Assembly (NCBI RefSeq): GCF_003014615.1
Contig: NZ_PYGI01000004.1
Span: forward strand, 1-64,000
Source: Marinobacterium halophilum
GTDB lineage: Bacteria > Pseudomonadota > Gammaproteobacteria > Pseudomonadales > Balneatricaceae
DNA: 64,000 bases
Direction: 5' to 3'
A model generated the notes under the pieces. The model searched no databases. It was given only the letters and a program-made list of their open reading frames with translations, and had not been told where the DNA came from. Below are positions 1 through 64,000 of this stretch, one piece after another (the stretch's first letter is position 1; every line of letters starts with the position of its first letter). Both the position numbers and the translations under genes were made by a program.

Positions 1-417
1 GATCCTCGGCGCTTTTTGCCCTTGCATGGCAGACGCTGCCGCCACTGGAGCTTTGCGATATGGCGATACAAGGTGGAGCAACTGATGGCGTTATCAGGCT
101 CCTCCAAGGTTATACGTCCTGCCACCTGCTCTGGACTAAAGCCCATTGCCAATAGCTTCTTCAGCTGCTCTTGATGCCTTGCATTAAAGCGTTCGGCTTT
201 GTTGGCAGCACGGCGCTGATCATATGCATGTATATCAGCTTCCGAGGCATCGTATGCCTCGCAGTCGGTTAACCGTTTCAATTCCCTTGAAATGGTTTTG
301 TTCGAACGTTTCAGCTCTCGGCCAATGGCACGGGCAGAGAAATCCAGTTCATATAAGGCCTGAATCTGGTATCGTTCGCTGAGAGTCAGCTGGCCGTAAA
401 GGGCCCCCGTGTGGCAC
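1..417 (-). pseudogene. IS30-family transposase, N-terminal part (partial, off the left edge)
   Basis: Reading leftward from about 400, the minus strand encodes an IS30-type transposase N-terminus: LTLSERYQIQALYELDFS, then a helix-turn-helix (ARAIGRELKRSNKTISREL) and a segment with the family's FSPEQVAGRI motif before the window edge. Known IS30 transposases are about 320-380 residues, so about one third is visible and the DDE catalytic part lies outside. No ATG opens this frame; an in-frame stop lies just upstream at about 438-440. A GTG at 417-415 would join the frame if one base of the C5 run at 404-408 were removed, so a one-base insertion is a plausible reason for the lost start. It sits beside an AT-rich lipoprotein gene in a decayed island. 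Family assignment is firm; pseudogene status is inferred because the rest is unseen. Confidence 0.7.
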
Positions 418-634
418 CTGGTTGCTTGTGTGAGAGCTAGTCAGCCTACAGCCAGCCTGGCTCTCCTGTCTAAGTCCAAGTGTGTCGGTTATTCTGAGAA
501 TCTAGGTAATATCCAAGAACCTCATAGTAATTATAACCATTAACTGCTGTCTCAAGTTCAGTATATGAACTCGCTTACAGCATAAATTCTTATGAAAATG
601 CTTATTTAATCAATTTTTAAGGGCGAGTAAATAG

Positions 635-1477
635 ATGATTAAAACTAGAATGCTGGGATTTATAAGTGTTTTAATTGCTATTGTGGCTTTGGCTGGGTGT
701 GCCTCTAATTCAAAGCAGTTAGTCGAAAGACCAGATATTAACAAACCTCTTAATGAAAATGAAAGCATCATTATTTTAAAGCGACCAAGTAAATTTTCCC
801 TCTCCATTATTAATTTCATTGTTCGTACAGAATCTCAGGTTATTGGCGATTTATCTGATGGGGGCGAGCTAATTTGGAAAACAAAGGCAGAAAACTTTGA
901 ATGTATTAAAATAGAAAACCTTCAGCTTAAGCAGGTTCTTAATTTGGGTTTCTACAAAGAGGATGTACCCGCACCATACAAGTGCTTTTTTACAAATCCA
1001 AAAGAGATACTGTCATTAAACTATGATTTTACTTATCCAAAATCACGAATTTTTCGTCCTGTTGCATTTTTGCCTTTATATAAAAAATCACCAACATTTG
1101 ATAAAAGGTCAAGTGTCGCTATAAATGTAAATAATTCAATTGCTACTGAGGCCCCTATTAGTTTAAAAGAAACGCTAGAAAAATATTTAGAGGAACAGTT
1201 TGGGAGTATTGTTGACAACTCTTCAAACAAGGTCATAGATATCGAGATTCTTGATTTTAAGTCAGGGAACGCTGTCCAGAGATGGTTTGCTGCAACAAAA
1301 GATGGATCTACATTAGCAAAAGTAAAAGTAACGATCTCTGAAAATGATAAAATTTTAGATGAATTCATTACAGCGCCGGTAATATCAACTGGCGGATTGG
1401 CAACTGTTGGTGGAGACTCTCTAATATTTGAAGAAATAGCAGAAGACGTATATCTTCACACATTTGGCCTGAATTAA
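635..1477 (+). CDS. AT-rich putative lipoprotein, DUF2846/DUF4410-like
   Basis: A 280-residue protein with a lipoprotein signal: basic N-terminus, hydrophobic stretch and lipobox LAGC, giving a lipidated Cys near residue 22. It is probably an envelope lipoprotein. The first half (IIILKRPSKFS, then a V-IGDL--GGELIWKT pattern) recalls small DUF2846-type lipoproteins. The second half (conserved ILDF-SG pattern, then VKV-I-END-ILDEF and a VISTGG motif) recalls DUF4410. Both resemblances are from memory and are weak. A good ribosome site (AAGGGCGAG) precedes the ATG. The gene is far more AT-rich than the housekeeping genes in the window, it lies between IS fragments and integrase remnants, and it has its own terminator, all suggesting acquisition. 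Substrate or partner unknown. Confidence 0.75.
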   Translation: MIKTRMLGFISVLIAIVALAGCASNSKQLVERPDINKPLNENESIIILKRPSKFSLSIINFIVRTESQVIGDLSDGGELIWKTKAENFECIKIENLQLKQVLNLGFYKEDVPAPYKCFFTNPKEILSLNYDFTYPKSRIFRPVAFLPLYKKSPTFDKRSSVAINVNNSIATEAPISLKETLEKYLEEQFGSIVDNSSNKVIDIEILDFKSGNAVQRWFAATKDGSTLAKVKVTISENDKILDEFITAPVISTGGLATVGGDSLIFEEIAEDVYLHTFGLN

Positions 1478-1506
1478 AGTATAAGTATAAATATAAAATT
1501 AAACTA

Positions 1507-1549
1507 AAACGAACAGGTGAGTTTCAATTTTCCTACCGCCTGTTCGTTT
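1507..1549 (+). terminator. Terminator-like inverted repeat after the lipoprotein gene
   Basis: A perfect 11-bp inverted repeat, AAACGAACAGG at 1507-1517 and CCTGTTCGTTT at 1539-1549, encloses a 21-nt loop and is followed by T-rich DNA. It starts 30 bp after the stop of the lipoprotein gene and fits its terminator. The remaining DNA to 1664 is AT-rich with no gene seen. Confidence 0.6.
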
Positions 1550-1664
1550 GATTTTATATATTATTGGAATTAATATTTTTAATCTAAATTTCATAGTTTT
1601 GAGACCTCTTCGAAGTAGATAGGTTTTAAGTATGAGACCTACCCTAGATTATCCCACTTAAGAA

Positions 1665-2286
1665 CTAGTATCCAACTACGTCACAGACTTCTGCTAATTT
1701 TCCAATCGTGTAGCGATGTGTGTATCTATCAGTAACTCCAGCACCGGTAACTGAATGTCCAACGTACTGCTGCACCAAACTAGTGGGCAGCCCAGCCATT
1801 CTTGCCTTTGTAATAAACGTATGGCGAAGAGAATGAAAAACTAGCCGATCTCCGTAAGCATCACTGCCACTAGTTACCAGAGAGCCAAACAAATCAGTGA
1901 CTCGGTTTTGATTTCAGTGAGCAAGGTCAAATAAATATTCAGTGCTTGAGCTCTCTAGATATTCGATCAATCCAGCTTCGATCAGGTCATTACTCAACGG
2001 AACCAATCTTACTGCTGCTGCGGTTTTGCCCTGAGTTACCTTGAAATAATATCTTTTTGAGTCATTGCAAATACTGAAATCGCTTTTAGTCAATCGAGCT
2101 ATTTCAGATCTGCGAGCACCAGTGTAGGCACCAATCATCGCGAACCAGTAAAACCAATCCGGTTTACTAGCAGCACCTGTTAGAATCTCTTTGACTTCAA
2201 AATCAGTAAATGCTCAAAACCTCTTACCATCAGCTTTGAAAGTGACGCCCTCAGTGGGCGACTTCGCCAGCAATTTAGCCTCTTTG
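1665..2286 (-). pseudogene. Tyrosine recombinase (phage-type integrase) remnant 1, 5' truncated with two nonsense codons
   Basis: The minus strand encodes the C-terminal catalytic half of a tyrosine recombinase in one frame broken by TGA at 2214-2216 and TGA at 1914-1916. Visible active-site elements are the first Arg in YTGARRSEIARL, the QGKT beta-hairpin, the HSLRHTF box, the QQYVGHS second His region and the nucleophile Tyr in DRYTHRY. The N-terminal DNA-binding part is absent: homology stops exactly where the IS3-type element begins at 2287, and the DNA on the other side of that element is not integrase. The fragment is clearly related to the second integrase at 5314-6636. It would have inserted an element by site-specific recombination; it is now dead. 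Confidence 0.85.
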
Positions 2287-3490
<1,204 letters not shown>

Positions 3491-3598
3491 GAGAGACCAC
3501 AAGAGAGACTTGATGTAGGTCTTACAGATAGAGACCTGTATAGGTGATTACCTATGATGATAATGAAGTAATGGATATCTCATGGAAGAACTATAAGT

Positions 3599-3623
3599 CC
3601 CACTGAAAGTGGGGCTTCGCCCC
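3599..3623. other. Pair of overlapping GC hairpins
   Basis: CCCACT/AGTGGG (3599-3604 with 3608-3613, 3-nt loop) overlaps GGGGC/GCCCC (3611-3615 with 3619-3623, 3-nt loop). They are mutually exclusive, as in attenuators, but there is no T-run and no gene clearly controlled. They may be a remnant of a terminator. Confidence 0.3.
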
Positions 3624-3645
3624 CTCTACTCCCACCACCTGAAAC

Positions 3646-3789
3646 GTGTCAGATGTAGCCGACCTCAACGCAGTGCCCCCTCAGATCATCTGCGCCAGTC
3701 TTGTCCGGTTCACGTCTGCCCCAACTGCCACCACAATCGTTCAGACCGGTGGTGCGTTCATACAGCTCATACCGAAAGCTCAAAGGTAG
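3646..3789 (+). CDS. Possible small ORF, unknown
   Basis: A 47-codon frame from GTG, beginning VSDVADLNAVPPQIIC and ending GGAFIQLIPKAQR. Residue composition is protein-like and the frame starts about 20 bases after a small GC hairpin. No ribosome site is evident, no family is recognised, and an overlapping plus frame (3609-3857) and a minus frame also exist. Listed only because it is the most protein-like reading of this stretch. Confidence 0.2.
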   Translation: MSDVADLNAVPPQIICASLVRFTSAPTATTIVQTGGAFIQLIPKAQR

Positions 3790-4014
3790 TAGGCCTCACA
3801 GACGGATCTTACCCTGTCTGCATCGAGGTCTTTGTTCTGGAGAACGGTTGTTGCTGATCTTGCATGAACAGAACTAGCCGCTTCTTCTCCTAAACTGTCA
3901 CCTAATTGAACGTCGTCGATCATGCAGGGATCTTGCAATTTTGACAGCTGCGGGCCACGTCCGCTCTCGACCGCTAGCGCCCCCGCCAAACCAACCACTT
4001 GAATAACAAACAAT

Positions 4015-4043
4015 CACCCCCATCAATTACGATGGGGTGTTTT
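4015..4043 (+). terminator. Terminator-like stem-loop
   Basis: CACCCCCATC at 4015-4024 pairs with GATGGGGTG at 4031-4039 (one bulged C) around a 6-nt loop, followed by TTTT. This is a typical intrinsic terminator facing right. The gene it served is not clear, consistent with decay of the upstream region. Confidence 0.5.
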
Positions 4044-4098
4044 ACTGGGCGCACCCATCACTGAGTTGTTGGTTGTCTTCCTCGATAGCAGGAATCTG

Positions 4099-4341
4099 AT
4101 GATCGAGACAAGACAACTTATTAAACGGCTCCTTCAGCTTCATCGCTTGTTGAAACAGAAGGAGACCTTGAACCCAGCAGAACAGCTCCAGCACGAGTGT
4201 GAGCTTCAAGAGGTAAAGTCGAGGCTACTGCAGAAGTTGTGCAGTCTTGGGCTGGCATTTTTGAGGCGCATGATCTGGCTACACAGCAGACGAGAGCTGT
4301 TGGAGTGGCTTCTGAGTCAAATTATTGGTATTGGTGGATGA
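4099..4341 (+). CDS. Small Leu/Arg-rich helical protein, unknown
   Basis: An 80-residue frame from ATG at 4099 with GCAGGA about 7 bases upstream; an in-frame earlier start at 4066 lacks a ribosome site. The protein is strongly helical and leucine-rich, with likely amphipathic helices (RQLIKRLLQLHRLLKQKE near the start, LQEVKSRLLQKLCSLGLAF in the middle). No domain is recognised. It lies downstream of a terminator-like stem and upstream of the nrdA fragment. It may be a small island gene or a remnant. Confidence 0.35.
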   Translation: MIETRQLIKRLLQLHRLLKQKETLNPAEQLQHECELQEVKSRLLQKLCSLGLAFLRRMIWLHSRRELLEWLLSQIIGIGG

Positions 4342-4603
4342 CCGGGGCTGGAAACCTCTAATCAACTACCGGTATGAGGAGGATAGGTTAGCGTTGAATA
4401 TCACCTTTATTGCGATTCATTCTCAACTCATATGGATAACAACAGGAGGTATGCCATGACACAGCTACCGAAATCAACGCGCTCTTTCTTTAACTGACCA
4501 ACCATTGATGATGGGGAGGCTTCCAATCTACCCATCGAAACCCAGACTTGGCCGGTAACAGGGTCACCTCTGGATAGCCTAGTAGGAGAGTGTCCATACC
4601 CTG

Positions 4604-4760
4604 ATGAATGATGAACTGGTAGTCACAAAGCGTGACGGCAGACGCGAAGCGATAGACCTTGAGAAGATCCACAGGGTCATCATCTGGGCCGCTGAAGGCT
4701 TGGAGGACGTGTCTGTCGACCAAATAGAGCTGAAGGCTCATTTGGACTTCTACTCCAGCC
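4604..4760 (+). pseudogene. nrdA 5' fragment: ATP-cone of class Ia ribonucleotide reductase large subunit
   Basis: From ATG at 4604 the protein reads with clear similarity to the N-terminus of E. coli-type NrdA: LVVTKRDGRREAIDLEKIH followed by RVIIWAAEGLEDVSVDQIEL and KAHLDFY. This is the start of the ATP-cone, which in the full enzyme senses ATP/dATP. Similarity ends near residue 50-52 (about 4755); the frame stays open to 5101 but the remainder is not NrdA. A full NrdA is about 750 residues, so more than 90% is missing. There is no good ribosome site at the proper distance. It was probably captured as a recombination fragment from a chromosomal or phage nrdA. Confidence 0.7.
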
Positions 4761-4951
4761 TGAGGGATGGTGCATTGCACACCCCACAGACTACTGGCGC
4801 TGTTCTCACATTTCGTCAAGGCTATTCGTTTCCGCTGTTCAAGCAGCAAGCGATCCTGCGGCACTCACAAATTCAACACTCACTGTCTGCTCGGCTTCTC
4901 CGAAGACTGTCCGCACTTCGAGATACGGGTAGTGAGGCAATAACGAGGCTG

Positions 4952-5050
4952 TTACTGAGCTGTGGGCACATAACGAGAGCACCACCTTCCTGTCACGCTC
5001 CCCTTACTTACCAACCGCGCCCTCAATTCTTCGAGTTCGTTCTCTCCCAT
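4952..5050 (-). CDS. Possible 32-residue ORF downstream of integrase 2
   Basis: ATG at 5050 opens a 32-codon frame (MGENELEELRARLVSKGSV, then TGRWCSRYVPTAQ). The first half looks like an amphipathic helix. It follows the 76-residue ORF at 5077-5307 on the same strand and the integrase beyond it, so it could be the third gene of a small minus-strand unit. The ribosome site is weak and no family is recognised. Confidence 0.25.
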   Translation of the reverse strand: MGENELEELRARLVSKGSVTGRWCSRYVPTAQ

Positions 5051-5076
5051 GCATCCACAGGATCTTGCTTGTCCCA

Positions 5077-5307
5077 TTACTCGAAGTCACATGCAACGTA
5101 AGCGAGAAGTCCACCCGGTATCATCCCAAACCTGTAAATACTGCGATCACCGTCCACCGGGACGAGGCTCATCATATCGGCCTCCATCTCGCGTAACTTC
5201 GGGTCTTTCTTCCAGCTTTGAAGCCCCACCTTCGACAACGTAACGACTTCCTGAACAGCAAGATTGAACCTTGATCTACCTCCGTCAGTTCTGGCGAACC
5301 CTGGCAC
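5077..5307 (-). CDS. Unknown 76-residue protein next to integrase
   Basis: A 76-codon frame from GTG at 5307-5305, 6 bases after the integrase stop codon, same strand. It begins VPGFARTDGGRSRFNLAVQE, contains KKDPKLREMEADMMSLVPVD and ends with PGGLLAYVACDFE. The sequence is protein-like (balanced charge, plausible helix then beta-rich C-terminus) and codon choice looks coding. No domain is recognised. Position right behind an integrase suggests a directionality factor or a small regulator, but nothing in the sequence (no helix-turn-helix that I can see) confirms this. Confidence 0.4.
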   Translation of the reverse strand: MPGFARTDGGRSRFNLAVQEVVTLSKVGLQSWKKDPKLREMEADMMSLVPVDGDRSIYRFGMIPGGLLAYVACDFE

Positions 5308-5313
5308 CGTCCA

Positions 5314-6636
5314 TCACCCCTGATACGTTACCGCATCCACTACTGGCAAAAGATCCTCAAGTCTGAACCTATGAGTGTAGCGATCAGTCACCCCTGACCC
5401 AGTTTTCTCATGTCCAACCACTTCTTGAACCAAAACAGTATCGATACCCTTGGAACGGGCTTTCGTTATGAACGTATGACGCAGAGAATGGAACACGATA
5501 CGCTCCCCATCCTCGGTTTTCTTGTCCATGTTCAACGACCTGAAACGGTTCGTAATTGAGTTGGGCATAGAAGCAGCCTCAGGGAAAAGCAGCCCTTCGG
5601 GCTCTTATGCCCAATCGATAAGGCCAGCTTTGACCAACTCATGGTGTACCGGTATCTGACGCCGTGCAGCCTTCGTTTTGCCCTTCTGGATAACGATGTA
5701 ATAACGTCCTGTATCAGGGCACACTCTTACATCACCGCTCCTGAGATTAGCGATTTCACTGCGCCTAGCCCCAGTGTAAATAGCCAGCATCAGGACGAGG
5801 TAGAACCACTGCTGCTTTCTTTTCCCACTATCCAGTAACAAACGAACCTGCTCATCTGTGAGCGACCCGAAACGACTATCCTCAGTTTCCAGCCTCAAGC
5901 CAGCGGTAGGCGATTTCTCGAGCAGATCGATCTCTTGAACCATGTAGCGGCTAAACAGACTCTGACAGACCTTCAAGTGCTCCCGCACATACTTGTCACT
6001 GACTCGGTATCGAGGGGGCACCTTCATCTTGACGATTTCTTCAAGAGGCTTGTTCCGGTATGGCTTCAAGTTTCGCTGAGGGAGCTTTGCTATCGAGTTC
6101 AACGCAGAACGGAGGTGTTGCTTCGTAATCTCTCCGACCGGCTTGTCACCAATAAAGAAGAGAAGGTTGTCGAACAGCCGCTGGTTATTGATTCGGCTCT
6201 TTTCTGGCCAACTCTTCCAAGCAACAAAATCACTCCAGACCTTAGACAGTTTGGGTGTCTTGGCTTCTGGCTTTAATGATTGGGCTGGTGAAACGGTTTG
6301 CGGCTGTACTGAAGATGGTGGTGTTTTCTGCTGAAGCTGCTTGAGTCGATCAGAGACCCAAACATGAAACTCCTGTGAGAAATCCACAAGACGACCGATA
6401 AGTGACTTCACAGACTCCAGATCGGAGCAACGCTGGATGAGCCTGATCAGGGGGAGCTTCTTAGAGATCAACGCCAACGCATCGGAATAAGAGTCTGTCC
6501 GAAGGCTACGCTTCACTTCTGCGGGTAACGAGGGGAATTTTCTTCTGAGGGGAGTAGGAAGAGCGAACCTAAAGTAATAGGTCCGTCCCCTCAAGAACAG
6601 GTAAGAACAGGCGTTCTGTACCAGTTTCTGTGCCAT
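5314..6636 (-). pseudogene. Tyrosine recombinase (phage-type integrase) 2 with one in-frame TAA
   Basis: A nearly complete site-specific tyrosine recombinase of about 440 codons, interrupted only by TAA at 5605-5607. The start is ATG at 6636 with GGAGG 8 bases upstream; the longer frame reaching 6729 would start inside rnpB. The N-terminus (YLFLRGRTYYFRFALP) fits the DUF6538 domain common in such integrases, then a SAM-like core-binding domain, then the catalytic domain: Arg in YTGARRSEIANL, Lys hairpin in QKGKTKAARRQIPV, HSLRHTF, VVGHEKT and Tyr in DRYTHRF. The stop falls between the Lys hairpin and the HxxR box, so the ORF upstream of it cannot be active alone. It is 54 bp from the 3' end of rnpB, facing away, as expected for an integrase at its attachment site. 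Confidence 0.88.
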
Positions 6637-6689
6637 TTTCAGAGCCTCCAAAAAAGAGGCGTAACTCACTGAAAATAAAGCGAAAAGTT

Positions 6690-7045
6690 GTTGAGAGTCT
6701 GCCGATAAGCCGGGTTTTGTCGTGGACAATCATTCATCTAGGGCCAGCGTCGCCACTGGCCTCAAGCGACCTACCCGGACCCGGCGCGGGTCACGCCTTA
6801 ATGGGTCCCTATTTGGTCTTGCTCCGGGTGGGGTTTACCATCGCCGTGGAGTGTTGCCACCCACGCGGTGCGCTCTTACCGCACCATTTCAACCTTACCG
6901 GCATCCGAAGATGCTTAGGCGGTATACTTTCTGTTGCACTTTCCGTCGGCTCGCGCCGCCCAGACGTTATCTGGCACCTTACCCAATGGAGCCCGGACTT
7001 TCCTCCCCTGCACGAATGCAGCGACGATTGCCTGGCAGACTCTCG
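6690..7045 (-). ncRNA. rnpB: RNase P RNA (M1 RNA), class A
   Basis: Catalytic RNA of ribonuclease P, which matures tRNA 5' ends. On the minus strand the 5' part contains the universally conserved GAGGAAAGTCCGGGCTCC block, and the 3' part ends with CCCGGCTTATCGG, the signature of bacterial class A molecules. An 11-bp P1 helix pairs GAGAGTCTGCC (7044-7034) with GGCAGACTCTC (6703-6693). Length of about 355 nt is normal. Ends are set from P1 and are approximate. Neighbours rsmI-lpoA-yraN match the Pseudomonas context, where rnpB is followed by the mraZ/dcw cluster; here an island follows instead. No intrinsic terminator is visible after the 3' end. Confidence 0.95.
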
Positions 7046-7051
7046 GCGCGA

Positions 7052-7079
7052 AGTATAACGGCCTGAACGTGTTACGCAA
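7052..7079 (-). promoter_or_regulatory. Candidate rnpB promoter
   Basis: On the minus strand, TTGCGT (7079-7074) and TATACT (7057-7052) are separated by 16 bp and lie just upstream of the predicted RNase P RNA 5' end. The base run after the -10 is GC-rich, as for stable-RNA promoters. Confidence 0.55.
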
Positions 7080-7083
7080 GCAA

Positions 7084-7929
7084 TTAGTCGATCAGGAGCT
7101 GATAAAGCCGGTTTTTCTTCTCGCCAGTAATTTCGGCCGCGACGCCAGCCGCTTTTTTCGGCGGCATTTCCTTGGCCAAAATACGCAGAATACGTTCCGC
7201 TTCAGGGTCAATGCTGTCAGTACGAGGATCCGGTGCGGCTCCCTGCACCAATACGACAAACTCACCACGCTGCTGGTTACTGTCTGCCTGTACCCATTCA
7301 ACCAACGCAGACAGCCGGTCACCGTGAATGGTTTCAAAGGTTTTGGTCAGCTCACGCGCCACTACCGCATAGCGGTCGGCGCCGAAAGCCTGTGACATTG
7401 CCCCCAGGCTGTCGACGATACGGTGAGTAGACTCATAAAATACCAGCGTTTCACTGTTTCCGGCCAACGCTTCAAGCGCCTGTAACCGCGCCCCGCTTTT
7501 GGACGGCAGAAAACCGATAAATTGAAAACGATCGGACGGCAGCCCCGAGGCCGACAGTGCGGCGATGAAAGCACAGCATCCCGGCACCGGCGACACCCGA
7601 TATCCGGCCTCGCGTACAGCACGTACCAAATGATAGCCCGGATCAGAGATCAGCGGGGTACCGGCATCACTGACCAGTGCGATCGAATGCCCACTGCCCA
7701 GCAGGTTGATAATGTGCTCACAACGCTGGCGTTCGTTGTGATCATGCACTGAAATCATCTGCCCTTTAATGTTAAAGTGTGCCAGCAAGCGCCCACTGTG
7801 GCGGGTATCCTCGGCAGCTATGTAATCAACGCTGTCCAGCACCTCGCGCGCGCGCTCCGACAGGTCCGCCAGATTACCGATCGGCGTAGCTACGATATAG
7901 AGAACTGGTTCTGACATTAGGATATCCAT
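7084..7929 (-). CDS. rsmI: 16S rRNA (cytidine1402-2'-O)-methyltransferase RsmI
   Basis: Methylates the ribose of C1402 in the 16S rRNA decoding centre using S-adenosylmethionine. The 281-residue protein has the SAM-dependent tetrapyrrole-methylase-like fold: YIVATPIGNLADLSERA near the N-terminus, EDTRHSG, and the GTPLISDPGYHLVR motif around residue 85-95. Length is normal. The frame begins at 7929; a second ATG four codons on (MSEPVLYIVATPIGN) is the more usual start for the family. It is divergent from lpoA with only 23 bp between starts, and is separated from rnpB by about 40 bp on its 3' side. Confidence 0.95.
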   Translation of the reverse strand: MDILMSEPVLYIVATPIGNLADLSERAREVLDSVDYIAAEDTRHSGRLLAHFNIKGQMISVHDHNERQRCEHIINLLGSGHSIALVSDAGTPLISDPGYHLVRAVREAGYRVSPVPGCCAFIAALSASGLPSDRFQFIGFLPSKSGARLQALEALAGNSETLVFYESTHRIVDSLGAMSQAFGADRYAVVARELTKTFETIHGDRLSALVEWVQADSNQQRGEFVVLVQGAAPDPRTDSIDPEAERILRILAKEMPPKKAAGVAAEITGEKKNRLYQLLID

Positions 7930-7952
7930 CTGTTGGCAAGGATTGGGATTAT

Positions 7953-9779
7953 ATGACGAATTTACACCGGCTGTCTTTCAGCCTACTTTTGGCCACAGCG
8001 CTACTGGCTGGTTGTTCAAGCCAGACGCAGCCGCCTCAGGTAGTGGACAAGACCGCTACGACTCAACAAAGTATTGACAGTCTACTACGCCAGGCCGACA
8101 AGCAACCGACAACGCCGGCTGCGGAGTTGCGCCTGCAGGCTGCTCGGTTATTGGCCCAGATGCAACAGCCACAACAGGCGCTGGATGCTTTGGCACCGAT
8201 CGATTTAAGCAGGTTGCCACCGACCCTGGCGTTCGAGGTTGCCAAGCTGAAAGCTCTGCTGACAACCGGCTCTGACGACCCTGCCGCCGCATTGCAGTTC
8301 CTGGATCGTCAGCGTTTCAACAACCTGCCTGCGCCGCAACAGGCCGAATTGGGGCAGCTGCGGGCTGACGCGCTGATGCAGCAGAATAACCCCATCGCCG
8401 CCGTGCGCGAACTGATCGTCAGCAGCTTGCTGACGCTGGATCCTGACGAGCAGCTACGTTATCACGACCAGATTTGGCACTTGCTGCAACAAACACCGTT
8501 GACGACGCTCAATGATGCTGCTCGCGGCGATAACGACTATCAGGAGCAGGGCTGGTTTGAACTTGCGCTAATGTTGCGTACCAGCACCGACTTGGCCGGC
8601 CGCCAGCAGGCACTGGAACAGTGGCGCACGCTGTGGCAATCACATCCGGCTCTGGCACTACCGCCCGCAGGCCTTCTCGGTATCGAACTGACGGGTGAAC
8701 AGCTGACCGTACAGCGAATTGGCGTGATTTTGCCACTCACTGGCGAACTTGCCAAACCAGCCGGAGCAATCCGCAAGGGTATCGAGGCGGCGTTGGCGGT
8801 TGCCCGCCGTGAAGGTCAGTCGACCCCGAGCCTCGTCATGCTCGACTCCACAGGTTTGAGCGACATTACGCCACTGCTGATGCAAGCACGCCAGCAAGGC
8901 GTGGATCTGCTGATCGGACCGTTGGATCCAACTCTGGTCAACCAGCTTGCCACCATGCCGCAACTCGAAATTCCGGTGTTGGCCCTGAACCCCGCCGAAC
9001 CGGGCCCGTCTCGCCCTTGGCAGCTGGAACTTTCCTCCGAGCATGAAGCTCGCATGATTGTGCGGCAGGCACTGTCTCAGGGCCACCGACGTGTATTGGT
9101 GATTGCACCGGCCGCCGAATGGGGTGATCGGGTACGTGCCGTCATCCAGGAAGAGCTTGAAGCCGCCGGCGGGAGAGTTGTCGGCACGCTACGTTATGAT
9201 GCCACCGGCAATTATAATGATCAGATTGCCGACCTGCTGCTGACCCGGCAAAGTGCTGAACGTGAGCAGGAACTGCGCAAACTGCTGCGCCACCGCCTTG
9301 CGTTTCAGGAGCGCCGCCGTCAGGATGCCGATGCCATTCTGATGACCGCCCAACCCGATGCTGCCCGCCTGATCAAACCGATGCTGGATTATCACTTTGC
9401 CGCTGACCTGCCGATCTATGCGACCTCTCACCTGTATGCCGGATACCCGGATGCAACACGGGATGTAGACCTCAATGGCGTCACCTTCTGTGACTTGCCA
9501 TGGCTGCTACAACCACCCAGCGAAGCCCATCGCCTACTGAGCAGCAATGGCGAGAATACCCTGTCCCGCTCTGGTCGGCTGTATGCACTGGGCGTGGATG
9601 CGATTAATGTGTATCCGTGGTTACCGCAGTTGGAGCAAGGCCCCGGCAGTTTCATTGTCGGTGAAACCGGCAAGCTGACAATGGATACACACAAGCGGCT
9701 GCAGCGTGAACTGAACTGTACCACCTTCACTAATGGCGTACCGGCCAGTCTGACCGAGGCCATACCCAACACCAACTAG
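7953..9779 (+). CDS. lpoA: LpoA, outer-membrane lipoprotein activator of PBP1A
   Basis: A 608-residue outer-membrane lipoprotein (LppC/YraM family) that reaches through the periplasm to activate the peptidoglycan synthase PBP1A. The signal peptide ends at the lipobox LLAGC (Cys near residue 21). The N-terminal half (to about 240) is alpha-helical TPR-like; the C-terminal half (about 250-600) is a periplasmic-binding-protein-like fold (starting near QRIGVILPLTGELAKPAGAI). It is first gene of lpoA-yraN-diaA-dolP, an order conserved from E. coli to Pseudomonas. Ribosome site GGATTGGGAT precedes the ATG. Confidence 0.95.
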   Translation: MTNLHRLSFSLLLATALLAGCSSQTQPPQVVDKTATTQQSIDSLLRQADKQPTTPAAELRLQAARLLAQMQQPQQALDALAPIDLSRLPPTLAFEVAKLKALLTTGSDDPAAALQFLDRQRFNNLPAPQQAELGQLRADALMQQNNPIAAVRELIVSSLLTLDPDEQLRYHDQIWHLLQQTPLTTLNDAARGDNDYQEQGWFELALMLRTSTDLAGRQQALEQWRTLWQSHPALALPPAGLLGIELTGEQLTVQRIGVILPLTGELAKPAGAIRKGIEAALAVARREGQSTPSLVMLDSTGLSDITPLLMQARQQGVDLLIGPLDPTLVNQLATMPQLEIPVLALNPAEPGPSRPWQLELSSEHEARMIVRQALSQGHRRVLVIAPAAEWGDRVRAVIQEELEAAGGRVVGTLRYDATGNYNDQIADLLLTRQSAEREQELRKLLRHRLAFQERRRQDADAILMTAQPDAARLIKPMLDYHFAADLPIYATSHLYAGYPDATRDVDLNGVTFCDLPWLLQPPSEAHRLLSSNGENTLSRSGRLYALGVDAINVYPWLPQLEQGPGSFIVGETGKLTMDTHKRLQRELNCTTFTNGVPASLTEAIPNTN

Positions 9780-9790
9780 AGGATCATGCG

Positions 9791-10150
9791 ATGGATCGCA
9801 ACCGTATTGGCATGGATGCCGAACAGCGGGCTGAACACTGGCTCTGTACACAGGGCCTGACGTTACTGCAACGTAACGCCCGCTGCCGCCTGGGTGAGAT
9901 TGACCTGATTATGCAAGACGGGGAACAGATCGTGTTTGTCGAGGTACGCACCCGCTCAGGACGGGCGTTTGGTGGTGCTGCCGCCTCGGTAGACTGGCGC
10001 AAACAACAGAAGCTGATCCGCGCCGCCCGCTTCATGCTCAGCCGCAACCCTCACTGGAGCCTTTATCCCTGTCGGTTTGACGTGCTCGCCTTTGAAGGAG
10101 ATTCGGAGAGAACCCCTCCGGTATGGTATAAAGATGCTTTTCGCCCATGA
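9791..10150 (+). CDS. yraN: YraN, UPF0102 nuclease-like protein
   Basis: A 119-residue member of UPF0102 with a restriction-endonuclease-like fold. Visible motif residues are the Glu of RLGEIDLIMQD, the VEVRTR strand and the Lys-containing helix DWRKQQKLIRAA, matching the D/E-ExK pattern of this fold. Biological role is not established for the family. The gene begins 11 bp after lpoA with AGAGGA as ribosome site, and is followed by diaA, so it is probably cotranscribed. Confidence 0.93.
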   Translation: MDRNRIGMDAEQRAEHWLCTQGLTLLQRNARCRLGEIDLIMQDGEQIVFVEVRTRSGRAFGGAAASVDWRKQQKLIRAARFMLSRNPHWSLYPCRFDVLAFEGDSERTPPVWYKDAFRP

Positions 10151-10180
10151 ACACGCCCATGAACACCGGAAACGCTTTTA

Positions 10181-10765
10181 ATGGAACTTGAAGACCGTAT
10201 TGTCAGTCAGTTTCACAACACCATGGAGATCAATGCGCTCACCATCGAGCAGCATACTCCTCTGATCGCTGAAGCCGGTGAACTCCTGCTGCAATGCCTG
10301 GTCAGTGAACAGAAGATCTTGTGTGTCGGCAATGGAGGCTCGGCTGCGCTGGCCCAGCATTTCTCCTCCTTGCTACTGAATCGCTTTCACCATGAGCGCC
10401 CGGGCCTTCCCGCCATGACGCTTAACGACGCGGCGGCCATGAGTGGTATCAGCGAGGAGACCGGTTTTGCCGATGTCTACTCCAAACAGATACGCGCACT
10501 CGGCCAGCCTGGTGACATTCTGCTGCTGATCTCCACCCACGGCCGCGCCAACAGCCTGGTACAGGCGATTCAGGCGGCACACGACCGTGAGATGACGGTC
10601 ATTGCGCTCAGCGGTGGTGATGGTGGCAACATGGCAGCCCTGCTGCTGCCGGACGAGATCGAGATCTGTATACCCGGTGCCGAGGATGCTCTGATCCACG
10701 GTGCTCACTTGCTGGTCCTGCACTGCTTGTGCGACCTGATTGAATATCAACTCTTTGGAGGCTGA
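10181..10765 (+). CDS. diaA: DiaA-type SIS-domain protein (phosphoheptose-isomerase family)
   Basis: A 194-residue SIS-domain protein. In E. coli DiaA binds DnaA and promotes timely replication initiation; the paralog GmhA isomerises sedoheptulose 7-phosphate. The motif CVGNGGSAALAQHFSS forms the sugar-phosphate loop, and LLLISTHGRANSL is the second SIS signature. The C-terminus (LHCLCDLIEYQLF) resembles DiaA rather than GmhA, which has a catalytic His-rich helix there. Pseudomonas orthologs in the same position are often labelled gmhA. DiaA is preferred from sequence and from the lpoA-yraN-diaA-dolP order. Confidence 0.85.
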   Translation: MELEDRIVSQFHNTMEINALTIEQHTPLIAEAGELLLQCLVSEQKILCVGNGGSAALAQHFSSLLLNRFHHERPGLPAMTLNDAAAMSGISEETGFADVYSKQIRALGQPGDILLLISTHGRANSLVQAIQAAHDREMTVIALSGGDGGNMAALLLPDEIEICIPGAEDALIHGAHLLVLHCLCDLIEYQLFGG

Positions 10766-10770
10766 TCGAC

Positions 10771-11346
10771 ATGATCAAACGTCCCTTGATCGCGATGGTT
10801 CTGGCATCCACAGTCCTGACCGGCTGTTCCAGCCTGGTCAGTGCCACACGCGAAGAACCAATTCAGGAAGATCAGGGTAGCCGCACACTCGGCCGCTATC
10901 TTGAAGACGAGTCTATCGAGACCAAAACGCTGGTCAACATCAGCAAAGGCTCGCAGGCACTGGCGCAATCACACATCAACGTGGTCAGTTACAACGCCCA
11001 GCTGCTGCTCATTGGCCAGGTGCCCGATGAACAGGTAAAGCAGGAGGCTGAACGCATTGCTAATCAGGTTCGTCACGTTCGCAAGATACATAACGAACTG
11101 GAAGTTGCAGGCCCGACATCAACCATCGTGCGCAGCAATGATGTCTATCTGACCAGCCGCATCAAGGTACAGATGCTGGCAGATAAACGGGTGTCTGGTG
11201 GCCGCATTAAGGTCATAACAGAGAATGGTGTGGTGTATCTGATGGGGCTGGTGACACCGGCTGAAGCGGATATCGCCGTGGATATTACCCGCTCCGTCAC
11301 CGGCGTACGCAAAATCGTCAAGGTCTTCGAATATATCGGTGCCTGA
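10771..11346 (+). CDS. dolP: DolP (YraP), dual BON-domain outer-membrane lipoprotein
   Basis: A 191-residue lipoprotein with signal ending at LTGC (Cys near residue 19) and two BON domains, roughly residues 48-115 and 125-190. The family supports outer-membrane integrity and binds anionic phospholipid at division sites in E. coli. GGAGG lies 9 bases before the ATG and the gene begins 5 bp after diaA, so it ends the lpoA operon. A strong hairpin follows. Confidence 0.93.
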   Translation: MIKRPLIAMVLASTVLTGCSSLVSATREEPIQEDQGSRTLGRYLEDESIETKTLVNISKGSQALAQSHINVVSYNAQLLLIGQVPDEQVKQEAERIANQVRHVRKIHNELEVAGPTSTIVRSNDVYLTSRIKVQMLADKRVSGGRIKVITENGVVYLMGLVTPAEADIAVDITRSVTGVRKIVKVFEYIGA

Positions 11347-11352
11347 CGCGAT

Positions 11353-11378
11353 CGGCTGCCGCATCAGTGCGGCAGCCG
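11353..11378. terminator. Convergent hairpin between dolP and sspB
   Basis: A perfect 11-bp stem (CGGCTGCCGCA, 11353-11363, with TGCGGCAGCCG, 11368-11378) and TCAG loop lie between the stops of dolP and sspB. T-runs are poor on both sides, so termination strength is uncertain. Confidence 0.6.
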
Positions 11379-11379
11379 C

Positions 11380-11844
11380 TTACTTCACCACGCGCAGCGT
11401 GGGTTTGCCCTTGGCTTTGGACTGGGTGGCTGGTGCTGAAGCCTCATCCTGATCGACAGACTCCATCTGCACCTCCTCAAGCACAGCACCACTCTGCTCT
11501 GCCTGCTCAAACAATTCTTCAACACCCGGCTCAACACCAAAACCCATGCCCATCCCATTTTCACGGGTAAAGATCGCCATTACCGCGACCATGGGGACAT
11601 ACACATTCATCGGCACGCCACCGAAACGCGCATTGAAACTGACGGCCTGATCATCAATCAGCAGATGCTGCACCGCAGTCGGCGCGATATTCAGCGTAAT
11701 CTGACCATCCTGAACAAACTGCCCCGGCACCTGCACACCCTGCAAGGTAGCATCTACGGCCAGATGCGGCGTCATATTGTTATCCAGCACCCATTCATAC
11801 AATGCCTTCAGCAGGTAAGGACGGCTCGGTTTGATATCGCTCAT
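11380..11844 (-). CDS. sspB: SspB, ClpXP specificity-enhancing adaptor
   Basis: Adaptor that binds ssrA-tagged proteins and delivers them to ClpXP. ATG at 11844 is chosen because it has AGGAG 7 bases upstream and starts at the family's N-terminus (MSDIKPSRPYLLKALYEW); the frame extends further upstream without a ribosome site. The folded substrate-binding domain spans about residues 5-110 (LTLNIAP-like strand, AVSFNARFGG, VPMVAVMAIF). A flexible acidic/Gln-rich tail ends with GKPTLRVVK, the short ClpX-binding peptide of the family. It lies downstream of sspA with a terminator-like stem between. Confidence 0.95.
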   Translation of the reverse strand: MSDIKPSRPYLLKALYEWVLDNNMTPHLAVDATLQGVQVPGQFVQDGQITLNIAPTAVQHLLIDDQAVSFNARFGGVPMNVYVPMVAVMAIFTRENGMGMGFGVEPGVEELFEQAEQSGAVLEEVQMESVDQDEASAPATQSKAKGKPTLRVVK

Positions 11845-11910
11845 AACAGCTCCTGATAACGCCACATCCATGCATCCATACGTCTGCGGCATAGCGTACA
11901 CCCTGTACAT

Positions 11911-11938
11911 AAAAAAGGGATGAAGTTGCCTTCATCCC
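11911..11938 (-). terminator. Intrinsic terminator after sspA
   Basis: GGGATGAAG (11917-11925) and CTTCATCCC (11930-11938) form a 9-bp stem with a 4-nt loop; on the minus strand it is followed by six T (11916-11911). It lies between sspA and sspB, so sspB must rely on read-through or its own promoter. Confidence 0.8.
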
Positions 11939-11967
11939 CGAGTTTGAACAGTACTGATCAACTCTGC

Positions 11968-12600
11968 TCAGTCACGCAACTCACGTTCCAGTTCAGACAA
12001 GCTGGCCTGGAAAGATTCACGTTCGAACAGACGCTGCATGTATTCCTGCAACGGCTGAGTCTGCGCTTCCGGCAGTTCGATCTCAAGTTGCGGCAAGCGC
12101 CACAGGATCGGTGCCAGGCAGCAGTCTACCAGGGTAAACTCGTCGCTCATGAAGAACGGCTTCTCGGCAAAGATCGGTGAGACGGCAACCAGACTGTCAC
12201 ACAGTTCCTTACGCGCCTGATCCAACTCGGCCTCGGTGCCTTCATCAGCCAAAATGCGATCGACCAGCACGCACCAGTCACGCTGAATACGGTGCATGTA
12301 CAGACGGCTTTCAGCACGAGCAACCGGGTAAACCGGCAGCAGGGGCGGATGCGGAAAACGCTCATCGAGGTATTCCATCATCACATTGGGTTCGTACAAC
12401 ACCAGATCACGATCCAGCAGAGCCGGCAGGGTGTTGTAGGGGTTCTGCGCCGCTACATCCTCCGGCAGCTCACTTGCTTTACACTCGACAATATCAACTG
12501 CCACGCCTTTTTCACAGAGTACGATACGTACACGGTGACTGTAATGGTCGGAACCATCGGAATAAAAGGTCATGGAAGAACGCTTGGCCACTACACCCAT
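11968..12600 (-). CDS. sspA: SspA, stringent starvation protein A (GST fold)
   Basis: A 210-residue RNA-polymerase-associated protein with a glutathione-S-transferase fold, which in enterobacteria and Pseudomonas modulates transcription in starvation and virulence. The N-terminal thioredoxin-like domain ([16 protein letters not shown]) is residues about 8-85, with [20 protein letters not shown] containing the cis-Pro region; the C-terminal helical domain follows. Family members lack GST activity. It lies directly downstream of petC on the same strand, as in Pseudomonas. Confidence 0.95.
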
Positions 12601-12633
12601 CGAACTATCCCCATAAAAGTTTGCGGCTGAAAC

Positions 12634-12664
12634 AAAAAATCTACGCGGCCTTTCGACCGCGTAG
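12634..12664 (-). terminator. Terminator of the petABC operon
   Basis: CTACGCGG (12641-12648) pairs with CCGCGTAG (12657-12664), 8-nt loop; reading leftward it is followed by a run of T (complement of the A-run at 12634-12639). It sits between petC and sspA. Confidence 0.8.
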
Positions 12665-12690
12665 CATCAGAACTGATCACCCGGTGACAA

Positions 12691-13461
12691 TCAGTGAATG
12701 TCTTTCCAGTACTCTTTCTTCAGAGCAAAGGCAAACACAAACAGGATCGCCAGGAAAATCAGAACCTTGGTACCCAGACGTTCAGACTCCAGACGAGACG
12801 GCTCGCCCATGTAGGTCATGAAGTTCACCAGATCATACACGGTCTGATCAAACTCTTCTGCAGACTGAGAGCCCGCTTCCTGAACTTTCAGACAGCCGCC
12901 CATGGTTTTACCCGTCAGCGGATCGATCTCTTCATGATCACCATGCGCCAATTCTTCCGGCGTGCAGTAATTAACGACCTTACCCTGCAGATCTTCCAGT
13001 ACGTTCGGCATGCCGACATCCGGGAAGACCGCGTTGTTCACACCCCAGGGACGCTCTTCATCCTTGTAGAAGCTACGCAGGTAGCTGTAAACCCAGTCAG
13101 GACCACGCAGGCGCGCTTCCAGTGACAAGTCGGGCGGAGGTGCACCAAACCAGCCAGCCGCATCATCCTTGGCCATGGCACTCTTCATGTGCTCGCCGAT
13201 CTTGGCGTTCGGGTCGAGGATCATATATTCCTCAACCAGCTCATTCGGAATACCCAGGTCCTGAGCTGAACGCTCAAAACGCTGGTAGCCCGCTTCATGA
13301 CACCCCATGCAGCGGTTCACGAAGGTTTTCATGCCACGCTGCAGGGACTCCTGGTTGGTCAGATCGATATCGATCGAGTCCAGGGGCACACCGGCACCGC
13401 CGGCTGCACTGGCAGTCATCGGAGCCAGCGCCATCATCAGTGTGATAAGGAACTTTTTCAT
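12691..13461 (-). CDS. petC: Cytochrome c1 of the bc1 complex
   Basis: Membrane-anchored c-type cytochrome that passes electrons from the Rieske protein to soluble cytochrome c. A 256-residue precursor with signal peptide (to about Ala-20), haem motif CMGCH near residue 54 and a single C-terminal membrane anchor (VLIFLAILFVFAFAL) ending in KKEYWKDIH. Its ATG overlaps the petB stop by one base (TAATG), indicating translational coupling. Last gene of petABC. Confidence 0.95.
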   Translation of the reverse strand: MKKFLITLMMALAPMTASAAGGAGVPLDSIDIDLTNQESLQRGMKTFVNRCMGCHEAGYQRFERSAQDLGIPNELVEEYMILDPNAKIGEHMKSAMAKDDAAGWFGAPPPDLSLEARLRGPDWVYSYLRSFYKDEERPWGVNNAVFPDVGMPNVLEDLQGKVVNYCTPEELAHGDHEEIDPLTGKTMGGCLKVQEAGSQSAEEFDQTVYDLVNFMTYMGEPSRLESERLGTKVLIFLAILFVFAFALKKEYWKDIH

Positions 13462-14717
13462 TAGCCTGTAACCCTTTCCGGAACCGGTTTAGTGCGCTCC
13501 ATGCGTGTGTAGAACGGCATCAGCAGGAAGAACAAGAAATACAGCACTGTACAGACCTGGGACAGGACAGTACGCGCCTCTGTCGCCGGCAGTACACCCA
13601 AAACACCCAGGATCACGAAGCTGACGGCGAAGATCACCAGCCAGACCTTGCTCAACCAGCCTTTGTAACGGATGGATTTAACCGGGCTACGGTCAAGCCA
13701 GGGCAGTACAAACAGGATAGCAATCGCGGCACCCATGACCACCACGCCCCAGAACTTCGCATCCAGGCCGAACATCGGGAAGGTTACCGCACGCAGCATC
13801 GCGTAGAACGGTGTGAAATACCAGACCGGGGCAATGTGCGCAGGCGTCTTCAGTGCGTTAGCCGGCTCGAAGTTCGGCTTCTCAAGGAAGTAACCACCCC
13901 CTTCAGGGAAGAAGAACACAACGGTACAGAATACGAACAGGAATACGACAACACCGACGATGTCTTTAACGGTGTAGTACGGGTGGAACGGGATGCCGTC
14001 CAACGGTACGCCGTTTTCGTCTTTCTTGTCCTTGATTTCAACGCCATCCGGGTTGTTGGAACCCACTTCATGCAGCGCGATGATGTGCAGAACAACCAGT
14101 GCCAGAATCACGATCGGCAGTGCAATAACGTGCAGAGCGAAGAAGCGATTCAGCGTGATGCCGGAGATCAGGAAGTCACCACGAATCCACTGCTGCAGGT
14201 CCGCACCGATAACCGGAATGGCACCAAACAGGGAGATGATAACCTGAGCCCCCCAGTAAGACATCTGACCCCACGGCAGCAGGTAGCCCATGAAGGCTTC
14301 AGCCATCAACGCCAGGTAGATGGTCATACCGAAGATCCATACCAACTCACGCGGCTTGCGGTAAGAACCGTACATGATGCCACGCAGCATGTGCAGATAT
14401 ATCACCACAAAGAATGCGGATGCACCGGTGGAGTGCATATAACGCAACAGCCAGCCATACTCGACATCACGCATGATGTACTCGATGGATGCAAACGCAC
14501 CTTCAGCACTCGGGTTGTAGCTCATGGTCAGCCAGATGCCGGTCAGGATCTGGTTAACCAGTGCCAGCAGCGCCAACGAACCGAAGAAATACCAGAAGTT
14601 GAAGTTCTTCGGCGCGTAATATTTCGACAGATGATCTTCCCACATGGCAGTCGCCGGGAAGCGGTCATCAATCCAGCCCATCAGGCCCGGATTACCTTTG
14701 TTACGGGTACCAGCCAT
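13461..14717 (-). CDS. petB: Cytochrome b of the bc1 complex
   Basis: Integral membrane subunit carrying haems bL and bH and the quinol oxidation and reduction sites. The 418-residue protein has the expected helices; haem-ligand His residues are in YMHSTGASAFFVVIYLHMLR and in NRFFALHVIALPIVILALVV. PEGGGYF-type loop and the PVWYFTPFYAMLRAV region (PEWY-like Qo motif reads PVWY) lie in the second half. It overlaps petA and petC by one base each. Confidence 0.95.
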   Translation of the reverse strand: MAGTRNKGNPGLMGWIDDRFPATAMWEDHLSKYYAPKNFNFWYFFGSLALLALVNQILTGIWLTMSYNPSAEGAFASIEYIMRDVEYGWLLRYMHSTGASAFFVVIYLHMLRGIMYGSYRKPRELVWIFGMTIYLALMAEAFMGYLLPWGQMSYWGAQVIISLFGAIPVIGADLQQWIRGDFLISGITLNRFFALHVIALPIVILALVVLHIIALHEVGSNNPDGVEIKDKKDENGVPLDGIPFHPYYTVKDIVGVVVFLFVFCTVVFFFPEGGGYFLEKPNFEPANALKTPAHIAPVWYFTPFYAMLRAVTFPMFGLDAKFWGVVVMGAAIAILFVLPWLDRSPVKSIRYKGWLSKVWLVIFAVSFVILGVLGVLPATEARTVLSQVCTVLYFLFFLLMPFYTRMERTKPVPERVTG

Positions 14718-15313
14718 TATGCAGTCTCCTGATCGACACCGATTACCAGTGTGTTGTCATCTTCATACTTGTGAGGCGGGATGACCAGATTGGTCGGAGC
14801 CGGAACCGACTTGTACACACGGCCTGACAGGTCAAAGCGGGAACCATGACACGGGCAGAAGAAGCCACCCAGCCAGTCCGCACCCAGATCTTCCGGGGCC
14901 ACTTCAGGACGGTAGGTTGGCGAGCAACCCAGGTGCGTACAGATACCAACCATAACGGCGATTTCCGGACGGATAGCACGCGCAGCGGTTTTCGGAATGT
15001 AATCCGGCTGCTGCGGCTTTTCTGACATCGGATCAGCGACACGATCGTTCAGCTTTTCCAGATTGGCCAGCACCTCTTCACCACGACGGACAACCCATAC
15101 CGGCTTGCCACGCCACTCTACGATCATCTGCTGACCAGGCTCCAGCTTACTGATATCCGCCTTTGCAGGCGCGCCGGCGGCTTTCGCCTTGGCACTCGGA
15201 TTCCAGGAAGCCACGAACGGGACGGCCGCTCCTACAGCACCCACTGCACCTACTGCAGATGTGGCACCGATCAGGAGACGACGTCGACCCTTATTCACGC
15301 CGTCATTGCTCAT
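14717..15313 (-). CDS. petA: Rieske iron-sulfur subunit of the bc1 complex
   Basis: Takes electrons from quinol to cytochrome c1. A Tat-type N-terminus (KGRRRLLIGATSAVGAVG) serves as the uncleaved anchor; the 2Fe-2S ligands are in CTHLGCSPTY and CPCHGSRFDLSG. ATG at 15313 is preferred over 15322 because AGGGGAGA then has proper spacing. First gene of petABC; the 260 bp upstream contain no gene and should hold its promoter, including an inverted repeat CTTTTGT/ACAAAAG at about 15345-15364. Confidence 0.95.
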   Translation of the reverse strand: MSNDGVNKGRRRLLIGATSAVGAVGAVGAAVPFVASWNPSAKAKAAGAPAKADISKLEPGQQMIVEWRGKPVWVVRRGEEVLANLEKLNDRVADPMSEKPQQPDYIPKTAARAIRPEIAVMVGICTHLGCSPTYRPEVAPEDLGADWLGGFFCPCHGSRFDLSGRVYKSVPAPTNLVIPPHKYEDDNTLVIGVDQETA

Positions 15314-15508
15314 TAACTTCATCTCCCCTCAATCGACCTGCCGCTTTTGTACGGACACAAAAGTCTGACGGGTCGCTCAGTCATGAAAAAACACAAAACC
15401 GGTTCGTTCAAATGCGCCGAATGTTAAAGAAAATACCCTTTTTTTACAAGGTAAAATACCTTCACCATTAGGCGAACACGAATTCTATTGACTTGACCCC
15501 AAGACGAA

Positions 15509-15543
15509 AAAAGCCCACAGCCGCAAGGGCTGTAGGCTTTTTT
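15509..15543 (-). terminator. Terminator of the rplM-rpsI operon
   Basis: AGCCCACAGCC (15512-15522) and GGCTGTAGGCT (15528-15538) form a stem with one G-U pair and T-runs on both sides (bidirectional). It is 31 bp after the rpsI stop and also faces the petA promoter region. Confidence 0.8.
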
Positions 15544-15573
15544 GCATTGCCATAGCGGCAGGGCCGCAAGCAA

Positions 15574-15966
15574 TTAACGCTTGGAGAACTGCGGACGCTT
15601 ACGCGCTTTGCGCAGACCAACCTTCTTACGTTCAACCTTACGAGCGTCACGAGTAACGTAACCTGCAGCACGCAGTGCGCCACGCAGAGTCTCGTCATAC
15701 TCCATCAGCGCACGGGTGATGCCGTGACGGATAGCGCCAGCCTGACCGAAGCCGCCGCCGCCTTTAACTGTGATGTGCGCGTCGAATTTCTCAACGTTGT
15801 CAGTCAGCTCCAGCGGCTGCTTAACAATCATACGCGCAGTAACACGACCGAAGTACTCTTCGAGTGTACGGTTGTTGATTACGATTTTGCCTGTACCAGG
15901 ACGCAGAAAGACACGAGCGGTAGAGGTTTTGCGACGGCCGGTACCGTAATACTGAGTAGTAGACAT
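15574..15966 (-). CDS. rpsI: 30S ribosomal protein S9
   Basis: A 130-residue S9/uS9 protein; its C-terminal tail ([14 protein letters not shown]) reaches the P-site tRNA anticodon. The N-terminus ([19 protein letters not shown]) and the [15 protein letters not shown] segment are diagnostic. It follows rplM by 13 bp in the standard L13-S9 operon. Confidence 0.98.
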
Positions 15967-15979
15967 TTTCGCCTTCCCC

Positions 15980-16408
15980 TTAGATGTTCAGTTCTTTCGG
16001 TTGCTGAGCCTGATGCGGATGTTCAGCACCAGCGTAGACCTTCAGCTTGGTGTACATGGCACGACCCAGCGGGCCTTTAGGCAGCATGCCTTTTACAGCC
16101 AGCTCGATAGTGCGCTCAGGGAAGGTCTGTACCATCTTGTTGAAGCTAGCTTCCTTCAAGCCACCCGGAAAACCGGAATGACGATAGTACATTTTGTCGT
16201 TGCGCTTGTTACCGGTCACGGTCACTTTTTCGGCATTAACTACAACGATGTAGTCGCCAGTGTCAACGTGCGGAGTATATACCGGCTTGTGCTTGCCACG
16301 CAGACGGCGGGCAATTTCAGTAGCCAGGCGACCCAGAGTTTTACCTTCTGCGTCAACAACGTACCAGTCGCGTTTTACTTCGGCCGGCTTGGCGGTAAAA
16401 GTTTTCAT
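15980..16408 (-). CDS. rplM: 50S ribosomal protein L13
   Basis: A 142-residue L13/uL13, an early-assembly protein of the large subunit. Sequence [20 protein letters not shown] is close to the E. coli start; GTGDYI-like [15 protein letters not shown] and [11 protein letters not shown] are family signatures. ATG at 16408 matches the family start; the frame extends to a GTG at 16420 that has no advantage. In E. coli, L13 represses its own operon through the mRNA leader. Confidence 0.98.
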
Positions 16409-16471
16409 GGATGGTTTCACCTTACAATTTAAGTCTCGAATCCGAGATTCCGACTTACCTTATAGTTATTT

Positions 16472-16495
16472 GTTAGCTACTTTACAGTCGCTAAC
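16472..16495 (-). promoter_or_regulatory. rplM leader hairpin (possible L13 autoregulatory element)
   Basis: In the 5' leader of rplM, GTTAGC and GCTAAC (16490-16495 and 16472-16477) form a 6-bp stem with a 12-nt loop. A second imperfect stem-loop (GGAATC/GATTC type) follows nearer the start codon. In E. coli an L13-binding leader structure controls this operon; whether this is the equivalent is inference. Confidence 0.4.
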
Positions 16496-16533
16496 TTACA
16501 CTTTTTCGGCACCCTGATTTACAGGGAGCGCGT

Positions 16534-16562
16534 ATTATACCCGTGCGCCCGTCGTCTGGGAA
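16534..16562 (-). promoter_or_regulatory. Candidate rplM-rpsI promoter
   Basis: A consensus TATAAT (minus strand, 16539-16534) is preceded by 17 bp and a weak TTCCCA (16562-16557) and followed by a GC-rich discriminator (ACGCGCTCC), typical of growth-rate-controlled ribosomal promoters. Confidence 0.6.
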
Positions 16563-16581
16563 GTACATCGAATGCGTTTTT

Positions 16582-17691
16582 TCAACCGGCCCGATGCTCC
16601 CGCGCCAGATACTCGTGCGACTGCATTTCCAGCAACCGGCTCTGGGTGCGTTCGATCTCGAAACCGAGACGCCCTTCCGTGTAAATCTCATGAATGGGCA
16701 CCTCAGCCGAGATGATCAGCTTGACGCCCGAATCATAGAACTCATCAACCAGATTGATGAAACGGCGCGCAGCATCATCATTCTTGCGCCCCAGCTGCGG
16801 CACATTACCCAGCAGAATGGCGTGATAGATCTTGCCCAATTCTATGTAGTCGTTCTGGGACCGTGCACCTTGGCACAGGTGGTCAAAATCAAACCAGGCA
16901 ACATCTTCACAGACACGACGCGCATTGATAAGACGGCCATTGATTTCGACACTGGCCTCGCGCTGCTCTTCTTCCAGATCCGGTGCCAGGCTTTCAAAGC
17001 TCTGCGCCAAGCTTTGATCCGCTGCCGCATCCAGCGGCCAATGATACAACTCAGCCTGTTCAAGAGTACGCAGACGGTAATCGACACCACCATCCACATT
17101 CACCACTTGGGTATAACGCTTGAGCATATCGATTGCCGGCAGGAAACGCTGACGCTGCAGGCCATCCTTGTACAAGCCGTCCGGTACAATATTGGAGGTT
17201 GCGACCAGAGAGACACCGTTATTGAACAGCTCCTGCATCAGCCCCCCCAGAATCATCGCATCCGTGATATCGGACACAAAGAATTCATCAAAGCAGATAA
17301 TGCGAGCTTCATCCGCGTATTTGCGTCCGATCTCTACCAGTGGGTTTTTGGTGCCGTCCAGCGCCTTCAGCTCGCTGTGTACTCGCTGCATGAAACGGTG
17401 AAAATGCGTTCGCATCTTGCGCTCGAACGGCAGGCTGTCATAGAAGGTATCCATCAGGTAGGTTTTGCCACGCCCGACGCCACCCCAGAAATACAAACCA
17501 CTGATCGGCTCTTGGCGAGTGCCCTTGAACTTGCCGCCGAGGCGCTGCATCAAACCCGGCTTGGGCGCACGCTCGGCGGCCACCAGATCATCATACAGAC
17601 GCTGAAGATGACCAACGGCCATCTCCTGAGTCGGATCATAAGAGAAATCATCGCGTTTCAGATCCTGCTGATATCGCTCGAGCGGAGTCAT
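16582..17691 (-). CDS. zapE: ZapE (AFG1-like) cell-division ATPase
   Basis: A 369-residue AAA+-type ATPase related to mitochondrial AFG1; in E. coli ZapE associates with the Z-ring under stress and low oxygen. Walker A GGVGRGKTYL is at about residue 69-79, Walker B IICFDEFF near 133, and the VATSNIVP sensor segment follows. Length is normal. It lies upstream of rplM-rpsI in the same direction as in Pseudomonas, but rplM has its own promoter. Confidence 0.93.
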   Translation of the reverse strand: MTPLERYQQDLKRDDFSYDPTQEMAVGHLQRLYDDLVAAERAPKPGLMQRLGGKFKGTRQEPISGLYFWGGVGRGKTYLMDTFYDSLPFERKMRTHFHRFMQRVHSELKALDGTKNPLVEIGRKYADEARIICFDEFFVSDITDAMILGGLMQELFNNGVSLVATSNIVPDGLYKDGLQRQRFLPAIDMLKRYTQVVNVDGGVDYRLRTLEQAELYHWPLDAAADQSLAQSFESLAPDLEEEQREASVEINGRLINARRVCEDVAWFDFDHLCQGARSQNDYIELGKIYHAILLGNVPQLGRKNDDAARRFINLVDEFYDSGVKLIISAEVPIHEIYTEGRLGFEIERTQSRLLEMQSHEYLAREHRAG

Positions 17692-17814
17692 CTTCAGTTT
17701 GTACCTCTGATCGGTTTATGCACACCACAACGGGGGGCGAACTTTACTGCCGATGCCCGGTTTGCGCAAATCGCGACACTCGAAACCGTCTCGGCACTTT
17801 GTATGATTGCGCCG

Positions 17815-18525
17815 TCAAAGCCCTAGCAGCCGCACCAGCACTGGCACAATGAAGGCCGTCAACAAGCCGGTCAGCCCCATGGCCAAACCGGCAAAGGCAC
17901 CCGCCAGCGTACTGAACTCAAACGCATAGGCGGTACCGAAACCATGTGCCGACAGCCCCAACGTAAAGCCTTTGACCGCATCGTCTTCAATTTTCAGCCA
18001 TTTAAACAGCGGCGGCGCAACCAAACAGCCAATGGCCCCTGTTATCAATACCAGCCCGGCCGCCAAAGACGGATAACCGCCTATCTTCTCGGCAATGCCG
18101 ATCGCGATGGGTGACGTAACCGATTTCGGCGCCAACGACAGCAGCGTCACATCAGAAGCACCCAGCGCCCAGGCAACAGCTATGACGGATAGCGCAGCTG
18201 TTACGGCACCACAGGTACAAGCGATCAACAACGGCAACAACATTTTTTTCACCCGCTCAAAATGATCATACAGCGGTACTGCCAGCGCCACGGTCGCAGG
18301 CCCGAGCAAAAAATGAATGAACTGAGCACCTTCGAAATAGGTGTTGTAATCAGTACCTGTCAGCTGCAGCAACACGATGATCAACGACAGCGCCACCAAC
18401 ACTGGATGCAACAGCGGCGTGCCACCTACCCGCCGGTTTAGCCATGAGGTAAACAGAAACGTGGCGATGGTGATGATGATCCACCACAGTGGTTTGGCTG
18501 CAAAATATACCCAGAAAGTGCTCAT
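17815..18525 (-). CDS. lrgB: LrgB/CidB-family membrane protein
   Basis: A 236-residue integral membrane protein of the LrgB/YohK family, associated with control of murein hydrolase activity and with export of small metabolites such as pyruvate in some species. About seven membrane segments; the family motif LAPKSVTSPIAIGIAEKIGG is intact near residues 130-150. It overlaps lrgA by 4 bp (ATGA). Substrate is not readable from sequence. Confidence 0.88.
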   Translation of the reverse strand: MSTFWVYFAAKPLWWIIITIATFLFTSWLNRRVGGTPLLHPVLVALSLIIVLLQLTGTDYNTYFEGAQFIHFLLGPATVALAVPLYDHFERVKKMLLPLLIACTCGAVTAALSVIAVAWALGASDVTLLSLAPKSVTSPIAIGIAEKIGGYPSLAAGLVLITGAIGCLVAPPLFKWLKIEDDAVKGFTLGLSAHGFGTAYAFEFSTLAGAFAGLAMGLTGLLTAFIVPVLVRLLGL

Positions 18526-18887
18526 GATTTATTCCTGCGCGTATCCAACTGCAAACCCCGCGTCAGCCGCTTGAGTACCAGCGCCGTGACCAGAATGGTT
18601 ACCACCGTGCTGAGCACCAACGCCACCAGAATCACTAGCCACTCGGCTGCAATCAGCTCGGCATGCACCATCAAACCGACACCTGCCGGCACGAACAGCA
18701 ATGCCAGATGGCGCAACAGCCCTTCTGCCGGTACCCGCAGCCATCCCGGCACCTTGCCATGCACAACCAACCCGACCAGCAACAGTACCATTCCCATCAC
18801 CGGCCCCGGGACCGGCAATGCCAATGCCAGCACGATCCACTCACCCAGCAACTGACATCCAAGGAGCAACAATAGACCCGCCAACAT
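18522..18887 (-). CDS. lrgA: LrgA/CidA-family holin-like membrane protein
   Basis: A 121-residue protein with four predicted membrane helices and the family motif LALPVPGPVMGMVLLL near residues 22-37. LrgA/CidA proteins are holin-like partners of LrgB/CidB. The end of this gene overlaps lrgB by 4 bp, so the two are translationally coupled. Some published annotations call this pair antiholin, based on Staphylococcus. Confidence 0.88.
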   Translation of the reverse strand: MLAGLLLLLGCQLLGEWIVLALALPVPGPVMGMVLLLVGLVVHGKVPGWLRVPAEGLLRHLALLFVPAGVGLMVHAELIAAEWLVILVALVLSTVVTILVTALVLKRLTRGLQLDTRRNKS

Positions 18888-18963
18888 CCTTCACCTCACG
18901 TCATTATTTTTATCGAGCAAAAACGGAGTGTACTTATTTAATTAACAATTTTCTCTTCTACTA

Positions 18964-18992
18964 TTGGCAATCGACACCCACATCTCTATAAT
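18964..18992 (+). promoter_or_regulatory. Strong sigma-70 promoter for the tRNA-Pro pair
   Basis: TTGGCA (18964-18969), 17 bp, then perfect TATAAT (18987-18992), followed by GCGCTCC, the GC-rich discriminator typical of stringently controlled stable-RNA genes. The first tRNA begins at 19068, leaving a leader of about 68 nt to be trimmed. Confidence 0.8.
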
Positions 18993-19067
18993 GCGCTCCG
19001 TTGCTGATTGAGGTGTAACCCACACCAATCCACCAATCAGAACAAGCACTTAGCTTTCAACGTTTGT

Positions 19068-19144
19068 CGGGGTGTAGCTCAGCTTGGTAGAGCACTGTCT
19101 TCGGGAGGCAGGGGTCGTAGGTTCAAATCCTGTCACCCCGACCA
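19068..19144 (+). tRNA. tRNA-Pro (anticodon CGG), copy 1
   Basis: A 77-nt cloverleaf with encoded CCA. The acceptor stem begins CGGGGTG and closes CACCCCG, giving the C1-G72 pair typical of bacterial tRNA-Pro; anticodon loop TTCGGGA gives CGG (codon CCG); T-arm GGTTCAAATCC is canonical. It is followed 25 bp later by an identical copy. Confidence 0.97.
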
Positions 19145-19169
19145 AATTGTTGAAAATTAAGTACTGTGT

Positions 19170-19246
19170 CGGGGTGTAGCTCAGCTTGGTAGAGCACTGT
19201 CTTCGGGAGGCAGGGGTCGTAGGTTCAAATCCTGTCACCCCGACCA
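19170..19246 (+). tRNA. tRNA-Pro (anticodon CGG), copy 2
   Basis: Base-for-base identical to the copy at 19068-19144, including CCA. Cotranscription from the upstream promoter is likely. The perfect identity shows recent duplication or ongoing conversion. Confidence 0.97.
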
Positions 19247-19337
19247 AATTTTTCCCGCTTATCTGATTTTTTCTCACTGATCAACGCGTACGCCTAAGGT
19301 AGAATAGCGTTTTTTTACGCCATCAGTGGAACCGCTC

Positions 19338-20630
19338 ATGCTGGACAAGCTCTTCAAGCTCTCCGAGCACCAAACAACCGTCAAAACTGAAGTTATTGCA
19401 GGACTGACCACCTTCCTGACAATGATCTACGTTATTTTCGTCAACCCAACCGTTCTTTCAGGAACCGGGATGGATGCTGGCGCTGTCTTCGTTGCTACCT
19501 GCCTTGCTGCTGCCATCGGCTGTTTCGTGATGGGCTTCTGGGCAAACTATCCGATCGCCCTTGCCCCCGGCATGGGGCTGAATGCGTTTTTCAGCCTCAC
19601 CGTAGTCGGCCAGATGGGCTACAGTTGGGAAACTGCACTGGGCGCCGTATTCATTTCAGGCATCTGTTTCTTCCTGCTGTCCATCTTCCGCATCCGTGAA
19701 TGGATCATCAACAGCATTCCCATGTCCCTCAAGGGTGGTATCGGTGCCGGTATCGGCCTGTTTCTGGGCTTCATTGGCCTGAAAAACGCCGGGATTGTCA
19801 CTGACGATACTCACACACTGGTAACCATCGGCGACATGAGCCAGTGGGGCCCGGTCATGGCCAGTCTGGGCTTTATCATTATTGCCACTCTGTATTACCG
19901 CAAAGTAACCGGCTCGGTGATGATCGGAATCCTGGCCATTACCCTGCTCAGCCTGGCTACCGGCCATGTTGAGTTCAAGGGTATCGCCTCCGCACCACCA
20001 TCACTGGCACCGACACTGGCTCAACTGGATATCCAGGGCGCACTGAGCATCGGCATGATCAGCGTTATCTTCTCATTCCTGTTTGTTGACTTGTTTGACA
20101 CCTCGGGCACCCTGATCGCGGTCGCCCAGAAGGGCAAACTACTCAACAAGGATGGCAAATTGCCTCGCCTCGGCCGCGCACTGATGGCCGACTCCACCGC
20201 CACCATGGCCGGCTCCGTACTGGGCACGTCCACCACGACCAGCTATATTGAGTCCGGTGCTGGCATTGCAGCGGGTGGCCGTACCGGCCTGACGGCCGTT
20301 GTGGTCGGCGTACTTTTTCTGGCCAGCCTGTTCCTGTCACCATTGGCCGGCACCATACCTGCCTATGCGACAGCACCTGCACTGCTGTTCGTTGCCGTAT
20401 TGATGACCCACAGCCTGGTCAAGATCGATTGGGACGACATCACTGAAGCCGCACCTGTCGTGATCGCAACGGTCAGCATGCCACTGACCTTTTCCATCAC
20501 TACCGGCATTGCCTTCGGCATTATCTCCTACACAGCCATCAAGGCCCTCAGCGGTCGCTTTGATCAGCTCAATCCGGCGCTGTGGGTTCTGTCTGCACTG
20601 TTCATCGCAAAGATGGCTTTCTACGGCTAA
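19338..20630 (+). CDS. AzgA-family purine (adenine/guanine/hypoxanthine) permease
   Basis: A 430-residue proton-coupled nucleobase importer of the NCS2/AzgA branch (E. coli PurP, GhxP relatives). About 12-14 membrane segments; the family motifs ALAPGMGLNAFFSLTVVG (TM3) and LFVDLFDTSGTLIAVAQK with GTSTTTSYIESGAGIAAGGR (TM8-10) are intact. ATG at 19338 is preferred to the GTG at 19326, matching the usual family start (LDKLFKLSEHQTTVKTE). A TAGAAT -10-like hexamer lies at 19300-19305. Exact base specificity cannot be read. Confidence 0.9.
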   Translation: MLDKLFKLSEHQTTVKTEVIAGLTTFLTMIYVIFVNPTVLSGTGMDAGAVFVATCLAAAIGCFVMGFWANYPIALAPGMGLNAFFSLTVVGQMGYSWETALGAVFISGICFFLLSIFRIREWIINSIPMSLKGGIGAGIGLFLGFIGLKNAGIVTDDTHTLVTIGDMSQWGPVMASLGFIIIATLYYRKVTGSVMIGILAITLLSLATGHVEFKGIASAPPSLAPTLAQLDIQGALSIGMISVIFSFLFVDLFDTSGTLIAVAQKGKLLNKDGKLPRLGRALMADSTATMAGSVLGTSTTTSYIESGAGIAAGGRTGLTAVVVGVLFLASLFLSPLAGTIPAYATAPALLFVAVLMTHSLVKIDWDDITEAAPVVIATVSMPLTFSITTGIAFGIISYTAIKALSGRFDQLNPALWVLSALFIAKMAFYG

Positions 20631-20677
20631 CTCCGCCGCCGGCAGAGCTACACCTGCCGGATGACAGCCACAAAAAA

Positions 20678-20708
20678 GGGGTGGAGACCTGAGTCTCCAC
20701 CCCTTTTT
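20678..20708. terminator. Bidirectional terminator between permease and aceF
   Basis: GGGGTGGAGAC (20678-20688) and GTCTCCACCCC (20693-20703) form an 11-bp stem with CTGA loop, flanked by A6 on the left and T5 on the right, so it serves both convergent genes. Confidence 0.9.
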
Positions 20709-20723
20709 CATATCAACAACCGA

Positions 20724-22694
20724 TCAGAGCAGCAGGCGACGAATATCGCTTAGCAGCCCATTAAGGTCGGTCAGGAAGCGACCGGCATCACCACCATTGA
20801 TGGCGCGATGGTCATAGGACAGACACAACGGCAACATCAGACGTGGCTCGAACTCTTTGCCATTCCAGCGCGGCTTGATGTCGGCCTTGGAAATGCCGAG
20901 AATCGCAACTTCTGGTGCATTCACGATCGGCGTAAAGCCGGTGCCGCCAATACCGCCAAGGCTGGAAATGGTGAAACAAGCCCCCTGCATTTCGTTCGGC
21001 TTGAGCTTACGGTCCTTGGCCTTGCCTGCCAGCTCGATTGCTTCACGCGACAGCTCATAGATGCTCTTCTTGTCGGCATCCTTGATCACCGGCACCATCA
21101 AGCCGTGCGGTGTATCGACAGCAATACCGATATTGACATACTTTTTGTAGACAATATGTTCGCCATCGTCATGCAGCGATGCATTGAACTTCTGATGACG
21201 CGAGAGCGCAATCGCAGCCGCCTTGATCATGAACGGCAGAGGCGTCAGCTTGACCCCCTCTTTTGCCGCTTCATCCTTCATGTCCTTGCGGAACGCTTCC
21301 AGCTCGGTGATATCAGCATCATCGAACTGAGTCACGTGCGGTACGTTCAACCAGTTGCGGGACATGTTGTCGCGGGTGATCTTGCCAACCTTGCTCAGCT
21401 TAACCAGCTCGATCTCGCCGAACTTGCTGAAGTCGACCGCAGGAATCGCCGGAATTCCACTACCGCCGGTCACGGCTGCAGGCCCCTTCTCGGACAACTG
21501 TTTGAGTGCAGACTTCACATACGCCTGCACATCTTCCTTAACGATACGGCCATTGCGACCAGTACCGGCAACACTGGCCAGCTCAACACCAAACTCACGC
21601 GCCAGCGCACGCACAGCAGGACCGGCATGCACATTACGGTTCTTTTGCTCCAACGCACTCAAATCAACCGCTTTGCCCGCACTTGATACAGCAGCCGGCG
21701 TTGACGGCGCTGCGGTCTGAGTCGAAGCCGGTGCAGTCGCTTTTGGCGTTTCCACCGGAGCCGAAGCAGCAGGGGCACCCGCCACTTCAAGCTCGATGAT
21801 CACATCACCTTCACTGACCCGGTCACCTTCCTTGATGTTGACCGCCACTACCTTGCCACCCTTGGGTGCAGGTACTTCCATGGAAGCCTTGTCGGTTTCC
21901 AGCGTGATAAGACTGTCGCCTTCGGCGATCTCATCACCCACTTTGACCAGTACTTCGATCACGTCTACATCGGCCGCACCGGACAGGTCCGGTACCGCAA
22001 CCGGCTCGACACCACCGGGCGTGGCCGGCGCTGCAGCAGGCGCTGCAGTCGGTGCTTCAGCTTCAGCTTCAGCTTCAGCTGCAGCTGAAACCGGAGCTTC
22101 CTCTACAGCCGCACCACCCACTTCAAGTTCCAGCAGCAGATCACCTTCATTGATCTGATCGCCTTCCTTGATGGTCACGGAAACGACCTTGCCACCCATC
22201 GGCGCAGGGACTTCCATTGAAGCCTTGTCGGTCTCCAGAGTGATAAGACTGTCGCCTTCCGCGATCTCGTCACCGGCCTTGACCAGCACTTCGATCACAT
22301 CAACATCGGCAGCGCCGGACAGATCCGGCACCAAAACCTGCTCGGTCCGGGTCGCTGCTGCTGCCGCAGGAGCTGCCGCCGGAGCGGGTTCAGCAGTCGG
22401 AGCTGCGGCCGCTGCCGGGGCTGCTTCAACCGGAGCCGGAGCCACATCACCTGCGCCTTCGGTTTCCAGTTCCAGAATGGCATCACCTTCGTTGCAGGTA
22501 CCGCCTTCGGCCACGATGATATTTTTCACCACACCCGCATGCGTGGAGGGAACCTCCATGGAAGCCTTGTCGGTCTCCAGCACAATCAGGGAATCACCCT
22601 CGGCAATGGTGTCGCCCACTTTGACACATACTTCAATGATGTCGACGTTTTCGCTACCGCCGATATCAGGCACTGTAATGGTAGTCGTAGTCAC
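20724..22694 (-). CDS. aceF: Dihydrolipoamide acetyltransferase (E2) with three lipoyl domains
   Basis: E2 core of pyruvate dehydrogenase: transfers the acetyl group from lipoyl-lysine to CoA. The 656-residue chain has three lipoyl domains, lipoylated Lys in ETDKASMEVP at residues about 43, 157 and 269, joined by Ala/Pro-rich linkers. The E3-binding domain is about 354-392 (AGPAVRALAREFGVEL) and the catalytic domain about 425-656, ending with the active-site motif LSYDHRAINGGDAGRF. Lipoyl domains 2 and 3 are much more alike than either is to domain 1. A (GCTTCA)n tract encodes part of one linker. It follows aceE by 48 bp; no lpd gene follows. Confidence 0.97.
   Translation of the reverse strand: MTTTTITVPDIGGSENVDIIEVCVKVGDTIAEGDSLIVLETDKASMEVPSTHAGVVKNIIVAEGGTCNEGDAILELETEGAGDVAPAPVEAAPAAAAAPTAEPAPAAAPAAAAATRTEQVLVPDLSGAADVDVIEVLVKAGDEIAEGDSLITLETDKASMEVPAPMGGKVVSVTIKEGDQINEGDLLLELEVGGAAVEEAPVSAAAEAEAEAEAPTAAPAAAPATPGGVEPVAVPDLSGAADVDVIEVLVKVGDEIAEGDSLITLETDKASMEVPAPKGGKVVAVNIKEGDRVSEGDVIIELEVAGAPAASAPVETPKATAPASTQTAAPSTPAAVSSAGKAVDLSALEQKNRNVHAGPAVRALAREFGVELASVAGTGRNGRIVKEDVQAYVKSALKQLSEKGPAAVTGGSGIPAIPAVDFSKFGEIELVKLSKVGKITRDNMSRNWLNVPHVTQFDDADITELEAFRKDMKDEAAKEGVKLTPLPFMIKAAAIALSRHQKFNASLHDDGEHIVYKKYVNIGIAVDTPHGLMVPVIKDADKKSIYELSREAIELAGKAKDRKLKPNEMQGACFTISSLGGIGGTGFTPIVNAPEVAILGISKADIKPRWNGKEFEPRLMLPLCLSYDHRAINGGDAGRFLTDLNGLLSDIRRLLL
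22054..22080. repeat. Hexanucleotide repeat in an aceF linker
   Basis: Four tandem GCTTCA units plus GCT encode alternating Ala-Glu in the linker between lipoyl domains 2 and 3. Repeat number could change without breaking the frame. Confidence 0.8.
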
Positions 22695-22742
22695 AATAAA
22701 TCCTCTCGCTTAAACCAGTCAGATGTTCACTCGCCCGGCCGC

Positions 22743-25391
22743 TTACAGCGTCCAGGGAGCCGGTTTGTCCGGGTTGATGTTGAACTTCTGAATGGCCTTG
22801 GCGACAACCGAAGCTTCCAGTTTGCCCTCTTCCTGCAACGCCTTGAGCGCAGCAACGGTGACGTAGTAACGGTTCACCTCAAAGAACTCACGCAGCTTGC
22901 CACGGGTATCCGAGCGACCGAAACCGTCGGTACCCAGCACCTTGTAGCGACGCGGGATGTATTCACGCAGCTGATCGGCGTACATGCGAATGTAATCGGT
23001 GGAGATGATCACCGGACCTTCACGACCGTCCAGGCACTGCTCAACGTAAGACGTACGCTCCGCCTGTTCAGGGTGCAGCAGGTTCCAACGGCTGACTTCC
23101 TGAGCTTCACGACGCAATTCGTTAATGGAGGTTGTACTCCATACATCAGACTCGATACCGAACTCGTCGCGCAGGATAACGGCGGCCTCACGCACTTCGC
23201 GCAGAATGGAGCCACACCCCATCAGCTGCACCTTGAGCTCTGCATCCTTGCCCTCTTCCAGCAGGTACATGCCCTTGATGATGCCGTCTTCGGCACCCTG
23301 CGGCATTTCCGGATGCTGGTAGTTTTCGTTCAGGGTAGTGATGTAGTAGAACTTGTTTTCCTGGTCCTGATACATGCGCTTCAGGCCGTCCTGCACGATA
23401 ACCGCCAGCTCATAGCCATAGGTCGGATCGTAGGAGATGCAGTTCGGAATCATCTGCGCCATCAGATGGCTATGACCGTCCTGATGCTGCAGGCCTTCGC
23501 CGTTCAGCGTGGTCCGGCCTGATGTGGCACCAATCAGGAAACCGCGCGCCTGGGAATCACCGGCCGCCCAGGCCAGGTCCATGATGCGCTGGAAGCCGAA
23601 CATGGAGTAGAAGATGTAGAACGGCACCATGGTGCAGCCATTGTTGGCATAAGAGGTTGCCGCCGCAATCCAGGCCGACATGGCACCCGCTTCATTGATC
23701 CCCTCCTGCAGGATCTGGCCGTTCTTGGACTCTTTGTAGTACATGATCTGATCGGAGTCGTGCGGCACATAGCGCTGACCTTCAGACGAGTAGATACTCA
23801 GCTGACGGAACATGCCTTCCATGCCAAAGGTGCGGGCTTCGTCCGGTACGATCGGTACAACACGCTCGCCCATCTGCTTGTCTTTTACCAGCGTGCTCAG
23901 CACACGGTTAAGCGACATCTGCGTGGACAGCGTACGCTCGCCACTGGATTTCAGCTGACCGGAGAACGCCTCCAATGCCGGAATTTCCAGCGCTTCGAAT
24001 TCGGTACGACGCGCCGGGTAGAAGCCACCCAACTGCTTGCGACGCTCGAACATGTACTTCATTTCCGCAGAGTCCGGAGACGGGCGGTAGTACGGCACTT
24101 CCTTCAGCTGATCGTCGGACAGCGGGATGTTGAAGTTGTCGCGGAATGCCTTGAGGTCTTCCAGCGCCACTTTCTTCATTGAGTGGGTGTCGTTCTTGGC
24201 CTGACCTGACTGCCCGGTACCGTAGCCCTTCACGGTCTGCGCCAGAATAACGGTCGGCTGACCCTTGTTGTTCATGGCCTGATGGTAGGCCGCGTACACT
24301 TTGTACGGGTCATGACCACCACGGTTCAGCTTCATGATCTCGTCATCGGACATGTCCTTGACCAGTTCAAGCAGCTCCGGGTATTTGCCGAAGAAGTGCT
24401 CACGGGTATACGCGCCGCCGTTGGCCTTGTAGTTCTGCAACTCGCCGTCGCAAACTTCATTCATGCGCTTGGTCAGCAGGCCCGTCGTATCACGCTCGAA
24501 CAGCGGATCCCAATGACGCCCCCACAGAACCTTGACCACGTTCCAGCCGGCACCTTTAAAGACGCCTTCCAATTCCTGCACGATCTTGCCGTTACCGCGC
24601 ACCGGTCCATCCAGACGCTGCAGGTTACAGTTGATCACGAACACCAGGTTTTCCAGCTGCTCACGGCCAGCCAGAGAGATGGCACCCAGCGTTTCCGGCT
24701 CGTCGCATTCGCCGTCACCCAGGAACGCCCATACCTTGCGATCGCCACGTTTGACCAAGTCACGGGCAGACAGGTAACGCATCACGTGCGCCTGATAGAT
24801 CGCCTGAATCGGCCCCAGCCCCATGGACACGGTCGGGAACTGCCAGAAGTCCGGCATCAACCAGGGGTGCGGATAGGAAGACAGACCGTTGCCATCCACT
24901 TCTCGACGGAAGTTGTCCAGCTGTTCTTCGGTCAGACGACCTTCAAGGTAGGCGCGTGCATAGATGCCCGGAGAGATATGGCCCTGGAAGAACACCATAT
25001 CGGACTCACGACCGCCATCAGGGCCATGGAAAAAGTAGTTGAAGCCAATGTCATACAGGGTGGCGGAGGAAGAAAAGCTGGAGATATGGCCGCCCAGAGC
25101 GTCGTCATTGTCGTTGGCGCGCATTACCATCGCCATCGCATTCCAGCGAATGAACGAACGAATACGACGCTCAATGAACAGATCACCTGGCATACGGACT
25201 TCGTCACGCGGCGAAATGGTATTCACGTACGGCGTGTTAACGGTCACACCCGCATCAACGCCCATGACGGACGCTTTGGCACCGAGTTCGCGCAGCAGAT
25301 AACGCGCGCGCTCATCACCGCCGTTTTTGGCGACGGATTCGAGAGCATCCATCCATTCCTGGGTTTCGATTGGATCGATATCTTCAATCAT
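22743..25391 (-). CDS. aceE: Pyruvate dehydrogenase E1 component (homodimeric)
   Basis: Thiamine-diphosphate-dependent decarboxylation of pyruvate and acetyl transfer to E2 lipoyl groups. ATG at 25391 (MIEDIDPIETQEWMDALESV) matches the family start; the open frame extends upstream only to a TTG. The 882-residue length is normal. The ThDP motif GDGECDEPETLGAISLAG is at about residue 230, and DSDQIMYYKESKNGQILQEG lies in the second half. It lies in pdhR-aceE-aceF order as in E. coli, but separated from pdhR by 219 bp that contain a distinct palindrome. Confidence 0.97.
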   Translation of the reverse strand: MIEDIDPIETQEWMDALESVAKNGGDERARYLLRELGAKASVMGVDAGVTVNTPYVNTISPRDEVRMPGDLFIERRIRSFIRWNAMAMVMRANDNDDALGGHISSFSSSATLYDIGFNYFFHGPDGGRESDMVFFQGHISPGIYARAYLEGRLTEEQLDNFRREVDGNGLSSYPHPWLMPDFWQFPTVSMGLGPIQAIYQAHVMRYLSARDLVKRGDRKVWAFLGDGECDEPETLGAISLAGREQLENLVFVINCNLQRLDGPVRGNGKIVQELEGVFKGAGWNVVKVLWGRHWDPLFERDTTGLLTKRMNEVCDGELQNYKANGGAYTREHFFGKYPELLELVKDMSDDEIMKLNRGGHDPYKVYAAYHQAMNNKGQPTVILAQTVKGYGTGQSGQAKNDTHSMKKVALEDLKAFRDNFNIPLSDDQLKEVPYYRPSPDSAEMKYMFERRKQLGGFYPARRTEFEALEIPALEAFSGQLKSSGERTLSTQMSLNRVLSTLVKDKQMGERVVPIVPDEARTFGMEGMFRQLSIYSSEGQRYVPHDSDQIMYYKESKNGQILQEGINEAGAMSAWIAAATSYANNGCTMVPFYIFYSMFGFQRIMDLAWAAGDSQARGFLIGATSGRTTLNGEGLQHQDGHSHLMAQMIPNCISYDPTYGYELAVIVQDGLKRMYQDQENKFYYITTLNENYQHPEMPQGAEDGIIKGMYLLEEGKDAELKVQLMGCGSILREVREAAVILRDEFGIESDVWSTTSINELRREAQEVSRWNLLHPEQAERTSYVEQCLDGREGPVIISTDYIRMYADQLREYIPRRYKVLGTDGFGRSDTRGKLREFFEVNRYYVTVAALKALQEEGKLEASVVAKAIQKFNINPDKPAPWTL

Positions 25392-25506
25392 GTCTCGCAC
25401 TTTGCCTTCTCCGATCACTTGTAAGCGTGGATATTCCAGGATCAACCAGCGCAGCGTGGATTACACGCACAAACACATAAGGCTGTCTCGGTTATTGTGG
25501 TTTTAT

Positions 25507-25523
25507 ATGTAGTAATACTACAT
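25507..25523. promoter_or_regulatory. Candidate operator of aceE
   Basis: ATGTAGTAATACTACAT is a palindrome with 7-bp arms and 3-bp centre, fitting the general GntR/FadR-family pattern T-N-GT-N3-AC-N-A but differing from the two PdhR-like boxes by pdhR. A TATAGT hexamer (minus strand) lies just upstream of it, so a bound repressor would cover the start of aceE transcription. Regulator unknown. Confidence 0.55.
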
Positions 25524-25584
25524 TTGCACTATACTTTTGTCTATGACCCGCAATTGAGTCGACATCGTCCGGGATAAAGCCCCT

Positions 25585-25603
25585 TCAAAATGTAGTATTT
25601 TGA
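25585..25603. promoter_or_regulatory. Second palindrome between pdhR and aceE
   Basis: TCAAAAT (25585-25591) and ATTTTGA (25597-25603) flank GTAGT; the core shares ATGTAGTA with the 25507 palindrome. It lies 8 bp beyond the pdhR stop. It could be a second, upstream operator for aceE or a weak stem after pdhR. Confidence 0.4.
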
Positions 25604-25610
25604 CACTTCG

Positions 25611-26381
25611 TCATGCCGTGTCATGGTTCAGATTAGACCGTCTTAGCGCTCTTTCCAGTCGCGTCCGCTCTCGTCCCTGCTCCATCAATACCTCTTCGAC
25701 AAAGGCCAGATGGTCATGCGCAGCTTGGCGCGCCACCTCAGGTTCAGCACGCAAGATGGCCTGCAACAGCAGATGGTGCTGCTCGTGAATGCGAGCGCGC
25801 ATCTCCCCTGTCGGATAAATCTGCTGCAAATTGTCCCAAATATGTTGGCGTAACAGTGTGAACAGCGCACGCATCATGTGCAGTAACACAACATTGTGGG
25901 TTGCTGCGGCGATCGCCAGATGAAATTCCACATCAGCTTCCACTTCCTTGTCGAACGCTTTCTCTTCATGGAACTGCTGCAGGCGCTCAAAGCAGGTCTG
26001 AATCGTCGCCTTGTCCGCAGGGGTGGAGCGCAATGCTGCATAGTAGGCACTGACGCCTTCCAGCGCATGACGAAACTCCAGCAGGTCATACTGTGATTCC
26101 GGGTGTGTTTTAAACAGCTCCAGCAATGGATCGGACAACCCGGCCCCCAAGTCTTCGGTGACAAAACTGCCTCCGCCCTGCCGACTGACCAGCAGCCCCT
26201 TGGCCGCCAGCTTTTGTATCGCTTCACGTACCGAAGGCCGCGATACTTCGAACCGAGTCGCCAACTCACGTTCTGGCGGCAATCGCTGGCCCGGCTGAAG
26301 CGCCCCTTCCAGAATCATGGTTTCCAACTGCTGCATGATGACATCCGAAACCCGGGGTTGCTTGACACGCGTATAAACCAT
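25611..26381 (-). CDS. pdhR: PdhR, GntR/FadR-family regulator of pyruvate metabolism
   Basis: In E. coli, PdhR represses the pdh operon and related genes and is released by pyruvate. The 256-residue protein has the GntR winged helix at about residues 8-75 (LPPERELATRFEVSRPSVRE, GGGSFV) and an all-helical FadR-type C-terminal domain with the conserved His/Asp region (HNVVLLHMMRALF). It aligns well with E. coli PdhR, including HPESQYDLLEFRHALEG. It is divergent from the D-lactate dehydrogenase gene; two 17-bp boxes occupy the intergenic region. Confidence 0.93.
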   Translation of the reverse strand: MVYTRVKQPRVSDVIMQQLETMILEGALQPGQRLPPERELATRFEVSRPSVREAIQKLAAKGLLVSRQGGGSFVTEDLGAGLSDPLLELFKTHPESQYDLLEFRHALEGVSAYYAALRSTPADKATIQTCFERLQQFHEEKAFDKEVEADVEFHLAIAAATHNVVLLHMMRALFTLLRQHIWDNLQQIYPTGEMRARIHEQHHLLLQAILRAEPEVARQAAHDHLAFVEEVLMEQGRERTRLERALRRSNLNHDTA

Positions 26382-26427
26382 ACTTCAATGATTACCTGAA
26401 AGTTCGCTATGAATAGGGCTGACGTTA

Positions 26428-26444
26428 AATTGGTTTGACCAATT
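26428..26444. promoter_or_regulatory. PdhR-type operator 1 (pdhR side)
   Basis: AATTGGTTTGACCAATT is a perfect match to the E. coli PdhR-box form AATTGGT-N3-ACCAATT. It lies 47 bp upstream of the pdhR start, so autoregulation is expected. Confidence 0.85.
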
Positions 26445-26481
26445 ATTCAACCGGGTTTTATCCCCTGCATACTGAAAAATA

Positions 26482-26511
26482 TTGACAGCGGCTCGGGCCA
26501 AACCATACAGT
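26482..26511 (+). promoter_or_regulatory. Candidate promoter of the D-lactate dehydrogenase gene
   Basis: Perfect TTGACA (26482-26487), 18 bp, then TACAGT (26506-26511). A start near 26518 would put the second PdhR-type box about 12-28 bp downstream, the arrangement reported for E. coli pdhR. Confidence 0.5.
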
Positions 26512-26530
26512 CCACTAAATAACTATGGAT

Positions 26531-26547
26531 AATTGGTCTTACCAATT
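26531..26547. promoter_or_regulatory. PdhR/LldR-type operator 2 (dehydrogenase side)
   Basis: AATTGGTCTTACCAATT, same arms as operator 1, different 3-bp centre. It ends 11 bp before the dehydrogenase start codon, overlapping the leader and close to the ribosome site. Confidence 0.85.
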
Positions 26548-26558
26548 ATGGTGATTGA

Positions 26559-29405
26559 ATGAATCCCCAATACCTGCGCTTCCTGGAACAGCTCCAACAT
26601 TTCATTCCCGAACAACGTCTGATCACGGACCCGCTGCGCACACTCGCCTACGGCACTGATGCCAGCTTCTACCGCCTGATCCCGCAGATTGTGGTCCGGG
26701 TTGAGCACGAGCAGGAGGTGATACGGCTGATCAGCCTGGCCAATGAGCATGCTCTGCCGCTGACCTTCCGGGCCGCCGGCACCAGCCTGTCAGGCCAGGC
26801 CATTACCGACTCGGTACTGGTACAACTGGGTGATGGCTGGACCGGTTATTCAATCAACGAGGACGCCAGTCAGATCCGCCTGCAACCCGGTGTAATCGGT
26901 GCGCATGCCAACCGCTACCTGGCACCCTTTCAACGCAAGATCGGCCCCGATCCCGCTTCCATCAATGCCGCCAGAATCGGCGGTATTGCCGCCAATAACG
27001 CCAGCGGCATGTGCTGTGGCACCGCCCAGAACAGTTACCGGACACTCCGCGCCATGCGCATGATTCTGTCGAACGGCTCGGTACTGGATACGGGCGACCC
27101 AGTCTCGGTGCGGCTGTTTCAGCAACAGCACCGAGGCTTGCTCGACAGTTTGGGTACATTGGCGGCGCTGACCCGCGCCAACACCGAACTGAGACAAAAA
27201 ATCGAACACAAGTACCGACTCAAGAACACCACCGGTTACGCACTCAACGCCCTGACCGACTTTGAAGATCCGATCGAGATCCTGCAGCACCTGATGATCG
27301 GCTCTGAAGGAACGCTCGGTTTCATCTCCTCCATTACCTATAACACGGTACCCGAACACCCGCATAAAGCATCGGCACTGGTGTTTTTCGACCGTGTACG
27401 CACTACCTGTGAAGCCGTGGCACTATTGAAAGCCACACCGGTTGCCGCTGTTGAACTGATGGACCGTGCCGGCTTGCGCGCGGTGGAACAAAAGCCGGGA
27501 ATGCCTGACTTTATCCGCTCCCTGCCTGAAGATGCCGCCGCTCTGCTGATCGAAACTCGCGCCGAAGACCCGACCCGACTGCAACAGCAGATTACCGAGA
27601 TAGGTGCCGCGATCGCCCATCTTGAAACCAGTCAGCCATACAGTTTTACGACCGACCCAGACACCTGCGCCCGCTACTGGGCCATTCGTAAGGGCCTGTT
27701 TCCGGCCGTGGGGGCCGTGCGCCAGACCGGTACCACCGTAATCATTGAAGATGTCGCGTTTCCGGTAGCGCAACTGGCGGATGCCGTAGCCGACCTGCAC
27801 CAGCTGTTCAAGCGCTGGGACTACCCCGAAGCCTTGATTTTCGGTCACGCCCTTGAGGGCAATCTGCACTTCGTGTTTACCCAGTCTTTCGACTCCGCCA
27901 CCGCATTGCAGCGCTATGAAGGACTCATGGACGATGTTGCCGATCTGGTGGTCGGAAAATACGGCGGCTCACTGAAGGCCGAGCATGGAACCGGACGTAA
28001 CATGGCACCCTATGTCGAACGTGAGTGGGGCAGCGATGCCTACCGGTTGATGCACGAAATCAAATCGCTGCTCGACCCAGCGGGTATTCTGAACCCGGGC
28101 GTGATTCTCAACCCAGACCCCAAAATCCATCTGCGCAACCTCAAGCCCATGCCTGCAGCTGACCCGCTGGTCGATACCTGTATTGAATGCGGCTTCTGCG
28201 AACCTGTATGCCCGTCGCGCGACCTGACTCTGACGCCACGCCAACGCATCGTCATCTGGCGCGAAATCTCCCAGCTGCAACGCAGCGGTGAGGATTCGCA
28301 ACGGCTGCAGCAATTGCAAAAAGACTATGCCTATCAGGGCGATGAAACCTGTGCGGCCTGTGGCCTGTGCTCAACCAGCTGCCCTGTCGGCATCAATACC
28401 GGCGACCTGACCCGCCAGATTCGCCATCAGCACAATCTTAATCGCGACAGGTCGGCTGATTGGCTGGCCACACACTACGCCGGCGCCATGCGCACCAGTC
28501 GCGCACTGTTCACTCTTGCCGATACCGCCCACCGCCTGATCGGCAGTGATCGCATGCAAACACTCACCCGGGGCACTCGACGCCTGAGCGGCAACCGGAT
28601 TCCGCTGTGGACACCGGCCATGCCAACGGCAGCCGCCAAACCCGCAGTCCCCATCTCTCCGGTAGCACCCTCTTCGCCCGATACGGACAAGGTTGTCTAT
28701 CTGCCCAGCTGTGCCAGCCGCACCATGGGCCCCATGCGAGGTGCCGAAGACTCTGCTTCCCTGGCTGACAAAACGATACAACTGCTGCAAAAGGCGGGCT
28801 TTGAAGTCATTCTGCCCGACGCCCTGGAAGGCCTTTGCTGCGGCATGCCGTTTCAGTCCAAAGGACTGTTTACAGCTGCCGACCACAAACGTACCGAACT
28901 CAACGCCCGGCTCTTGCAGATCAGCGAACAGGGACAGATTCCGATCTATTCCGATACCAGCCCGTGTAGTCTAAGGCTGCAGGAAGGACTGGACCCTGTG
29001 CTCAAGCTCTATGACAGCATCGAATTTATTGATCGCTTTGTGCTGCCAAGGCTCGAAATCACCCCTCTCGAGACACCGGTAGCACTGCACGTTACCTGCA
29101 GCAGCCAACGCCAGGGCCTCGACGCTGCGCTCAAGCGCATCCTTTCGGCCTGCAGCCATGAAGTCGTCATTCCGGATCAGATCAGCTGCTGCGGGTTTGC
29201 CGGCGACAAGGGATTTACCACCCCTGAACTCAACGCCAGTGCGCTGCGCACATTGAAACCGCAGGTCCAGCATTGCAGCGGCGGCTACTCCACCAGTCGC
29301 ACCTGTGAAATCGGTTTGAGCCATCACAGCGGGATTGAATACCGCTCGGTCGTCTATCTGCTGGAACAGTGTTCACAGCCGAAGGTACAAACGGAAGCAC
29401 ACTGA
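26559..29405 (+). CDS. dld: FAD/Fe-S D-lactate dehydrogenase (quinone-linked, NAD-independent)
   Basis: A 948-residue fusion of a GlcD-like flavoprotein and a GlcF-like iron-sulfur part, as in Pseudomonas D-lactate dehydrogenases. FAD-binding_4 domain about residues 40-270 (PLTFRAAGTSLSGQA, GPDPASINAARIGGIAANNA), FAD-oxidase C-terminal domain to about 520, two 4Fe-4S motifs (CIECGFCEPVCP near 541, CAACGLCSTSCPVG near 597), and two CCG domains (LEGLCCGMPFQSKG, ISCCGFAGDKGF). D-lactate oxidation to pyruvate fits the PdhR/LldR-type operator just upstream. Related enzymes act on D-2-hydroxyglutarate or glycolate, so substrate is inferred. No lactate permease gene is adjacent. Confidence 0.85.
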   Translation: MNPQYLRFLEQLQHFIPEQRLITDPLRTLAYGTDASFYRLIPQIVVRVEHEQEVIRLISLANEHALPLTFRAAGTSLSGQAITDSVLVQLGDGWTGYSINEDASQIRLQPGVIGAHANRYLAPFQRKIGPDPASINAARIGGIAANNASGMCCGTAQNSYRTLRAMRMILSNGSVLDTGDPVSVRLFQQQHRGLLDSLGTLAALTRANTELRQKIEHKYRLKNTTGYALNALTDFEDPIEILQHLMIGSEGTLGFISSITYNTVPEHPHKASALVFFDRVRTTCEAVALLKATPVAAVELMDRAGLRAVEQKPGMPDFIRSLPEDAAALLIETRAEDPTRLQQQITEIGAAIAHLETSQPYSFTTDPDTCARYWAIRKGLFPAVGAVRQTGTTVIIEDVAFPVAQLADAVADLHQLFKRWDYPEALIFGHALEGNLHFVFTQSFDSATALQRYEGLMDDVADLVVGKYGGSLKAEHGTGRNMAPYVEREWGSDAYRLMHEIKSLLDPAGILNPGVILNPDPKIHLRNLKPMPAADPLVDTCIECGFCEPVCPSRDLTLTPRQRIVIWREISQLQRSGEDSQRLQQLQKDYAYQGDETCAACGLCSTSCPVGINTGDLTRQIRHQHNLNRDRSADWLATHYAGAMRTSRALFTLADTAHRLIGSDRMQTLTRGTRRLSGNRIPLWTPAMPTAAAKPAVPISPVAPSSPDTDKVVYLPSCASRTMGPMRGAEDSASLADKTIQLLQKAGFEVILPDALEGLCCGMPFQSKGLFTAADHKRTELNARLLQISEQGQIPIYSDTSPCSLRLQEGLDPVLKLYDSIEFIDRFVLPRLEITPLETPVALHVTCSSQRQGLDAALKRILSACSHEVVIPDQISCCGFAGDKGFTTPELNASALRTLKPQVQHCSGGYSTSRTCEIGLSHHSGIEYRSVVYLLEQCSQPKVQTEAH

Positions 29406-29552
29406 TACCGACCCAGAGGCGGAAAACACGGGGACTAATGGTATTATCCTGCGAGCTGAAAACAGGTTCGGCCAGCGGTCCCCCACCGTAGCAGCACAAA
29501 CATTTGCTGACCCGGTGGGCTGACCGGCCTTCCGCCCGCTAAAGGAACCTTC

Positions 29553-30455
29553 ATGGACAGTACCTCCCTCGCACTGCTGGAACGTATTTTTCTCACCGTT
29601 TTTCCCCTCGTCGTGATTGTCAGCGTGGGGTTTTTCTATGCCCGAGCCCGAACAACCGACATGTCGGTTGCCAACCGCATCAATATCGACGTGTTCTGCC
29701 CTGCACTGATTTTTTCGGTCATGTCGGCCAAGTCTTTTGACCTGCCTGCCTATTCCAACTTGGCATTCGGCGCATTGCTCGTGGTACTGGGCTCCGGCCT
29801 GCTGCTATGGCCGCTGTGCCGTTTGCTGGGCGTACAGATCAAGACATTTCTGCCACCGATGATGTTCAACAACAGTGGCAACCTCGGCATTCCTCTGCTG
29901 GTGCTCGCCTTCGGCGAACAGGCACTGCCGGCAGCCGTGATTCTGTTTCTGGTCGAGAACCTGCTGCATTTTACCGTTGGCATTTATATGCTCGACCACC
30001 GCACCAACCCGTTCAATGTGCTGCGCATGCCGATGATTATTGCCACTATCGCCGGATTGCTGTTCAGCAGCTTTGATTGGACCTTGCCCGCAGCCGTGCA
30101 GGTACCGATCGACATGCTGGGACAGATTGCCATACCACTGATGTTGTTCGCACTGGGAGTACGCATGACCAGTGTCGATTTCACACATTGGAAAATAGGG
30201 GCATGGGGAAGTGTGCTGGCACCCGCCAGCGGCGTCCTGGTTGCACTGGCCTTACAGCCGATACTACAGCTTGAACCCTTGCAATTCAGTTACTTACTGA
30301 TATTCGGCGCATTGCCGCCGGCGGTACTGAACTACATGATGGCAGAACGCTACAATCAAGAGCCTCAGCAAGTGGCGTCGATTGTGCTGCTGGGTAATAT
30401 CGGTAGCTTGCTGGTGATTCCCATCGCCTTGGCGTTTGCACTCCAGGCAGGCTGA
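29553..30455 (+). CDS. AEC-family (auxin efflux carrier-like) transporter
   Basis: A 300-residue membrane protein with about ten hydrophobic segments in two inverted five-helix halves; the NNSGNLGIPLLVLAFGEQAL motif is typical of the family. Bacterial members export or import organic acids such as malate or malonate; the substrate is not readable. AAGGAACC precedes the ATG. It follows the D-lactate dehydrogenase by 147 bp, which would fit a metabolite carrier, but a separate promoter is possible. Confidence 0.85.
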   Translation: MDSTSLALLERIFLTVFPLVVIVSVGFFYARARTTDMSVANRINIDVFCPALIFSVMSAKSFDLPAYSNLAFGALLVVLGSGLLLWPLCRLLGVQIKTFLPPMMFNNSGNLGIPLLVLAFGEQALPAAVILFLVENLLHFTVGIYMLDHRTNPFNVLRMPMIIATIAGLLFSSFDWTLPAAVQVPIDMLGQIAIPLMLFALGVRMTSVDFTHWKIGAWGSVLAPASGVLVALALQPILQLEPLQFSYLLIFGALPPAVLNYMMAERYNQEPQQVASIVLLGNIGSLLVIPIALAFALQAG

Positions 30456-30468
30456 ACGGACATTAAAC

Positions 30469-30497
30469 ACCGGACGGTGTCATATCCCGTCCGGTTT
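30469..30497. terminator. Convergent terminator after the AEC gene
   Basis: ACCGGACGG (30469-30477) pairs with CCGTCCGGT (30487-30495), 9-nt loop, followed by TTTCT. It lies between two converging genes and could serve the rightward one. Confidence 0.65.
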
Positions 30498-30503
30498 CTC
30501 GGT

Positions 30504-30788
30504 TTACTCTGCTGCCGTCGGCTGCAACAGAATCAGCTCCCGATTCTTGTCTAGGGTCGTGGCACCAATCCCTTTCACATCCGTGATCTGCTCGACAGCC
30601 ACAAAGGGGCCATTGGCTTCACGATAGGCAACGATGGCTTCTGCCTTGGCCGGGCCGATACCGTTGAGGGACATTGCGATTTGAGCAGCACTGGCGGTAT
30701 TGATATCCACCGGTTCAGCCGCTAATGAGAAGGGGGAAAACAACAGCGTGGTCGAGAGCAGCACACTGCTCAGAAGGCGCTTTATCAT
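30504..30788 (-). CDS. Secreted ComEA-type helix-hairpin-helix protein
   Basis: A 94-residue protein with a signal peptide (to about AEP, residue 24) and a ComEA-type helix-hairpin-helix domain (VDINTASAAQIAMSLNGIG, then ITDVKGIGATTLDKN). Such short proteins bind dsDNA in the periplasm during transformation in competent species, though many are annotated only by domain. ATG at 30788 has GGAAG 5 bases upstream; the longer frame begins 30 codons earlier without a signal peptide at its start. Oddity: AMSLNGIG shows Met-Ser where the usual form is L..LpGIG. Confidence 0.85.
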   Translation of the reverse strand: MIKRLLSSVLLSTTLLFSPFSLAAEPVDINTASAAQIAMSLNGIGPAKAEAIVAYREANGPFVAVEQITDVKGIGATTLDKNRELILLQPTAAE

Positions 30789-30900
30789 GGTCGCTTCCTT
30801 TCGATGATAAGGTAAGTGCCGGCCATCCTTGACCGACGCAGCCATGGTAGACAGCTCATACTTCAAGCAGAAGCCCAAGCTGCCGTTTTGTTGACCTCAA

Positions 30901-31629
30901 TCAGGCCTGACGTGCATTCAGTGCTGCTGCCACATCATTCTGTATGCACGCGGCGACATCGGCAGGCGTGCTCGCCTGGGTAATCGGGCGGCCGATCACC
31001 AGGTAATCACTGCCGGTATGGATAGCCTGTGACGGCGTCATGATTCTGCGCTGGTCGCCCTGCTCGGCGTCCGCCGGACGGATACCCGGTGTTACCAGTG
31101 CAAACGGCTGCTCAATCGCCGCACGAATGGCAGCCACCTCCTGTGCCGAGCAGACCACGCCATCCAGCCCCGCAGACTGCGTCAACCGGGCCAGCCGGAC
31201 CACCTGTTCAAGTGGGTCGATGTCCAGACCAATTTCGGCCAGATCACTGCGCTCCATGCTGGTCAGCACAGTCACCGCAATCAGCAGGGTCCTGTTATCG
31301 GCCACCTGCTCCAGCTGTTCCCGGGCCGCTTCCATCATCCGGCGACCACCCGAGGCATGCACGTTTACCATCCACACACCCATTTCCGCAGCTGCTCGAA
31401 CCGCCCGCGCCGTGGTGTTAGGGATATCATGAAACTTGAGATCGAGGAATACGTCGAAGCCGAGAGCATGCAGCGCTTCCACCACAGACGGGCCACAGCG
31501 GGTGAATAGTTCCTTGCCCACTTTCACCCGACACAAGGCCGGGTCCAGTTGACGCGCCATCTGCACGGCAGATGCCTGATCAGGGTAATCAAGGGCAACA
31601 ATGATTCTGTTGGTATCGATGATGGTCAT
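30901..31629 (-). CDS. pyrF: Orotidine 5'-phosphate decarboxylase
   Basis: Last step of UMP synthesis. A 242-residue TIM-barrel; catalytic Lys and Asp in [11 protein letters not shown] at about residue 62-72, phosphate loop GIRP near the end, and the initial IIVALDYPD strand. It lies 12 bp after lapB, as in many gammaproteobacteria, and is probably cotranscribed with lapAB. Confidence 0.97.
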
Positions 31630-31641
31630 GTTGGAGGTCTC

Positions 31642-32829
31642 TTACTCGCCTTCCAGGCCCTGTATCGGGCCTGTCGTGCCCCATTGCTTGCAGGATGGAC
31701 ATTGCCAATGCAATAGCCGCCCAGCAAACCCGCAATGGTTACACTGGTAGATGGGTTTACTCTGCTCCAGCTGGCCGGTCAGGCCACGCAAGACACTGAG
31801 ACTTTGCCGGGTACTGCTGGAGCCGTACTCGATGTGCATATCAATCAAGCGGTTGAACCCCTTGACCGAGGGACGCTTCTTCAACTCTTCCGTAAGAAAC
31901 TTGCCGGCAGCATAAACATCCTGCTGCTGCCGTATAATCTCGGCATACGCGATAATTACTGTCGTAGAGGGAACCCGGCCAAGGCAGTGACGCAGATAGG
32001 CTTCGAAGTCAGCTTCCCCTTTCAAGGCACGGTAACACTCGCTCAACGGCGCGATGGTTTCCGATACAAACAGCGCATTCTGCTGCGCAACCTGCTTCAA
32101 GCTCTTGATCGCCGCACGCCAGCGCGACTGCGCCATCTGCATCTGCGCCCGAATCAAACTGGCACGACAGCAGTTCTTGTCATACACCAGTGCCTGACGC
32201 AGGTGCCGCTCCGCAGCCGACAGATCACCAGCCTTCTGAGTCACCAACGCCAGTTCACAACAGTAATGTGCCAGCTCGTGCTGGATATCGACCAGATCAA
32301 TCGACAGCAACTGGCTCGCACTGTCCAGTGCATACTGCCATTCCCGCTCTTTCTCGTATAACTTGATCAACAGCGTCAGCGCCTGACGTCGATACTCGAC
32401 ATCCGTTGCATGCTGGATGATCTCCCTGAGCAGATTTTCAGCCCGGTCCAACAGTCCCAGCGCATCGTAATCACGCGCCAACGCCATCTGAATACGCAGG
32501 TAAACCGCCGGTGGCAGGTCCGGCCGAGCCAGTAGCTTCTGGTGAATCCCCACCGCGCGATCAACATCGCCCTTGCGTCGCAACAGTTTGGCCAGAGCCA
32601 AATGCGCCGGAATCGTATCCGAATTGATCTCAAGCGCACGAATGAAGCTTTCAATCGCCTCATCCGTGTTCTCGTTGATCAGATGATCAAGTCCAATAAA
32701 ATATTCTGTACTGAGGTCATTGCGGGACGACTCAAGCGACTGCTTCTGCAGCAACTGAAAGCGCCCCAACCACCACCCGGCTCCTACCGCAACAAACAGC
32801 GGAATGATCAGCAGGTAATCAGAGAACAT
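31642..32829 (-). CDS. lapB: LapB (YciM), regulator of lipopolysaccharide synthesis
   Basis: Inner-membrane TPR protein that promotes FtsH degradation of LpxC. ATG at 32829 begins the N-terminal membrane anchor (SDYLLIIPLFVAVGAGWWLG); the upstream frame belongs to overlapping lapA. Multiple TPR repeats fill residues about 65-350, and the C-terminal rubredoxin-like metal site is intact (CNHCGF, CPSCKQWG). The ATG lies one base after the lapA stop, showing tight coupling. Confidence 0.95.
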   Translation of the reverse strand: MFSDYLLIIPLFVAVGAGWWLGRFQLLQKQSLESSRNDLSTEYFIGLDHLINENTDEAIESFIRALEINSDTIPAHLALAKLLRRKGDVDRAVGIHQKLLARPDLPPAVYLRIQMALARDYDALGLLDRAENLLREIIQHATDVEYRRQALTLLIKLYEKEREWQYALDSASQLLSIDLVDIQHELAHYCCELALVTQKAGDLSAAERHLRQALVYDKNCCRASLIRAQMQMAQSRWRAAIKSLKQVAQQNALFVSETIAPLSECYRALKGEADFEAYLRHCLGRVPSTTVIIAYAEIIRQQQDVYAAGKFLTEELKKRPSVKGFNRLIDMHIEYGSSSTRQSLSVLRGLTGQLEQSKPIYQCNHCGFAGRLLHWQCPSCKQWGTTGPIQGLEGE

Positions 32830-32830
32830 T

Positions 32831-33136
32831 TCAGAGGGTGTCTTTGAGGCCAGCGGTGCGCAATTTATCCAACTCTTTACGAGAGCTCTGCTCTTGACGA
32901 CGAGCATTTCTGAGGCGCGCTTTCAGTGCCAGCAGCGTCATACTGCTGAGCAACATGCCACAGATGCCGCCCAACACAAAAACCGCAATCAGCCACAACG
33001 ACAGGCTGGCTTCCGGCAAGGTTAGAAACACCAGATCAATGGTGACCGGTTCGGTATTGTGAATAGTAAACAGTATGCCTATGCCGATTACCATCAGCGC
33101 CAGCAGTGTAAAAATCAATTTTTTCAGCCAGTTCAC
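32831..33136 (-). CDS. lapA: LapA, small inner-membrane partner of LapB
   Basis: A 101-residue protein with two membrane helices (LIFTLLALMVIGIGILFTI and LWLIAVFVLGGICGMLLSSM) separated by a short loop containing HNTEPVTIDLVFL, and a cytoplasmic coiled-coil tail. It is placed between ihfB and lapB as in Pseudomonas and E. coli-type clusters. Confidence 0.93.
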   Translation of the reverse strand: MNWLKKLIFTLLALMVIGIGILFTIHNTEPVTIDLVFLTLPEASLSLWLIAVFVLGGICGMLLSSMTLLALKARLRNARRQEQSSRKELDKLRTAGLKDTL

Positions 33137-33180
33137 GCGTTAATCCTCTGCAGTTGACCGGCACTATTATGACAGCGAAT

Positions 33181-33477
33181 TCAATAGCCGGCTTTAAGCC
33201 CTTCGTTCACTTGGTCACGCAGTTCCTTACCCGGCTTGAAGTGAGGAACATACTTGGCCGTCAGGGGAACAGCTTCTCCGGTCTTGGGGTTCCGCCCCAT
33301 TCGCGGCGCGCGATAGTGTAGCGAGAAGCTACCGAAACCGCGAATCTCAATGCGTTCACCGGTCGAAAGTGCGTCGGTCATATGATCAAGCATGGTTTTA
33401 ACCGCCAACTCCACATCTTTGACCGACAGCTCGGGGTGGGCATCAATCAAACGCTCGATTAACTCTGATTTGGTCAT
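33181..33477 (-). CDS. ihfB: Integration host factor beta subunit
   Basis: A 98-residue DNA-bending protein that pairs with IhfA. The DNA-intercalating arm contains RNPKTGEAV (Pro at the tip), preceded by [12 protein letters not shown]. It lies downstream of rpsA, an order conserved in many proteobacteria. Confidence 0.97.
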
Positions 33478-33500
33478 AACACCTCCGGTTCAGACCGAAT

Positions 33501-33522
33501 GCCCTGCACTCACGTGCAGGGC
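33501..33522 (-). other. Hairpin between rpsA and ihfB
   Basis: GCCCTGCAC (33501-33509) and GTGCAGGGC (33514-33522) form a perfect 9-bp stem with a 4-nt loop but no T-run. It is 24 bp before the ihfB start and could be a processing or attenuation site. Confidence 0.45.
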
Positions 33523-33544
33523 CTCAGACTAGAGCGACATATAT

Positions 33545-35227
33545 TCAGGAGTCCTGTTTTTTCATCTGCTGCTTGATCAGGTCACCGATGGTCGTCGGTC
33601 CCTGCTCAGGTGCCGCCTGCTCCTGTACTGCCTTCATCGCCTGTTGCGTCTGTGCACGTTCCATCTGGCGCACGGACAGGTTGAGTACACGGTTGCGGCG
33701 ATCAACACTAAGCACGGCCGCTTCAATCTCCTCACCCGCCTTGAGCTCATGGGTAAGATCATCAACATGTGCTGCGGACAACTCAGACACTTTGAGTATG
33801 GCTTCGATACCGTCGACCAGAGTCAATGTCGCCTGACGCGGGGTTACATCCTGTACCACCGCGCGCACGATAGTGCCCTTGGGATACTGCTCGGCAGACT
33901 GGGTAAAGGGATCCGAGTTAAGCTGCTTGATGCCCAGGGCAATGCGCTCACGCTCAGGATCAATAGACAGTACCAGCGCTTCGACTTCATCACCCTTGCT
34001 ATAGGTTTTCATCGCCTCTTCGCCAGGCAGATCCCATGACAGGTCGGACAGATGTACCAGCCCGTCTACACCACTATCCAGACCGATGAAGACACCAAAA
34101 TCGGTAATCGAGCGCACCCGTCCCTTAAGCACATCGCCCTTGGCATGTTGACTGGCAAACTGCTCCCACGGATTGGGTTTGCACTGTTTCATGCCCAGCG
34201 AGATACGGCGGCGCTGCTGGTCGATGTCGAGAATCATGACCTCGATTTCATCACCCACCTGCACCAATTTTGACGGATGAACGTTCTTGTTGGTCCAATC
34301 CATTTCCGACACATGCACCAGCCCTTCAATGCCGGGAGCAATCTCGGCAAAGCAGCCGTAGTCGGTCAGATTGGTGACACGTGCAGTCACCCGACTGCCC
34401 GCGCTATATTCGGCAGCCAACTTGTTCCAGGGATCTTCCTGCAGCTGTTTGAGGCCCAGAGATACCCGCTTGCGCTCGGCATCATATTTGAGCACCTTAA
34501 CGTCGACTTCATCACCGACATTGAGTACTTCACTGGGGTGTTTGACCCGTTTCCAGGCGATATCAGTGATATGCAATAGACCGTCGATACCACCCAAGTC
34601 GATAAATGCACCGTAGTCGGTCAGGTTCTTGACGATCCCCTTGACCACCAAACCTTCTTCCATCTTCTCCAGCAGTTTGTCGCGCTCGATGCTGTAGGCT
34701 TCCTCAAGCACAGCACGTCGTGACACCACCAGGTTATTACTGCGGGCGTCCAGTTTGACGATACGCAGTTCCAGCTCCTGCCCATCCAGGTGCGAGGTAT
34801 CGCGCAACGGACGAACATCAACCAAAGAACCGGGCAGGAAGGCCTGCAGGCCGTTGACTTCGACCGTCAGACCGCCGCGCACGCGACCTATGATATGACC
34901 ATGTACGCTGGTCCCCTCGGCATAGGCATCTTCCAGCACCGCCCACGCTTCAATGCGTTTGGCGCGCTCTCGGGAGAGAACGGTTGAGCCGAAGCCATCT
35001 TCCAGTGACTCCAGTGCAACACGCACTTCGTCACCGACCTGAAGATCACATTGACCCTTGTCATCACGGAACTGCTCCAGAGGAATGACACCCTCGGACT
35101 TGAGTCCCGCATTAACGGTCACAAAGTCATTATCGATCGCTACTACGGTTCCCGTCACAATCGATCCGGGCGCCATATTCAGCTCTTTCAGACTCTCTTC
35201 AAACAGCTCAGCAAAACTTTCGCTCAT
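33545..35227 (-). CDS. rpsA: 30S ribosomal protein S1
   Basis: A 560-residue protein with six S1 (OB-fold) repeats that helps mRNAs dock on the 30S subunit. ATG at 35227 starts [18 protein letters not shown], the family start, with GGAACG upstream; the frame runs on to 35308 without a start site. Repeats 3-6 show the [10 protein letters not shown] / [10 protein letters not shown] type signature. Confidence 0.98.
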
Positions 35228-35255
35228 TACCGTTCCTTCCCAAGTTTGGACTACA

Positions 35256-35951
35256 TCAGCGTAGTCCTCTGTGCCTGGCTTCATCCAGTACAGCTTGCAG
35301 TACTGCATCGATACTCATTGTCGTGGTATCAAGACGTACGGCATCCGATGCTGGTTTGAGGGGCGCAATCGCACGATTCATGTCACGCGCGTCGCGTGCT
35401 TTTATATCGTTCAATATATCATCAAGGCTAGCACCGGGTTCCTTGCTAATCAACTGCTTATAACGGCGTTGTGCTCGCTCTTCCGCACTGGCGTCAAGGT
35501 AGATCTTCAAACCGGCCGACGGGAACACCACTGTTCCCATATCACGACCATCCGCTACCAGCCCCGGCGCACAGGCAAAATCACGCTGACGGGCCAGCAA
35601 TGCCTCACGCACAGGCCCCAATGCAGCAATGACCGAAGCCTCTTCACCAACCCGCTCGTTGCGGATGGCATGAGTCACTTCTTCACCTTCCAGAATGATC
35701 TGGATATCATGGCCGCTATCGGCAGCCTTGAACTGTACGTCCAGATGCGCCGCCAGTACTTCCAGCGCCTCCACGTCATCCAGCTCGACCCCATGGTGAC
35801 GAGCCGCCAGCGCAGTCAGCCGGTAAAGCGCCCCGCTGTCGAGCAGGTGCCAGCCCAGTTCGCGCGCCAGCAACTGACAAATGGTACCCTTGCCGGACCC
35901 ACTGGGACCATCAACGGTAATGACTGCTACCTGTTGTTCTCGGATGGACAT
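35256..35951 (-). CDS. cmk: Cytidylate kinase
   Basis: Phosphorylates CMP and dCMP. A 231-residue P-loop kinase: [19 protein letters not shown] at the N-terminus, [13 protein letters not shown] (substrate loop) near residue 125-137. Its ATG and the tyrA-aroA stop share one base, so the two are coupled. It precedes rpsA as usual. Confidence 0.97.
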
Positions 35952-38191
35952 CAGTCCTCCTCCTTATGTACTTTCAGACCGACACGTTGTGCCTGCTCGA
36001 CAAAATCAGGATAGGCCGCAAGCATCATGCCACTGCGGGTCACCGTCACTGTTTCTGTATTACACAATCCTGCTGCCACGGCAGCCATGGCCATACGCAA
36101 ACTGCCACGCGCTTCAACGCTGCCACCGTGCAATCCTCCACCGCTGACACGAATACTGTCCGCATCCCGAGTAATGCAACCGCCCAGCTCCGTCAGCATG
36201 GTGACTGCTTTCTGCACCGGATCATCTTCTTTGTGTGCGAGGCGAGCCAAGCCACTGAAACAGCTGTCTCCATGCGCAACAGCTGCGGCCACCAGCAGCA
36301 ATGGCAACTCATCCACCGCCTGAGCCAGCAAACCGGCATCAACGGTAACACCGGTCAGCGTCGCTCCGGCTGTCACAACCAGATCTGCCACCGGCTCGCC
36401 CAGCTGCTCATCCGAGTTCTCGAGGACAATATTGGCCCCCATCAACTGCAACACCTGCAACGCCCCCAACCGACTGGGATTAACCCCAACTGCTTTCAAC
36501 CGATAGCCACCGGCGTTGTTCCGGGAGCTGGCCACCAGCATGAACAGCGTTGCCCAGGAGATATCACCTGGCACCTGAATCGCGGTAGCCGTCAAACGCT
36601 GACCGGGGCGCAAGACAATATGTGCATCAGCCTGTGCTACCTCGGCACCGAGCGCCGCCAACATGCGTTCCGTATGGTCACGGGTCGACACCGGTTGATG
36701 AATCCGTGTTTCGCCTTCAGCCCACAGACCGGCCAGCAACAGCGAAGATTTCACCTGCGCACTGGGGAAAGGCAAGGTGTAATCGATGCCACGCAGTGAT
36801 TGCCCCCCCTTGATATGCAGGGGTGCGCCGCCCTCGGCACCGGTTTCAATCACCGCCCCCATCTGTTTCAGCGGCTCCGTCACCCGGGTCATGTTGCGCT
36901 GGCACAGCGCCTCATCACCAAAAAGCTCGGTATCAAATGGCTGTGCAGCCAACACGCCGGCCAGTAAACGCATGGCGGTGGCCGAATGGCCCAGATACAA
37001 CGGCCCCGGCGGAGGCTTGAGACCATGCAGACCGACACCAAAAACACGTACCTGGCCTTGATGTGGGCCTTCGATCACCACTCCCATATCCCGCAATGCC
37101 TGTAGCGTGGCCAGACTGTCTTCGTTTTCCAGAAAACCGCTGATATCGGTGACACCATCAGCAATGGCGGCAAGGATAATGGCCCGCTGTGAAATCGATT
37201 TGTCACCGGGTAGTGTCAGCTCTCCCCCTAGCTCAGCACCCCCTGTGGCCCGCAAATCTACCGGACGCAGATGATCATTCGATGAATAGGACGATTTATT
37301 GAGCAAACGCGTGAAGTGGTCACGTGCCGCCTTGGCCCGGGTAAAGATACCCAGCATGCCTTCACTGTCGGACTGTGCGATGGCACCACGCAGCCGGCTT
37401 ACACCAGCGGTGTAGCGGTCGATCTGGGCAAGAATGGCGTCCCGGTTGGCCACACAGATGTCATGCCACATGGTCGGGTCGCTGGCTGCAATACGCGTGA
37501 AATCGCGGAAGCCACCGGCAGCGTAACGGAAGATATCGAGATTTTCCTCTTCCCGCGCCAGCGTATCCACCAGTGAAAATGCCAGCAGATGAGGCAAATG
37601 ACTGGTCGCGGCCAGCACTTCATCATGCCGATCCACTTCCATCTGCAACACTTCGGCCCCGACGCTCTGCCACAAACGGGCCAGCTCCAGCGTTGCATTG
37701 GGGTCGGTTTCAGGCAGCGGCGTCAGAATCACCTTGTGATGCTCAAACAGGTCGGCATCAGAAGCACGTACACCGCTCTTTTCGGCACCGGCAATCGGAT
37801 GTCCCGGGATGAACGTCGCTGGCAGATGACCGAAAATACGCCGTGCGGCCGTTACCAAATTACCCTTGGTGCTGCCGACATCCGTGACCAGCGTTTGCAG
37901 CTTCAAAAAGGGACGAATCTGCTCCAGCACCGTTTCCATCGCCTTGACCGGCACCGCCAGTACTACCAAATCAGCTGCGCCGACCTCGGCAGGCAGATCT
38001 TCAGCAATGCGATCAATGACCCCCAGTTCAAGCCCGAGGCGACACTCATCCATGCTGCGATCGGCACCCACGACTTCGCGGACACAGAAACGGGTACGCA
38101 GTGCCTTGGCAAAGGAGCCGCCGATCAGGCCAAGGCCGATAATCAGTACGCGCTCCAGACGGTATTGTGCAACCGGGGTATAGTTCAGCAC
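35951..38191 (-). CDS. Fused prephenate (cyclohexadienyl) dehydrogenase and EPSP synthase
   Basis: A 746-residue bifunctional enzyme, TyrA (about 1-300) plus AroA (about 315-746), the fusion known from Pseudomonas and relatives. TyrA part: NAD-binding [13 protein letters not shown] near residue 17, and [11 protein letters not shown] with active-site His. AroA part: [16 protein letters not shown] (PEP/shikimate 3-phosphate binding), GNSGT-type motif reads [15 protein letters not shown] here (GHSATA in place of GNSGT), and [12 protein letters not shown]. TyrA makes hydroxyphenylpyruvate (or tyrosine from arogenate); AroA makes EPSP. Its start overlaps the hisC stop. Confidence 0.95.
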
Positions 38192-39288
38192 GCAAGTACC
38201 TTCTTAAGTGCACGCAGGAAACGGTCATTCTCTTCCTGCAGGCCGATGCTGACCCGCAAGTGCTGTGGCATGTGGTAACCCGCTAACGGTCGCACAATCA
38301 CACCCTCGCGCAGCAATGCCTCAAACACCGGCTGGGCCGGTCGAGCCACATCCACCGTGATGAAATTACCATGCGAGGGAATGAACCCCAGCCCCTGCTG
38401 CTTGAATCCCTGCTCAAGCTGCTGCATGCCCGTACGGTTCAGCTCAACGCTGCGTTGCAGATAATCCTGATCCTGCAGCACCGCCTGCGCAGCTGTCAGT
38501 GCAATCTGGGAAACGTTAAATGGCTGGCGCACCCGGTTCAGCAGGTCAGTGATGACCGAATTGGCGGCAGCAAAACCAATACGCAGCCCCGCCAACCCCC
38601 AGGCTTTGGAAAAGGTACGGGTGACAATAAGATTGGGGTATCGCGGCAACAGCGCCAGACCATCAGGGAAATCAGCCGATGTGGCGTATTCAGTATAAGC
38701 CTCATCAAGTACGACGATCACCTGTTCAGGCACCGAATCCAGAAATGCCACCAGCTCGTCGCGCAACAGTACCGTTCCCGTGGGATTGTTGGGGTTGGCA
38801 ATGAACAACAAGCGGGTGCGATCGGTAATGGCATCCGCCATTGCCTGCAGGTTGTGCCCATATGCATGTGCTGGCGTCACCACAGCCGTCGCGCCACAGG
38901 CCTGGGTCACAATCGGATACACGGCAAAGGCATATTCGGAGAACACCACCTCATCATCGACGTTCAGAAACGCCCGTGCAATCAGTTCCAGCACATCGTT
39001 GGACCCATTGCCCAGGGTCAGCTGATCGACTGCGACACCGTAATGCCGGTGCAAGGCTCGCTTGAGACCAAAACCGCTACTGTCGGGATAACGGGTCGTA
39101 TCCGCCAATACCGCGCGTACGGCGTCCATTGCCATGGCGCTCGGTCCCAGCGGGTTTTCATTGCTGGCCAGCTTGATAATGTTGCTGATGCCCAGCTCGC
39201 GCTCCAGCTCCTCCACCGGCTTGCCGGCTTCATAGGGGTGCAGTCCCTGCACTCCGCGTGTTGCCAGTGCCATAAAATCACATGACAT
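38185..39288 (-). CDS. hisC: Histidinol-phosphate/aromatic aminotransferase
   Basis: A 367-residue fold-type I PLP enzyme. PLP Lys lies in VTRTFSKAWGLAGLRIGF; the N-terminal KLASNENPLGPS and IANPNNPTG motifs are conserved. In this aromatic operon the paralog (called hisC2 in Pseudomonas) probably transaminates phenylpyruvate and hydroxyphenylpyruvate or prephenate rather than histidinol phosphate. It overlaps tyrA-aroA by 7 bp. Confidence 0.95.
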   Translation of the reverse strand: MSCDFMALATRGVQGLHPYEAGKPVEELERELGISNIIKLASNENPLGPSAMAMDAVRAVLADTTRYPDSSGFGLKRALHRHYGVAVDQLTLGNGSNDVLELIARAFLNVDDEVVFSEYAFAVYPIVTQACGATAVVTPAHAYGHNLQAMADAITDRTRLLFIANPNNPTGTVLLRDELVAFLDSVPEQVIVVLDEAYTEYATSADFPDGLALLPRYPNLIVTRTFSKAWGLAGLRIGFAAANSVITDLLNRVRQPFNVSQIALTAAQAVLQDQDYLQRSVELNRTGMQQLEQGFKQQGLGFIPSHGNFITVDVARPAQPVFEALLREGVIVRPLAGYHMPQHLRVSIGLQEENDRFLRALKKVLAC

Positions 39289-39317
39289 GTCGTGGCATCC
39301 TTCTGGTCGGGTGAGAC

Positions 39318-40208
39318 TTACAATACGGCTTTGGGGTAGGAACCGAGGTGCTTGACTTCAACCTTCAACGCATCCAGCTCAGCGAGCAGTTCGCTGACCT
39401 GCGCATCGGTGTTATGCCCTTCAAAATCGATATAGAACAGCATATTCCAGTCATGCTCACCGCTGCTGCGTGTCTCCAGCCGCGTCAGGCTGATCTGGCG
39501 TCGATGGAATGGTGCCAGCAAGTCATGCAGTGCGCCCGGCTCATCTTCGCACACCAGCAGCAGCGAGGTTTTGTCATCACCACTGGGACCGATGGCCTCG
39601 CGCCCGACCACCAGATAACGCGGACTACGATTGACCGCTTTACTGGAGACTTCCGGCGACAACTCTACCTCACCACAGATGAACAGGTTGAAACGGCGGA
39701 ACAGATCCAGCGTATGCCGGATCAGACCGGCATTTTCACTCTCGATAGGCACCACGGCATAGTGCGCCTCACCACGCTCAACCGCCGTAAATACCTGCTC
39801 CAGACTGTCCAGCGCATGACAGCACGCGGATTGGCCGAAGTGCTTCTGTGCAGCCTGCTGGGTGAAAGTGCCCTCAGGACCGAGAAACACCACCTGCATC
39901 GACTCTTCCAACGCCAGGCAGACCGACATCACCTCACGGAACAGGCGCGCTACGGTAACATCCGCCAGCGGCCCTTCGTTGCGTGCCATAACGGCACGCA
40001 ACACCTGAGCTTCACGTTCAGGGCGGTAAAACACCGGTGTTTCATCACCCTGACGATAATGTTCCTTGACGCTGGCTACCTGCTGAGCCAACCGCGCCCG
40101 ATCATTCAGCAATTGATGGATCTGGCGGTCAACACTGTCGATCTGGTCACGTAGCACGCGCAGCTCGGCTTCCTGTGCATCAGCCGCCGGGGGTTGCTTC
40201 GCACTCAT
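39318..40208 (-). CDS. pheA: P-protein with shortened dehydratase domain (chorismate mutase, prephenate dehydratase, ACT)
   Basis: A 296-residue protein in the place of the normal P-protein (about 360-365 in Pseudomonas). Chorismate mutase domain, residues about 13-102, is complete (RVLRDQIDSVDRQIHQLLNDR; EREAQVLRAV). The prephenate dehydratase domain begins normally (FLGPEGTFTQQAAQKHFG, 108-125) but the family's ENS-x-x-G motif reads ESENAG (156-161), and after ICGEVEL (177-183) the protein jumps to NRSPRYLVVG (193-202). About 70 residues, including the catalytic Thr-Arg-Phe motif, are missing. The ACT phenylalanine-sensing domain (about 212-296, GALHDLL, LETRSS, LGSYPKAVL end) is intact. 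ATG at 40208 lies 3 bp after the serC stop. Dehydratase activity is doubtful. Confidence 0.92.
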   Translation of the reverse strand: MSAKQPPAADAQEAELRVLRDQIDSVDRQIHQLLNDRARLAQQVASVKEHYRQGDETPVFYRPEREAQVLRAVMARNEGPLADVTVARLFREVMSVCLALEESMQVVFLGPEGTFTQQAAQKHFGQSACCHALDSLEQVFTAVERGEAHYAVVPIESENAGLIRHTLDLFRRFNLFICGEVELSPEVSSKAVNRSPRYLVVGREAIGPSGDDKTSLLLVCEDEPGALHDLLAPFHRRQISLTRLETRSSGEHDWNMLFYIDFEGHNTDAQVSELLAELDALKVEVKHLGSYPKAVL

Positions 40209-40211
40209 CAA

Positions 40212-41294
40212 TCAGGCCTGCTCTTGCTCGAAACGCTGCATATAGTCGATCAATGCATCCACGGCCGCTTCAGGAACCGCGTTATAGATACTGGCACGCA
40301 TGCCGCCGACAGAACGATGGCCCTGCAGGTTCAGCAGGCCCTCACGCTCTGCACCGCTCAGGAACGCCTGCTCCAGCGCGGCATCAGCCAGCGTAAACGG
40401 CACGTTCATGATCGAACGGTTGTTGATCGCCACCGGGTTGCCATAGAAACCACTGCCATCAATCGCCGCGTACAGCTTGGCCGCTTTGCGACGGTTGATT
40501 TCGGCCATGGCTTCGACACCGCCCTGACGCTTGAGCCACTGGAAGACCAGACCCGCCAAGTACCAGCCGAACGTCGGCGGCGTGTTGTTCATGGAATCGG
40601 CATCAGCATGAATCTGATAATCATACATGCTCGGCGTACCGGCCAGGGTCTGGCCGATCAGATCGTCACGTACGATAACCACGGTCAGACCCGCCGGACC
40701 GATGTTCTTCTGCGCACCGGCATAGATCAGACCAAAGCGGCTGACATCAACCGGGACCGACAAAATGTCAGATGACATGTCCGCTACCAGAGGTACGCTG
40801 CCGCTGTCGGGAATGTAGTCGAATTCAACACCGCCGATAGTTTCATTGGTAGTGTAGTGCAGGTAGGCCGCATTCGGGTCCAGTACCAGCTCAGACTGTG
40901 CCGGTGCCGAAGTGAAGCTGTTGGCCTCACTACTGGCCGCGATGTTGACGCGGCTATAGCGCTGGGCTTCCTTGATCGCTTTCTTCGACCAGATACCGGT
41001 GTTGATGTAGTCCGCTGACTCCGCACCACGCAGCAGATTCATCGGCACCATACCGAACTGGGCGGTGGCACCGCCCTGCAGGAACAGCACCTTGTAGTTG
41101 TCAGGCACGCCCATCAGGTCACGCAGATCCTGTTCGGCCTGAGTCGCCACACCAACATATTCGGCACTGCGGTGGCTCATCTCCATGATGGAGAGTCCCT
41201 TGCCATGCCAATCCAGCAGCTCTGCCTGAGCCTGCAACAGAACCTCTTCCGGCAACGCGGCGGGGCCTGCACTGAAATTATATTTGCGCGTCAT
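40212..41294 (-). CDS. serC: Phosphoserine aminotransferase
   Basis: A 360-residue PLP enzyme of serine and pyridoxine synthesis. ATG at 41294 begins MTRKYNFSAGPAALPEEVL, the family start; the extra six codons upstream are unlikely. PLP Lys lies in FGLIYAGAQKNIGPAGLTVV; NNTPPTFGWYLAGLVFQWL is a family signature. It lies between gyrA and pheA. Confidence 0.97.
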   Translation of the reverse strand: MTRKYNFSAGPAALPEEVLLQAQAELLDWHGKGLSIMEMSHRSAEYVGVATQAEQDLRDLMGVPDNYKVLFLQGGATAQFGMVPMNLLRGAESADYINTGIWSKKAIKEAQRYSRVNIAASSEANSFTSAPAQSELVLDPNAAYLHYTTNETIGGVEFDYIPDSGSVPLVADMSSDILSVPVDVSRFGLIYAGAQKNIGPAGLTVVIVRDDLIGQTLAGTPSMYDYQIHADADSMNNTPPTFGWYLAGLVFQWLKRQGGVEAMAEINRRKAAKLYAAIDGSGFYGNPVAINNRSIMNVPFTLADAALEQAFLSGAEREGLLNLQGHRSVGGMRASIYNAVPEAAVDALIDYMQRFEQEQA

Positions 41295-41326
41295 ATCTGT
41301 TCTTGCTTCCACTGTAATAAACGGAA

Positions 41327-43957
41327 TTATTCATCACCGACTTCAGGAGACATGTCCCCTTCAGCGGCATCCGGTGCTGCGGCGGCTACATCTGCAACCT
41401 CTTCGCTCTCACCTTCGATTTCGACTTCTTCAGGCTCTTCGATGCGGGCAATGCCGACCAGTCCTTCATCGTCAGCCAGACGAATCAGCATGACCCCCTG
41501 GGTATTACGGCCCAGGCTGGAAATCTCGCTGGTGCGTGTACGTACCAGTGTGCCGCGGTTGCTGATCAGCATCACGTCATCACCGTCAAATACCTGCACG
41601 GCACCGGCCAGCTGACCGTTGCGCTCGGTACACTGCATCGCGATCACACCCTGGCCACCACGACCACGCAACGGGAATTCGTCAATACGGGTCTTCTTGC
41701 CGTAGCCGTGTTCAGAGGCGGTCAAGACTTCACCACCCTCTTGCGGCACCATCAGTGAAATCACGTGTGTTTCCGCATCCATCTTCACACCGCGCACACC
41801 GCGCGCAGTACGACCCATGGCACGAACATCGTTTTCATTGAAGCGGATCGCTTTACCGGCACTGGTCACCAGCATCACGTCATCCTGGCCATTGGTCAGC
41901 ATGGCACCGATCAGGCGGTCACCGTCTACGATATCCAACGCGATCAAACCGGTGCTGCGCGGACGTGAGAACGCATCCAGCGGCGTTTTCTTCACGGTAC
42001 CGTTAGCGGTTGCCATGAAGATGAAGCGATCGGCATCAAACTCTTTCACCGGCAGGATGGTGCTGATCCACTCGCCTTCAGCCAACGGCAGGATATTCAC
42101 CACCGGACGGCCACGGGACGCTCGGCTGGCTGGCGGAATTTCATACACTTTCAGCCAGTACACCTTGCCCACATTGGTAAAGCAGAGAATGGTGTCGTGG
42201 GTGTTGGCGATCAGCAGATGTTCGATGAAGTCTTCATCTTTCATCGAGGTTGCCGACTTGCCCTTACCGCCACGGCGCTGGGCCTGATAATCCGTCAACG
42301 GCTGCGTCTTGGCATAACCGGCATGGGAAATCGTTACCACCATGTCTTCTTCGGTGATCAGATCCGCGACCGTCAAATCCTGCATCGACGCCTGGATTTC
42401 AGTGCGACGCTCATCGGCGTATTCGGCTACCAGAGTTTCAAGCTCCTCACGAATCACTTCCATCAGACGTTCGAAGGAGCCCAGGATGTGCAACAGCTCG
42501 GCAATTTTTTCCAGCAGATCACGGTACTCGGCAATCAGCTTTTCATGTTCAAGGCCGGTCAAACGGTGCAAACGCAGGTCCAGTATTGCCTGTGCCTGTA
42601 CCGGCGACAGGAAGTAATGACCGTCACGCATGCCATACTGCGGTTCCAGATCTTCCGGACGACACGCGGTTTCGCCCGCACGTTCCAGCATATCGGTCAC
42701 GTACCCCGGCACCCACGGCGTGGCGATGAGTCGCTCTTTCGCCTCGGCCGGTGTCGGTGACCGCTTGATCATCTCGATAACCGGGTCAATATTGGCCAGC
42801 GCAATCGCCAGACCTTCAAGCACATGACCACGCTCACGGGCCTTGCGCAGTTCGAAGATCGTGCGTCGGGTCACCACTTCACGACGGTGACGCACGAAGC
42901 ATTCAAGAATCGTTTTCAGATCCAGGATCTTCGGCTGACCATCAACCAGCGCTACCATGTTGATGCCAAAAACGCTTTGCAGCTGCGTCTGGGCAAACAG
43001 GTTGTTGATGATGACTTCAGCCAGTTCGCCGCGACGCAGTTCGATTACGATACGCATACCGTCCTTATCGGACTCGTCACGCAGCTCGCTGATGCCTTCG
43101 ATCTTTTTCTCTTTGACCAGGTCCGCAATCTTTTCGATCAGGCGGGCCTTGTTGAGCTGATACGGGATCTCGCTGATCACCAGCATCGGACGACCGTTTT
43201 TCGGATGGTCTTCAATGTGGTGGCGGGCACGCACATAGATGCGTCCACGGCCGGTGCGGTAAGCCTGCAGAATACCGGCGCGGCCGTTGATGATACCGCC
43301 CGTCGGGAAGTCAGGTCCCGGAATCGACTCCATCAGTTCATCAATCGTGATATCGGGGTTGTCGATCAACGCCAGACAACCGTTGACGATTTCGCCCAGG
43401 TTGTGCGGCGGAATATTGGTCGCCATGCCCACAGCGATACCGGCAGAGCCGTTGACCAGCAGATTCGGCACACGCGTCGGCATCACCGCCGGTATTTTCT
43501 CGGTGCCATCGTAGTTGTCGACGAAATCGACCGTCTCTTTTTCCAGATCCGCGAGCAACTCATGCGAGATCTTGGCCATGCGAATTTCGGTGTAACGCAT
43601 GGCTGCCGCAGAATCGCCATCAACGGAGCCGAAGTTGCCCTGGCCGTCGACCAGCATGTAGCGCATGGAGAAATCCTGCGCCATTCGCACGATGGTGTCA
43701 TACACCGCACTGTCGCCGTGCGGGTGGTATTTACCGATGACGTCACCGACCACACGCGCCGACTTCTTGTACGGCTTGTTCCAGTCGTTGTTCAGTTCGT
43801 TCATGGCGAACAATACACGCCGATGAACCGGTTTCAGGCCGTCACGCACATCCGGCAGAGCTCGGCCCACGATTACGCTCATGGCGTAGTCGAGGTAGGA
43901 CTGTTTCAGCTCGTCTTCAATGTTGACTGGCAGAACTTCTTTGGCTAAATCACCCAT
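41327..43957 (-). CDS. gyrA: DNA gyrase subunit A
   Basis: A 876-residue type II topoisomerase subunit. ATG at 43957 has AAGGAAAG upstream and gives E. coli numbering. Catalytic Tyr is at 122 (RYTEIR). The quinolone-determining region has Ser-83 and Asp-87 (GDSAVYDT), the sensitive form. The C-terminal beta-pinwheel carries the GyrA box QRRGGKG. An acidic tail ends the protein. Confidence 0.98.
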
Positions 43958-44084
43958 TCGCACAGCTTTCCTTGATCCGGTACCCGAGCACGCCCTGATG
44001 GCGCGCTTATAAACCGCGGAAGTATACCACAGCAGCGTTCAATTCACGCTAACCTCAGCGCTGCAACACTAAGGTTATGCATGC

Positions 44085-45419
44085 CTAGTCAATCAGTTTA
44101 CGCAGGCTGGCGGGCAACGCGTTACGACGCTGACGCAGGAGCGGCGCAACTTTCTGCTGCCATAACTGCTCAACCGGCACTGACGGCATCCCGAGCTGCG
44201 CCAGATAGGCTTCAACAAAAGGAGCCTCCCCGCTCCGACCCTGCCGTTGGTCCAACATCCAGGACGCTACATGTAACAGCGCCACCGGCTCACGCCAGGC
44301 AGCAGGCAACTGCTCAGGCGGCATCGACATTGGATAATGCTGCAGTGCGATCACCTGCCAAACAGCCTCAGGCAGCAGCCAGTCTCGCAACAACAGACTC
44401 CCGGGCAGCCCGGACGGCACACGTCGGATCAAGGCGCGGGACGCCGGTTGCTGACGCTGCCATACCGCCAGCACCAGGCGGCCGATATCGTGCAACAGCG
44501 CAATAGTTGCCATCTCGGCGGGACGCCCCTTGGCCGTCGCTTGTGCCAACGCGAATACGATATAGGACAAGGCCAGCGCACGTTGATAACTGGTTCTGAA
44601 CACCTCGCTATCGGGCAACGACTTGCGCAACGTCTCCGCCATGATGACCTGATAAACCCCCTCAAAACCCAACAAGGTTACCGCATGGCTCAGGTCAGTG
44701 ATTTTCTTATCGAAACTGTAACCGGGGGAATTCAGTGCTTTCAGCAACGTTGCCGTCATTGCCGGATCCTGCCGCACCAGATCAACAATCTGCGCACGCG
44801 TACTGTCTTCATCCAGCAGGCACTGCAATAAATCCAGACTCGACACCGGCAAGCGGGGAATACGACCAATCACCGACCGTAGACTCTCATCCTCATCCAG
44901 GCCGACAGCCAAACGCTGTGATTCGTTATAATGACGACCAGCCAGCTGGGCCAGGCAGCCGCTGGTCTGCTCAAGCTCCACCGCCAACCGGCTCGAAAGC
45001 CGCGCGGCACAGCCGTACGCCCGCTGTAGCAAGACCAGCTGCGTCTGCTCTCGCAACTGAGCAAATTGAGCTCGAGACACGTAGAACAACTGCCCCTCAC
45101 TCAATGCCTTCAGCATACAGTCCGAGGCCGACGCCGAGGGCAGCAATGCCGTCAGGTCATTCAACACGTCTCCAGACGAGAGAAGCAAGGGCGTACGCCC
45201 CGTTTTCTCTACACTCACATCACCACTTCTGAACAACACCAGGGCGCGCGCCAACTCGGGTGTTTGCTGCAGCAAACAAGCACCGGCTTCGAAACGTACA
45301 CTGGCCGCCAGATTGATCAATTCGACCATGGCTGCGTCAGTAAGTCCCAAACCATTGTCTTTGGCTTTGCTCGCGACCTCAGCCGAACGTCCGACACCAC
45401 GCTTCCATATATCAATCAC
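44085..45419 (-). CDS. HDOD-domain protein with N-terminal sensory-like domain
   Basis: A 444-residue protein. The C-terminal half (about 190-400) is an HDOD domain ([48 protein letters not shown]). The N-terminal part (about 25-130) has the look of a cyclic-nucleotide-binding-like beta-roll ([20 protein letters not shown]) but I see no clear phosphate-binding cassette. HDOD proteins usually act as regulatory or adaptor proteins without HD-phosphodiesterase activity. Start chosen as GTG at 45419, which has AAGGAG 6 bases upstream; the open frame continues to a TTG. It is divergent from ubiG with about 100 bp between. Confidence 0.85.
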
Positions 45420-45519
45420 TACATTCTCCTTCACACTCGCCAACCGCGTTCCGATTTCCGCGCCTCACACCATGATGCTAGAATGCGTGCAACTGGAATA
45501 TGGAGCAAGGGCATTGAAC

Positions 45520-46239
45520 ATGAAAGAGGATCGCGCGCTGAATCTGGACCCGGCCGAAATCGCCAAGTTTGAGGAACTCGCCAGCCGCTGGTGGGACCGC
45601 GACAGCGAGTTCAAACCTCTGCATGACATCAACCCGCTGCGGGTAGACTTCATCGACCGCATCAGTCAACTGGCCGGCAAGAAAGTGCTGGATGTCGGTT
45701 GTGGCGGCGGCATTCTGTCAGAAGCCATGGCCCACCGGGGTGCTACCGTGAGCGGCATTGATATGGGCGAGGCCCCACTCAAGGTTGCCAAACTGCACGG
45801 CCTGGAAAGCGGCGTCAGCGTCAATTATCGACGCATCACGGTAGAAGACCTGGCCGACGAGCAACCGGAACAGTTCGATATTGTTACCTGCATGGAAATG
45901 CTTGAACACGTTCCCGACCCCGCCTCGGTCGTACGCGCCTGCGCCCGCCTGACCAAGCCCGGCGGCAAGGTATTCCTGTCGACGCTCAACCGCAACCCGA
46001 AAAGCTATCTGTTCGCCATTCTGGGTGCCGAGCGCGTACTCAAGCTGGTACCGGCGGGCACCCACGACTTCAATAAATTCATTCGCCCGGCTGAACTCGG
46101 TGACATGACACGCAAGGCTGGACTCGAAATCGAGGAAATGACCGGCCTGGTTTATAACCCGCTCACCAAAATCTATCGCCTTGACGCCACTGATGTGGAC
46201 GTCAACTACATGCTGGCCTGCCGCAAAGAGGCACATTGA
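45520..46239 (+). CDS. ubiG: Ubiquinone biosynthesis O-methyltransferase
   Basis: A 239-residue SAM methyltransferase performing both O-methylations of ubiquinone synthesis. Motif I is [16 protein letters not shown]; the N-terminal [21 protein letters not shown] is diagnostic. ATG at 45520 is chosen as family start ([20 protein letters not shown]); the open frame extends into the divergent promoter. Its stop overlaps the mupP start by one base (TGATG). Confidence 0.96.
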
Positions 46240-46910
46240 TGCCCGCCATGGCCGCTGTACTGTTTGATCTGGACGGCACTCTGCTGGATACGGCGCAGGA
46301 CTTTCATCGCGTCATCAATCGCATGCTGGCCGAAGCCGAGCGCCCGGCCATCGATTACGACTCACTGCGCAGCCAGGTCTCGAACGGGGCACGCGCCATG
46401 GTCAGCCATGCTTTCGCCCTCTCTCCTGAGGCCGATGATTTCCCCCGTTTGCACCAGCAACTGCTCGATGACTATGCCGAGCAACTGCTGATCAGCAGCA
46501 GCCTGTTCCCAGGCATGACCGAGCTTCTGCGCTGGCTGGAAGAGACCCGCACCCCCTGGGGCGTCGTCACCAACAAACCCAAGCGCTTTACATTGCCCCT
46601 GCTGGCAGCGCTGAACCTCGATCACTGCGGCAGCATTATCTGCCCAGAAGATGTCAGCACCGCCAAGCCCGACCCGGAAGGACTGCTACTGGCCTGCCAG
46701 CAATTGGGCGTAGCCCCGGAGCGCAGCATCTATGTCGGTGATCACCTCCGGGATATCGAGGCCGGCCGCGCCGCCAACATGTGTACCGTCGCAGCAGGCT
46801 GGGGCTATCTCAATACAGGGGAAACGCCTGAACAGTGGCACAGCGATCACATCAGCCACCAGTCGACCGACCTGCAACCCCTGCTACACTCGTTATTACA
46901 GGCTGGATGA
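46239..46910 (+). CDS. mupP: MupP, N-acetylmuramic acid 6-phosphate phosphatase (HAD)
   Basis: A HAD phosphatase, residues DLDGTLLDT (nucleophile Asp), VVTNKP (motif II), STAKPDPEGLL (Lys motif III) and VGDHLRDIEAG (motif IV). Many databases would call it phosphoglycolate phosphatase, but the position between ubiG and yciK is that of MupP in Pseudomonas, where it dephosphorylates MurNAc-6P in the peptidoglycan recycling bypass. Length (223) also fits. ATG at 46239 overlaps the ubiG stop; a second ATG follows three codons on. Confidence 0.85.
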   Translation: MPAMAAVLFDLDGTLLDTAQDFHRVINRMLAEAERPAIDYDSLRSQVSNGARAMVSHAFALSPEADDFPRLHQQLLDDYAEQLLISSSLFPGMTELLRWLEETRTPWGVVTNKPKRFTLPLLAALNLDHCGSIICPEDVSTAKPDPEGLLLACQQLGVAPERSIYVGDHLRDIEAGRAANMCTVAAGWGYLNTGETPEQWHSDHISHQSTDLQPLLHSLLQAG

Positions 46911-46952
46911 GATCTGCCTTTCCGCCAGACCGCTTTTATCAAGGAGCTTAGG

Positions 46953-47708
46953 ATGTTTCATTACCACGCCCCGGCCGATTCATTGAAAGGCCGTATCATT
47001 CTGGTTACCGGTGCCGGCGCAGGTATCGGCCGTGCCGCTGCCTGGCATTATGCCGCACAGGGCGCTACGGTAATTCTGCTGGGAAGGACACTGGAGAGAC
47101 TGGAATCGTTGTATGACGAGATCGAAGCGGCCGGCTACCCGAAACCGGCAATCGCTCCCATGAATCTGGATACGGCGACCGAGCATGATTACATCGAGCT
47201 CAGCAATCAGCTCCATGACGAGTTCGGCCGCCTGGATGGCATTCTGCACAATGCCAGCCTGCTGGGCATGCGCACACCGATCGAAAACTACGACCCGATC
47301 ACATGGGACCAGGTCATGCGCGTCAATGTACAGGCCCCGTTTCTGATGACCCAGGCATTGCTGCCCCTGCTCCACCTGTCAGATGACGCATCAATCATCT
47401 TCACGTCATCAAGTGTCGGCCGCAAGGGACGCGCCTACTGGGGTGCCTACGCAGTCTCCAAGTTCGCCACCGAGGGGATGATGCAGGTACTCGCAGACGA
47501 ACTGGAAAACACACAGGGCATTCGCGTCAACGCGATCAATCCCGGAGCGACACGCACACAGATGCGTGCCTACGCCTATCCGGCCGAGCCGCCCGAAAGC
47601 AACCCGACACCCGCCGAGATCATGCCCGCCTATCTGTATTTGATGGGACCCGACAGCCGTCAGGTCAATGGGGTATCACTGGATGCGCAAGGCGAAGGGT
47701 CTGCCTGA
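46953..47708 (+). CDS. yciK: YciK-family short-chain oxidoreductase
   Basis: A 251-residue SDR. Rossmann motif TGAGAGIGRAAA near residue 20; NNAG-equivalent LHNASLLG; catalytic Ser in FTSSSVG, and Tyr/Lys in YAVSK. The substrate is unknown for the family. It follows mupP by 42 bp with AAGGAG before the ATG, and converges on rluB. Confidence 0.92.
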   Translation: MFHYHAPADSLKGRIILVTGAGAGIGRAAAWHYAAQGATVILLGRTLERLESLYDEIEAAGYPKPAIAPMNLDTATEHDYIELSNQLHDEFGRLDGILHNASLLGMRTPIENYDPITWDQVMRVNVQAPFLMTQALLPLLHLSDDASIIFTSSSVGRKGRAYWGAYAVSKFATEGMMQVLADELENTQGIRVNAINPGATRTQMRAYAYPAEPPESNPTPAEIMPAYLYLMGPDSRQVNGVSLDAQGEGSA

Positions 47709-47728
47709 CCCTTCGCACCTTGGCGAAC

Positions 47729-48670
47729 TTAAACGCGACGCCCGCGTCGGCTAGTGTTGCGGCGGCCGACCGAGCGCACCTTGGGCTTTTTGCCCGGGCG
47801 TGCCTTCTCATTATCATCTTGAGCCTGCGGCTGTGGCTGCCCCTTGATAACCGACTGACGTACCCGCTGACGCTTATACAGGCGCTGCTCTTTTTCGAAC
47901 TCAATCGGTGTCGGTCGGTGCGTACGCGCCTCATCCATCACCAGCTCTTTCGCCAGCATATTGACCTCTTTGGGCGACATCTCGCGCCAGGTCCCTACCT
48001 TGATATCGCTCGCCAGGAACACAGGACCGAAACGAACCCGCTTAAGCCGGTTGACCTGCACGCCCTGAGATTCCCATAGACGACGGACTTCACGGTTACG
48101 CCCTTCCATCACCACGCAGTGGTACCACTTGTTGGCACCTTCACCGTTGAAATAACGCACATCGGTAAAGCGCGCCATACCGTCTTCCAACAGCACACCC
48201 TGCTGCAGACGCTCCAGCATGGCATCTTCGATATCACCCAGCACTCGTACCGCATACTCGCGGTCGATCTGCATCGACGGGTGCATCATATGGTTGGCCA
48301 GCTCACCATCGGTGGTGAAAATCAGCAGGCCACTGGTGTTAATGTCCAGACGACCAATGGCTACCCAGCGGCCTTGTTTCAGCGGTGGCAGGTTATCAAA
48401 TACCGTCGGCCGCCCCTCGGGGTCATGGCGCGTACAGACCTCACCCAAGGGCTTGTTGTAAATCAGCACCCGGCGCTCCGCTGTCGCAGCAAACGACAAT
48501 GTAACCGACTTGCCATCAACGCTGACACGATCCGTTGCACTCACACGGTCACCGAGGGTCGCCGGATGGTCGTTCACAATAATGCGACCACTTTCAATCC
48601 AACGCTCCATCTCACGACGTGAGCCAAAACCGGAACGCGCCAAAACCTTTTGCAATTTTTCATCATGCAT
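47729..48670 (-). CDS. rluB: 23S rRNA pseudouridine-2605 synthase RluB
   Basis: A 313-residue enzyme: N-terminal S4 RNA-binding domain (LQKVLARSGFGSRREMERWI), then the RsuA-type catalytic domain with Asp in GRLDINTSGLLIFT. It ends with a long basic tail (rich in Arg, Lys, Gln), common in this family. ATG at 48670 has GGAGACGT upstream; the frame upstream is not conserved. Context rluB-yciK matches E. coli. Confidence 0.94.
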   Translation of the reverse strand: MHDEKLQKVLARSGFGSRREMERWIESGRIIVNDHPATLGDRVSATDRVSVDGKSVTLSFAATAERRVLIYNKPLGEVCTRHDPEGRPTVFDNLPPLKQGRWVAIGRLDINTSGLLIFTTDGELANHMMHPSMQIDREYAVRVLGDIEDAMLERLQQGVLLEDGMARFTDVRYFNGEGANKWYHCVVMEGRNREVRRLWESQGVQVNRLKRVRFGPVFLASDIKVGTWREMSPKEVNMLAKELVMDEARTHRPTPIEFEKEQRLYKRQRVRQSVIKGQPQPQAQDDNEKARPGKKPKVRSVGRRNTSRRGRRV

Positions 48671-48726
48671 TTTGACGTCTCCTGCGGCGACCCCAATGCA
48701 AGGCCACCTGATTATCATGGTAAATC

Positions 48727-48760
48727 AAAAAAGCCCCTTCAGGATGACCCGAAGAGGCTT
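48727..48760 (-). terminator. Terminator of the H-NS-family gene
   Basis: On the minus strand a 10-bp stem with one G-U pair (AAGCCTCTTC with GAAGGGGCTT; 48751-48760 and 48731-48740) and 10-nt loop is followed by six T. It lies 23 bp after the stop. Confidence 0.75.
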
Positions 48761-48783
48761 CGTATTGACAGCATAATGCCCGA

Positions 48784-49179
48784 TCAGTCGACAGTCGGCA
48801 ACTGTTCCTTGGTCAGATTATTCTTGTCCATGTATTCACGGAAAGCGATCGGTGTACGGCCACGACCCGACCAGCTATGCTCGTTACCTTCGCTGTCGGT
48901 AATGACATATTTTGCCTTGACGGATTTACGTGCAACCGGCTCAACACCCTGCTTAAGCTCATCCAAGCCAATACCCGCTTCTTTCATCAGGCGCTGAATT
49001 TCTTCAACCTGCTGCAGCTTGGCACGTTCATTTTCTGCATTACGCTCAGCTGCTTCCGCAACCTCCGCACGAATATCATTCAGGTCAGCAATAACCTTAT
49101 CGATATCAGCCAGCTGCATTTCCTGGCAATGCTTACGCAAGGAGTTCTTGCGTGTCAGTATCTTAATGAAGTCAGTCAT
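48784..49179 (-). CDS. hns: H-NS family nucleoid protein
   Basis: A 131-residue xenogeneic silencer/nucleoid protein. The N-terminal oligomerisation coiled coil runs to about residue 75 (rich in Glu/Leu); the C-terminal DNA-binding domain has YVITDSEGNEHSWSGRGRTP with the AT-hook-like loop (W-S-G-R-G-R-T-P) that reads AT-rich minor grooves. The 80-bp region upstream is very AT-rich, consistent with autorepression. Genes such as the AT-rich lipoprotein at 635-1477 are natural targets. Confidence 0.92.
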   Translation of the reverse strand: MTDFIKILTRKNSLRKHCQEMQLADIDKVIADLNDIRAEVAEAAERNAENERAKLQQVEEIQRLMKEAGIGLDELKQGVEPVARKSVKAKYVITDSEGNEHSWSGRGRTPIAFREYMDKNNLTKEQLPTVD

Positions 49180-49257
49180 TTTTGCGCGCCACTATCTGTA
49201 AGTTAATAATTCCAATTATCGCTATAAAATAACTTTTTTCAATAAAATATATAAACT

Positions 49258-49878
49258 TTATTTAAAATGATCCGTATTGCCAGCACCTTCACGGACAACA
49301 AATGGGACTTCATCGACCATATTAACGACACTGGTCGCCTCCATGCCGCAATAGCCGCCATCAATAATCAGATCAACCTGATGCTGCAAAATGTCACGCA
49401 TTTCATAAGGATCGGTCAGCGGCAACTCTTCGCCCGGCATTATTAATGAGGTACTCATAATCGGCTCGCCCAACTGTGACAACAGTTGCGAGACAATGGC
49501 ATTGTCTGGCACCCGAATACCGATGGTGCGGCGCTTGGGATGCAGCAACCTGCGTGGAACTTCTGTCGTTGCCGGCAATATGAAGGTATATGCGCCCGGT
49601 GTATGCGCTTTCAATAGCCTGAACTGTTGATTATCAACCTTCGCATATGTACTGATAGAGGACAGATCATCGCAGACCAGCGTGAAATTATGCTTGTCAT
49701 CAAGATTACGAATACGCTTGATGCGATCAACCGCTTTTTTATCGCCCAGGTGACAGCCAAGCGCGTAGGCACAATCAGTAGGGTAAATAATAACTCCCCC
49801 CTTGCGCAGGATTTCGACCGCTTGCTGAATCAATCGTGACTGCGGGTTTTCAGGGTGAATCTGGAAAAACTGGCTCAT
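49258..49878 (-). CDS. yciO: YciO/Sua5/YrdC-family protein
   Basis: A 206-residue protein with the YrdC fold (GGVIIYPTDCAYALGC; HTPGAYTFILPATTEVP; RTIGIRVPDNAIV). It belongs to the family that includes L-threonylcarbamoyladenylate synthase TsaC, but the neighbours rnm, yciB and yciI place it as YciO, whose exact cellular role in t6A synthesis is debated. Start at 49878 has GGAGG upstream. Confidence 0.92.
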   Translation of the reverse strand: MSQFFQIHPENPQSRLIQQAVEILRKGGVIIYPTDCAYALGCHLGDKKAVDRIKRIRNLDDKHNFTLVCDDLSSISTYAKVDNQQFRLLKAHTPGAYTFILPATTEVPRRLLHPKRRTIGIRVPDNAIVSQLLSQLGEPIMSTSLIMPGEELPLTDPYEMRDILQHQVDLIIDGGYCGMEATSVVNMVDEVPFVVREGAGNTDHFK

Positions 49879-49917
49879 GAAGCCTCCTGCTTAAAAACGA
49901 GAAACCGATCCAACTGT

Positions 49918-50799
49918 TCAGGCCTGCACGTCAGAACGGATCTGGTGAATGATATGACGCGGGGTCTCAACCCGAGGGAAACGCCCCAACCCGGTCCACT
50001 GATGTGCAGGATTATGAAAGTCACTACCGGACGACACCTGCATATCAAGCGTATCCGCAACCCGCAGCAATAATCCGATCTGCTCCTGACTGATACCGGG
50101 ATAAGCAATTTCAAACCCGTCAGCTCCCGCCTCGGCCAACGCCGCCAACAACAACCGCAAGCGGGAAAAAGTCAGTTTATATTTGGTCGGATGCGCCAAC
50201 ATTGCCTTTCCGCCACTGGCCTGCACAATTGCAATTGCTTCGGCAACATCAGGCCATTCGGCTTTTACATCACCCACTTTACCCTGGCCCAGATAACGGT
50301 CAAACGCTTCATTTTCACTACTAACGACCCCCGCCTCCAGCAGCGCCCGGGCAAAATGCGGTCGCCCGATCTGCCCTTTACCGGCCTGCTCCTGCGCCCG
50401 CACCAGAATATCGGCGGGCGCGCGCTTGGCAATCAATTTGGTTGCTATGGTTTCGGCTCGTTTTTCGCGCAAGGCAACCAAACGGGCTTCATACTCCTGC
50501 CAACCGACAAAATCAGGGTCTATACCCAAGCCCAGCAAATGGATACTTCTTTTATGCCACAGGCAAGTCAGTTCAATACCGGGTATGAAATGAATACCGT
50601 GTTCCCTAGCGGCCATATGTGCTTCGCTAAGCCCTGCCAGCGTATCGTGGTCGGTCAGCGCCAGATAACGGATCGATGCTTCCGCGGCCTTGACAACCAG
50701 TTCAGTCGGGGACAGGGCACCATCAGATGCTGTACTATGCATATGCAGATCAAACTTGGGTTCATCTGCACGAGTCAGGTCAGTCACGATAACGGGCAC
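49918..50799 (-). CDS. rnm: RNase AM / 3',5'-nucleotide phosphatase (PHP domain)
   Basis: A 293-residue PHP-domain enzyme (YciV/TrpH family). In E. coli it trims 5' ends of rRNAs and hydrolyses pAp-type nucleotides. Metal-binding motifs are visible: DLHMHSTASDG, LTDHDTL, GIELTCLW, and SDFHNPAH near the C-terminus. It lies 39 bp upstream of yciO on the same strand and diverges from yciB. Confidence 0.93.
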   Translation of the reverse strand: MPVIVTDLTRADEPKFDLHMHSTASDGALSPTELVVKAAEASIRYLALTDHDTLAGLSEAHMAAREHGIHFIPGIELTCLWHKRSIHLLGLGIDPDFVGWQEYEARLVALREKRAETIATKLIAKRAPADILVRAQEQAGKGQIGRPHFARALLEAGVVSSENEAFDRYLGQGKVGDVKAEWPDVAEAIAIVQASGGKAMLAHPTKYKLTFSRLRLLLAALAEAGADGFEIAYPGISQEQIGLLLRVADTLDMQVSSGSDFHNPAHQWTGLGRFPRVETPRHIIHQIRSDVQA

Positions 50800-50837
50800 A
50801 CCTCTGGATTCAACTTACTTTTTAGATTAGCAGGCCA

Positions 50838-51392
50838 ATGAAACTATTACTCGACTTTCTTCCCGTCATTATATTCTTTGCTGTCTACAAGTTCAGTGGC
50901 GATATTATTCTGGCTACCGCCGTACTGATTCCTGCAACCCTGGCACAGATGGCCTACACCTGGTTCAAGACGCATACCATCGAGAAAATGCAGCTGGTCA
51001 CGCTTGGACTGGTAGTGGTTATGGGGGGGGCTACTGTTCTATTGGACAACAAGGCATTCATTCAGTGGAAACCCACCGTCGTCAATTGGCTGTTTGCCGC
51101 TGCCTTTCTGGGCAGTCACTTCATTGGTCAGAAAACCATTGTACAGCGCCTGATGGGGGCAAGTATCGAATTGCCGACACGGGTATGGCGCCAATTGAAC
51201 CTGTGCTGGTGCGTGTTTTTCATCTTTATGGGCGTGTTGAATCTGGCTGTCGTCTACACTCTGAGCGAAGAGGCCTGGGTCAACTTCAAACTGTTCGGCA
51301 TGCTTGGCTGTACGTTGATTTTCATCATTGCACAGGGCCTGTATATTTCTCGTCACATGCCCCAACAGGATCAACACAACGGAGATCAATAA
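50838..51392 (+). CDS. yciB: YciB (IspZ) inner-membrane septation protein A
   Basis: A 184-residue membrane protein with five hydrophobic segments ([20 protein letters not shown] at the start, later [12 protein letters not shown]). In E. coli it interacts with elongasome and divisome proteins. Its stop overlaps the yciI start (TAATG). Confidence 0.95.
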
Positions 51393-51691
51393 TGTACTAC
51401 GCCATCATTGCCGAAGATAAGGCCGATGTACTCGATAAGCGCATGGCCGCGCGTCCCGATCACCTGGCACGCCTTGAACAGTTGAAACTGGAGGGACGTT
51501 TGCTGGTCGCAGGCCCGCACCCTGCCATCGACAGTGAAGACCCGGGCCCCGCCGGTTTCACCGGTAGCCTGGTCATTGCCGAGTTTGAATCGCTCGACGC
51601 GGCACAGAAATGGGCAGATGCCGATCCGTATTGCGCCGCAGGCGTTTATCAGAAAGTCGTCGTAAAACCATATAAAAAAGTTTTGCCCTAA
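51392..51691 (+). CDS. yciI: YciI-like protein (YCII family)
   Basis: A 99-residue ferredoxin-like alpha/beta protein; [24 protein letters not shown] contains the conserved His/Asp pair proposed for the family's active site. Function is unclear. ATG at 51392 shares a base with the yciB stop; spacing implies coupling. The 140 bp downstream hold no gene. Confidence 0.93.
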
Positions 51692-51837
51692 GCTAACATA
51701 GTCGCTAGCTGATGTAGCCGAATAAAATCGTCCAGGATGTGGCGGTGGTTTCGTTCGACTGCAGTTAAGGCGAATACTGTTCTAATGAACTAAACTTTTT
51801 GCAAAAATAAACATCCACCTGGCACAAGGATATGATG

Positions 51838-52443
51838 ATGAAAAAAATTGCAATTGCTGCTGGATTGGCGATGGCTCTGGGCGTTTCCGCTGCTCAGGCT
51901 GCGGTACCGGGTTACGCCGTAAATTCCAGCGACACTATCTGGCGCACCAGCTTTGGTGAATGCTGGCATACTGGTTTCTGGACCCAGGAGCAGGCTGTTG
52001 AAGGTTGTGACAACGTCATGGCCAAAGCAGAAGAACCGGCTCCGGCACCCGCTCCTGCACCGGCACCTGTCGCCAGCATGGCTGATGTAGAAAAGAAATT
52101 TGCTCTGTACTTCGACTTCGACAGCACTAAAGTCGGCGATGTCAGCAACGTTGTGAACTACATCGGTTCACTGGCCAGCCTGCAGAGCGTCAAGCTGGTA
52201 GGTTACGCTGACTTTATCGGTTCTGCTGCCTACAATGAAAAGCTGTCTGAGCGTCGTGCACGTTCTGTAGCAACCACTCTGGAACAGGCTGGCGTTGACG
52301 CCAGCAAGATGTCCATCGGTTTCATGGGCGAATCTGCTCCGGTTGCAAACTGCACCGGTCGTGGCGCCGAGCTGATTGCATGCCTGCGTCCGGACCGTCG
52401 CGTAGACGTGGAAATCATGGGTCAGAAGCGCGTTCAGAAGTAA
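51838..52443 (+). CDS. OmpA-family outer-membrane/peptidoglycan-associated protein
   Basis: A protein of about 200 residues with signal peptide (AIAAGLAMALGVSAAQAA), a short domain with a two-Cys pattern (FGECWHTGFWTQEQAVEGCD), an Ala/Pro linker (PAPAPAPAPV), and an OmpA C-terminal peptidoglycan-binding domain (LYFDFDSTKVGD, then NEKLSERRARSV and CLRPDRRVDVEI). It lacks a beta-barrel. The third of three consecutive ATGs is chosen because AAGGA is best spaced to it; 51832 is the furthest upstream of these. Followed by a strong terminator. Confidence 0.9.
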   Translation: MKKIAIAAGLAMALGVSAAQAAVPGYAVNSSDTIWRTSFGECWHTGFWTQEQAVEGCDNVMAKAEEPAPAPAPAPAPVASMADVEKKFALYFDFDSTKVGDVSNVVNYIGSLASLQSVKLVGYADFIGSAAYNEKLSERRARSVATTLEQAGVDASKMSIGFMGESAPVANCTGRGAELIACLRPDRRVDVEIMGQKRVQK

Positions 52444-52463
52444 TTATCTGAATCGCTCACCCC

Positions 52464-52493
52464 AAAAAAGCCGGCCTTGAGCCGGCTTTTTTT
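52464..52493 (+). terminator. Terminator of the OmpA-family gene
   Basis: GCCGGC (52470-52475) and GCCGGC (52481-52486), extended by A6/T6, with loop CTTGA. Strong intrinsic terminator 26 bp after the stop. Confidence 0.9.
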
Positions 52494-52524
52494 ATGTCTT
52501 TTTACTGACCACTGGAGTTTCACC

Positions 52525-52956
52525 ATGCTCAAATATCTATGCTTGGCACTGGTCATGCTAATGCCAGCCAGCAATGCAGTTGCCAGTGACAATTATGGCG
52601 AACAAAAAGTCGTTTATCACATGAACTATGGTGACAGCAGCCGAATATCCGCCACCTTCAGCAATATCAGCAACCATATACAGGCCGTTGGCGAAGAAAA
52701 TATTGACGTGAGAGTTGTGGTGCATGGTGCAGCGATCGAATACTTTACCGCCGCACAGGACGATAATCAGAAACAGGTCGCACTGGATACCCTGCGCCTG
52801 AGCGGTGCACGCTTTATTATCTGCGGCAACACCCTGGATGGTTACAACATCACCCGCGAAGACCTGTATGACGTCACCGCCGAAGATGTTGTTCAGGCAG
52901 GTTTACCCGAAATTGTTCGCCTGCAGCAACAGGGCTTCAGCTACGTCCGCCCATAG
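52525..52956 (+). CDS. Periplasmic DsrE-family (DUF1791-like) protein
   Basis: A 143-residue DsrE-like protein with signal peptide (LCLALVMLMPASNAVAS). ATG at 52525 has CTGGAG upstream and opens the signal; the frame upstream lies in the terminator. A single Cys in ARFIICGNTLDGYN matches the conserved Cys of secreted DsrE-like proteins, and GLPEIVRLQQQGFSYVRP is the typical end. Cytoplasmic relatives carry sulfur as persulfide; for exported versions the role is unknown. Confidence 0.85.
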   Translation: MLKYLCLALVMLMPASNAVASDNYGEQKVVYHMNYGDSSRISATFSNISNHIQAVGEENIDVRVVVHGAAIEYFTAAQDDNQKQVALDTLRLSGARFIICGNTLDGYNITREDLYDVTAEDVVQAGLPEIVRLQQQGFSYVRP

Positions 52957-52973
52957 GCGCTCAGTCACGCAAT

Positions 52974-53003
52974 AAAAACGGCAGCCGAGGCTGCCGTTTT
53001 TTT
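52974..53003. terminator. Bidirectional terminator between DsrE-like gene and purL
   Basis: CGGCAGCC (52979-52986) and GGCTGCCG (52989-52996) with a 2-nt loop, A5 to the left and T7 to the right; it serves both convergent genes. Confidence 0.85.
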
Positions 53004-53021
53004 ATCGCATCAATCTACCTG

Positions 53022-56000
53022 TTAACCGACCCAGACACGCGCATTGCGGAACATCCGCATCCACGCACCGTCTTCGGACCAGTCATCCGGTGCCCATGAG
53101 TTCTGCACTGCACGGAACACACGCTCCGGGTGCGGCATCATGATGGTGACGCGGCCATCCGGCGTGGTCAAACCGGTAATACCCAGCGGCGAACCGTTCG
53201 GGTTGGCCGGATACAGCTGTGTCGGCTCTGCATTGTTGTCCACATAGCGCAGGGATACCGTACCGGATTCGTTCAGCATACGCAGTTGCGCATCATCTTC
53301 GAATTCGGCACGACCTTCACCGTGTGCAACCGCGATCGGCATGCGTGAACCCGCCATCCCCTGCAGGAATACAGACGGGCTATCCTGCACTTCCACCATC
53401 GCAACACGCGCTTCAAACTGCTCGGACTGGTTACGCACGAAGTGCGGCCACAAGTCAGCGCCCGGAATAAGTTCGTGCAGGTTGGACAGCATCTGACAAC
53501 CGTTGCACACACCCAGCGTAAATGTATCTTCACGCTCGAAGAACGCCGAGAACTGCTCACGCGCTACCGGGTTGAACAGAATCGACTTGGCCCAACCCTC
53601 ACCTGCTCCCAGAACGTCACCGTAGGAGAAGCCGCCACAGGCTACCAGACCGCGGAACTGATCCAGAGTAATGCGGCCGGACAGGATGTCGCTCATGTGA
53701 ACGTCGATGGCATCAAAGCCGGCACGATCGAACGCCGCCGCCATTTCCACCTGACCATTAACACCCTGCTCACGCAGGATCGCCACTTTCGGGCGTACAC
53801 CGGATGCCACCAGCTCGGCCGCCACGTTGTCATTTTGATCAAACGACAGACTGACATTCAGACCCGGATCTTCACGGTCCAGCAAGCGGTCAAATTCCTG
53901 CTGGGCACATTCCGAGTTATCACGCAGTGCCTGAATTCGGTATGACGTCTCTGCCCACCAGCGCTGCAACTTGATAAGATCAGCACTGTACACTTCTTCA
54001 TCATCATGGAAGGCATTGAGCTGCAGATCCGGATTCAGCGTGCCGACCACTTTGGCTACATCAGCCAGGCCTGCCGCGTTCAGCTCGTTCAGCACCTGCT
54101 CCATGTCTTCGCGACGAATCTGGATAACCGCACCCAGCTCTTCGTTAAACAGTGCAGCCGCCAGTTCGCTGCTATCCGCAGCCAGCAGATCCAGATTCAG
54201 ATCCACACCGGTACGGCCCGCGAAGCCCATTTCGGCAATAGTCGCCAACAGGCCACCATCGGCACGGTCATGGTACGCCAGAACCAGCCCCTGCTCGTTC
54301 AGCTCCTGAATGGCGGTGAAGAAGTTGCCCAACAACTCGGCATCATCAACATCCGGCACATCCTGACCCACTTCGTTGTACACCTGCGCCAGCGCGGACA
54401 GACCCATACGGTTCTGGCCGTTGCCCAGATCCAGCAGCAGCAGATCGGTTTCGCCCTGGTCCGTACGCAGCTGCGGCGTCAGTGTCTTGCGCGCGTCCAG
54501 TACCGGTGCGAAACCGGAAATGATCAGCGACATCGGCGCAGTGACGCTCTTCTGCTCGCCATTCTCGTCCCACACCGTACGCATGGACATGGAGTCCTTG
54601 CCGACCGGAATCGTGATATCCAGTGCCGGACACAGCTCCATACCCACCGCCTTCACGGTGTCGTACATTTTCTCATCTTCACCCGGGTGACCCGCTGCGC
54701 ACATCCAGTTGGCAGACAGCTTAATGTCGGACAACTGGCCGATACGTGCGGCCGCCAGATTGGTGATGGTTTCACCCACCGCCATCCGACCGGACGCCGG
54801 TGAATCAATCAATGCCAGCGGTGTACGCTCACCCATCGCCATCGCTTCACCGGCATAGGTGTCATAGGATGCGGTCGTCACCGCACAGTCAGCAACCGGC
54901 ACCTGCCAGGGACCAACCATCTGGTCGCGTGCGACCTGACCGGTGATGGAACGGTCACCGATAGTGATCAGGAAGCTCTTGGAAGCAACGGCCGGCAACT
55001 TGAGTACACGCTCAACCGCGTCAGCCAGATCAATGGCGGACGTATCGAACTCAGGCACACTGTAGGTGGTCCGTTCGATGCTGCGGTGCATTTTCGGCGG
55101 CTTGCCGAACAACACGCTCATCGGCAGATCAACCGGCTTGTTCTCGAAGTGGGTATCACCCAGGGTCAAGTGATGCTCTTCAGTGGCCTCACCCACTACT
55201 GCAAACGGGCAACGCTCACGCTCGCAGATCGCTTCGAAGCGAGCCAGATCTTCCGGCTTCACTGCCATCACGTAGCGCTCCTGCGCTTCGTTACACCAGA
55301 TTTCCAGCGGCGACATGCCCGGTTCGTCGTTGTTGACGTTACGCAGCTCAAAGTTACCGCCACGGCCGCCATCTTTCACCAGCTCAGGGAAAGCATTGGA
55401 CAGACCACCGGCACCGACGTCATGAATGAACGCGATCGGGTTGTCATCGCCCAGCTGCCAGCAGCGGTCGATCACTTCCTGACAACGGCGCTCGATTTCA
55501 GGGTTGCCACGCTGTACGGAGGCGAAGTCCAGATCAGCCGAAGAGCTGCCAGAGGACATTGAAGAGGCCGCGCCGCCACCCAGACCGATCAGCATAGCCG
55601 GACCGCCGAGACAGATCAGCTTGGCACCCACGGTGATTTCGCCCTTCTCGACGTGATCTTCGCAGATATTACCCAAGCCACCAGCGATCATGATCGGCTT
55701 GTGATAGCCGCGCACTTCATCACCGTTGGCACCCGGCACCTGCTGCTCGAAGGTACGGAAGTAGCCGGTCAGGTTGGGACGACCAAACTCGTTATTGAAC
55801 GCCGCACCACCGATCGGGCCTTCAATCATGATATCCAGCGCCGACGCAATGCGCTCCGGCTTACCGTATGTAGACTCCCACGGCTGCTCGAAATCAGGGA
55901 TGCGCAGATCGGATACGGTGAAACCGTTCAGGCCCGCTTTCGGCTTGGAACCACGACCGGTTGCGCCTTCATCACGGATTTCACCGCCGGAACCGGTCGC

Positions 56001-56924
56001 TGCACCGGAGAACGGCGCAATCGCGGTCGGATGGTTATGGGTTTCCACCTTCATCAGAATGTGGATCGCCTGCTGGTTGTAACCATACTGACCGGTCGCT
56101 GCATCCGGGTAGAAACGACCGGCCTTGCTGCCAACAATAACGGATGCATTATCCTTGTAGGCAGACAGCACGTTATCACCGGCATGCTGATAGGTATTGC
56201 GGATCATCGCAAACAGCGAGTGCTCCTGACGCACACCGTCAATATCCCAGCTGGCGTTGAAAATCTTGTGACGGCAATGCTCGGAGTTCGCCTGGGCGAA
56301 CATCATCAGCTCAACATCGTTCGGGTTACGGCCCAGCCCCTTGAAGCTGTCAACCAGATAGTCGATCTCGTCATCGGCCAGCGCCAGACCCAGATTGGTG
56401 TTGGCGACCGCCAGTGCCTCACGGCCCCCATCCAGCACATCTACCTGTGTCATCGGGCGCGGCTGCTCATGACGGAACAGCGCAGCTGCGGCATCGGTAT
56501 CTGCCAAAACGACTTCAACCATGCGGTCATGCAGCAATGCCTGCAACTTATCACGCTGTTCAGTAGTCAAAGGTTGCTCGCTACGAACATGGTAAGCAAC
56601 ACCACGCTCCAAACGTGCAATTGCACTCAAACCGCAGTTGTGTGCAATATCAGTTGCTTTACTGGACCAGGGCGAGATGGTTCCCGGACGCGGCACGACC
56701 AGAAACAGCTCACCGGCTGGCTCTTCGGTGCTGGCCTTGGGGCCGTAACGCAGGATACGATCAAGAACCTGAGACTCTTGCGCATCCAGATCACGCTGTA
56801 GATCTGCAAAATGAGTGTATTCTGCGTACAGTGCAGTCACGGCTGGCAGCTGGGACTGAATCTGGGACAGCAGTTTTGCATGACGAAAGGACGAAAGAGC
56901 GGGAGCTCCACGCAATACGAGCAT
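53022..56924 (-). CDS. purL: Phosphoribosylformylglycinamidine synthase (large fused form)
   Basis: Step four of purine synthesis: FGAR to FGAM with glutamine and ATP. A 1300-residue single-chain enzyme: N-terminal domain, FGAM-synthase domains ([29 protein letters not shown]) and C-terminal glutaminase (catalytic Cys in [12 protein letters not shown], His/Glu in MPHPERVFR). Length is normal for proteobacterial PurL. It is divergent from mltF. Confidence 0.97.
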
Positions 56925-57032
56925 GTTGTATCGAGCCTCTTGGTTCTACCTGCGAAATCAGGCGTGGGAGAGCAAACAATTAAATAACGATTTTACCCGA
57001 TCAGGTCATCGAGATACAGAATAGCAGAGCCT

Positions 57033-58517
57033 ATGTTTAAACTGCGCAAATCTCCCCATTTACGCGAGCTGATCTACTTCAGCGTATTGGTCAGCATCAC
57101 CTTCGGATTGGTGATGTTGGGATTGAACACTCCCACGCAGCTGGAATCGATCCAGCAGAAGGGTGTGATCCGCTTCGCGACAACCAACACGCCGATGACC
57201 TACTATATCCGCAAGGGTGAACCTGTCGGCTTTGAGTACGAGCTGGCGCAGGCTTTTGCCGCACACCTGGGCGTGGAGCTGGAGCTGGCACTGCCGAGCA
57301 GCTTCGCCGGGTTGTTCAGCGTACTCGAAGAGCGCAATGCACACATTGCCGCCGCCAGCCTCACGGCTACCGCCGAGCGCCGTAAACGTTTCGACTTCTC
57401 ACCCGCCTATCGCAGCAGCGCACCAGTACTTATCTACCGAGTACGCCGCGGCAACCCTGCCCCCAAAACCATTGAGGATCTCTACGGCCGCTCGATCCGC
57501 GTACTGGCAGGCTCAAGCTATAATGAGCTGCTGCAACAACTGCATACACAACATCCCGCACTCGCGTGGTCCAGCAATGAAGACGACTCGGTCACCGACC
57601 TGCTTGACCTGGTTCACGACGGCAGCCTGGATTACACCATCCTTGATTCAACCGTGTTCGATGCGCAAAAGTCCTTTTATCCCGGCCTGAAAGCCGCCTT
57701 TGAATTGCAGTCTGCACAACCGATCGCGTGGATGCTCAACCGTCATCGCGACGGCACCCTGAAAAATGCCCTGAACCAATGGTTCAAGCTGGACAGCACC
57801 CAGGCTCTGATCAAGACACTGGAGGAGCGCTATTTCTCACGCACCAACCCACTCAACTTTTTCGACACCGTCACCTTCAGGCGCGACCTGCAGGAACGCT
57901 TTCTGCCACTCTATCCATGGTTCAAGCAGGCCGAAGAGGAAACCGGCATCAACTGGCTGCTACTGGCGGCTATCGCTTATCAGGAATCACACTGGAATGC
58001 AGACGCGGTTTCACCCACCGGCGTCAGGGGCATCATGATGCTGACCCAAGCGGCAGCCGAAGAAGTGGGCGTCAATGACCGCACCGACCCCAAAGAGAGT
58101 ATTCTGGGCGGCGCCCGCTATCTGGTGAACGTAAAGAAAAAGATACCCGATCGTATTACCGAACCCGACCACACCTGGTTTGCACTGGCGGGCTACAATG
58201 TTGGCTTTGGGCACTTGGAGGATGCACGCATCCTGACCCAGAAAGCCGGTAAAAACCCGGACAAGTGGCAGCACGTACGTGAATTTCTGCCGCGCCTGAG
58301 TAACGCAAAATACTATCCCCAGACCCGATACGGCTATGCACGCGGGCACGAGCCCGTTACCTACGTCAGCAACATCCGCAAGTATATAGAGTTGTTGCGC
58401 TGGGAAGTGGATACAGCCAGTGCCCGCGACGCCACCACTACACCCGAAACCGACAGCGACGCGGCAGAGGCGGAAACCCAACGCTTCCCGCTGAGCAACC
58501 TGCCCAGCTCACTCTGA
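57033..58517 (+). CDS. mltF: Membrane-bound lytic murein transglycosylase F
   Basis: A 494-residue protein: N-terminal membrane/signal segment, an extracellular solute-binding-like domain (about 45-275; GVIRFATTNTPMTYYIRKGE) and a goose-type SLT domain with catalytic Glu in IAYQESHWNADAVSPTGVRG. It cleaves peptidoglycan to anhydromuropeptides, feeding the recycling pathway in which mupP acts. The 3' end overlaps the tadA 3' end by 9 bp (convergent). Confidence 0.96.
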   Translation: MFKLRKSPHLRELIYFSVLVSITFGLVMLGLNTPTQLESIQQKGVIRFATTNTPMTYYIRKGEPVGFEYELAQAFAAHLGVELELALPSSFAGLFSVLEERNAHIAAASLTATAERRKRFDFSPAYRSSAPVLIYRVRRGNPAPKTIEDLYGRSIRVLAGSSYNELLQQLHTQHPALAWSSNEDDSVTDLLDLVHDGSLDYTILDSTVFDAQKSFYPGLKAAFELQSAQPIAWMLNRHRDGTLKNALNQWFKLDSTQALIKTLEERYFSRTNPLNFFDTVTFRRDLQERFLPLYPWFKQAEEETGINWLLLAAIAYQESHWNADAVSPTGVRGIMMLTQAAAEEVGVNDRTDPKESILGGARYLVNVKKKIPDRITEPDHTWFALAGYNVGFGHLEDARILTQKAGKNPDKWQHVREFLPRLSNAKYYPQTRYGYARGHEPVTYVSNIRKYIELLRWEVDTASARDATTTPETDSDAAEAETQRFPLSNLPSSL

Positions 58518-59006
58518 GGGTGGTAGCTGACGCTGCTGTTTCTGCTGCCGCTTGTGCTCACGACGACGGCGGAAGAAGTCACTGATCATGGTGGCGCAGT
58601 CATCCGCCAACACCCCACCTCGATAGTCAGGGCGATGATTGACCCATGGCTGATCAAACAGCTGCTGATTACTGACCAGTGCGCCCGCCTTGGGTTCTGT
58701 CGTGCCGAAGATCACCCGCTCGATCCGCGCATGCACAATCGCGCCCGCACACATGGTGCAGGGCTCAAGGGTGACATAGAGCTCAGCCCCCACCAGGCGG
58801 TAGTTCCCAACCTGGGCGGCGGCTTCACGCAGCGCCATGATCTCAGCATGAGCGGTCGGATCATGACCGCTGATCGGCCGGTTCCAGCCTTCGCCTATCA
58901 CCTGCCCATCGCGCACGATCACCGCACCGACCGGCACCTCGCCCAGGTCTGCCGCCTGCTGCGCCAATTGCAGCGCCCGCTGCATGTAAAACTGATCCTG
59001 CTCCAT
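58509..59006 (-). CDS. tadA: tRNA-specific adenosine deaminase
   Basis: Converts A34 to inosine in tRNA-Arg(ACG). A 165-residue zinc deaminase: TAHAEIMALREAA (His zinc ligand and catalytic Glu) and EPCTMCAGAIVHARI (Cys ligands). ATG at 59006 matches the family start; the basic Gln-rich tail is dispensable-looking. It follows a terminator that closes the accessory block. Confidence 0.96.
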   Translation of the reverse strand: MEQDQFYMQRALQLAQQAADLGEVPVGAVIVRDGQVIGEGWNRPISGHDPTAHAEIMALREAAAQVGNYRLVGAELYVTLEPCTMCAGAIVHARIERVIFGTTEPKAGALVSNQQLFDQPWVNHRPDYRGGVLADDCATMISDFFRRRREHKRQQKQQRQLPPSE

Positions 59007-59032
59007 CCTGTACCGCTCTATTTTCCACACAC

Positions 59033-59056
59033 GAAAAAGCCCGCAAACGCGGGCTT
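59033..59056 (-). terminator. Terminator upstream of tadA
   Basis: AAGCCCGC (59037-59044) and GCGGGCTT (59049-59056), 4-nt loop; leftward it is followed by a T-run (complement of the As at 59034-59038). It faces tadA and would end transcripts from the accessory block. Confidence 0.75.
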
Positions 59057-59284
59057 CTCAAACCGACAATCCTGACTCCCCAAGATCACCACTCAACGAC
59101 CAATGGACCCTTGATGGCCAGTATAGCCGGGGCTCACACGGCGACCAATAGCAGATGGCTCAAGCCAGCTTTATCTCTGCAGAATGCAGCTGACCGTACC
59201 ATAACGCACAGGCCTACACAGACCATCAGCTACTGCTGCAGTAATTACGCTATCTTCAGCAAGGGTCTCGTGATCATCAGACTA
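59057..59284. other. Intergenic DNA without a recognisable gene
   Basis: Between the terminator before tadA and the curA-like stop codon. I see no ORF with a ribosome site, no tRNA-like fold and no inverted repeat long enough to call. It marks the edge of the accessory block. Confidence 0.5.
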
Positions 59285-60346
59285 TTACTGTCCTTCTATG
59301 GACTGAACCAATTCGTCCGGGCCTACTCGCACCACCAGTTTGCCGAAGTTCTCCCCTTCTAGCAGGCCTCTCAGAGCATCCGGTACCTGCTCCAAACCCT
59401 CGATAATTTGCTCACGATATTGGATCGCGCCATCGGCTACCCATTTGCTCATATGCTCGGAAAATTCACCGTAGCAGTGACCATAATCATCGAAAATGAT
59501 AAAGCTCTGAACTCGAACTCGGCGAGTCTGCAGTGTTGACCAAGCCATATCCAAATGATCAGGCCCTTCAGGCAATTCGCTGGTATTGTAACCAGAAACA
59601 GTGCCGCACAGTGGTATACGGGCACAGAGGTTAAGCAGGGGCAGAACCGCCTTGAATACCTTGCCTCCCACGTTCTCAAAGTAAATATCAATGCCGCTGG
59701 GACACGCATCAGCCAGCTGCCGAGCAAAGTCCGTACTCTTGTGGTCCAAGGCCACATCGACCCCCATTGACTCCAGGTGCTGACGCTTTTGTTCGCCTCC
59801 GGCAATAGCGACCACTCTACACCCCATGATTTTGCCAATCTGCGCCACCGTCGCTCCTACCGGGCCAGTCGCCGCCGCCACTACCAGCGTCTCACCGGCC
59901 TTGGGCTGGCCGATATCCATCAACCCCATGTAGGCGGTAAAGCCCGGCATACCCAACACTCCCAATGCATGGGAAACAGGACCATAATCTGGATCGAGCT
60001 TGAACAGCATAGAGCCATCAGACACACCATAATCCTGCCAGCCCACCGTATAACTAACCACCCAATCCCCTTCCTTGTAGTCGGGATGCCTGGAGGCCAT
60101 CACACGGTTGACTGTGCCACCCACCATAACCTCACCGATGGCAACAGGCTCAGCATAGGACTCGGCATTACTCATACGACCACGCATATACGGATCAAGG
60201 CTCAGATACACGGTGCGCAACAGCATCTGGCCGTCTTCAATTTCCGGCACAGGACTTGTCTGGGCATGGAAGTTGTCTTTACCAGGCGCGCCCTCAGGCC
60301 GGGAAGCCAAAGTCAGCTGGCGGTTTTCGAATTGGTTTTGGGTCAT
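59285..60346 (-). CDS. curA: CurA-type NADP-dependent oxidoreductase (MDR superfamily)
   Basis: A 353-residue zinc-free medium-chain reductase of the leukotriene-B4 dehydrogenase/curcumin reductase branch, which reduces double bonds of enones and similar electrophiles with NADPH. N-terminal substrate motif LSLDPYMRGRM, cofactor motif VVAAATGPVGATVAQIGKI (AATGPVG), and YFENVGGKVF. A 16-bp operator lies about 110 bp upstream, identical to one by the NemR-like regulator that precedes it on the same strand. Together they look like an electrophile-detoxification unit. Confidence 0.88.
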   Translation of the reverse strand: MTQNQFENRQLTLASRPEGAPGKDNFHAQTSPVPEIEDGQMLLRTVYLSLDPYMRGRMSNAESYAEPVAIGEVMVGGTVNRVMASRHPDYKEGDWVVSYTVGWQDYGVSDGSMLFKLDPDYGPVSHALGVLGMPGFTAYMGLMDIGQPKAGETLVVAAATGPVGATVAQIGKIMGCRVVAIAGGEQKRQHLESMGVDVALDHKSTDFARQLADACPSGIDIYFENVGGKVFKAVLPLLNLCARIPLCGTVSGYNTSELPEGPDHLDMAWSTLQTRRVRVQSFIIFDDYGHCYGEFSEHMSKWVADGAIQYREQIIEGLEQVPDALRGLLEGENFGKLVVRVGPDELVQSIEGQ

Positions 60347-60454
60347 CGATCTAATCTCACAGTTAAAAGTGTATTAAAGACTGAAATTAAGGGCGTTATG
60401 CGCGAGCCTGCCGTCTATCGCCATATCCACTGATTGAAACACGACCCGAAAAAG

Positions 60455-60470
60455 TAGACCGGTCGTCTAG
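60455..60470. promoter_or_regulatory. NemR-type operator upstream of curA
   Basis: TAGACCGGTCGTCTAG, with TAGAC/GTCTA arms; identical to the site at 61092-61107. It lies 30 bp after the regulator's stop and about 110 bp before the reductase start. Confidence 0.75.
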
Positions 60471-60500
60471 AAAAAGGGCAAAAAAACGCCCACTCACAAT

Positions 60501-61070
60501 TCAGGTGCGGGCGAGCAATTGACGTGTCAGTTGCATGGCCTGCTTCATATGGCTCTGGTCCCGATTAAGCTTGCCCAGCAAGCCCGTTCCCAACCAGAGT
60601 TGATAAAGGTTAGTCGCTAGTAATTGACTATCCTGCTGAGGCAAGGAACCATCAGCAATGGCAACCTCTATCGCCAAAGCCAGGCGGCGGATGACCTGAT
60701 CAGTACCTTTCTTAAGCGTCAGGCGCATGGCATCGGATAAATCAGCCACCTCCGCACCCAGCTTGATCACCAGGCAATCACTATAGCTTTCTTGCCACTG
60801 GTCGAAATAATCCAACAGCAGACTCTGACCATCCTTTCCCTGCACGCCGAATAGCCTGTCCATCTCGGACCGGTATTGACTGAAATAGGATGCCAGCAAC
60901 GCTTCACCGAATTGCTCTTTGGACTGGAAATAGTGGTAAAAAGACCCCTTGGGCACACCTGCCTCTTTTAACAGCGTGCTGAGTCCAACCGAGCTAAACC
61001 CCTGGCACGACAGTATTTGTCGACCAATCTCCAGCAGATGCTCTTTGGTGTTTTCATGTCGGGTATTCAT
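60501..61070 (-). CDS. nemR: NemR-like TetR-family redox/electrophile sensor
   Basis: A 189-residue repressor with TetR helix-turn-helix (GLSTLLKEAGVPKGSFYHYF, about 30-49) and a ligand domain matching E. coli NemR closely (IKLGAEVADLSDAM; LYQLWLGTGLLGKL). E. coli NemR senses bleach and reactive carbonyls through Cys-106 paired with Lys-175. By my alignment these are Cys-99 and Lys-167 here, both present, while NemR Cys-116 is Ala. It precedes the curA-like gene on the same strand. Confidence 0.85.
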   Translation of the reverse strand: MNTRHENTKEHLLEIGRQILSCQGFSSVGLSTLLKEAGVPKGSFYHYFQSKEQFGEALLASYFSQYRSEMDRLFGVQGKDGQSLLLDYFDQWQESYSDCLVIKLGAEVADLSDAMRLTLKKGTDQVIRRLALAIEVAIADGSLPQQDSQLLATNLYQLWLGTGLLGKLNRDQSHMKQAMQLTRQLLART

Positions 61071-61091
61071 ACTGGCTAGTCTATAATCAAT

Positions 61092-61107
61092 TAGACCGGT
61101 CGTCTAG
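61092..61107. promoter_or_regulatory. NemR-type operator upstream of nemR
   Basis: TAGACCGGTCGTCTAG again, ending 22 bp before the regulator's start codon, suited to autorepression. Confidence 0.75.
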
Positions 61108-61138
61108 TTGTTTTACAGCTCCTTATCACTGGCACTCA

Positions 61139-62203
61139 TTACTCCGAAGCAGACTCGGCAAACTGCTGCCCCGCCAGATTCCTGACCGCCAACCAGTCCA
61201 GCTTCAACTGGTGAATAATACCTGTGATCATCGCCAACTCCTGCTCAAGCAACGGCATCTTCTCCAGGTCAAATGCCGATGCATTGATATCGGCCACCTC
61301 CATAAGGTCTCCAAAATAGGACAGCATGAACAATACTTTGTCACCTCGAAATTCGCAGGTAAGCCCAGAACCCTGTGCCCGCGCCCGGAACAACTCATCC
61401 AGCGCAATGATTCGCTCCATCATTGCTGGCGTCAGCAGGTAGCGCGCATATTGCTGATCCGACCCATAGACCTCATATCGTTTTTCAAAGTCGGGGTTTT
61501 CCAACGCGACACGGTCTCGCCTTAGCGGTGCCGACAACACATTACCGACCTTGCCATAATCCGCTTGCACCATCGTATAGCCACTGAACGTAAACGGCAT
61601 GGTAATCAGCAAGGCACCACCATCATGCACCGTGGTACTGGATTTACCGCTACCGCGCGTCAGGTCCAATTCACAAAACTCAAACATGACATCATCAACG
61701 ACACCACGAATATAGTCTTCGCTGGTCTTGCGGGAGTAGGACGGCATAATTTCGAACGACTCCACCGCTTTCAGGTCGATACAGCCACTCTCATCGTAAG
61801 TGTAATCGCCGAAAGCTTGCAACAAAACCGGCAGCAGCTTCTCCTTGTAGCGACGCATATATTGAACCTGGGGCCAAAATACCCACGTACCGCAGCCGAC
61901 AAACACAAACAGAGTGACTAATGACAGGTCGCCCGAGATAAGCGTGGCAATATCCAGCGCCAAAGCCGGCAACCAGAGCAACCAGCCCAGACGAATAAAC
62001 CAGGTCTTGCGCCTGTTTTTGCTGGCCAGCTTTTCCAGCCGATATTGCTCAAGCGGCTCCAGTAACGGCAAAACATCACGCTCTATAATTGCCCGAAACT
62101 CATCCGACAAAGGACCGCTCGCTTCGGGTTTACGGTAAGCCGTGCCATTGGTAAGCTGTTTGACGGCCTCGAATGCTTGGAAAAAGGTTCTCAGCAAACT
62201 CAT
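61139..62203 (-). CDS. DUF3137 membrane protein
   Basis: A 354-residue protein with two adjacent membrane segments near residue 72-110 (LGWLLWLPALALDIATLI, SLVTLFVFVGCGTWVFW) and a large C-terminal soluble domain typical of DUF3137 (PSYSRKTSEDYIRGVVDDV, FSGYTMVQADYGKVG). Function is unknown; family members commonly follow lemA. Its start overlaps the lemA stop by 4 bp (ATGA), so the two are coupled. Confidence 0.85.
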   Translation of the reverse strand: MSLLRTFFQAFEAVKQLTNGTAYRKPEASGPLSDEFRAIIERDVLPLLEPLEQYRLEKLASKNRRKTWFIRLGWLLWLPALALDIATLISGDLSLVTLFVFVGCGTWVFWPQVQYMRRYKEKLLPVLLQAFGDYTYDESGCIDLKAVESFEIMPSYSRKTSEDYIRGVVDDVMFEFCELDLTRGSGKSSTTVHDGGALLITMPFTFSGYTMVQADYGKVGNVLSAPLRRDRVALENPDFEKRYEVYGSDQQYARYLLTPAMMERIIALDELFRARAQGSGLTCEFRGDKVLFMLSYFGDLMEVADINASAFDLEKMPLLEQELAMITGIIHQLKLDWLAVRNLAGQQFAESASE

Positions 62204-62772
62204 GATTTAAGAAAATCATCAGCGTTTATGGGTGCCCGGTCCGTCTCCGCGACCTCAAAAAACGGCATGGATTTCACCCCCATTGCAGCTGCAATCAACG
62301 TACCAGGAAAGATTGTGATCGCATCCTTTAAACGACGTGCTGCCGCATTATAGCTGCGTCGCGCAGCAGAAATATGCTCTTCCACATCCGCATATACTCG
62401 CTGAGCCTCAGCCATATTTTCTTGGGATTTTAGCTCGGGATAATTTTCGACCGCGACCATCAAGCCTGAGAGCTTCCCTTCCAAAGCCCCTTCCAACTCA
62501 AACCGCTTTTCCGCATCCACACGATCAGATGACTCCGCCGCCTTGAGCACCTCGGTTCGCAAGCGAGTAACCTCGGTCAACAATGACTGCTCATGCTCCA
62601 TGAAGCGCGAGGCTATCTTCAAAATATTGGGAATCAGATCGGTGCGTTTTTTCAGCTGAACATCAATGCCTGAAAACGCTTCTTCAGCCGCATTGCGGCG
62701 AGACACTATAGTGGCGTACCAGAAATAGAACAGCAGCAAGACAGCGACAACAGCCGCGATGAGCCAACTCAT
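62200..62772 (-). CDS. lemA: LemA family protein
   Basis: A 190-residue LemA protein: one N-terminal membrane helix (WLIAAVVAVLLLFYFWYA), then a long helical bundle with RRNAAEEAFSGIDVQLKKR, RTDLIPNILKIASRFMEHE and YNAAARRLKDAI. ATG at 62772 has AAGGATG upstream; an earlier in-frame start adds 11 residues before the membrane helix. Function unclear in bacteria. It lies upstream of the DUF3137 gene and after the guaA terminator. Confidence 0.93.
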   Translation of the reverse strand: MSWLIAAVVAVLLLFYFWYATIVSRRNAAEEAFSGIDVQLKKRTDLIPNILKIASRFMEHEQSLLTEVTRLRTEVLKAAESSDRVDAEKRFELEGALEGKLSGLMVAVENYPELKSQENMAEAQRVYADVEEHISAARRSYNAAARRLKDAITIFPGTLIAAAMGVKSMPFFEVAETDRAPINADDFLKS

Positions 62773-62888
62773 GACAACATCCTTGTTCAGATGGGTGAAG
62801 GACATACAAGACTAGAGCCTGCACCAAAATGGTGTCAAGTTCTTTGCACAGACCCTCTACCCAACTATTTTTCTCACCACGCAGATAC

Positions 62889-62913
62889 AAAAAAGCCCAT
62901 GATTTCACGGGCT
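62889..62913 (-). terminator. Terminator of guaA
   Basis: On the minus strand AGCCCGTG and its partner (62906-62913 and 62894-62902, one G-U pair) form a stem followed by six T. It lies 44 bp after the guaA stop. Confidence 0.75.
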
Positions 62914-62957
62914 TTTTAAGTTCATCGCAGCCTTAATAAGGTGCTTTTAATGACGCA

Positions 62958-64000
62958 TCATTCCCACTCAATCGTGGCCGGCGGCTTGCTGGATACGTCG
63001 TAGGTCACACGCGAGACCTTGGCAACCTCATTGATGATACGGCCGGAAACGGTTTCCAGCAGTTCATACGGCAGGTGCGCCCAGCGTGCGGTCATGAAGT
63101 CGATGGTTTCAACGGCACGCAGTGCAATAACGTACTCGTAGCGACGACCATCACCCACAACACCGACCGATTTCACCGGCAGGAATACGGCAAATGCCTG
63201 GCTGGTCTTGTGGTACCAGTCAGCCTTGTGCAGCTCTTCGATGAAGATCGCATCCGCTTCACGCAGGATATCGGCGTACTCTTTCTTCACTTCGCCGAGG
63301 ATACGTACACCCAGACCTGGGCCCGGGAACGGATGACGGTAGACCATGTCATACGGCAGACCCAGCTCCAGACCGATCTTGCGCACTTCATCCTTGAACA
63401 GCTCGCGCAGCGGCTCGACCAAATCGAACTTCATGTCTTCCGGCAAGCCACCCACGTTGTGATGCGACTTGATGACGTGCGCCTTGCCGGTTTTGGATGC
63501 GGCAGACTCGATTACGTCCGGGTAGATGGTGCCCTGCGCCAGGAAGCGGCAATCCTGCAGCTTTTCTGACTCATCATCGAACACTTCAATGAAGGTGTTA
63601 CCGATAATTTTACGCTTGGCTTCCGGGTCCGCTTCACCTTTCAAGCGGCCCAGGAACTGGTCTTCAGCGTTAACACGGATCACGTTCACGCCCATGTTGC
63701 GGGCAAACATCTCCATGACCTGAGTGCCTTCAGCCTTGCGCAGCAAGCCATTATCCACAAACACGCAGGTCAGCTTGTCACCGATCGCCTTGTGCAGCAG
63801 TGCTGCTACAACCGAAGAGTCGACACCACCGGACAGACCCAGCAACACCTTCTCATCACCCACCTGACGCTGAACTTTCTCGATCAGATCCTGAATGATA
63901 TTGGCAGCCGTCCACAAACCATCAGTACCGCACATCTCGCGTACGAAACGCTCAAGAATACGCAGGCCCTGTTTGGTATGGGTCACTTCCGGGTGGAACT
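62958..64000 (-). CDS. guaA: GMP synthase (glutamine-hydrolysing), C-terminal two-thirds
   Basis: Converts XMP to GMP. The visible part begins in the glutaminase domain ([11 protein letters not shown], with the catalytic His-Pro-Glu) and continues with the ATP-pyrophosphatase domain ([17 protein letters not shown]) and the dimerisation domain ([16 protein letters not shown]), ending PATIEWE. The 5' end lies beyond 64000. Pseudomonas has guaA next to tadA; here four accessory genes lie between. Confidence 0.98.

Follow-up and report, generated by a model that had tools for sequence, protein, structure and literature searches.

A CurR-CurA-like gene pair with two copies of a TAGAC-N5-GTCTA operator in Marinobacterium halophilum

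Introduction

In Pseudomonas aeruginosa, the gene pair PA2196-PA2197 has been named CurR-CurA (Duang-Nkern et al., 2024, Gene 927:148754, listed by PMC12239554 and PMC12838394), and the title of that paper describes CurR as a TetR-family repressor of curA that senses NaOCl and N-ethylmaleimide. For NemR, the accounts in PMC5297802 and PMC7464077 assign the electrophile response to Cys-21 and Cys-116, and the bleach response to Cys-106 with Lys-175. Hypocrates, a sensor based on NemR, is described in PMC8748444 as retaining its NaOCl response when Lys-175 was replaced by Ala. A further relative of NemR, AltR of Pantoea ananatis, answers thiosulfinates and not other oxidizers, as described in PMC13178969. 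For the PA14 NemR homologue PA14_36300, PMC7950407 reports neither induction by HOCl nor a consistent HOCl phenotype of the mutant, and notes that induction had been found by an earlier study. Here we describe a gene pair of this kind in Marinobacterium halophilum, in a stretch of 64,000 nucleotides that is called the window below.

Results and Discussion

Gene Pair and Its Closest Relatives

The locus consists of two genes and three elements outside them, listed here in the direction of transcription:

61092..61106, minus strand: operator 1, TAGACGACCGGTCTA in gene direction; begins 36 nt upstream of the curR start codon; identical to operator 2; kept in homologues
60501..61070, minus strand: curR-like gene, TetR-family repressor of 189 aa (Pfam TetR_N and TetR_C_13)
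60476..60491, minus strand: terminator-like hairpin of 5 pairs with a T run; lies after the curR stop and ahead of operator 2
60455..60469, minus strand: operator 2, the same 15-mer as operator 1; 31 nt past the curR stop; begins about 123 nt upstream of the curA start
59285..60346, minus strand: curA-like gene, NADPH-dependent curcumin/dihydrocurcumin reductase family, 353 aa (NCBIfam NF058644)

The curR-like gene (61070 to 60501) is followed on the same strand by the curA-like gene (60346 to 59285) after a gap of 154 bp. The first-pass annotation had placed a NemR-like regulator beside a CurA-like reductase, and both open reading frames are indeed present. The enzyme scored 537 bits against the NCBIfam CurA model NF058644, above the curated cut-off of 440, and is the only protein of the genome over that cut-off; its closest relatives of solved structure are 5zxn/5zxu, and activity on curcumin or dihydrocurcumin with NADPH is predicted from its family membership. 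The regulator matched the CurR model NF058643 over its full length with 238 bits, below the curated cut-off of 300, and it is CurR-like in the broad sense that it belongs to the TetR family, adjoins curA and has TAGAC-N5-GTCTA upstream. Its top relatives of solved structure were 3rd3 (185 bits) and 4l62 (182 bits), which we take to be P. aeruginosa PA2196, followed by 3knw and then by NemR itself (4yze, 119 bits); the label NemR-like is thus right as to kinship, but the nearer relatives lie elsewhere. The nearest named proteins are those of Marinobacterium stanieri (80% identity) and M. marinum (76%).

Judged by these families, the closest known system is CurR-CurA of P. aeruginosa rather than nemRA-gloA of E. 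coli. The regulator and enzyme families are the same in the two species, although the regulator of the window falls under the CurR equivalog cut-off; the likeness was judged by the families and by the 2024 title. The first-pass annotation set the target apart from nemA and gloA, but CurA is not a new target, because PA2196-PA2197 already bears the name CurR-CurA. With E. coli NemR, the regulator shares 38% identity, TAGAC/GTCTA half-sites, equivalents of Cys-106 and Lys-175, and a site directly ahead of its own gene. In contrast, the E. coli operator TAGACCGACTGGTCTA has 16 bp with a 6-bp spacer, whereas that of the window has 15 bp with a 5-bp spacer; one operator was found in the 4-kb E. coli nemR locus and two are found here; and NemR targets an old yellow enzyme and gloA, whereas the regulator of the window adjoins curA, with no linked nemA or gloA. 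AltR, as described in PMC13178969, is likewise a NemR relative with one key cysteine, and its binding boxes lie one ahead of its own gene and one elsewhere in its cluster, but it differs in its operator (CAATCTAC-N6-GTAGATTG), in its specificity for thiosulfinates and in its gene cluster.

From these data, we consider that the locus is very probably (roughly 85%) a CurR-CurA-type electrophile-response cassette, in which the repressor acts on both sites and Cys-99 is the sensor. A dimer of the CurR-like protein would occupy TAGAC-N5-GTCTA before curR and before curA and repress both genes. Electrophiles or oxidants would modify Cys-99, the equivalent of NemR Cys-106, and release the repressor from DNA, whereupon CurA would be made and, with NADPH, would reduce the activated double bonds of reactive carbonyl compounds; autoregulation of curR would then reset the switch. 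Control of curR-curA by electrophiles or bleach is likely at this locus, judging from sequence, and the inducer is not readable from the family because the NemR relative AltR is thiosulfinate-specific. Several points speak against the cassette, namely the CurR score under the cut-off, the absence of a detected promoter, the missing equivalents of NemR Cys-21 and Cys-116, and the HOCl data for PA14_36300, which is presumably PA2196. As an example of a switch type that has already been described, the pair is sound but ordinary; with it, CurR-CurA now reaches into a marine genus.

Candidate Sensor Residues

For comparison with homologues, 93 loci were entered into a script and, after the removal of identical proteins, 88 distinct regulators remained, which are not independent rows, Undibacterium and Acinetobacter being over-represented. 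The loci left out of the 93 were L039 and L040 (same matches as L011 and L010), the duplicates L120, L124 and L125, and 25 weaker or partial loci (L092-L118 except L104 and L106), together with weaker matches.

In the alignment, Cys-99 corresponds to NemR Cys-106 and Lys-167 to NemR Lys-175, so that the Cys/Lys equivalence proposed at first pass was correct. The regulator has cysteines at positions 22 and 99 and no others. Cys-99 is conserved in 88 of the 88 homologues and Lys-167 in 84 (the remainder being two Arg, one Gly and one gap). Unlike NemR, which has Cys-21 and Cys-116, the regulator has Leu-20 and Ala-109 at these positions, and a cysteine stands at the Cys-116 position in 6/88 homologues and at the Cys-21 position in 1/88. 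The Cys-99 equivalent is also found in L013 and L090, the two most distant members of a 12-sequence alignment, which we take to be AcuR-like. The description of the regulator as a NemR-like redox switch is therefore upheld only in part: Cys-99 and Lys-167 are kept, but the Cys-21/Cys-116 pair is absent, and the Cys/Lys pair is weak evidence for a bleach switch because Cys-99 is invariant even in distant outliers and a NemR-based sensor with Lys changed to Ala still responded to NaOCl.

These residues bear on one alternative, a dedicated NemR-type bleach sensor that works through a sulfenamide between Cys-99 and Lys-167. Both residues are present and hypochlorite is among the CurR signals named in the 2024 title (Duang-Nkern et al., 2024), but the NaOCl response of the Lys-to-Ala NemR sensor (PMC8748444), the failure of HOCl to induce the PA14 homologue in one study (PMC7950407) and the lack of a bleach-specific target at the locus make this a doubtful explanation. 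The natural absence of Cys-21 and Cys-116 offers a clean case for asking whether the single conserved cysteine is enough for both electrophiles and bleach.

Operators and Transcription Units Across Homologues

An exact TAGAC/GTCTA pair was found upstream of the regulator in 64/88 homologues, with a 5-bp spacer in 62 and a 6-bp spacer in 2, the latter being E. coli nemR (L119) and an uncultured member of Enterobacteriaceae (L088). When all 1024 five-base arms were combined with five spacers (5120 motifs) and scanned as palindromes in the 88 upstream windows, TAGAC-N5-GTCTA ranked first with 62/88, and the next motif reached 12. The misses include the Acinetobacter loci with one decayed arm (AATACGACTGGTCTA), plus a few loci with no site; the degenerate Acinetobacter sites, mostly with 2 mismatches, were scored as misses. 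Exact sites both before and after the regulator occurred in 44/88 homologues, and the doubled operator is thus the usual arrangement in the family.

The two sites raise the question of how the genes are transcribed. They could form a single operon in which operator 2 merely tunes read-through, as the common strand and the 154-bp gap would allow; the hairpin of the window is short, with 5 pairs, and weak when taken alone, the hairpin scan of the region having found 2 against 2.3 expected. However, of the 48 loci where site 2 is exact, 27 have a terminator-like hairpin and T run ahead of it, downstream of the regulator stop (2.0 in mononucleotide shuffles), and curA is divergent at some homologous loci, which renders the single operon unlikely. 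Because the doubled operator is usual and the hairpin precedes site 2 at 27/48 loci, the comparison suggests that two separately transcribed, co-repressed units best explain the arrangement. A scan of the region for sigma-70-like promoters found none. Judged by eye, the left arm of the operator could act as a -35 element ahead of curR, and no equivalent reading was seen for curA.

Among L069-L087, which are mostly Acinetobacter (not L074 and L085), most of the Acinetobacter loci have curA and the regulator in divergent orientation. The operator shared by these divergent genes has one decayed arm (AATACGACTGGTCTA), and sites elsewhere are near-perfect.

Target Enzymes Across the Family

Twenty neighbour genes at 18 homologous loci, picked out of 36 open reading frames at 25 loci, were classified with Pfam as CurA-type reductase, old yellow enzyme, iron alcohol dehydrogenase, DJ-1/PfpI, nitroreductase and zinc-type dehydrogenase. 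A distance rule gave labels to 74 of the 88 regulators: old yellow enzyme (30), CurA (19), DJ-1 (11), iron alcohol dehydrogenase (10), zinc-type dehydrogenase (3, two of which are based on 24-26% identity) and nitroreductase (1). The other 14 had no target by this rule and were omitted from the tree of 74 rows. Of the 19/88 regulators adjoining curA, 8 are in tandem with it and 11 divergent. The six labels require at least 16 changes on the tree, against a minimum of 5 and a mean of 38.7 for shuffled labels, a count that is soft, given the weak support of deep branches and the length of some others. These values show that the labels are clustered and yet repeatedly switched among regulators. 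The regulator of the window joins two congeners with support of 100/100, all three having CurA.

The comparison suggests that the sensor and the DNA site stay constant and the detoxifying enzyme is swapped. We lean slightly towards a joint reading in which a fixed module, an invariant cysteine and a near-constant 15-bp site before regulator and target, has repeatedly changed partners in Pseudomonadota among the six kinds of unrelated, electrophile-clearing enzymes named above, and in which the regulator of the window senses by its single conserved cysteine, without the Cys-21/Cys-116 pair of NemR. On this reading, the 15-bp site would be of use for marking electrophile regulons in genomes.

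The same data bear on the possibility that a specific non-covalent ligand, such as an unsaturated carbonyl reduced by CurA, brings about derepression, and that Cys-99 is structural and does not sense. Most TetR-family repressors are ligand binders, and the Cys-99 equivalents in the outliers L013 and L090 indicate that this residue may not be specific to sensors of bleach or electrophiles. Nevertheless, the NemR-family members whose responses have been measured use a conserved cysteine (NemR Cys-106 and AltR Cys-100, as described in PMC5297802, PMC7464077 and PMC13178969) and the targets across the family resemble electrophile-handling enzymes, so we regard a purely ligand-driven switch as improbable beside the electrophile-response cassette.

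Specificity of the Operator in the Genome

The first-pass annotation had reported the same 16-bp operator before each gene and had proposed a genome search for further copies. The 16-mer TAGACCGGTCGTCTAG is exact at 60455-60470 and 61092-61107. In the window, no further place within 3 mismatches of it was found; shuffles gave 0.25 expected matches at ≤ 3 mismatches, and a count of two was reached in 1 of 100. In the 3.65-Mb genome, the same 2 copies were exact, no site had 1-2 mismatches, and 6 sites had 3 mismatches, all six inside open stretches of 558-2065 nt; a scan with a backward control pattern yielded 31 per strand. The twin 16-mers are thus real, but the symmetrical element within them is of 15 bp, TAGAC-N5-GTCTA (plus strand TAGAC-CGGTC-GTCTA), and this version is exact nowhere in the genome except at these two sites. 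The operator is thereby corrected to a searchable 15-bp element. Given the window shuffles and the scan of all five-base palindromes, a chance origin of the operator is untenable. The view of the locus as a compact, self-contained cassette agrees with an operator before each gene and with exact matches confined to the locus.

Genomic Setting and Other Sites

The cassette occupies a variable slot between housekeeping genes, because the insert between guaA and tadA is absent or reordered among congeners. The order guaA, lemA, DUF3137, curR, curA, tadA is found at 58509-63986 of the window and again in M. stanieri (L040). In one relative (L039/L187), curR-curA stands on the opposite side of the lemA-DUF3137 pair, i.e., in swapped order, and in three of the eight genomes of the genus (L186, L188 and L189) guaA and tadA adjoin, with neither curR-curA nor lemA-DUF3137. 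A close curR (≥ 75%) is present in 3/8 genomes of the genus, and a fourth has a 51% relative at a different place, beside a zinc-type dehydrogenase.

Outside the locus, the 4-kb surroundings of the best NemA homologue of the genome (49%, contig C15) held no operator-like site closer than 2 mismatches. A search with the 16-bp NemR-like pattern gave two zero-mismatch sites (C10 and C15), which were not assigned to CurR, their spacing being different and their position off the locus. The sequence CAGACCGACTGGTCTG (L153:492-507; G000:C15:4152-4167) differs from the E. coli NemR operator at two bases. The genes that flank it, named by eye, apparently encode a short-chain dehydrogenase and, in divergent orientation, an alpha/beta hydrolase. 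The site lies about 1 kb before an old-yellow-enzyme-type reductase, and is probably the site of another TetR regulator. The sequence TAGACCGATTTGTCTA (G000:C6:121363-121378) lies just ahead of a TetR-like coding stretch (C6:121439-121714, with one TAA inside the match), and its position suggests that other TetR regulators in this genome use similar half-sites.
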